Below, piece after piece: positions 1 through 22,077 of a stretch of DNA of 22,077 bases (its first letter is position 1; every line of letters starts with the position of its first letter). The stretch comes from a virus: the IMG/VR virus record IMGVR_UViG_3300050821_009405, positions 1 to 22,077 of that record; one strand, given 5' to 3'. The notes under the pieces were generated by a model. That model had not been told where the DNA came from and did no database searches. It worked only from the letters and a program-made list of their open reading frames with translations. The translations under genes and the position numbers were made by a program.

Positions 1-273
1 TTCAAGCTCGGCGATCTCAATTCGGCGGAGGAAGGCCGGGCGGCGAAGAAGGTCAGTTTGCCGCCCGTCACCGCCCCCAACGGCGGCAATGTCCACACGT
101 TCGGCGGGAATTTCTCCGCGGCGATCAATCCGGCCATGGGCGCGCAATGCGTGCCGACGGCGAACAAGGTTGAGTTCAAGGTCGGCGCCAAGGTCGGCGA
201 TCGGCTGGCGCATTCACGCACCATCCCCGGCATCCGATCGAACACCGCGGTTGAGGCGGCGCACAAGGGATGA
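1..273 (+). CDS. C-terminal part of an unknown phage protein
   Basis: An open frame runs in from the window edge and stops with TGA at 271-273, giving about 90 residues. The visible part is rich in Gly, Ala and Asn and has no motif I recognise. It lies directly upstream of a small Cys protein (ATGA overlap) and the portal gene, so it probably belongs to the same late or structural operon. The true start is outside the window. Function unknown. Confidence 0.7.
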   Translation, partial: FKLGDLNSAEEGRAAKKVSLPPVTAPNGGNVHTFGGNFSAAINPAMGAQCVPTANKVEFKVGAKVGDRLAHSRTIPGIRSNTAVEAAHKG

Positions 274-467
274 TCACTTCAGAAAAGAAAGTGTGCATGG
301 TTTGCCGCCACTCGGACGGCTACCGGTGCAAGAACGAGCGCATCGCGGACATCGCTAGCCTCGTGACCGGCCTGCAAATGCTGGGCACCGACGCCGACAC
401 ATTTAGCATGCGATTGACCGAAAGCGCTTGCGGCATCACCGGGAAGTGGTGGGAGCCGCGCGAGTGA
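270..467 (+). CDS. Small cysteine-motif protein upstream of portal
   Basis: A 65-residue protein. Its start overlaps the previous stop as ATGA and its own stop overlaps the GTG of the portal gene, so translation is likely coupled. Cys9, Cys12, Cys20 and Cys54 could bind zinc, with a C-terminal GKWWEP segment. Such short Cys proteins are common between phage structural genes; I cannot assign a function. Start and frame are well supported by the overlaps. Confidence 0.75.
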   Translation: MITSEKKVCMVCRHSDGYRCKNERIADIASLVTGLQMLGTDADTFSMRLTESACGITGKWWEPRE

Positions 468-2233
468 TCATCCCCGACAGCCCAGCGAAACAGCCTGAAT
501 TTTTGCGCTGGGTGATCGACATCTGCCTGAACTCGAAAGAGGAACGCAAGGCGCTGTACGATCGCCGGCGCGGCTTCTTCCTGTTCGGCTCGTCCGGCGA
601 CGAGGAAATCATCTACAACCGCATCGAGTCGCATCTCGATCTGGTGTCGTCGTTCCTGTATTCGTCGGATAGCGCGCAGTTTTCGCTCTCCGCGCCGCTG
701 AATGCGACCGACGACGAGGTCAAGCAGTATCTCGCCGCGCAGGATTCCTTCAACAACGATTTCCGCGACGCCGGTCTGTTCGACTATTTCGGCGATGCGA
801 TCATTGGGTCGCTGACCTACGATTCGATGTTCCTCAAGATGGGATGGTCGGACACCCACGAGGACGCCACCTGCACGCTGATCGAGCCCTGGAAATTCGG
901 GGTGTTCTCGGAAGAGATCACCGAGCTCGAATCCCAACCCGCCTTCGTCCATACCTACCACATCGATTACGATAACGCCTGCCAGCGGCTCTACCGCGCC
1001 GGCCTCGGCGCCAAGATCCCCAACCTCAACGTCGTCAACACGCCGTTTGAATCGCCGTTCCCGGAACTGATCACGCGCATGATCATCGCATCGACCTCGG
1101 GCGAGAACCTGGCGGGCAACGTCACCGGCTCGGTCAACCCGTCCTACGTGGCGCGGCCGACCTACCAGGCCAAGGTCGATCGCCCGCTGGTCGCCTTCCA
1201 CGAGGTCACGATCTGGGATGACGAGTGCAGCGACTACCGGGTGTTCTTCGTGGTCGACCCGGACATCGTGATCTCGGATTCCAAGCGCACCATCGAGGTC
1301 TTGAAGAAAACCGGCGGCTTCAAGGGCAAGAGCGAGGATCACACCAAGAAGTTTTTCAACACCGAGTGCAACCCGTTCTTCCCGCGCGAGCACGCCTTCG
1401 TTCACGTCCGGCCCTATCACCTCTACGAATATTTCTGGGGCAAGGCGCATATCGAATCTCTGATTCCGCTGCAGCAATGGTCGAACGAACGGCTGGAGCA
1501 GATCCACGATATCCTGGAGCGGCAGGCCTATCCGCCGCGGGTCGGCAGCGGCTTCATGGGGCTGAGCGACGAGAAGATGGATGCGTTCGGCGGCGCCGAC
1601 ACCTGGGTGCTCGACCAGCTGCCGCAGGCGCAGATCAAGGAATTGCATCCGGAAATGCCGCCGGACATCTTCTCCGACTACCAGTCGATCGGGCAACTGT
1701 TCATCGAGGCGTCGGGGCTGACCGAGGTGATCCAGGGCAAGGGGACGTCGGGGGTGAGGTCGAAGGATCACGCCAAGCAACTGGCCTCGACCGGGAGCGG
1801 CCGAATCAAGAAGGCGGCGATGCGGCTGGAGGCACCGCTGGTGCGGATGGGCGATCTGGTGTTCAAGCTCAACGCGCGCAACAACGACCAGCCGATCACG
1901 CCGGACCCGAAGGAAGACGGCAAGCCCGGCGATCCCTTCCTCTACGCGCAGATGGTCGGCGAGTACAACCTGCGCGTCGCCGGGCATTCGCACTCGCCGC
2001 TGTTTACCGACGACTCGAAGGAGCTGGCGGCGTTCCTGTTCAAGAGCCAGTCGATCGACCAGGAGAACCTGATCCGGCTGCTCAATCCACCGAACCGCGA
2101 CAACCTTATCCATAGCCTCAGGTCGAAGCAGAAGAAGGCGGCCCAGGCGGCGGCGATGCGGCAGAAGATGGGGATTCCGGAGCCCGGCGCGAAGCCGAAC
2201 GGGTCCGGAAAAGGCCATGGCGCCCACGCGTGA
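464..2233 (+). CDS. Phage portal (head-tail connector) protein
   Basis: A 589-residue protein read as a portal protein, the dodecameric ring at the capsid vertex through which DNA is packaged. The assignment rests on length, overall composition, a long acidic and aromatic N-terminal domain, a central segment with EYFWGKAHIESLIPLQQ (helical clip/stem type), and a C-terminal Ala/Lys/Gly-rich tail. The start is a GTG overlapping the previous stop as GTGA, with GGGAG eight bases upstream; an ATG 12 codons further upstream lies inside the previous gene and is less likely. The large terminase is nearby but on the opposite strand, which is unusual. A 635-codon antisense open frame across this gene is a GC-bias shadow. 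Confidence 0.8.
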   Translation: MIIPDSPAKQPEFLRWVIDICLNSKEERKALYDRRRGFFLFGSSGDEEIIYNRIESHLDLVSSFLYSSDSAQFSLSAPLNATDDEVKQYLAAQDSFNNDFRDAGLFDYFGDAIIGSLTYDSMFLKMGWSDTHEDATCTLIEPWKFGVFSEEITELESQPAFVHTYHIDYDNACQRLYRAGLGAKIPNLNVVNTPFESPFPELITRMIIASTSGENLAGNVTGSVNPSYVARPTYQAKVDRPLVAFHEVTIWDDECSDYRVFFVVDPDIVISDSKRTIEVLKKTGGFKGKSEDHTKKFFNTECNPFFPREHAFVHVRPYHLYEYFWGKAHIESLIPLQQWSNERLEQIHDILERQAYPPRVGSGFMGLSDEKMDAFGGADTWVLDQLPQAQIKELHPEMPPDIFSDYQSIGQLFIEASGLTEVIQGKGTSGVRSKDHAKQLASTGSGRIKKAAMRLEAPLVRMGDLVFKLNARNNDQPITPDPKEDGKPGDPFLYAQMVGEYNLRVAGHSHSPLFTDDSKELAAFLFKSQSIDQENLIRLLNPPNRDNLIHSLRSKQKKAAQAAAMRQKMGIPEPGAKPNGSGKGHGAHA

Positions 2234-2239
2234 GGCGTG

Positions 2240-2503
2240 CTAGGATTGTATTCCTACAGGCTGGCCCTCGGGCCGCGCCGCCCCTCTAACCGAAGGGAGA
2301 CTGCCAGATGAAGCGCAAGCATCGTCGCGGCCGCAAGCACCGCCGGAAGTAACGCCGCACTTCCTCTCTACATCCCGAACAGACTCAGCCTCCGCAAGGG
2401 GGCTGTTTTTATTTGGGTCGGGATTGCATTTCGGGCAGTCTGGATTTCGGTACGGACAATTCATCGCGCGCCGGCGCATCTCCTCGTATTCCTCGTCGGT
2501 CAT
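2240..2503 (-). CDS. Small Cys-cluster protein downstream of terminase
   Basis: The start overlaps the terminase stop as ATGA. The frame gives 87 residues. The N-terminal part (MTDEEYEEMRRR, then Cys residues spaced CX5-CxxC) looks like a genuine acidic plus zinc-binding segment. The C-terminal half is antisense to the plus-strand terminator and mini-ORF and has low-complexity composition, so the native protein may be functional only in its first half. Function unknown. Confidence 0.55.
   Translation of the reverse strand: MTDEEYEEMRRRAMNCPYRNPDCPKCNPDPNKNSPLAEAESVRDVERKCGVTSGGACGRDDACASSGSLPSVRGAARPEGQPVGIQS
2308..2352 (+). CDS. 14-residue Arg/Lys/His mini-ORF after the portal gene
   Basis: ATG at 2308 is preceded by a strong GGGAG Shine-Dalgarno (2295-2299, eight bases spacing). 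The frame encodes MKRKHRRGRKHRRK then TAA: six Arg, four Lys and two His in 14 residues. An intrinsic terminator follows 33 bases later, and small GC hairpins lie before it (around 2247-2275). It could be a real micropeptide that binds nucleic acid, or a leader-peptide-like element; either is inference. It lies antisense within the C-terminal half of the small minus-strand gene ending at 2240. Confidence 0.5.
   Translation: MKRKHRRGRKHRRK
2386..2411 (+). terminator. Intrinsic terminator of the portal operon
   Basis: An 8-bp stem (CAGCCTCC with GGGGGCTG, one G-T wobble), a GCAA tetraloop and a run of five T at 2406-2410. The T-run is only on the plus-strand side, so it ends rightward transcription from the portal and mini-ORF before it becomes antisense to terminase. 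No equivalent signal is visible for the opposing transcript. Confidence 0.8.
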
Positions 2504-4356
2504 GTCGGCAATTCGATGTTCATGCGCTTCAAGTAATTCACGATGACGCGCTCGGTCGGCGGCGGGTCGCCTTCGTTGTCGCGGCGGGTGGCGACGTCCA
2601 GCGTCAGCCCGATCGCTCTCACCTTCGGCATCACCCATGTATTCCACGACTGGTAAGCCAGCGCCGCCGCCATCACGCGATCATCCTTCGCCCTGCCTTC
2701 GGCCCCGATCGATCCCTCGTCGTTGACGATGCGCTGCATTTCCTCGAGCAGCGGCATCGAGCGCGGGATCATGCGGTGCAGCTCGATGCCGTTCTTGAGC
2801 TGGTTCATCGCTCGGGTCTTCAATTCGTGCGTGGTCTTCCACTGATACAGCAGCTCGCCGCCGCCGGGGTTGTCCATGCGCTTGTAGAAATAATGCCGCA
2901 TGTTGGCGAGGATGTTGCGCAGATGATAGTTCTCGTCGTGCGGCCTGATCTCGCTGGCGAACTTGCGCACCTTCTCAAGCTCGTCGAACACGGCCTGGCC
3001 GGGGCCGTTCATTTCTAGGATCGGTTGCAGGAAGGTCAGTCCGTAGTATCCGGCGAGATGTGCAAGAACCCATGCACATTGATAAGTTGATGGCTGAGTA
3101 GAACAGTACTCAGCAACCTGGACCAGGCAGTCGGAGTAACACCGCCAAATGCTAATAACTGTTCGATCTGCTTCGTCTGAGCTTCCGTAAGCGGGATCAC
3201 AAGCGAGGGAATAGTACCCGAACCTGCTCGGATGCTCCCAGATGCGCAACTCCGCGCGGACGTCTTTGACTTGCCTGATTTCTGTCTCATCGAACTTCAT
3301 CCCGAGCTTGTAGCGAAACGTCTGGAACTGCTGCTTCTTGGCGTAGCGCATGCCGTCGGTCAGGGCTTCCGCGGTGAAGAAGTTGCTTCCCGTGGCCTGG
3401 AACGCGTTCTCCGGCACCCACGGGTATTCCTGATCCATCAAAGATTGGTCGCCGCCCTTCTCGGATTCCAGATGCCAGCGGTACCACGCCACTTGCTGCA
3501 GCGATATCTCGAATCCGAACTGCTCGCGCACCTCGCGCACCCGCTTGCGCTCGATCGCGGTCAGCGAGGTCTTGATGCCCTGAGGCATGTAGACGTTGAA
3601 GTGCGGATGGCTGACGGGAAACGCATTGCGCTCGTCGCGCCACCAGCCGACGAAGATGAAGCACTTGGTGGGATCGGACTTCGCGTCGTCGACCATGTCC
3701 GAGAAATGGTTGAAGCCGTTCGCCGTCGACTCGTAGATCTGGAGCCGGTGCGGATAGATCGAACTCATCTGCGACCTGAACTCGCCTAGGTCCTCGCCGT
3801 TGCCGTAGAAAGCAGTCTCCGTCGAATGCAGGTAGTTGGCTGCGCCACCTCTACCCATTCCTCCCCGCTTGGTCCCAGATGTACCTGCAATAAGGTATCG
3901 GTAGCGTGAGCCGTTCCGGAGGATGAGAAGGTTCCGGTTGTGACGAACATAATTGACGCGGTACTTGGTGGGGGTCTCCGCAAAGAACACTTCCACCGTC
4001 GCCCGGAAATCGTCACGTGCCGTCTCCTCGTGGGTCATGAACACGCCGAGCAGGCCCTTGTATTTGAAGGCCCAGAACATGTCGATCGCCAGCATCAGCG
4101 TCGAGATACCGGCCTGCCGGTTCTTCAGGATGACGAATGTCGTCACCCCGCGCGACAGGCCCTCGATGATCGAATCCAGCACATGCCGCTGCGAGCCGAG
4201 CAATCGGAACGGCACTAGGCCGTAATCCTTGCTCTGCACCTTGAGCCGCGACAGAAACTCCATGAAGTGCTCGACCGGGAACGGTGCGACGTCCCGGTGT
4301 TCGATGCGGAAGGCGGCGTCGATCTCTGGCGTCTCAAGATCGGTCATGTCATTCAT
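2500..4356 (-). CDS. terL: Large terminase subunit (packaging ATPase/nuclease)
   Basis: A 618-residue terminase large subunit that would translocate and cut phage DNA at the portal. An N-terminal ATPase is indicated by the Walker-A-like KNRQAGIST (78-86), the Walker-B-like segment NYLHSTETAFY with Glu180, and the YESTANGFNHF coupling motif (208-218). The C-terminal RNase-H-like nuclease is indicated by LACDPAYG (Asp387), Asp397 and a late KDDRVMA Asp. The start ATG overlaps the end of a 58-codon gene; a second ATG three codons in is possible. Two stretches (about 3060-3240 and 3840-3960) have noticeably lower GC and different codon choice while the frame stays intact. No small terminase was recognised upstream. 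Confidence 0.93.
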   Translation of the reverse strand: MNDMTDLETPEIDAAFRIEHRDVAPFPVEHFMEFLSRLKVQSKDYGLVPFRLLGSQRHVLDSIIEGLSRGVTTFVILKNRQAGISTLMLAIDMFWAFKYKGLLGVFMTHEETARDDFRATVEVFFAETPTKYRVNYVRHNRNLLILRNGSRYRYLIAGTSGTKRGGMGRGGAANYLHSTETAFYGNGEDLGEFRSQMSSIYPHRLQIYESTANGFNHFSDMVDDAKSDPTKCFIFVGWWRDERNAFPVSHPHFNVYMPQGIKTSLTAIERKRVREVREQFGFEISLQQVAWYRWHLESEKGGDQSLMDQEYPWVPENAFQATGSNFFTAEALTDGMRYAKKQQFQTFRYKLGMKFDETEIRQVKDVRAELRIWEHPSRFGYYSLACDPAYGSSDEADRTVISIWRCYSDCLVQVAEYCSTQPSTYQCAWVLAHLAGYYGLTFLQPILEMNGPGQAVFDELEKVRKFASEIRPHDENYHLRNILANMRHYFYKRMDNPGGGELLYQWKTTHELKTRAMNQLKNGIELHRMIPRSMPLLEEMQRIVNDEGSIGAEGRAKDDRVMAAALAYQSWNTWVMPKVRAIGLTLDVATRRDNEGDPPPTERVIVNYLKRMNIELPT

Positions 4357-4525
4357 GCAGGGCTATCGTATCGATCACCGCCGGGTCATCCGGCGACACG
4401 AATATCGAATAGCCGGAATATTGCCCGCTCGCCACAGCCCGCTCGGCTCGCTCCAGCATTTCGCGGCCAGCGCGAATCCTGGCGGTCCTTGCGGCGTCGA
4501 TCTCGGGGACGTCGGTGTCGGTCAT
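4349..4525 (-). CDS. 58-residue unknown protein before terminase
   Basis: ATG at 4525 overlaps the previous stop as ATGA, and its TGA lies just inside the terminase gene (8-base overlap). The protein begins MTDTDVPEIDAARTARIRAG and has a basic amphipathic helix followed by a short SIFVSPDDPAV segment. The position next to terminase might suggest a packaging accessory, but nothing identifies it as a small terminase. Support is from coupling and frame. Confidence 0.6.
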   Translation of the reverse strand: MTDTDVPEIDAARTARIRAGREMLERAERAVASGQYSGYSIFVSPDDPAVIDTIALHE

Positions 4526-4839
4526 AAACCAACCGAACTCACTCGGCGCCCGCCGAGCAGATACACCGTATTTCGCGGCGCGTAGCTATCGAAAAACACC
4601 TCGATGCCGTTGAAATGCAGAGGCCCAAGACTCCTGTCACCGTAGATTATTCGGCTGATGTTCTCGCCCATCACGCGCGCACAATCGTCGATATGAAGCT
4701 GCAGAAGTTTCTCAATCGTGAGTAACGGCTCAGCCCTCACCGGCATCAAGCTGCCCGCGCGCACGATCGCAGGCGCGGCCATCAGCACCGCACCGAGGCC
4801 GATCAGGAAGCTTCGGCGGCTGGTCAGCAACTCAGGCAT
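4522..4839 (-). CDS. Tat-signal-like exported phage protein 1
   Basis: 105 residues. The N-terminus has a twin-arginine type signal: SRRSFLIGLGAVLMAAPAIV (residues 7-26), a hydrophobic stretch with an Ala-rich end, then SLMPV. Such Tat-signal proteins occur in small-gene clusters of rhizobial phages; that is recollection, not a search. The mature part is about 75 residues with no enzyme motif. The start overlaps the previous gene by eight bases. A second protein with a similar leader lies at 7174-7581. It could be a membrane-anchored virion or lysis-associated protein; function unknown. Confidence 0.7.
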   Translation of the reverse strand: MPELLTSRRSFLIGLGAVLMAAPAIVRAGSLMPVRAEPLLTIEKLLQLHIDDCARVMGENISRIIYGDRSLGPLHFNGIEVFFDSYAPRNTVYLLGGRRVSSVGL

Positions 4840-5080
4840 CGGGCTTCTCGCTCAGGATCGCGTCGATCATGGCGCGGAAAACGTTCTCGGTTCCATTGCC
4901 GCCAGGGTAATCGGCATGGTTGCCACGAACGGCGTCGCCAAATTGAACCGCCGCCTCGCCCGGATACCGCATCGCCTCTACCGCCGCGCGGGCAGCACCC
5001 TCAGACGGCTCGCTCGGGTCAAAGCCGTGCTCACGCCAATAGTCGGCGATCGCCCGCGCCACCTGCTCCAGCTTCGTCAT
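4832..5080 (-). CDS. 82-residue unknown protein
   Basis: Starts at the ATG that overlaps the previous stop as ATGA (start at 5080), and ends inside the Tat-like gene. The sequence opens with helix (MTKLEQVARAIADYWREHGF), continues Glu/Ala-rich, and ends with an FRAMIDAIL helix. It resembles the short 'ARAIADA' phage proteins of unknown role. Frame support comes from translational coupling on both sides. Confidence 0.65.
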   Translation of the reverse strand: MTKLEQVARAIADYWREHGFDPSEPSEGAARAAVEAMRYPGEAAVQFGDAVRGNHADYPGGNGTENVFRAMIDAILSEKPDA

Positions 5081-5331
5081 GCCATCGGCTCCACGGCAAC
5101 CAAGTGCCCGCTCTGCATGCTCTGGCCGCGCGTCAGCTTCACCTGCCACTTGCGCATGTCGAGGCTGCCAGCGCCGAACAGCCGCCGAGCATGGCGCCGC
5201 GCCTGCTTGGCGGACTTGAACGACTTCGGGAAGCCGCTGTCAGGACCGGGCAGCCGAGCCTTGCCGGTGTCACCGATCAGCTCTGCCGGAATATGCCGCT
5301 CCGCATGCGTGATCACGATCGCCGTCGTCAT
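5077..5331 (-). CDS. 84-residue unknown basic protein
   Basis: Start at 5331 overlaps the previous stop as ATGA; an upstream ATG at 5361 would lie inside the previous gene and is not favoured. The protein has a central basic segment (KSAKQARRHARRLFGAGS) and a C-terminal strand-like end. It could bind nucleic acid, but this is only composition. Function unknown. Confidence 0.65.
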   Translation of the reverse strand: MTTAIVITHAERHIPAELIGDTGKARLPGPDSGFPKSFKSAKQARRHARRLFGAGSLDMRKWQVKLTRGQSMQSGHLVAVEPMA

Positions 5332-5540
5332 GCCCGCCCTCCGTCGTCCCACCCGGCCCAATGCGGCGGTTCCACATCAGCATTCCACCAAGTGCACGGT
5401 TCCCGGTTGATCCCGCCAAAATCCGGCGGTGGCTCCTTGGGAACCCGGGAACTCTTCAGATCATGCCAGATCGCGCCCCACACCGGCAATCCTGCCACCA
5501 AACCGACTATCAACGCCACGATAGCTACCGCAAGAGCCAT
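5328..5540 (-). CDS. Small single-pass membrane protein
   Basis: 70 residues starting at 5540, where GGAGG sits five bases before ATG; the upstream in-frame ATG at 5579 has no such site. Residues 2-22 are a hydrophobic segment (ALAVAIVALIVGLVAGLPVW), followed by a polar, Pro- and Trp-rich tail. Probably an inner-membrane protein. It heads the run of small genes leading to terminase. Function unknown. Confidence 0.7.
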   Translation of the reverse strand: MALAVAIVALIVGLVAGLPVWGAIWHDLKSSRVPKEPPPDFGGINREPCTWWNADVEPPHWAGWDDGGRA

Positions 5541-5604
5541 GCCAACCTCCCGAATATGCCCGCCGCCATTGGATAACACAGGAAATACCGCGATTCCTGA
5601 TTTT

Positions 5605-5742
5605 TTATGGGGGTAAGATGTGCTGGGCGCCCTCCGCTCGACCTAGCAGGACCCATCGGTTTCCGCCGGCGCCGCGCGCGCCGTTGTGCGGTGCGGTATA
5701 TTCCATAACCAGGCACCCTCCAGCCTCTCGGTCATGAGCCAT
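5605..5742 (-). CDS. Possible 45-residue unknown protein
   Basis: An open frame from ATG 5742 (weak AAGGA about ten bases upstream) to TAA, with an alternative ATG at 5706 preceded by GGAGGG. It is Gly/Arg-rich with no recognised motif and sits in the 285-base gap between the HTH gene and the small membrane gene. This gap has no other gene. Coding status is uncertain. Confidence 0.3.
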   Translation of the reverse strand: MAHDREAGGCLVMEYTAPHNGARGAGGNRWVLLGRAEGAQHILPP

Positions 5743-5771
5743 TAACGCAACATTCCTTCGCAAGGGAATAC

Positions 5772-5827
5772 ATATCAAGCAATATCAATTACTTACGTGA
5801 GCACTGTGTCAGTCACGTGTCAGAATC
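5772..5827. repeat. Short direct and inverted repeats in the gap after the HTH gene
   Basis: ATATCAA occurs twice, ten bases apart (5772-5778, 5782-5788). ACGTGA (5795-5800) is mirrored by TCACGT (5813-5818). TGTCAG followed by TCAC recurs in two forms (from 5808 and from 5818). A GAATC (GANTC class, the CcrM target) sits at 5823-5827. Together they look like a regulatory region for the minus-strand genes below, but I cannot place a convincing promoter. Confidence 0.35.
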
Positions 5828-6134
5828 ACCGCCTCTTGACCGGTTCCAGGAGGCCAAAACGGACCGAAATCGAGGGCGGATTGGCAGGATTCGAGGGGTG
5901 GCAGGGGTCGGGTCTTACCCCGTCACTTTGTTCACATGCGAAGTAATGACGAAGCGCTGGTCGGGTTTTGGTTCCGATTAGGCGCTTGCCGGTTGCGATT
6001 AGGTGCAACATCTCGCGGGTGATGCCGGTCTCGCGGGCGATGTCGGACATGGTGAGGCACCGGCGTCTGGCGCGGTCTGCACGAGGGCTGTGGCGGACCG
6101 TTGCGAGGCAGCGAGTGATTTCCTCGTCTGTCAC
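5826..6134 (-). CDS. HTH DNA-binding regulator at the second control node
   Basis: A 102-residue protein from the GTG at 6134. An upstream ATG at 6236 would place the start above the promoter's TTGACA and is disfavoured. A helix-turn-helix of XRE type spans about residues 27-50 (MSDIARETGITREMLHLIA). The C-terminal third is Pro/Ser-rich and disordered. It is the first gene of the minus-strand block that leads to terminase, and lies divergent from another HTH gene at 6317. It may control late genes or its own divergent promoter region; this is inference. Confidence 0.65.
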   Translation of the reverse strand: MTDEEITRCLATVRHSPRADRARRRCLTMSDIARETGITREMLHLIATGKRLIGTKTRPALRHYFACEQSDGVRPDPCHPSNPANPPSISVRFGLLEPVKRR

Positions 6135-6189
6135 TGTTGGATGCCTTGAGAAAGTAAGTGGGGTGCGCGCGCGTGTGGCGGCGCGCGGA

Positions 6190-6218
6190 AAATCGCAATT
6201 TTTAATGTGGTTTGTCAA
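6190..6218 (-). promoter_or_regulatory. Candidate promoter of the HTH gene
   Basis: On the minus strand, a perfect TTGACA (6218-6213) is followed after 17 bases by CGATTT (6195-6190), a weak -10. The predicted start site lies about 50 bases before the GTG. The -35 box is strong; the -10 box is poor. Confidence 0.45.
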
Positions 6219-6238
6219 GCCCCTTCTGTAAGTCATTG

Positions 6239-6314
6239 ATAATGCTACTTATAGCAAAGTGAGCATAATGGCGTCTGGGTGATGTTTAAAACCAAGAGTT
6301 ATGCTATGTGTAAC
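6239..6314. promoter_or_regulatory. Three TWATGCT-type operator-like elements
   Basis: TAATGCTACTT (6240-6250, plus), its near-copy on the minus strand (TTATGCTCACTT, around 6257-6268), and TTATGCTATGTG (6299-6310, plus) lie within 75 bases between two divergent HTH genes. The first overlaps a GCTA-CTTA-TAGC palindrome (6244-6255); the third is framed by GTTA/TAAC (6298-6314). They are probably binding sites for one of the two flanking regulators. Confidence 0.4.
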
Positions 6315-6316
6315 TC

Positions 6317-6643
6317 ATGGCCGCGCGTCGTCATCCGCTTCGGAATCGCCTGTTGCTCCGTGTGAGGCGGGGTGATTTTGCAACGGTCAAGGAGATTATG
6401 ATCGTCGGGTCGTTGCCGCGGCAAACCGTGTGCCGATGGCTGCGTGAGGACCGGATCGACTTGGCAAGCGCGCGCTTGAGGCTGATCGCTAGCATGCACG
6501 AGCGAGAAGAGCGGTTCCTGGCGGGATTGCCGGCGCGCCGTAAACCATCGAAGCGGCTTTTGAGGAAGATCGCCGATCGGGCGAAGAAGGAATGGGACGA
6601 GCGACATGCTGAGCCGGAAAGCGTACAGACGCCAAGAAGCTGA
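6317..6643 (+). CDS. Putative HTH DNA-binding protein
   Basis: 108 residues, very basic (many Arg/Lys). Residues 21-43 (FATVKEIMIVGSLPRQTVCR) fit a helix-turn-helix of the resolvase/transposase type, followed by a long basic helical tail. It starts just after the operator-like repeats and overlaps the next gene by 38 bases. I preferred this strand over the antisense open frame 6763-6299 because its composition is protein-like and it pairs with a clear zinc ribbon downstream. Role unknown; likely regulatory. Confidence 0.6.
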   Translation: MAARRHPLRNRLLLRVRRGDFATVKEIMIVGSLPRQTVCRWLREDRIDLASARLRLIASMHEREERFLAGLPARRKPSKRLLRKIADRAKKEWDERHAEPESVQTPRS

Positions 6644-6809
6644 AATCCTGGTCGATGAAGCTATCGGCCTTGACGGCGTGTGCGTGCGCATCTTGCCGTC
6701 ATTTCGGGATGTCAGGTGCTCGTACTGCGGCCACCGAGGCCGCGCTCGGATTCCGCATGGCACGAAGGCGCCTCAGTTTCGCTGCTCACGGTGCGGCCGT
6801 AAGTCCTGA
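6606..6809 (+). CDS. Small zinc-ribbon protein
   Basis: 67 residues. Cys38-x2-Cys41 and Cys60-x2-Cys63 form a two-knuckle zinc ribbon (RCSYCGHRG and FRCSRCGRKS). It overlaps the upstream HTH gene in another frame and overlaps the convergent minus-strand gene by 24 bases at 6786-6809. It probably binds nucleic acid or protein. Function unknown. Confidence 0.7.
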   Translation: MLSRKAYRRQEAEILVDEAIGLDGVCVRILPSFRDVRCSYCGHRGRARIPHGTKAPQFRCSRCGRKS

Positions 6810-7055
6810 GCCCTGATCGTGGGCAGCCTCAACCAAAAAGGCATGCATGTCCCGAGCCAGCTTCATCACGTCGGGAACCTGCGCGAGCGGGGATTTCGAG
6901 AACTCCACGGCCTTGTCCAGCGCCAACTCCCGCAGCTTGATATCGCGGTATATTTCTTGCAGTTGCGTGTTGTATCGCGCCGCCAGCGTCTGCATCTGCT
7001 GGCCCGACAGCGGCTGTTGCCCCGCGACATTACCGGTGATGATCTGCTCGTTCAT
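6786..7055 (-). CDS. Helical protein at the end of the replication operon
   Basis: 89 residues, starting with an ATGA overlap at 7055. It is Gln/Ala-rich and mostly predicted helix, with TLAARYNTQLQEIYRDIKL and a C-terminal VMKLARDMHAFLVEAAHD helix. It is the last gene of a 15-gene coupled minus-strand chain. No family recognised. Confidence 0.7.
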   Translation of the reverse strand: MNEQIITGNVAGQQPLSGQQMQTLAARYNTQLQEIYRDIKLRELALDKAVEFSKSPLAQVPDVMKLARDMHAFLVEAAHDQGSGLTAAP

Positions 7056-7162
7056 TTGGTGTTTCCTCCGATGGTGCTATGCAGATACAGCCAAAACGGA
7101 ACCGACAAAAACCATCCGATTGCAAACCCGATAGCCATCCCAGTCCAAAAATCACCAGTCAT
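7052..7162 (-). CDS. 36-residue single-pass membrane protein
   Basis: Starts at 7162 with AAGGA seven bases upstream; a longer frame from 7273 would overlap the previous gene by 100 bases and is disfavoured. Almost the whole peptide is a membrane segment (FWTGMAIGFAIGWFLSVPFW). It is coupled to the following gene by ATGA. Function unknown. Confidence 0.65.
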   Translation of the reverse strand: MTGDFWTGMAIGFAIGWFLSVPFWLYLHSTIGGNTK

Positions 7163-7173
7163 TGCGGGTTCCT

Positions 7174-7581
7174 TCACGATACCGGCGCCGCGCACTGCGG
7201 TGGCAGTTGTAGTTTCGCTCCGATGATTACGTTGTCCCCCACGTTGGTTGGCCCAGGGGATGTCGGTAACCAATCCAAGAAGCTATCTTCGACGTAGTTA
7301 TCGCGGAACATATTGCCCTTCCTTGTGAACTGCACCATTCCGTCGATGCGACAGGAGGCCATGGTGCATGCCTGGATGGTTACTTGGGCAGATGTTTCGT
7401 CGAGCAGAAAACTGCAGCAGGTCAGAAAGCACCGGATGAAAAGGGCCGGTCCACCCCGCAAATCGAACATCCTGTCGCGGAGGTCGCTGTCAAAGAACGC
7501 GCTGATCGCGTCGGGCCGCGCGATTGCCGGCGCTGCGACGAGACAGCCAAGCCCGGTGATGAACCCTCGACGTCCGATCAT
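7174..7581 (-). CDS. Tat-signal-like exported phage protein 2
   Basis: 135 residues with a twin-arginine type leader (GRRGFITGLGCLVAAPAIAR, residues 3-22) and a likely cleavage after AIA. The mature part contains several Cys (CFLTCCSF, QACTMASC) and a C-terminal region rich in Val, Gly and Pro. It starts with an ATGA overlap. Its leader resembles that of the protein at 4522-4839, though the mature parts look unrelated. An exported or periplasmic phage protein is the best guess; disulphide use is possible but unproven. Confidence 0.7.
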   Translation of the reverse strand: MIGRRGFITGLGCLVAAPAIARPDAISAFFDSDLRDRMFDLRGGPALFIRCFLTCCSFLLDETSAQVTIQACTMASCRIDGMVQFTRKGNMFRDNYVEDSFLDWLPTSPGPTNVGDNVIIGAKLQLPPQCAAPVS

Positions 7582-7763
7582 TGCGGTTTTGCTCCCTCGA
7601 TCGGCATGGCAGACCCGTTGCCTTGGCTAGCATAATCCATGATCATATAGAACAGCAGCTCGGCTTGGTCGGCCGGCGTCATAGCCTTGAACAGCCGGAC
7701 GTTCTCGGCCACGAACGGCACCGCGGCGCGGCGGTAGAGTTCGAGCATCAGGGCGACGTTCAT
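7578..7763 (-). CDS. 61-residue helical unknown protein
   Basis: Coupled at both ends by ATGA overlaps. The sequence is helical and hydrophobic-amphipathic (MNVALMLELYRRAAVPFVAE, then LLFYMIMDYA). No motif recognised. Confidence 0.65.
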   Translation of the reverse strand: MNVALMLELYRRAAVPFVAENVRLFKAMTPADQAELLFYMIMDYASQGNGSAMPIEGAKPQ

Positions 7764-7960
7764 GCCGCGAGTTCCTTTATCCGCTCATTAAGTTCCCGCA
7801 GATTGCGATCGTGGACCGTCTTCAAGCGGTCATGCACTTCGCCGGCCCAATCATGCCCTAGATCGCGCAGGAGACCATACCAGCGTAACTGGCTGTGATA
7901 GCCCACGGCGATGCGAGCGAGCAGGATTTCCTCATCGGTAGGTTTTGCTGGTTTGCTCAT
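7760..7960 (-). CDS. 66-residue helical unknown protein
   Basis: ATGA overlaps on both sides. Predicted all-helical, with heptad-like charged residues at the C-terminus (DRLKTVHDRNLRELNERIKE). It may form a coiled coil. Function unknown. Confidence 0.65.
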   Translation of the reverse strand: MSKPAKPTDEEILLARIAVGYHSQLRWYGLLRDLGHDWAGEVHDRLKTVHDRNLRELNERIKELAA

Positions 7961-8421
7961 GACCGGATCAACTGCACGCCGAACGCGGCTGGATGGGTCT
8001 GCGGCGGCTCGGTCTGCGTCCTAGGCTGGTTGAGGCCGACGACTTCGGCTGGCGGCTCCTTGGGCTGCTCTGCCTCGCCTGAGGCTGTTGTGGAGTTTCC
8101 CAATACGGTCGCCGCGAATGCCAGATCCTCGTGGTGGGCCTTGGCCTGGGCCGTGATGTCGTCCAACCCCTGCTCGAGCGAGCCGCCGATCTCATCGAAG
8201 GCGGCGGCCTTGGTGTTCAGCCGCTCGATGCGCTGCGCCACCTTCAGCATGTTGGATTTAAGTCCCTTGATCTCGAGTGCCACGTAGTCCTCCAAATTCC
8301 TCAGTTGATGACTTCGCTGATTGTGCCGCCACAGTCTATACGCGATGATGTGCAGCCACAGCCGCTCGATCCGCCTTCGCTGCGCTTCGTCGCGACGTGT
8401 CGCGAGCGTCGAGACAGTCAC
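7957..8421 (-). CDS. Coiled-coil protein after the methyltransferase
   Basis: 154 residues from the GTG at 8421, which overlaps the methyltransferase stop as GTGA. An upstream ATG at 8475 would give a 58-base overlap and an unlikely N-terminus. The N-terminal 25 residues are basic; residues about 30-100 are helical with coiled-coil character (LEIKGLKSNMLKVAQRIERL); the C-terminal third is Pro/Gln/Thr-rich and disordered. No enzymatic motif. Confidence 0.65.
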   Translation of the reverse strand: MTVSTLATRRDEAQRRRIERLWLHIIAYRLWRHNQRSHQLRNLEDYVALEIKGLKSNMLKVAQRIERLNTKAAAFDEIGGSLEQGLDDITAQAKAHHEDLAFAATVLGNSTTASGEAEQPKEPPAEVVGLNQPRTQTEPPQTHPAAFGVQLIRS

Positions 8422-8990
8422 CCATCCCTCCGCAGCCAGCGCAGTTCCGCAGACCCAACGTGATCCCGCTCCCACACCAGCCAGCAGAAATCCATCTTGC
8501 CGCCGCCGGGCTTCTCGCCGGCCGTGATCGTGTGACCTGGCGGCATACTAGGTCGCGGCGTCATCAGCCACACGCGAGCCAGCGGCGTCTCACGCAGCCA
8601 GTGAGCAGCGTTCAGGCGCGCGGTGGGAAAGATCATCGCGACCTTCTCCGAACCAAGGTCTAGCGCCTTGCGCGCGAATCTGGCGGCGATGTTGAATGGC
8701 GGGTTGCAAACGATATGAGGGCCGCGCAGATAATCGCACGTGAGGAAATCCTGCACCGCGTCCAAGCCAAGCCAGCCGCGGTCGACGATATCCGTGCCAT
8801 ATGCCAGCATCCCGGCCCTCGCCGCCGCATCGGGAACGTGGCCAAAACCGCAACACGGGTCCCAAACTCTCGGGGAGAAATTCTCTTCGGCAAATAGCCG
8901 CTCGCTGCACCAGCGCGGCTCGACGTAATGCTCGTGGATCTCGCGTTTCCATGCATGCGCATTGATCGGTGTCGCGTCCATGATGCTCAC
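8418..8990 (-). CDS. Orphan DNA methyltransferase (probably N6-adenine)
   Basis: 190 residues. The AdoMet-binding motif I is DPCCGFG (44-50) and the catalytic motif IV is NPPF (96-99), the order and spacing of amino-methyltransferases that act on adenine or N4-cytosine. The C-terminus (RPSMPPG, then GGGKMDFCWLVWE) matches the ending seen in phage orphan methyltransferases. No restriction endonuclease is adjacent, so anti-restriction or regulatory methylation is likely. Given the GcrA homologue in the same operon, a link to GANTC-type methylation is tempting but unproven. The target site cannot be read from sequence. Confidence 0.8.
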   Translation of the reverse strand: MSIMDATPINAHAWKREIHEHYVEPRWCSERLFAEENFSPRVWDPCCGFGHVPDAAARAGMLAYGTDIVDRGWLGLDAVQDFLTCDYLRGPHIVCNPPFNIAARFARKALDLGSEKVAMIFPTARLNAAHWLRETPLARVWLMTPRPSMPPGHTITAGEKPGGGKMDFCWLVWERDHVGSAELRWLRRDG

Positions 8991-9304
8991 CCGACCACCC
9001 TCCTGATGAACTCCGGCACCGGCTCGATCTCAGCCATGAACGCGTATTCGTCGATCTGGAAATTGCCAACTTGCGCAAACTCGCAAACTGAACTTTCATG
9101 CTTGACTGAGTTCGGGCACCACTGATCGCACGGCTCGCGATAGCCGCACTTGTAGCAGCACGGGTAGCCGGCGGTGGCTCCGCTGTAGCGCTCGGGCTGG
9201 TTGGCCGCCGATGGCCAGGTGGCGGCGTCAAGCACATCGGCGGCCCCTGACGACGGCATGTCGCCAAGCTCGAAAAACGGGTTGACCAGCGCGGGGTGGA
9301 TCAT
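8987..9304 (-). CDS. Cys-rich unknown protein before the methyltransferase
   Basis: 105 residues, coupled by ATGA on both sides. Cys49, Cys50, Cys53, Cys59, Cys63 and Cys74 form a compact cluster (PCCYKCGYREPCDQWCP) that could hold one or two zinc ions. The rest is acidic. It may assist the methyltransferase or replication, but nothing in the sequence shows this. Confidence 0.65.
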   Translation of the reverse strand: MIHPALVNPFFELGDMPSSGAADVLDAATWPSAANQPERYSGATAGYPCCYKCGYREPCDQWCPNSVKHESSVCEFAQVGNFQIDEYAFMAEIEPVPEFIRRVVG

Positions 9305-9477
9305 GCGCGATCCCCGCTCAGCGCTTCATCAAACGCTTTGATGATAGCATCGCGTTCCAGGTCCATGCCGCATGGGCAAACATCGATCTTGCCAGCCACG
9401 AACTCACGGACCTGCCGCTCTTGTTCCAACCGCGACTTGCGCACCGCATCCCAATAAATTTCGTGGGCCTTGCTCAT
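9301..9477 (-). CDS. 58-residue helical protein
   Basis: Start at 9477 overlaps the previous stop as ATGA; the longer frame to 9615 is rejected as it lies in another gene. A single amphipathic helix (AHEIYWDAVRKSRLEQERQV) is followed by VCPCGMDLERDAI. Function unknown. Confidence 0.65.
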   Translation of the reverse strand: MSKAHEIYWDAVRKSRLEQERQVREFVAGKIDVCPCGMDLERDAIIKAFDEALSGDRA

Positions 9478-10067
9478 GTTTCCGCTGCCTCCTCGGTGGG
9501 GTGGGTCATCGGCTCGATCGGCGTCGGATCCATCGCACGGTCGATCGACACCGCAGAAAGCAGCCGCTTGAGCTGCGAAACCTGATCGGTGAACGGCTTC
9601 ACCTCCGCCAAACACAGCCGGTGCAGAGTGCCTGGGCTCGGCGCAAAGTCGACATTGGAATTCTCGACGTCACCCCGAACCCACCGCTTGATCGCCGCAT
9701 CCAACGCCCATGGCGCGATATCGCCGATCGCATCGAGGTAGAATTCCAGCCGCGCGTCGGTCGCCTTTTCAGATTGGTTTCCCGCCGAAGGAAAGCCGAT
9801 CAGCAGCTTTGTCAGGAGAAATAATCTCGCCTTCGAGCACTCGCCCGCCGGCAGATGCGCGCCGGTCGTCAGGCGTTGCAGCACCTTCATTCGTTCCTCG
9901 ATCTCGCTCCGCTGCTCGATGCTGAGATCCATCCCCGAGGGGAAATTCAGCCGCATCCCCTGCCCCGGCCATTGCGTCGTTCCCAGCGATTTTTCGAGCC
10001 GCGCGAGTGGCTGCGGCAAGCATCGCATCAGCTCCAGATGTTCGCGAATTTGCAGTTCTTTGGCCAT
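9474..10067 (-). CDS. Replication-associated protein, N-terminus overprinted on the upstream gene
   Basis: 197 residues from an ATG at 10067 that has GGAG six bases upstream, although this lies 299 bases inside the preceding replication gene in another frame. The N-terminus is helical (KELQIREHLELMRCLPQPLA); the middle (LEFYLDAIGDIAPWALDAAI, then FAPSPGTLHRL) resembles a family seen next to replication initiators in rhizobial phages, possibly helicase-loader related. I do not recognise an ATPase motif. Later in-frame starts would reduce the overlap, but the Shine-Dalgarno favours the long form. Confidence 0.65.
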   Translation of the reverse strand: MAKELQIREHLELMRCLPQPLARLEKSLGTTQWPGQGMRLNFPSGMDLSIEQRSEIEERMKVLQRLTTGAHLPAGECSKARLFLLTKLLIGFPSAGNQSEKATDARLEFYLDAIGDIAPWALDAAIKRWVRGDVENSNVDFAPSPGTLHRLCLAEVKPFTDQVSQLKRLLSAVSIDRAMDPTPIEPMTHPTEEAAET

Positions 10068-10671
10068 TCGGCGCTCCGTTGACGTTCAAAATCCAGTTTT
10101 CCCAAGTCCGCGGCCAATTGGTTTTGGTCGCGTCTTTGCCGCTCTTGGCCGTCCAGTAATTGCGGAATTTGGTGGCCTCGATCTCCACTTGCTGCCTTGG
10201 CAAGCCTCTTCCTTCAGCAAAGCGAAGATCGTCTTCGTTGGGGACCCAGTCATCCGGCAGCCGCGTTGCGCGTGCAGCGCGCGTCTCCGAACGAAGTGAG
10301 GAGCTTTCTGTATGTGTTTCTGTATGTGTATGTGGAGGCGTTTCAGAAACGTTTCGTTCCTGTTTCCTGAAACGTTTCACTCTATCTGTTGAAACGTCCG
10401 ACTTGAATTGACGCTTCGCCCAATTGTGCGGAGCAAAGCCCGTTTCAGTTTTGTCGATCAGGCCGGCCACAACCAGGCGCGTGAGGTACTCGGCAGCCTT
10501 GGTGACCTTGACGCGCAAGCTCAGCGCGATGATCTCGATCGCCGGCAGAACGCCATTGTTCTTGGATGCGATGCAAAGGAAGGCGACCCAGATCCAACGC
10601 ATCGCCTCCGGCAGCAGCAGGATCTTCGGATCGTTGATCACATCATCATCGAGGCGAAACCATCGGCCCAT
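9769..10671 (-). CDS. Phage replication protein with winged-helix-type N-terminus
   Basis: 300 residues. The N-terminal 90 residues (WFRLDDDVINDPKILLLPEA, then a helix-turn-helix-like region to LTRLVVAGLIDKTETG) match the usual start of phage replisome-organiser proteins. A His/Thr/Glu/Ser linker follows (residues 114-122), then a conserved block with LPDDWVPNEDDLRFAEGRGL and TNWPRTWENWI, typical of phage replication proteins. The C-terminal 100 residues are low-complexity and overprinted by the next gene. It likely recruits host helicase to a phage origin. It begins directly after the previous stop. Confidence 0.78.
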   Translation of the reverse strand: MGRWFRLDDDVINDPKILLLPEAMRWIWVAFLCIASKNNGVLPAIEIIALSLRVKVTKAAEYLTRLVVAGLIDKTETGFAPHNWAKRQFKSDVSTDRVKRFRKQERNVSETPPHTHTETHTESSSLRSETRAARATRLPDDWVPNEDDLRFAEGRGLPRQQVEIEATKFRNYWTAKSGKDATKTNWPRTWENWILNVNGAPNGQRTANSRTSGADAMLAAATRAARKIAGNDAMAGAGDAAEFPLGDGSQHRAAERDRGTNEGAATPDDRRASAGGRVLEGEIISPDKAADRLSFGGKPI

Positions 10672-10974
10672 TCAGCGCTCCGAAACGTTTCGGCACATCT
10701 GACAGATTTCGCGGTCAGTCGTTTCCGTGATGACATATCGCGACGGCCTCAAGCCGCCTGTCGAATACATCCGGCAGGAAGTGTCGTTGCCCACCCAAAG
10801 ATGCGCGCGGGTCTTGGCGCCTCCCTTTCGGCGAACCAAAAACTTCTGCTTTTGTTCGGGGGGGCACGCAAATGGAGGATCCGCCATCGAGGGCAGATCG
10901 CTGACTTTCTCAGCCCGCTCAGCCGTGCGCCGCAGGATCGCGTTGACCTGTTTGCGGGAAGCTTGGCCGCTCAT
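10672..10974 (-). CDS. 100-residue unknown protein with conserved Cys pairs
   Basis: Starts with an ATGA overlap to the GcrA gene and ends one base before the replication protein. The C-terminal half (WVGNDTSCRMYSTGGLRPSR and ICQMC) has the look of a conserved zinc-binding or nucleic-acid-binding module. No name known to me. Confidence 0.7.
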   Translation of the reverse strand: MSGQASRKQVNAILRRTAERAEKVSDLPSMADPPFACPPEQKQKFLVRRKGGAKTRAHLWVGNDTSCRMYSTGGLRPSRYVITETTDREICQMCRNVSER

Positions 10975-11591
10975 GCGTCATCTCCGGGCCAGATATTTTC
11001 CTTCAGCACATGCGTAGTCGGCATCAAAGAGCGCATGTGGGCGATCTGCGCCGGGGTACTCCCCGACCGGCCCCTGGCATCGCCACGTGCGAGCACCGTG
11101 TGCGCCCCGCAATAGCTGCTGCCTTCCCATCGCGGCTGACCGCAGAACCGCACCGGCGTGGCATCAGGCCAGCCACCGATCGGCCAGCGGCAATGATGCG
11201 GCTCCAGATCGACCAGCGCGATGTTCATCGGCTCGACCTCGGCGCAGCGCAGGCCGGCGAGGTTGTCGCGGTGGAATTGGGGGGGCGGCTGGACAACAGG
11301 CTCGGCAGCCGCTTTTGCTCGCTTCAAACGCATGGTCTCTCGACCTTTCTGCAAAAGGTCCCGATTGTGCTGGCGCTGCCGCTCGGTCATGCCGGTGCGC
11401 GACGCTTTCACGCCTAGCCGCATTGCCCGACCGCCAACCGCCGACCGCGTATAGACGGTGCCAAACTTCGCGTTCAGCTCAGCCGCCGCCTGCTCAAACG
11501 TCGCCTTGTCAGCCAGCAGCGCCCTCAGTGCGTTGTCGCGCTCGTCGTCCCAGGCGCGCGTGGCGTTGGTGTTGTTCAAGGGGGCCGGCAT
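10971..11591 (-). CDS. gcrA: GcrA-family transcriptional regulator
   Basis: 206 residues from the ATG at 11591 (GGGGG six bases upstream; TGATG with the preceding gene). The N-terminal domain (AWDDERDNALRALLADKATF to VGGRAMRLGVK, residues 14-62) is the GcrA helix-turn-helix. The C-terminal CRWPIGGWP (134-142), FCGQPR (149-154) and YCGAH (160-164) are the GcrA hallmark. In Caulobacter, GcrA binds sigma70-RNA polymerase and activates promoters carrying methylated GANTC sites. A phage copy in the early leftward operon, with a methyltransferase downstream, could redirect host transcription or drive phage promoters; that role is inference. Confidence 0.88.
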   Translation of the reverse strand: MPAPLNNTNATRAWDDERDNALRALLADKATFEQAAAELNAKFGTVYTRSAVGGRAMRLGVKASRTGMTERQRQHNRDLLQKGRETMRLKRAKAAAEPVVQPPPQFHRDNLAGLRCAEVEPMNIALVDLEPHHCRWPIGGWPDATPVRFCGQPRWEGSSYCGAHTVLARGDARGRSGSTPAQIAHMRSLMPTTHVLKENIWPGDDA

Positions 11592-11734
11592 CAGATGCCC
11601 CCAAACGTCAGTAGCGCTGCCCAAAGATTCCCATTGTGTCGGCGCGGTGACAGGACTAGGGAAAACACGGTACGGTTGTGTCGGGTAGGGTACATAAGAT
11701 GGCGAAGATTCTGCGCTTCCCGCGGCGTCGTCAT
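11591..11734 (-). CDS. 47-residue unknown protein linking Cro-like and gcrA genes
   Basis: ATG at 11734 overlaps the previous stop as ATGA, and its TGA overlaps the gcrA start as TGATG. The peptide is basic and Leu/Thr-rich, with no motif. The exact double coupling makes translation plausible, but it may only serve to carry ribosomes to gcrA. Confidence 0.5.
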   Translation of the reverse strand: MTTPREAQNLRHLMYPTRHNRTVFSLVLSPRRHNGNLWAALLTFGGI

Positions 11735-11982
11735 GCGCGCGTCTCCATGCATGGGCGCGGCACATCTGACGGCCAGGGCTTATCCTCGGGCCAGTTCTCA
11801 TCAAACCAGCCGATCACTTCGTCATATTTGCGTGCGGTAAAGGTCGTCGAACCCTCCGTCACGCGATCGAAGAAGCGCCAATCACCGGCCGCTAAGCGGC
11901 CCAAGGTCGTCAAGCTGAGCTTGCGGCCCGCGACATATGCGGACGCGCACGCCATGAGGTTTGAGCGCAGTTCGGTTTCCAT
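11731..11982 (-). CDS. Small DNA-binding candidate divergent from the repressor (Cro-like position)
   Basis: 83 residues, MET start at 11982. The middle (LSLTTLGRLAAGDWRFFDRV, then FTARKYDEVIGWFDENWP) matches a family often found next to phage repressors in rhizobia; the first part could be a helix-turn-helix. Its promoter overlaps operator 1. The start codon lies so close to the -10 box that the RNA would be nearly leaderless. Cro-like function is inferred from position only. Confidence 0.65.
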   Translation of the reverse strand: METELRSNLMACASAYVAGRKLSLTTLGRLAAGDWRFFDRVTEGSTTFTARKYDEVIGWFDENWPEDKPWPSDVPRPCMETRA

Positions 11983-11990
11983 GGATACAA

Positions 11991-12019
11991 CTCATAGTCG
12001 GAAAACTCCGACCATACAA
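11991..12019 (-). promoter_or_regulatory. Leftward early promoter with operator 1 in its spacer
   Basis: On the minus strand, TTGTAT (12019-12014) and TATGAG (11996-11991) are 17 bases apart, and the perfect operator palindrome at 11997-12012 fills 16 of the 17 spacer bases. The layout mirrors the rightward promoter. The boxes are weak (3/6 and 4/6 matches), but the position right before the 11982 start fits. Confidence 0.5.
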
Positions 12020-12079
12020 GCGGAAAAAGTCGGAAAGTTCCAACTGGTGGAAATCTCCAACTTATCGGATAATTCCGCT
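11997..12079. promoter_or_regulatory. Operator cluster 1 (four 16-bp sites)
   Basis: Consensus GTCGGA-N4-TCCGAC. Site 1 (11997-12012) is perfect. Site 2 (12029-12044) has right half TCCAAC. Site 3 (12046-12061) reads GGTGGA-N4-TCCAAC. Site 4 (12064-12079) reads ATCGGA-N4-TCCGCT and abuts the repressor start codon. Start-to-start spacing is 32, 17 and 18 bases. The sites cover the leftward promoter and the repressor's own promoter, so the repressor should control both. Confidence 0.75.
12068..12073 (+). promoter_or_regulatory. Repressor maintenance promoter -10 box
   Basis: GATAAT (5/6 match to TATAAT) ends six bases before the ATG at 12080, so the expected start site is the A of the ATG and the mRNA would be leaderless. 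The matching -35 region (about 12044-12050) is poor, as in promoters that need activation. Operator 4 covers this box, suggesting autorepression. Confidence 0.45.
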
Positions 12080-12310
12080 ATGAGAGAGGTTGATCGTATC
12101 CGGCAGCGTATCCAGAAGGCCTTGGACAAGGCCGACCTGAGTCCATTCACGCTCGCGCGCGAGCTGAGGTGGGATCGCCACCACCTGGCAGAGTACCTCA
12201 GTGGCAAAAAGGATTCCCTGAAGGTAGAAAAACTCATGGCACTTTCAGATCGACTTGGCATTCCTTTCAATGAGTTAGTGCCGGGCGGCGCGAAGAAGGA
12301 AACCGGCTAG
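12080..12310 (+). CDS. XRE-family phage repressor
   Basis: 76 residues from the ATG at 12080. The helix-turn-helix domain spans about residues 5-66 (LARELRWDRHHLAEYLSGKK, then ALSDRLGIPFNELVP), essentially the whole protein. A longer frame from ATG 11981 exists, but it would translate through four operators and has no ribosome site; the leaderless start is preferred. There is no LexA/CI-type peptidase domain, so RecA-stimulated self-cleavage is not expected; induction would need an antirepressor or protease. It is flanked on both sides by the operators it presumably binds. Likely the lysogeny repressor. Confidence 0.75.
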   Translation: MREVDRIRQRIQKALDKADLSPFTLARELRWDRHHLAEYLSGKKDSLKVEKLMALSDRLGIPFNELVPGGAKKETG

Positions 12311-12354
12311 TCGGATTTTTCCAACTTTTCTCTTGACGGTCGGACTTTTCCGAC
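12310..12354. promoter_or_regulatory. Operator cluster 2 (two 16-bp sites)
   Basis: Site 5 (12310-12325) reads GTCGGA-TTTT-TCCAAC and begins at the last base of the repressor stop codon. Site 6 (12339-12354) reads GTCGGA-CTTT-TCCGAC, a perfect palindrome, and lies between the -35 and -10 boxes of the right operon promoter. Start-to-start spacing is 29 bases, so cooperative binding is plausible. Confidence 0.75.
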
Positions 12355-12360
12355 TATGGT
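12333..12360 (+). promoter_or_regulatory. Rightward early promoter
   Basis: TTGACG (12333-12338, 5/6 match) and TATGGT (12355-12360, 4/6) are separated by 16 bases that are exactly operator 6. Binding of the repressor would exclude RNA polymerase. The expected start is near 12366-12368. It drives the coupled genes from 12385 to the integrase. Confidence 0.7.
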
Positions 12361-12380
12361 GATCTCCGCATCAGGAGATC
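12361..12380 (+). promoter_or_regulatory. Shine-Dalgarno-sequestering hairpin, truncated in promoter-proximal RNA
   Basis: GATCTCC (12361-12367) and GGAGATC (12374-12380) form a perfect 7-bp stem with a GCATCA loop. The 3' arm holds the Shine-Dalgarno GGAG (12374-12377) of the gene at 12385. The 5' arm lies between the -10 box and the expected start site, so RNA made from this promoter should lack it, while RNA reading through from the repressor gene would carry it and be poorly translated. Confidence 0.6.
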
Positions 12381-12384
12381 GCAC

Positions 12385-12597
12385 ATGGCCTTCCGCACCA
12401 TCAACACCAAAGACGCGCATATCGGCCCGAACGGCGTTCGGTACGTCCACGACGCGGCACGCCCGTGGGCTGTGTTGCGCAATTCTCGCCACGGCGAAAT
12501 TTGCGTTGGTCGATATTCGACGGAAAAGGCCGCCAAAAATAGAGCGGCTAACGACCTCGCCTACGTGACCAACGTCCGCGATGCGGAGGTCGCGTGA
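12385..12597 (+). CDS. First gene of the rightward operon, unknown
   Basis: 70 residues, ATG with AGGAG seven bases upstream inside the hairpin. The sequence (GVRYVHDAARPWAVLRNSRH, then VGRYSTEKAAKNRAANDLAY) looks like a small alpha/beta fold often found as an early phage gene. No known function. Its stop overlaps the next start (TGATG). Confidence 0.7.
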   Translation: MAFRTINTKDAHIGPNGVRYVHDAARPWAVLRNSRHGEICVGRYSTEKAAKNRAANDLAYVTNVRDAEVA

Positions 12598-12710
12598 TGT
12601 CCGACCGCTCCTTCTTCCGCATGTGCCTGTGCCTCTGGGCCATCGCGCTGCCGCCCTGCATCGTGCTCGGGCTGATCTGCTTCAACCCGTTCGCGTCGGC
12701 GGTGCTGTGA
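12597..12710 (+). CDS. 37-residue membrane peptide
   Basis: Starts in a TGATG overlap and ends in another. Nearly all hydrophobic with four Cys (MCLCLWAIALPPCIVLGLIC). A single-pass membrane peptide; the chain of overlaps is the main support. Confidence 0.55.
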   Translation: MSDRSFFRMCLCLWAIALPPCIVLGLICFNPFASAVL

Positions 12711-13027
12711 TGGCGTGTCATTGCAGCCGCACCCGCGAACCGTTGTATCTGGTAGAGCACGCCGGAACCCGTTGCGGTCCGCGCTTCGTCGAGACCGACC
12801 GCGACAGCAACTCCCGCCGCTCGGTGATCGAACAAATCCGCACCAAGGAGATCGACCCGATCTGCATCCTCGCGATCGACGAGATCGAGGGAACGTGCAT
12901 CGACGTCACCGAAGATCTGGTGGCTGAGGCGATGGACGGGCCGGACACCATGCCGCTGTCGCCATCCGAGCGGCTGGCTGCGCTGCATGATCACGCGCGG
13001 GATTTGCGCAAGCACGAGGTGCGGTGA
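12710..13027 (+). CDS. 105-residue unknown acidic protein
   Basis: ATG at 12710 overlaps the previous stop. It begins MACHCSRTREPLYLVEHAGT and has an acidic central region (ILAIDEIEGTCIDVTEDLVA) and a helical His/Arg tail. No domain recognised. The antisense open frame here (13498-12548) is rejected because the plus strand is coupled on both sides. Confidence 0.65.
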   Translation: MACHCSRTREPLYLVEHAGTRCGPRFVETDRDSNSRRSVIEQIRTKEIDPICILAIDEIEGTCIDVTEDLVAEAMDGPDTMPLSPSERLAALHDHARDLRKHEVR

Positions 13028-13203
13028 TGAAGCCTCGCAATTTTCCTGGGCGTAAGAATGATCGGCGCAAGGCCGCTCTTGCCCGTGGACCGTCTGACAA
13101 AGCTGGCGCCGACGTTCTACGTTCGCGCATCCTTCCGGATCAAGTTGCCCGCAGCATTCGAACGAAAAAAGATCGCAGTGATCGCGGGAGGCTGCGCACA
13201 TGA
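13027..13203 (+). CDS. 58-residue very basic protein
   Basis: TGATG overlap at the start and ATGA overlap at the end. About one third of residues are Arg or Lys (MKPRNFPGRKNDRRKAALAR). It may bind nucleic acid. No family known. Confidence 0.55.
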   Translation: MKPRNFPGRKNDRRKAALARGPSDKAGADVLRSRILPDQVARSIRTKKDRSDRGRLRT

Positions 13204-13364
13204 ACACGCAAGATGAGGCGGCGCTCGCCCTCTGGCAGGCCAACCGGCATCTGACGCCACGCGAGCGGATGGCGAAACTGCTCGACGATTGCTTCACGCG
13301 TCCGGCGGTCAGCGAGACGGAGTATGACGCTGTGCTGAGGGATATGGCGGAGGCTGTGGCATGA
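13200..13364 (+). CDS. 54-residue helical protein
   Basis: ATGA overlaps at both ends. Acidic amphipathic helices (LTPRERMAKLLDDCFTRPAV and ETEYDAVLRDMAEAVA). Function unknown. Confidence 0.55.
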   Translation: MNTQDEAALALWQANRHLTPRERMAKLLDDCFTRPAVSETEYDAVLRDMAEAVA

Positions 13365-13483
13365 GCTACGTCGCCGCCACCATCACCGTGCTCGGCATGT
13401 GGGCAATCCTCGCACTGCTCGGCGTAGCGCCGTGCATCATCGCGAGACGCAGCGACAATGAGCGCAAGCGGAGGTCGTTTTGA
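13361..13483 (+). CDS. 40-residue single-pass membrane peptide
   Basis: ATGA start, TTGA end. Residues 3-28 are hydrophobic (AATITVLGMWAILALLGVAP), followed by a basic tail (RRSDNERKRRSF), which predicts N-out/C-in topology. Function unknown. Confidence 0.55.
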   Translation: MSYVAATITVLGMWAILALLGVAPCIIARRSDNERKRRSF

Positions 13484-13704
13484 ACATCGGCACCCCAACC
13501 ACGCGCAAGCTCACCGCGGCCCGGCGCAGGGCGATCATCCAGGCGACGATCGGGCCGCTGCGACCGTTCAGGCGTGGTTACGCCCGGGTCCGGACCGGGC
13601 CGTACTTCGATCTGCGCACGATCGACATTCTCATCAGCACCGGAGCCCTCCGCCCGGTCGACAAGTTCAATCCGCTGCGGCTGCTGACGGCGTTGGAGAG
13701 TTGA
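13480..13704 (+). CDS. 74-residue basic unknown protein
   Basis: TTG start at 13480 overlaps the previous stop; GGAGG lies about five bases upstream, which supports the rare start. Basic N-terminus (TTRKLTAARRRAIIQATIGP) and a C-terminal segment DILISTGALRPVDKFNPLRL. Lies directly before the exonuclease; could be a recombination accessory, unproven. Confidence 0.6.
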   Translation: MNIGTPTTRKLTAARRRAIIQATIGPLRPFRRGYARVRTGPYFDLRTIDILISTGALRPVDKFNPLRLLTALES

Positions 13705-13705
13705 G

Positions 13706-14608
13706 ATGAAGATCACCCAACCAGGCATCTATCGCGGCTTGCTGGATGCGGACTATCGGCGCGATCCATGTCCGGTTCCGTCATTCACGCAATCGCTGTG
13801 CAAGATCATCATCGATCGCTCGCCGAAGCATGCATGGACCGCGTGCGAAAGCCTCAATCCAGACTGGCTGCCGGATGACGATCCGAAGTTCGACGTCGGA
13901 AATGCCGCGCATCGGCTTGTCCTAGGTCGCGGCAAGGATTTCGAGATCATCGATTTCGATGACTGGCGCAAGAAAGCGGCGCAAGATGCGCGCCATGAGG
14001 CGGCCAGAGCCGGCAAGATTGCCATTCTGTCACATCAATTTAAACAAGCATTCGACATGGCAGGGCACGTGAGCGTCCAACTTCACAAGCACGAAGATCG
14101 CGATGCCTTCACCAAGGGCTCGGCCGAAGTGATGATCTGCTGGGAAGAGGACGGCATCTGGTTTCGGTCGCTGATCGACTGGCTACATGACGACCTTCGC
14201 ACGATCGACGACTACAAGTCGTCAGCCATGTCGATGGCGCCGCACGTGATCGGGCTGCGCGCCGAGGCCGCCGGCTGGGATATCCAGGCAGCTTTCATCG
14301 CGCGCGGCCTTGACATCCTAGATCCCCAGGGGGCCGGCCGCCGCCGATTCCGCTTCATCGGGCAGGAGACGCAGGAGCCGCACGCGCTGACCGTCATGCA
14401 CATGACCGAGCCCTGGATGACGATGGGGGCCAAGAAGGTGCAGACCGGGATCGATCTCTGGTGCCGCTGCATGCAGACCGGCAGATGGCCCGCCTATCCT
14501 GCCCGCTCACAGACGCCAGAATATCCAGGCTTCAAGGAAAAGCTCTGGCTTGAGCGCGAGCTGAGCGGCGAGTTTGAAAACGATCCAGCAAACCTGATGG
14601 CGGGCTGA
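13706..14608 (+). CDS. PD-(D/E)XK exonuclease, RecE/YqaJ-like
   Basis: 300 residues. The nuclease core is visible: GNAAHRLVLG (65-74, Gly-x-x-x-His motif), Glu141 in SAEVMI, LIDW with Asp158, the DYK motif (Asp169, Lys171), and a Gln at 194 in GWDIQAAF. This is the exodeoxyribonuclease VIII-like fold of phage recombination exonucleases that resect double-strand ends 5' to 3'. It is immediately followed by a RecA-like ATPase, a pairing that stands in for the usual exonuclease/annealase module. Two bases separate it from the previous gene. Confidence 0.82.
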   Translation: MKITQPGIYRGLLDADYRRDPCPVPSFTQSLCKIIIDRSPKHAWTACESLNPDWLPDDDPKFDVGNAAHRLVLGRGKDFEIIDFDDWRKKAAQDARHEAARAGKIAILSHQFKQAFDMAGHVSVQLHKHEDRDAFTKGSAEVMICWEEDGIWFRSLIDWLHDDLRTIDDYKSSAMSMAPHVIGLRAEAAGWDIQAAFIARGLDILDPQGAGRRRFRFIGQETQEPHALTVMHMTEPWMTMGAKKVQTGIDLWCRCMQTGRWPAYPARSQTPEYPGFKEKLWLERELSGEFENDPANLMAG

Positions 14609-14609
14609 A

Positions 14610-15632
14610 ATGAATTACCAAGCTGTACCCGCCATCCGCTCCGAAGAGCCCTTGCTGCTCGGCATGATCGGGCCGCCAGGCGGGGGCAAGACACTATCGG
14701 CGCTGAAGCTCGCGCGCGGTATCCAATCGGTGCGCGGTGGCGACATCGTCGTGATCGACACGGAGGGCGGCCGTTCGCGCAAGTACAACGATCTCATTCC
14801 GTTCAAAATCGTGGAGCTTCCGCCGACTGCTCGGTCGAACGATTTTATCGATTGCATCCAGGCGCAACTGCCTGCGAAGCCGGCAGCCATCATCGTGGAT
14901 TCGATGAGCGACGAACATGGTGCCTATCTCGAATGGCACGATGAGATGGTGCCAAAGTCTGGCAACAACGAGTGGGCCGCGTGGGCAAAGCCATCGGCCG
15001 CTCGCAAGAAGCTTATCGCCGGCATCCTCAAGATCAAGGTGCCGATGATCTTTACCTTCCGCGCCCGCGACAAGACCAAGCAGGAAGGCAAGAAGATAAT
15101 CAGCATCGGCTGGCAGCCGGTCGCACCGCTGGAGATCGTCCACACCCTCGACCTGACCTGCATTCTGCCGCCGCGCGCCGACGGTGTTCCGGTCTGGAAA
15201 TCCGACAAAATCGGCGAGGACTTCATCATCAAGCTCCCGAACTATCTTGCGCCATACATCGAAGCCGGCAAGCCGCTCTGTGAGGAGATGGGCGCGGCGT
15301 TCGCTCGGTGGGCAAAGGGAGATCAAGTTTCGGCGCAGGTTGGAACCCGTGCGCCGGAAACGTCGGCCGCTCCAGCCCCTTCCAGCCCCCAGGCCGGGGC
15401 GGCCGATGATGTTCCGACTGCAGCTGAATACATCCACAACTGGATCGTCGCAATTGACAATGCGACATCGGTACCTCACGGCGTGCAGATGGCGCGAACT
15501 TGGAACGACGAGAAGGCCATCCGCGAGAAGATCGAGTGGCCGGCAGGATCGTTCATCGATCTGCAGCGCAAGGTCAAGGCTGCCATTGCCGCTCTGAAGG
15601 AGCCCGAGGCAGACGCGAGGATTCCGACATGA
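14610..15632 (+). CDS. RecA-superfamily ATPase (AAA_24/Sak4-type) recombination protein
   Basis: 340 residues. Walker A is GPPGGGKT (21-28), a VIDTEGG strand-loop follows (48-54), and Walker B is AIIVDS (93-98). The fold continues to about residue 235; the last 100 residues are a Pro/Ala-rich linker and a helical tail. Such nucleotide-binding proteins in phages, Sak4 being the best known, promote single-strand annealing together with an exonuclease, as placed here. Annealing activity is inferred from family and neighbour. Confidence 0.8.
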   Translation: MNYQAVPAIRSEEPLLLGMIGPPGGGKTLSALKLARGIQSVRGGDIVVIDTEGGRSRKYNDLIPFKIVELPPTARSNDFIDCIQAQLPAKPAAIIVDSMSDEHGAYLEWHDEMVPKSGNNEWAAWAKPSAARKKLIAGILKIKVPMIFTFRARDKTKQEGKKIISIGWQPVAPLEIVHTLDLTCILPPRADGVPVWKSDKIGEDFIIKLPNYLAPYIEAGKPLCEEMGAAFARWAKGDQVSAQVGTRAPETSAAPAPSSPQAGAADDVPTAAEYIHNWIVAIDNATSVPHGVQMARTWNDEKAIREKIEWPAGSFIDLQRKVKAAIAALKEPEADARIPT

Positions 15633-15808
15633 CGCGCACCCTCATCCTCATCGCCGCGCTCGTGATGCTGGCATTCATCTATGCCGTCGTCGGGCTGATC
15701 GTCGGAGTGGCCATTCCCTTGGGGGAGATTTACTACGAAATGAATATCGAGCTGCGCCCGCAGATGTGCGGAGTGCCGGGCGATTATCGGCAGTGCGAGG
15801 TGCGATGA
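15629..15808 (+). CDS. 59-residue membrane protein
   Basis: ATG overlaps the ATPase stop (ATGA). Residues 4-32 form a membrane segment (LILIAALVMLAFIYAVVGLI). The C-terminal tail has two Cys (MCGVPGDYRQCEVR) and may be periplasmic. Function unknown. Confidence 0.65.
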   Translation: MTRTLILIAALVMLAFIYAVVGLIVGVAIPLGEIYYEMNIELRPQMCGVPGDYRQCEVR

Positions 15809-15978
15809 TGAGCGACGATATCACCCACAACCTTGTCGAGCGGTTGCGTGGTGCTTGGCGTCAGCCTTTTCGGGAGAGGCATCGATGTCTGTTCATTCAG
15901 GCCGCCGACGAAATCGAGCGCCTTGAGAAGCTAGTTGCAGCGCTCGAACATGCTTTAACTGACGAAGAAGGAAAGTAA
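15808..15978 (+). CDS. 56-residue helical unknown protein
   Basis: Two adjacent ATG codons (15805, 15808); GAGG lies upstream. The pattern NLVERLRGAWRQPFRERHRC then AADEIERLEKLVAALEHAL is a common small phage protein with a short coiled coil. Function unknown. Confidence 0.65.
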   Translation: MSDDITHNLVERLRGAWRQPFRERHRCLFIQAADEIERLEKLVAALEHALTDEEGK

Positions 15979-15980
15979 GG

Positions 15981-16103
15981 ATGTTCGGCATGAACAGCGG
16001 CGACACCTGTTTCGCAATTCTTCTTACGGCGTCTATTGCGCCTGGGCAAAATACTGCGAGCATCGATGGCCGAAACTCTAACGAGTTGTCAGGGAAAACA
16101 TGA
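15981..16103 (+). CDS. 40-residue unknown peptide before ImmA-like copy 1
   Basis: ATG at 15981 two bases after the previous stop; the stop overlaps the next ATG. Contains a short hydrophobic stretch (CFAILLTASIAPG). Coding status rests on position only. Confidence 0.4.
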   Translation: MFGMNSGDTCFAILLTASIAPGQNTASIDGRNSNELSGKT

Positions 16104-16300
16104 CCGACATCGAAGCTGAAGCCAATTCTTTCGCGATGGAGCTTCTAATGCCGACTGAGTTCCTGCTGCGTGATCTGAAGCAGATGGGCGGCATCGATCT
16201 AGCTGACGATGTCCAGATCACGAAGCTAGCAAAGAAGTATCGCGTCGCAATCTCCCTCATGGCGATCCGCATCGGCCAAATCTTAAAGGAACCATTGTGA
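16100..16300 (+). CDS. ImmA/IrrE C-terminus-like mini-protein, copy 1
   Basis: 66 residues. The stretch EAEANSFAMELLMP followed by the LLRDL and DVQITKLAKKYRVAISLMAIR helices corresponds to the C-terminal part of ImmA/IrrE (DUF955) metallopeptidases, where the Glu of EAN is a metal ligand and the final helix-turn-helix-like segment binds partners. The HExxH catalytic helix is absent here and I find none in the adjacent frames. A paralogue at 19953-20144 is 52/63 identical. In phage immunity, ImmA proteases cleave repressors; a version lacking HExxH could be a decoy, partner or antirepressor. Role unproven. Confidence 0.75.
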   Translation: MTDIEAEANSFAMELLMPTEFLLRDLKQMGGIDLADDVQITKLAKKYRVAISLMAIRIGQILKEPL

Positions 16301-17034
16301 AGTTTTATGTCGGCCTCCATCAGCCCAGCGACGCGAAGCACTTCGAGTGTGCTTTCGTGAGCGTGAACCGCATTCGCGGTCGGAAGAAGCCGCTGGGGGC
16401 CGGCGCTTGGATTATGGACAGTGGCGCCTTTACGGAGATCGCGACGCATGGCCGCTATCGATCTTCAGTCGCCGAATACGCCGACGAGATCAATCGATGG
16501 GCTGATGATCCGACGCTGGTTGCGGCGGTGTCCCAAGACTATATGTGCGAACCGTTCATCATCGCCAAGACAGGGCTTTCGGTTGAGGAACATCAGCGGC
16601 TCACGATTGATCGCTACGATGCCTTGCGGGTTGCCACCGATCCTCGGGTCTACATCATGCCGGTTCTGCAGGGTTACAACACGGCGGATTATCTTAGGCA
16701 TCTTGAGATGTATGGCGAGCGCCTTTGGCGTGGTGCCTACGTCGGAGTTGGTTCCATCTGCAAGCGGAATACCGATATCGGCCAGATCGAGGAAATACTT
16801 ACTGCGATCAAGCGCGCTCGCCCCGATTTGCTATTGCACGGATTCGGCCTCAAGACGACCGCTCTAAGCTCGCATGTCGTGCAGGAATGCCTTGAGAGCG
16901 CCGATTCCATGGCGTGGTCTTTTGCAGCTCGCCGCCAAGGTCGCAATGCCAATGATTGGCGCGAGGCAAAAGCGTTCATCGCGGGTATCGTCTTGCGCCC
17001 AACCCAACTGACTTTTGCATTAACCATCGGATAA
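16297..17034 (+). CDS. dpdA: DpdA/TGT-like 7-deazaguanine transferase
   Basis: 245 residues from a GTG overlapping the previous stop as GTGA. The order of motifs matches tRNA-guanine transglycosylase: MDSGAF (Asp41, general base), QDYM (80-83), the VLQGYN substrate loop (123-128), GVGSICKRN (150-158), LHGFGLK (180-186), and SADSMAWSFAARRQGR with Asp203 at the nucleophile position. It is much shorter than tRNA enzymes and lacks their zinc site, as expected for phage DpdA, which exchanges guanine in DNA for preQ0 or a derivative. No preQ0 synthesis genes are in the window, so the host queuosine pathway would have to supply it. Likely anti-restriction. Confidence 0.72.
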   Translation: MKFYVGLHQPSDAKHFECAFVSVNRIRGRKKPLGAGAWIMDSGAFTEIATHGRYRSSVAEYADEINRWADDPTLVAAVSQDYMCEPFIIAKTGLSVEEHQRLTIDRYDALRVATDPRVYIMPVLQGYNTADYLRHLEMYGERLWRGAYVGVGSICKRNTDIGQIEEILTAIKRARPDLLLHGFGLKTTALSSHVVQECLESADSMAWSFAARRQGRNANDWREAKAFIAGIVLRPTQLTFALTIG

Positions 17035-17039
17035 CGAAA

Positions 17040-17252
17040 ATGAAGTGCCACGCAGGGGTAGAATTTAAGGCTGGATCAGATTGCCCGAGATGCAAGGCAA
17101 AACTCGGTGAGGTCTGTTGGCCTGGTATCAACGCCGATCTTCTCGAACTGACAAAACTTCGAACGGCACTTCATCGAATCGTGTCTCTGGATGAGAAGAA
17201 TGTCCCGAAATACGCGCAGCAGATCGCCAGAGAAGCCTTAACCTCGGGTTAA
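17040..17252 (+). CDS. 70-residue zinc-knuckle protein
   Basis: Start at ATG 17040, shortly after the DpdA stop, within TAACGAAAATG; no good Shine-Dalgarno. Cys15-x2-Cys18 and Cys26 (CPRCKAKLGEVC) suggest metal binding; the C-terminus is a helix (LTKLRTALHRIVSLDEKNVP). Role unknown. Confidence 0.6.
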   Translation: MKCHAGVEFKAGSDCPRCKAKLGEVCWPGINADLLELTKLRTALHRIVSLDEKNVPKYAQQIAREALTSG

Positions 17253-17257
17253 CGAAA

Positions 17258-17611
17258 GTGTCGATCATCCCGGAAACCATCACGCCAAAAGAGCTTGCCG
17301 AGCAAACCGGCTGGTCCGAAAGATTTGTGCGTGAAACGGCCCGGACGCTCAATGCCTGCCTTGGCAGGGGACGCGGCATGCGGCTTACTCAGGCCGATGT
17401 CGTTAAGATCATGGAGGCGAAGCGATGGCCCTCACTCTCTACCGGCGCGGTCGGATCTGGAATTACCGCGGAAAAGTTGGCCCAGTTGGCAAGCGACGTA
17501 GTTTTAGAGGGTCATGTAAGACCACCAACAAAGACATCGCCGCGCGCCAGATTGCCGAGATCGAAGATCGGTACTGGAAAGGTCATTTCGATGGCCCTGC
17601 GGCAATCCTGA
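17258..17611 (+). CDS. xis: Excisionase-like HTH protein overlapping integrase
   Basis: 117 residues from GTG 17258. The N-terminal 55 residues are a MerR/excisionase-type winged helix (ITPKELAEQTGWSERFVRET, then GMRLTQADVVKIMEAKRWPS). The basic C-terminal tail (KTSPRARLPRSKIGTGKVIS) is encoded inside the integrase gene in another frame, a 187-base overlap. Position immediately before the integrase and this C-terminal form are typical of rhizobial phage Xis. It would direct excision at attP; DNA-binding partner sites not identified. Confidence 0.75.
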   Translation: MSIIPETITPKELAEQTGWSERFVRETARTLNACLGRGRGMRLTQADVVKIMEAKRWPSLSTGAVGSGITAEKLAQLASDVVLEGHVRPPTKTSPRARLPRSKIGTGKVISMALRQS

Positions 17612-18435
17612 CATTCGCGCAAGCTGCCCGCATGTATCGAGCCGCAGGCAAATCGGCCCGTTTCCTTGACAAGGTGGAAGACCATTTTGGTCAGACCTTG
17701 GTCAAGGATATCTCGGAAGGAGCAATCCAATTGATGGCGAAGGAGCTATATCCGACCGCGACCGGCGCCAGCCTTAACCGCATGGCGGTTGCAGTCGCGC
17801 AAGCCGTCATCAACCACGCGGCCAAGTCCAAGCTGTGCTCTCGCATTTCCGTGGGCCGCTACAAGATCGATGCGAAGATCAAGGATCCGGCGACCCTGGA
17901 ATGGATTACTGCCTTTCGCGCGCACGCCAATCAGCGCGTTGGAGCGCTGGCGCTTTTCATGTACCTGACCGGCGCCCGGATCGGCGAGGCGCTTGCCGTA
18001 ATGCCGGCGGACCTGAACCTTCCGGCGCGCACCGTCAAGATCAAGGAATCGAAGCAGAGCAAGGAGCGGGTCTCGCATTTGCCGGTCCCCCTGGTCGCGG
18101 CGCTGGCCAACCTCGAGCTCGTCGAGGGCCGCGGCGTGTTCGGGTACGATCGCTCGACGGCGCTCCGGAACGCGTGGGAAGCCGCCATAGAGCGCGCTGG
18201 CATCAAGCGCCTGACGCCACACAGTTGCCGCCACGGCTTCGCAACGGGCCTTCTGAGGCGCGGCGTGGATGTGGTGACGGTGGCATGGCTGGGCGGCTGG
18301 AAGTCGCCACACCAGGTGCTCAAGACCTACGGGCACGCCAACAAGAACCCGATGCTGACCGACCTGCTGATTGACACACCACGAGCACATGGCATCGCTG
18401 ATAGCGTGGAAAGTATTGTAAAAACCGGCACTTAA
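17425..18435 (+). CDS. int: Phage tyrosine-recombinase integrase
   Basis: 336 residues. The catalytic set is visible: Arg185 in GARIGEA, Lys around 208-213, His266-x2-Arg269 (PHSCRHGF), Trp292 at the usual His/Trp position, and Tyr302 in KTYGH. The N-terminal about 60 residues are the arm-binding domain; residues about 62-140 are a SAM-like core-binding domain. It catalyses integration and excision between attP and attB. Last gene of the coupled right operon. An inverted repeat that could be the core lies 57 bases after the stop. Confidence 0.92.
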   Translation: MALTLYRRGRIWNYRGKVGPVGKRRSFRGSCKTTNKDIAARQIAEIEDRYWKGHFDGPAAILTFAQAARMYRAAGKSARFLDKVEDHFGQTLVKDISEGAIQLMAKELYPTATGASLNRMAVAVAQAVINHAAKSKLCSRISVGRYKIDAKIKDPATLEWITAFRAHANQRVGALALFMYLTGARIGEALAVMPADLNLPARTVKIKESKQSKERVSHLPVPLVAALANLELVEGRGVFGYDRSTALRNAWEAAIERAGIKRLTPHSCRHGFATGLLRRGVDVVTVAWLGGWKSPHQVLKTYGHANKNPMLTDLLIDTPRAHGIADSVESIVKTGT

Positions 18436-18491
18436 TGGATTAGCCATCGTCATCACATAGGACTATGCCTAATCTGCAGACAATTGAAATT

Positions 18492-18509
18492 TCCCTTATT
18501 TTCAAGGGA
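18492..18509. other. Possible attP core (inverted repeat)
   Basis: TCCCTT-ATTTTC-AAGGGA: two perfect 6-bp arms around a 6-base AT-rich centre, 57 bases after the integrase stop. Tyrosine recombinase cores commonly have short inverted arms around a 6-8 base overlap. A second inverted repeat (GATTAG at 18438, CTAATC at 18469) lies between. No T-run follows, so neither looks like a terminator. No tRNA is adjacent. Speculative. Confidence 0.3.
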
Positions 18510-18549
18510 CTAATGTCCGACAGGCCAGAACCAACTTGGAGAAACTTGC

Positions 18550-18753
18550 GTGAACGAAGATCGAACCTGTGCCAAACCGGACGCAAAACTGACACAGCTC
18601 CGTTCCGGGGATGTTCAACGTCGCAGCCGCGTCGAGGGCTGTCCCTATTGCAAGGAGATTACCGCTAGCGGCAGCTTTGGACCATCGCACGACGCTTCCC
18701 AAAACTGTCAAAGCGGCAAGCGACCGCATTGCAGTTGCGACACCTGCTTTTAG
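18550..18753 (+). CDS. Cys-cluster zinc protein (GPSHDAS family)
   Basis: 67 residues from GTG 18550 (GGAG ten bases upstream). CPYC (31-34), GPSHDASQNC (44-53) and HCSCDTC (60-66) form a compact zinc-binding module. I recall this CxxC...GPSHD...HCTCDTC pattern from many phage small proteins. It probably binds DNA or protein; no experimental role known to me. A further in-frame stretch without a start follows the stop. Confidence 0.65.
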   Translation: MNEDRTCAKPDAKLTQLRSGDVQRRSRVEGCPYCKEITASGSFGPSHDASQNCQSGKRPHCSCDTCF

Positions 18754-18759
18754 CGTTAA

Positions 18760-18855
18760 CGAGCTGCCACGAACAAGATCAACGATTTCAAGGCCCGCGG
18801 CAGTTACCTAATCGAGTTTGAACCGCCCGAAGCCGCAAGGAGAATTCTGGAATGA
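18760..18855 (+). other. Open stretch without start codon, possible gene remnant
   Basis: In the same frame as the preceding zinc protein, after two stop codons, 31 sense codons read as a plausible peptide (NKINDFKARGSYLIEFEPPE) and end at TGA. There is no ATG, GTG or TTG at its start. It may be a decayed 3' part of a gene. The rest of 18754-18946 shows only a seven-codon ORF at 18853 with AGGAG upstream. Confidence 0.3.
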
Positions 18856-18946
18856 CCGCCGAAGCCTACCCGTAAAGTAGGCTCGCCGGAGTAGCGCCCG
18901 GCCCGATCCGCAAAGTTCATTAACGCGTCATTAGAGGTAGTTAACG

Positions 18947-19120
18947 ATGAGCACCAACCCATTCGCAGTCTACAAAACTCCGCATCCTTTCTTGTGCGAG
19001 TGCTGCTGGGAAGTACTTCAGAAGGACGTTCCAGCAACGAAATGTATGGAATGGGACGAATGGCTCTGCGACGAACATGCGGAGCAGGCTCTAAAAGATC
19101 GCGATGAAGAGAAGCTTTAA
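18947..19120 (+). CDS. 57-residue zinc-binding protein
   Basis: ATG with GAGG upstream. Cys17, Cys19, Cys20, Cys33 and Cys41 (CECCWEVL, then KCMEW and LCDEH) suggest a zinc site; the C-terminus is acidic. Low GC relative to the operon core. Function unknown. Confidence 0.6.
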   Translation: MSTNPFAVYKTPHPFLCECCWEVLQKDVPATKCMEWDEWLCDEHAEQALKDRDEEKL

Positions 19121-19144
19121 TCAGCAGTTAAAGGAATCTTGTAA

Positions 19145-19194
19145 CATTTCGTGATTACGAGAAGATTGCGTATTACGAAATGATCGCGTATATT
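19145..19194 (+). promoter_or_regulatory. Candidate regulated promoter before the structured leader
   Basis: TTGCGT (19166-19171), 17 bases, TATATT (19189-19194). The region carries an 8-bp perfect inverted repeat, CATTTCGT (19145-19152) with ACGAAATG (19175-19182), and ATTACGA directly repeated 18 bases apart (19154, 19172). These look like operator half-sites overlapping the -35 region. Expected start near 19201, giving a leader of about 200 bases. Confidence 0.45.
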
Positions 19195-19349
19195 GTTTGT
19201 GTTGGTTGAGAGTTTGTCCGGACGGTAATGCCCTGACCCTTCAATGGGTGGAAAGATCCAACCGGGAGAGTTCCGAAAATACGCTAGCTGCTAGTAGTTG
19301 ACGAACGCGGGCTAGGAATATCGGGCGTCTATTCTCCGCCAATCGCGTG

Positions 19350-19379
19350 GGTCTCAGGGGACAGACCTAAAATGTCCCC
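19350..19379 (+). ncRNA. H-type pseudoknot in a 5' leader
   Basis: Stem 1 GGTCT (19350-19354) pairs with AGACC (19363-19367); stem 2 GGGGAC (19357-19362) pairs with GTCCCC (19374-19379). Loop 1 is two bases, loop 2 is zero, and loop 3 is TAAAAT, an A-rich six-base strand, which are the ideal dimensions of a compact H-type pseudoknot. It ends 29 bases before the ATG at 19409 within a 288-base intergenic region (19121-19408) that holds no other gene. It does not match preQ1-I or SAM-II consensus as I know them. Could be a cis-regulator or part of a small RNA. Confidence 0.5.
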
Positions 19380-19408
19380 GCTCTTATCCCAAAAGCAGAG
19401 GGCGTCCA

Positions 19409-19594
19409 ATGACTACATGGGCAGACCAGTTTAACACCTACCAAGACGCCTGCGATTTTTACGGTTGTGACGGTCCTCGCGAGCTTGCAGTGGAAGATCG
19501 CTATCACGCTGAGATCGAGTCCATTGAGGCCCAAGACGAGATGGAAGCTCGGGGCGGTCCTCCTGCCAAACTACTTTGGCCGATTGAGTTCTGA
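19409..19594 (+). CDS. 61-residue acidic protein behind the pseudoknot leader
   Basis: ATG with GAGGG six bases upstream. Strongly acidic (QFNTYQDACDFYGCDGPREL, then EIESIEAQDEMEARGG), the charge profile of DNA-mimic or inhibitor proteins, but no family is recognised. First gene after the structured leader, so the leader probably controls it. Confidence 0.6.
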   Translation: MTTWADQFNTYQDACDFYGCDGPRELAVEDRYHAEIESIEAQDEMEARGGPPAKLLWPIEF

Positions 19595-19597
19595 GCC

Positions 19598-19789
19598 GTG
19601 ACGCCCACCCAATATAAAGCCGCTATTAAGGCTATGGGTCTCTCGCAGGAGGGGTCTGGAGCTTGGCTAGGCTTATCTAAGCGGATGGGCCAAGGCTACG
19701 CCACTGGCGAATACACCATACCCGAGCCGGTTGCAAAATTGCTGCGTTTGTGCGTCAGGCTAAAGCTCAAAGTGGATGAGGTTAAGTAA
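19598..19789 (+). CDS. Small HTH (XRE-like) protein
   Basis: 63 residues from GTG 19598. The sequence YKAAIKAMGLSQEGSGAWLG then SKRMGQGYATGEYTIPEPVA is a short helix-turn-helix of the 'LSQ..A.WLGVS.R..QRYASGE..IPEPV' type. It follows the acidic protein after three bases and precedes a 47-residue gene. It may regulate the operon through the repeats at 19145-19194; inference. Confidence 0.7.
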   Translation: MTPTQYKAAIKAMGLSQEGSGAWLGLSKRMGQGYATGEYTIPEPVAKLLRLCVRLKLKVDEVK

Positions 19790-19932
19790 TGTTTTTTGTA
19801 GAACTATTTAACGGACGTGGCTGGCATATCGAAGTTTACGGTTTGGTAAACCGTAGCGAGGCCCTGCAAGCTATCGATCGATTGCGATCGTTCTACGGTG
19901 ACCGAACCCTTTTCCGAATTATTGTTCGCTAA
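19789..19932 (+). CDS. 47-residue unknown protein
   Basis: ATG overlaps the previous stop as TAATG. Starts MFFVELFNGRGWHIEVYGLV and ends in a beta-strand-like FRIIVR. Small mixed alpha/beta; no family. Confidence 0.5.
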   Translation: MFFVELFNGRGWHIEVYGLVNRSEALQAIDRLRSFYGDRTLFRIIVR

Positions 19933-19952
19933 CAGCAGCAAGGAAAAATGAT

Positions 19953-20144
19953 GTGAATGACATCGAGGCAGAGGCCAACACTTTTTCCATGGAACTTTTG
20001 ATGCCGACTGAGTTCCTGTTGCGTGATCTAAAGCAGATGGGCGGCATCGATTTGACCGATGATGTGCAGGTCGAGAAGTTGGCAAAGAAGTACCGCGTCC
20101 CCGTCTCAATGATGGCGATCCGCATCGGGCAGCTTTTGCGTTAA
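19953..20144 (+). CDS. ImmA/IrrE C-terminus-like mini-protein, copy 2
   Basis: 63 residues; 52 of 63 aligned positions are identical to the protein at 16100-16300. EAEANTFSMELLMP and DVQVEKLAKKYRVPVSMMAI are the ImmA/IrrE C-terminal hallmarks, again without HExxH. The nucleotide sequences differ mainly at third positions, indicating both copies are under protein-level selection. Upstream neighbours differ between the copies, so duplication was of this gene only or is old. Confidence 0.75.
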   Translation: MNDIEAEANTFSMELLMPTEFLLRDLKQMGGIDLTDDVQVEKLAKKYRVPVSMMAIRIGQLLR

Positions 20145-20160
20145 CATCATCAGGGAAAAC

Positions 20161-20361
20161 ATGAAGCAAGCTCCGACTCCGTGGACATTAGTCCAGAATA
20201 GCTGGCGGTACACGACGATCTATGACGCCGAAGGGCACACGATTTGCCGACTTGATCTTGAGGACTGGAGCGTCACCGAGCGCAATCAGAACGAGTTGGA
20301 GGCGGTGCAGATGCAGATAGCGCGGCGCATTGTCGATGCCGTGAACGGGAGCGCAACATGA
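20161..20361 (+). CDS. 66-residue unknown protein
   Basis: Preceded by CAGGGAAAAC before ATG, a leader also found before the ImmA-like gene at 16100. Content: TPWTLVQNSWRYTTIYDAEG and a helical QMQIARRIVDAVN end, a common small phage fold of unknown role. Stop overlaps the next ATG. Confidence 0.65.
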   Translation: MKQAPTPWTLVQNSWRYTTIYDAEGHTICRLDLEDWSVTERNQNELEAVQMQIARRIVDAVNGSAT

Positions 20362-20576
20362 ACGAAGATGCATTGAGAACGGTGACCATTATAATTCCCA
20401 GTGGGTACAAGGACGCCGTTGAGTTCTTGAAAGATTGTCAGTTCGAACGTGCTCCAGAGACTGCGAATATTGATGCAATGCGCGAAACTCTGGAATGGCT
20501 AGATCGCCGCGGTGGCCTCGGCTATGAGGCGCACAATCAAATACGTGGCGCTCTTGGACGGCCGAGATTGCCTTAA
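20358..20576 (+). CDS. 72-residue unknown protein
   Basis: ATGA overlap start. VTIIIPSGYKDAVEFLKDCQ, then a helical METLEWLD-like region and a Gly/Arg tail. No motif. In the low-GC accessory operon. Confidence 0.6.
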   Translation: MNEDALRTVTIIIPSGYKDAVEFLKDCQFERAPETANIDAMRETLEWLDRRGGLGYEAHNQIRGALGRPRLP

Positions 20577-20594
20577 CATCACAACAGAGCAAAC

Positions 20595-20789
20595 ATGACA
20601 GAAAAGCTTTTCGACGTAGACGGCTTGCGCATCCTATCGTTCAAGCTGTCTTGTGAGGATCAGTTTCGGCTCGCGACGTTTATTGCTGAGAATGTCGGCT
20701 ATGTGTTGGTGGCAGAAACCGATCGACGCCAGCCCGATGTAATCTGGATTGACGGAGAGCGGTACAAGCTAACCCGAGAAGACGCATGA
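20595..20789 (+). CDS. 64-residue unknown protein
   Basis: Begins MTEKLFDVDGLRILSFKLSC with a mixed alpha/beta pattern (FIAENVGYVLVAETDRRQPD). Its stop overlaps the following ATG (ATGA). No family recognised. Confidence 0.6.
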   Translation: MTEKLFDVDGLRILSFKLSCEDQFRLATFIAENVGYVLVAETDRRQPDVIWIDGERYKLTREDA

Positions 20790-20908
20790 ACATGCTCATC
20801 TACGCACTAGCCGCACTCGGCGCCCTCACCATGGTGAGGTGGGCCCGCGAGCGTTGGCGCACCCGCAAAGACAAGGGCTACGACTCGAGCAAGTACGGCG
20901 CGTTCTAA
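20786..20908 (+). CDS. 40-residue single-pass membrane peptide
   Basis: Residues 2-17 are hydrophobic (NMLIYALAALGALTMV), followed by a basic segment (RWARERWRTRKDK) and the tail YDSSKYGAF. Its TAA overlaps the TAG of the convergent gene (20905-20907), so the two gene ends share bases. Possibly a small holin-like or anchor peptide. Confidence 0.55.
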   Translation: MNMLIYALAALGALTMVRWARERWRTRKDKGYDSSKYGAF

Positions 20909-21003
20909 GCCAGCATCGTCCTCAGCACGTGCACCAGGATTGCGATCAGAACCAGCAGCCCGAATACGGCGAGCCCGAGATAGCGCTCTGCCCGCCGCCT
21001 CAT
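20905..21003 (-). CDS. 32-residue single-pass membrane peptide
   Basis: ATG overlaps the previous stop as ATGA. Basic start (MRRRAERYLG) and one membrane helix (LAVFGLLVLIAILVHVL). A member of the small membrane cluster at this end. Confidence 0.5.
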   Translation of the reverse strand: MRRRAERYLGLAVFGLLVLIAILVHVLRTMLA

Positions 21004-21287
21004 TCAATCCTCCCGATTCCGCGGCGCAGCTCGTCATACCACTTCATGAGCAGGGCGATGTCGCGCTTTTGAAGCGCAACCTCCTGCAGCACAGCCGCGA
21101 TGCTCTTCAATTCTGCCTTCATCTCGCTGAGTTGACTGGTGAGAGTTTCCAGCGTGAGCTTCACGCTGACCTCTTGGCCGCCTCTCTTATAGAGAAAGAC
21201 CGCGCCGACGATGAGCGCGCTGGTGAGCATGCTTGCGGCGGTGAGTACGTCGCCGAACTTGACCGTCCATTCAAAGGTCAGGCCCAT
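21000..21287 (-). CDS. Membrane-anchored coiled-coil protein (lysis candidate)
   Basis: 95 residues. One membrane helix at about 15-34 (LTAASMLTSALIVGAVFLY) followed by a long coiled-coil region (residues 40-80, LETLTSQLSEMKAELKSIAA). This is the layout of inner-membrane spanin subunits and of some holin/XhlA-like proteins. It lies with other small membrane genes, which supports a lysis role, but no endolysin is in view. The start overlaps a 28-codon ORF. Confidence 0.65.
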   Translation of the reverse strand: MGLTFEWTVKFGDVLTAASMLTSALIVGAVFLYKRGGQEVSVKLTLETLTSQLSEMKAELKSIAAVLQEVALQKRDIALLMKWYDELRRGIGRIE

Positions 21288-21364
21288 TGCCGCATCTTTC
21301 CTGCGGCGCGTTCAAAAAAGAACAGCGGGAGGCGGTATTCCGTGCTTCTGTGTCGAGTAGCCAT
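21278..21364 (-). CDS. 28-residue peptide upstream of the coiled-coil protein
   Basis: ATG at 21364 has GGGAG six bases upstream, a better site than the following gene has, and the stop falls inside that gene. Content: MATRHRSTEYRLPLFFFERA plus tail. It may serve as a coupling leader. The 143 bases upstream (21365-21507) hold only a GC hairpin (CGCCGG/CCGGCG) and no other gene. Confidence 0.4.
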   Translation of the reverse strand: MATRHRSTEYRLPLFFFERAAGKMRQWA

Positions 21365-21507
21365 CGTCAGCTCCCTATCAGCTGTGGTGGTCAGGGCAGT
21401 CGCTCTGTGCAACCAGCGCGGCTGTCCGCCTCTTACTAACTCAACATCCGCGACAGATACTCGGCGGCGCCGGTTCAGCCGGCGGTAGCGGATCGAACTG
21501 CGATTCC

Positions 21508-21729
21508 TTATCGCTGGATGTGAAAGGGATTTGGCGCAGCCCCACCTCCCGCGAGCAGTCCCAAAATAGCGATCAGACAAAGGATCAGCACGACAACCCA
21601 GACGAGTTGCTCGACCCTAGGCGGGATCGGCATGAACAACCTGATCGCATACAGCAGCAGATAGATACATCCGCACACCACGATGATGCCGATGGCAAGC
21701 CAAAGGATCGATATCGCAAGTCCAACCAT
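21508..21729 (-). CDS. Two-helix membrane protein (holin candidate)
   Basis: 73 residues with two hydrophobic helices (LAISILWLAIGIIVVCGCIY and LVWVVVLILCLIAILGLLAG) around a short Pro-containing loop. AGGAG six bases before ATG overlaps the previous stop. Size and topology fit a class II holin, but many phage membrane proteins look alike. Confidence 0.6.
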   Translation of the reverse strand: MVGLAISILWLAIGIIVVCGCIYLLLYAIRLFMPIPPRVEQLVWVVVLILCLIAILGLLAGGGAAPNPFHIQR

Positions 21730-21738
21730 GATGTTCTC

Positions 21739-21885
21739 CTATTGCCTCAGGAATTTGAGGGCCGCCTTGACCAGCGAAACTATTTTGACCTTGATCTCCT
21801 GCGATGCCGAAAGCCGCAAGCCTCCGGCATCCGGAGAAAACTCAAACACCACATGGCCGCTGTCATCGAGGACGTACAGCTTCAT
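21739..21885 (-). CDS. 48-residue unknown protein
   Basis: ATG one base after the previous stop (TGACATG). Begins MKLYVLDDSGHVVFEFSPDA, beta-strand rich, then a basic helix (IKVKIVSLVKAALKFLRQ). No family recognised. Confidence 0.55.
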   Translation of the reverse strand: MKLYVLDDSGHVVFEFSPDAGGLRLSASQEIKVKIVSLVKAALKFLRQ

Positions 21886-21886
21886 G

Positions 21887-22077
21887 TCATCCCCCGCGAA
21901 ACGCTATCACGGCGCCCAATACCAGGGCCGCGAATGCTATCGACGCGGAAAGCAACATTATTCCTTGCCCCTTTTCCGCCGAGCGTTCCTGCTTGCCGGC
22001 GTCGACAGTGTTGTCGCGACCGGTCCAGATATTGATTCGCTCCGTCAGGCGGTCGATCTTCTCGTTGGTCGCGCCAT
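21887..22077 (-). CDS. C-terminal part of a tail-anchored membrane protein
   Basis: The frame is open to the window edge; 62 residues are visible. A coiled-coil-like NEKIDRLTERINIWTGRD segment is followed by EKGQ and a C-terminal membrane helix (LLSASIAFAALVLGAVIAF). This is the layout of XhlA/holin-associated proteins. Start outside the window. Confidence 0.55.
   Translation of the reverse strand, partial: GATNEKIDRLTERINIWTGRDNTVDAGKQERSAEKGQGIMLLSASIAFAALVLGAVIAFRGG

Follow-up and report, generated by a model that had tools for sequence, protein, structure and literature searches.

A Shine-Dalgarno hairpin within an early phage promoter as a candidate translational insulator between repressor gene and early operon

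We analyzed a stretch of 22,077 nucleotides (the window), which is an IMG/VR virus record (IMGVR_UViG_3300050821_009405). The segment at 12333-12387 very probably joins a repressible early promoter to a translational insulator. The best reading of its sequence is that the insulator stands in for a terminator between cI and a promoter of the lambda PL type. This reading draws on the layout of the segment, its recurrence in relatives, pairing that is kept as the letters change and a signature of RNA rather than of DNA.

The features of the region are listed in Table 1. Rightward, the HTH repressor gene and the promoter are followed by small genes that overlap at TGATG, the exonuclease VIII-like gene, the Sak4-like ATPase gene and, further on, an integrase gene; the exonuclease and Sak4-like genes lie 1.3-2.3 kb downstream of the promoter. 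Leftward, the left gene (phrog_7669) comes first, and a GcrA-like gene, genes for replication and the terminase gene come after it. The 76-aa repressor matched HTH_3 with E=5e-4, which is below the Pfam cut-off, and a local HTH profile, which had included this protein, with E=2e-19. In most named alphaproteobacterial records examined, homologues of the left gene diverge from a gene annotated as CI repressor or as a similar regulator.

Table 1. Features of the immunity region and early operon in the window
Feature	Position	Strand	Remarks
Left gene, 83 aa, divergent Cro-like partner of repressor	11731..11982	-	phrog_7669 E=3e-19
Immunity repressor, 76 aa, Xre/CI-type HTH	12080..12310	+	transcribed toward early promoter; phrog_2328 (transcriptional repressor) E=1e-5
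Operator O5	12310..12325	.	in 22-nt gap, repressor stop to -35; fold -4.4 kcal/mol, z -0.2
-35 element TTGACG	12333-12338	+	promoter scan
Operator O6 GTCGGACTTTTCCGAC, palindromic, fills promoter spacer	12339-12354		exactly 16 nt
-10 element TATGGT; in RNA its bases pair with start-codon region	12355-12360	+	
5' arm of Shine-Dalgarno hairpin, GATCTCC (-6 to +1)	12361-12367	+	folding; re-paired in relatives
Shine-Dalgarno AGGAGA	12373-12378	+	
3' arm of Shine-Dalgarno hairpin, GGAGATC; includes Shine-Dalgarno	12374-12380	+	
First early-operon gene, 70 aa, no family	12385..12597	+	stop overlaps next start (TGATG)
RecE/exonuclease VIII-like gene, same operon	13706..14608	+	phrog_412 E=2e-49; anchor for finding relatives
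Sak4-like / AAA_24 recombination ATPase gene	14610..15632	+	phrog_124, AAA_24

Six TCGGANNNNTCCGA-like operators are located at 11997, 12029, 12046, 12064, 12310 and 12339. The last of these, O6, had been described in the first-pass annotation as exactly filling the 16 bases between -35 and -10, and its coordinates bear this out; its five sister operators flank the repressor gene. The spacer of the left-gene promoter contains operator O1, and O1 and O6 show mirror symmetry. TTGACG/TATGGT was the only sigma70-like match between 10500 and 14000, where about 0.9 would be expected by chance. The promoter score by itself was therefore weak evidence, and the case had to rest on comparison.

The hairpin GATCTCC-GCATCA-GGAGATC lies directly 3' of TATGGT, and the ATG of the first early gene is at 12385. 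The first-pass annotation had proposed a perfect 7-bp hairpin that buries the Shine-Dalgarno sequence. The arms (12361-12367/12374-12380) are indeed perfectly complementary, but the stem exceeds 7 bp and extends as far as the AUG. In folding, the RNA helix extended to 12355-12367/12374-12387 (13 pairs, one U.G and one bulge); it takes in the -10 hexamer at one end and the start codon at the other, so that the AUG is also buried, and its 5' side spans -10 to +1. The fold of the read-through RNA had an energy of -18.7 kcal/mol (z -3.1; one of 200 shuffles was equally stable). The expected +1, predicted from the position of -35 and -10, is 12367/12368, 7-8 nt past -10. A start at this predicted position would deprive 8 of the 9 uninterrupted pairs of their 5' partner; the first-pass annotation had likewise placed the 5' arm before the expected +1. 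The leader left in RNA from 12367/12368 was unstructured (z +1.6), and the computed cost of opening the region from the Shine-Dalgarno sequence to the AUG was 14.2 kcal/mol in read-through RNA and 5.9 kcal/mol in the promoter's own RNA. By these predictions, RNA from the early promoter should lack the 5' arm, whereas read-through RNA carries it.

The absence of a visible terminator after the repressor gene had also been pointed out, and no terminator-like site was found in the 22-nt gap from the repressor stop (12310) to -35. Two candidates were rejected: O5, because of its weak fold (Table 1), and the hairpin at 12361-12380, because no T tract follows it.

Relatives were sought by locus searches with Sak4-like and exonuclease proteins, which yielded 11 and then 63 viral loci, as well as three loci from genome contigs, two of them from Bradyrhizobium; the loci were mostly metagenomic contigs. 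The repressor and the first gene as queries in viral contigs gave no close relatives, and neither a DNA similarity search of phage records nor a Sak4 alignment search of genome contigs gave a match. A direct search for the hairpin pattern found L011 as the sole true relative, the other matches being chance-like. L011 possesses different operators (CCGGTAGGCTTACCGG) at the same position and the stem GTTCTCC/GGAGAAC, which differs from the window stem by a compensated A-T to T-A change. Scanning for TTGAC upstream of the exonuclease gene showed that the layout recurs in many relatives, with unrelated operator and stem sequences.

Sites were then defined without use of the hairpin, by TTGAC, a palindrome in the spacer, a Shine-Dalgarno sequence, an ATG at a distance of 47-63 nt and an ORF. 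Among 57 related loci, this blind selection gave 26 sites, one per locus, upstream of the exonuclease gene; its thresholds were fixed after the first examples had been seen, and the test is thus not fully independent. The Shine-Dalgarno region can pair with the segment from -10 to +1 (to about +3) at all 26 sites (duplex -9.7 to -21.9), among which the operators, stems and first genes differ; the longest uninterrupted stem was just 5-6 bp at six of them. Three control sites elsewhere showed no comparable pairing. With 17 more sites accepted partly on the hairpin, the set comprised 43 element sites, and the layout with re-paired stems was present in at least 40 divergent phages. The identity of elements to their nearest neighbour was at most 73%.

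A covariance model recovered the element, nearly always once per locus. When it was applied to about 200 genomes of the host family, the known prophage and chance-like matches were obtained; this search informs little on prevalence, because only 28 candidates per genome were scored. Two Bradyrhizobium prophage sites reached via the left gene instead of the exonuclease gene (L103 and L107) both had the layout, and four other loci reached in this way gave no site by the same scan. The Bradyrhizobium prophages in NZ_JADPKR010000048 and NZ_JAPRAQ010000010 also carry elements (L028 and L029). The phages with the element are a large group, mostly uncultured soil phages.

Compensatory changes in relatives had been suggested as a check, and the relatives provided them. 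Own arms paired with a mean of -16.0 kcal/mol versus -10.7 kcal/mol for 3' arms swapped between loci, despite CTCC/GGAG-like cores in nearly all, and none of 100,000 arm-swap permutations reached the observed pairing. The covariation score in a plain MAFFT alignment of the 43 sites was 0.315, compared with 0.217 for shuffled and at most 0.195 for slid controls. Further, stems of at least 7 bp occurred at 19 of the 26 blind sites but at only 3.4% of 297 other Shine-Dalgarno-ATG starts in the same loci, where stems of at least 9 bp occurred at 0.7%. A chance match between a C-rich discriminator and the purine-rich Shine-Dalgarno sequence would account for the CTCC/GGAG core of 4 bp, and stems of at least 4 bp were found at half of all Shine-Dalgarno sites. 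However, the pairing past this core was locus-specific and greatly exceeded the background given by other starts. Chance complementarity is hardly credible and is already contradicted by the swap test.

The same symmetric changes between phages would also suit a protein-binding site, and the inverted repeat at 12361-12380, which is palindromic and adjoins the promoter, might be a DNA dyad that serves the repressor or the Cro-like protein as an extra operator over the start site. The mismatched cells argue otherwise. In stems chosen regardless of mismatch type, the non-Watson-Crick cells comprised 12 G.U, one A.C and three others, where not all of the 12 G.U cells are independent, as they include a U.G that related elements share at one position. 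Because a DNA dyad would show no strand bias, the excess of G.U over A.C points to a rightward RNA. Further, the loop length is very variable (3 nt upward), bulges occur, and the Shine-Dalgarno sequence is always within one arm. We consider an operator dyad very improbable. A hairpin that works in the promoter's own transcript, as a thermometer, a protein-controlled leader or a 5' stability stem, with a start further upstream than predicted, also appears improbable, if slightly less so. The +1 is a predicted position, and 3-4 stem pairs would stay in the own transcript in about one-third of the relatives even from the expected +1; the insulator prediction is weaker at sites whose arms reach +3. 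In most loci, however, the start of the 5' arm lies within the -10 hexamer or directly behind it, and a transcript of this promoter would therefore not contain the complete hairpin; the promoter scan gave no second promoter-like site upstream in the window. With a start at the predicted +1, the 26 sites would lose 83% of their stem pairs (median), and at most 4 pairs would be kept in all and at most 2 in 17. The mean computed opening cost was 14.7 kcal/mol for read-through RNA versus 6.6 kcal/mol for own RNA, and it was greater in read-through RNA at each of the 26 sites.

The gene upstream of the element accords with a function as an insulator against read-through. At most sites a co-directional HTH gene ends 3-68 nt before -35, and nine of the ten upstream HTH proteins tested matched phage repressor families. 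According to the local HTH profile, 38 of the 43 element loci had a same-strand upstream HTH gene and none had an opposite one only, whereas the loci called without the element had four same-strand and five opposite HTH genes (Fisher 8e-5), in a post hoc test with few loci of the latter kind, one of which (L086, counted among the four) has the element on inspection, with others among the nine having an unclear organisation. L047/L048 (the same as L009/L010) have a divergent repressor gene and a TTGACA-17-ATAATC promoter with no Shine-Dalgarno hairpin; judged by their sequence, they are a natural control, a single one. The first-pass proposal that RNA started here is translatable and read-through RNA from the repressor gene is not thus gains comparative and computational support, from the number of phages, the opening costs and the co-directional HTH gene upstream in nearly all.

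An insulator at this place might act against incoming transcription generally, such as host read-through or other RNA, and not against the repressor mRNA specifically. The hairpin is present in L031, L033, L052, L074 and L079, where another small gene lies between the repressor gene and the promoter, as would be expected of a general insulator. In most loci, however, the repressor gene directly adjoins the promoter, and presence of the element follows the orientation of the repressor gene. A general role is thus unlikely, while deserving more weight than a dyad or an own-transcript hairpin.

For an insulator directed at repressor mRNA, we infer the following scheme, in which repressor binding, +1, read-through, the translational effect, coupling and Rho all enter as predictions. 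In the lysogen, the CI-type repressor would bind O6 in the spacer and keep the early promoter off. The co-directional repressor RNA would run on into the early operon, because it has the same direction, its stop lies 22 nt before -35, and no terminator is visible. In this read-through RNA, the segment from -10 to +1 would pair with the Shine-Dalgarno sequence and AUG of the first gene and block translation. The next genes would be silenced by lost coupling, because stops and starts overlap; in many loci, such an overlap joins the stop of the first gene to the start of the second. The untranslated RNA may be shortened by Rho. When the promoter fires on induction, RNA from about 12367/12368 would lack the 5' arm and be translated. 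We think it likely that, in an alphaproteobacterial temperate phage lineage, a promoter-embedded translational insulator replaces the terminator between cI and a PL-type early operon. The -10/+1 region would double as an anti-Shine-Dalgarno arm, and one short segment would be operator, promoter and read-through lock, re-evolved or re-paired at each change of immunity specificity.

The comparison with T4 gene e made in the first-pass annotation is apt (PMC3014915). The same start-site-dependent logic of a Shine-Dalgarno hairpin is known for T4 e, soc, 49, I-TevI and segB and for Aeh1 mobE (PMC3014915, PMC2988022). In gene e the effect is about 100-fold (PMC3014915), and the late promoter lies within the 5' arm region (PMC3014915, PMC2988022). 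In this group, as here, RNA from an upstream promoter hides the Shine-Dalgarno sequence and/or the AUG, RNA from a nearby promoter begins within the 5' arm or past it and is translated (a prediction in our case), and relatives have similar leaders. As in the gene e type, the Shine-Dalgarno sequence and start codon of the window lie within a stable hairpin of the upstream RNA, as computed, and compensatory change in relatives keeps the structure. A T4-type late promoter (TATAAATA) is absent from the 5' arm, the promoter being sigma70-like (TTGACG/TATGGT). There, the hairpin belongs to T4 late promoters in a lytic phage and separates late from early expression. In contrast, the present element joins a putatively repressed sigma70-like early promoter to an operator in its spacer; it is found in temperate phages, between the repressor gene and the early operon, and would keep lysogenic and lytic expression apart. 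As read from its sequence, the window element would act like gene e by mechanism and is not a homologue of it.

In the transposase genes of IS10 and IS50, external RNA folds and hides the ribosome site, and RNA from their own promoter does not. There the arm is supplied by the inverted repeat of the element end, and the transposase is guarded from host transcription. In the window, the promoter's own -10/+1 region serves as the arm.

In lambda, the repressor gene is transcribed toward the repressed, operator-bearing promoter of the exo/recombination operon, and the cI-rex RNA is ended by a terminator (t_imm) before PL. The window resembles this PL/OL side, in that the repressor gene is transcribed toward the operator-bearing promoter of a recombination operon (where repression is predicted), and it has a CI-type repressor with a divergent Cro-like gene. 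Unlike in lambda, no terminator is visible, and the Shine-Dalgarno hairpin is found in its place. Read in the opposite direction, the lambda layout has this gene order (cro - cI - PL - exo). As the Cro-like partner of cI is the left gene, which is divergent from it, the early promoter would correspond to PL and not to PR.

Acetobacter phage phiAX1 (L137, 620-700 (-)) possesses a comparable element, with TTGACA, an operator-like palindrome in the spacer and a Shine-Dalgarno hairpin (-17 kcal/mol), before an antirepressor gene among the genes downstream of CI. Unlike in the window, an intrinsic-terminator-like sequence also precedes the element, about half of the arm would stay after +1, and the gene begins with a GTG codon. 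As a named phage, phiAX1 is a possible bench model. In Agrobacterium phage Rivra (L132, 1150-1320 (-)), we observed a PL-type promoter, TTGCAA-[GTGGGATACATCCCAC]-TATAAC, whose spacer is filled by an operator. Rivra was not counted: a Shine-Dalgarno hairpin precedes the annotated gp51, but an in-frame ATG upstream places it inside a possible gp51 extension.

We found no description of such a hairpin in immunity regions in the open-access literature. As far as we found, the logic is that of T4 in a new place and for a new purpose, with lineage-wide conservation, and its conserved use in immunity regions is undescribed. The element would be a compact answer to how a lysogen without a terminator keeps transcription of its repressor gene from activating the adjacent lytic operon, and would connect a strategy known from T4 with the choice between lysis and lysogeny in temperate phages. 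It offers testable predictions for dozens of phages and a sequence signature for locating immunity regions in uncultured phages. Further, the 55-bp part, which comprises operator, promoter and read-through lock, might be used in circuit design.

Several other features of the region were observed. A -10-like GATAAT (12068-12073) lies about 7 nt before the repressor ATG at 12080, and a -10-like TATGAG (11995-11990) about 7 nt before the left-gene ATG at 11982. Because of these boxes, both genes may be leaderless, unlike the early operon, and the left gene probably is. A plus-strand peptide, M[AG]xVIRFPRRRHARAS (window 11699-12310), is kept in seven phages while third codon positions vary freely; it is antisense to the 3' end of the left gene, and its frame continues without a stop into the repressor, which suggests that a long repressor form (about 203 aa) overlapping the left gene and operators may exist. 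The leftward operon encodes a GcrA-like cell-cycle regulator domain (10974-11804 (-), Pfam E=1e-21). Phrog_7669 weakly matched an ORF of about 470 aa (about DnaA-sized) in most Bradyrhizobium genomes. Two near-identical short ORFs, at 16100-16300 and 19953-20144 (+), lie one on each side of the integrase gene and resemble a piece of ImmA/IrrE-type peptidases (MxDIEAEANxFxMELLMPTEFLLRDLKQMGGIDL...).
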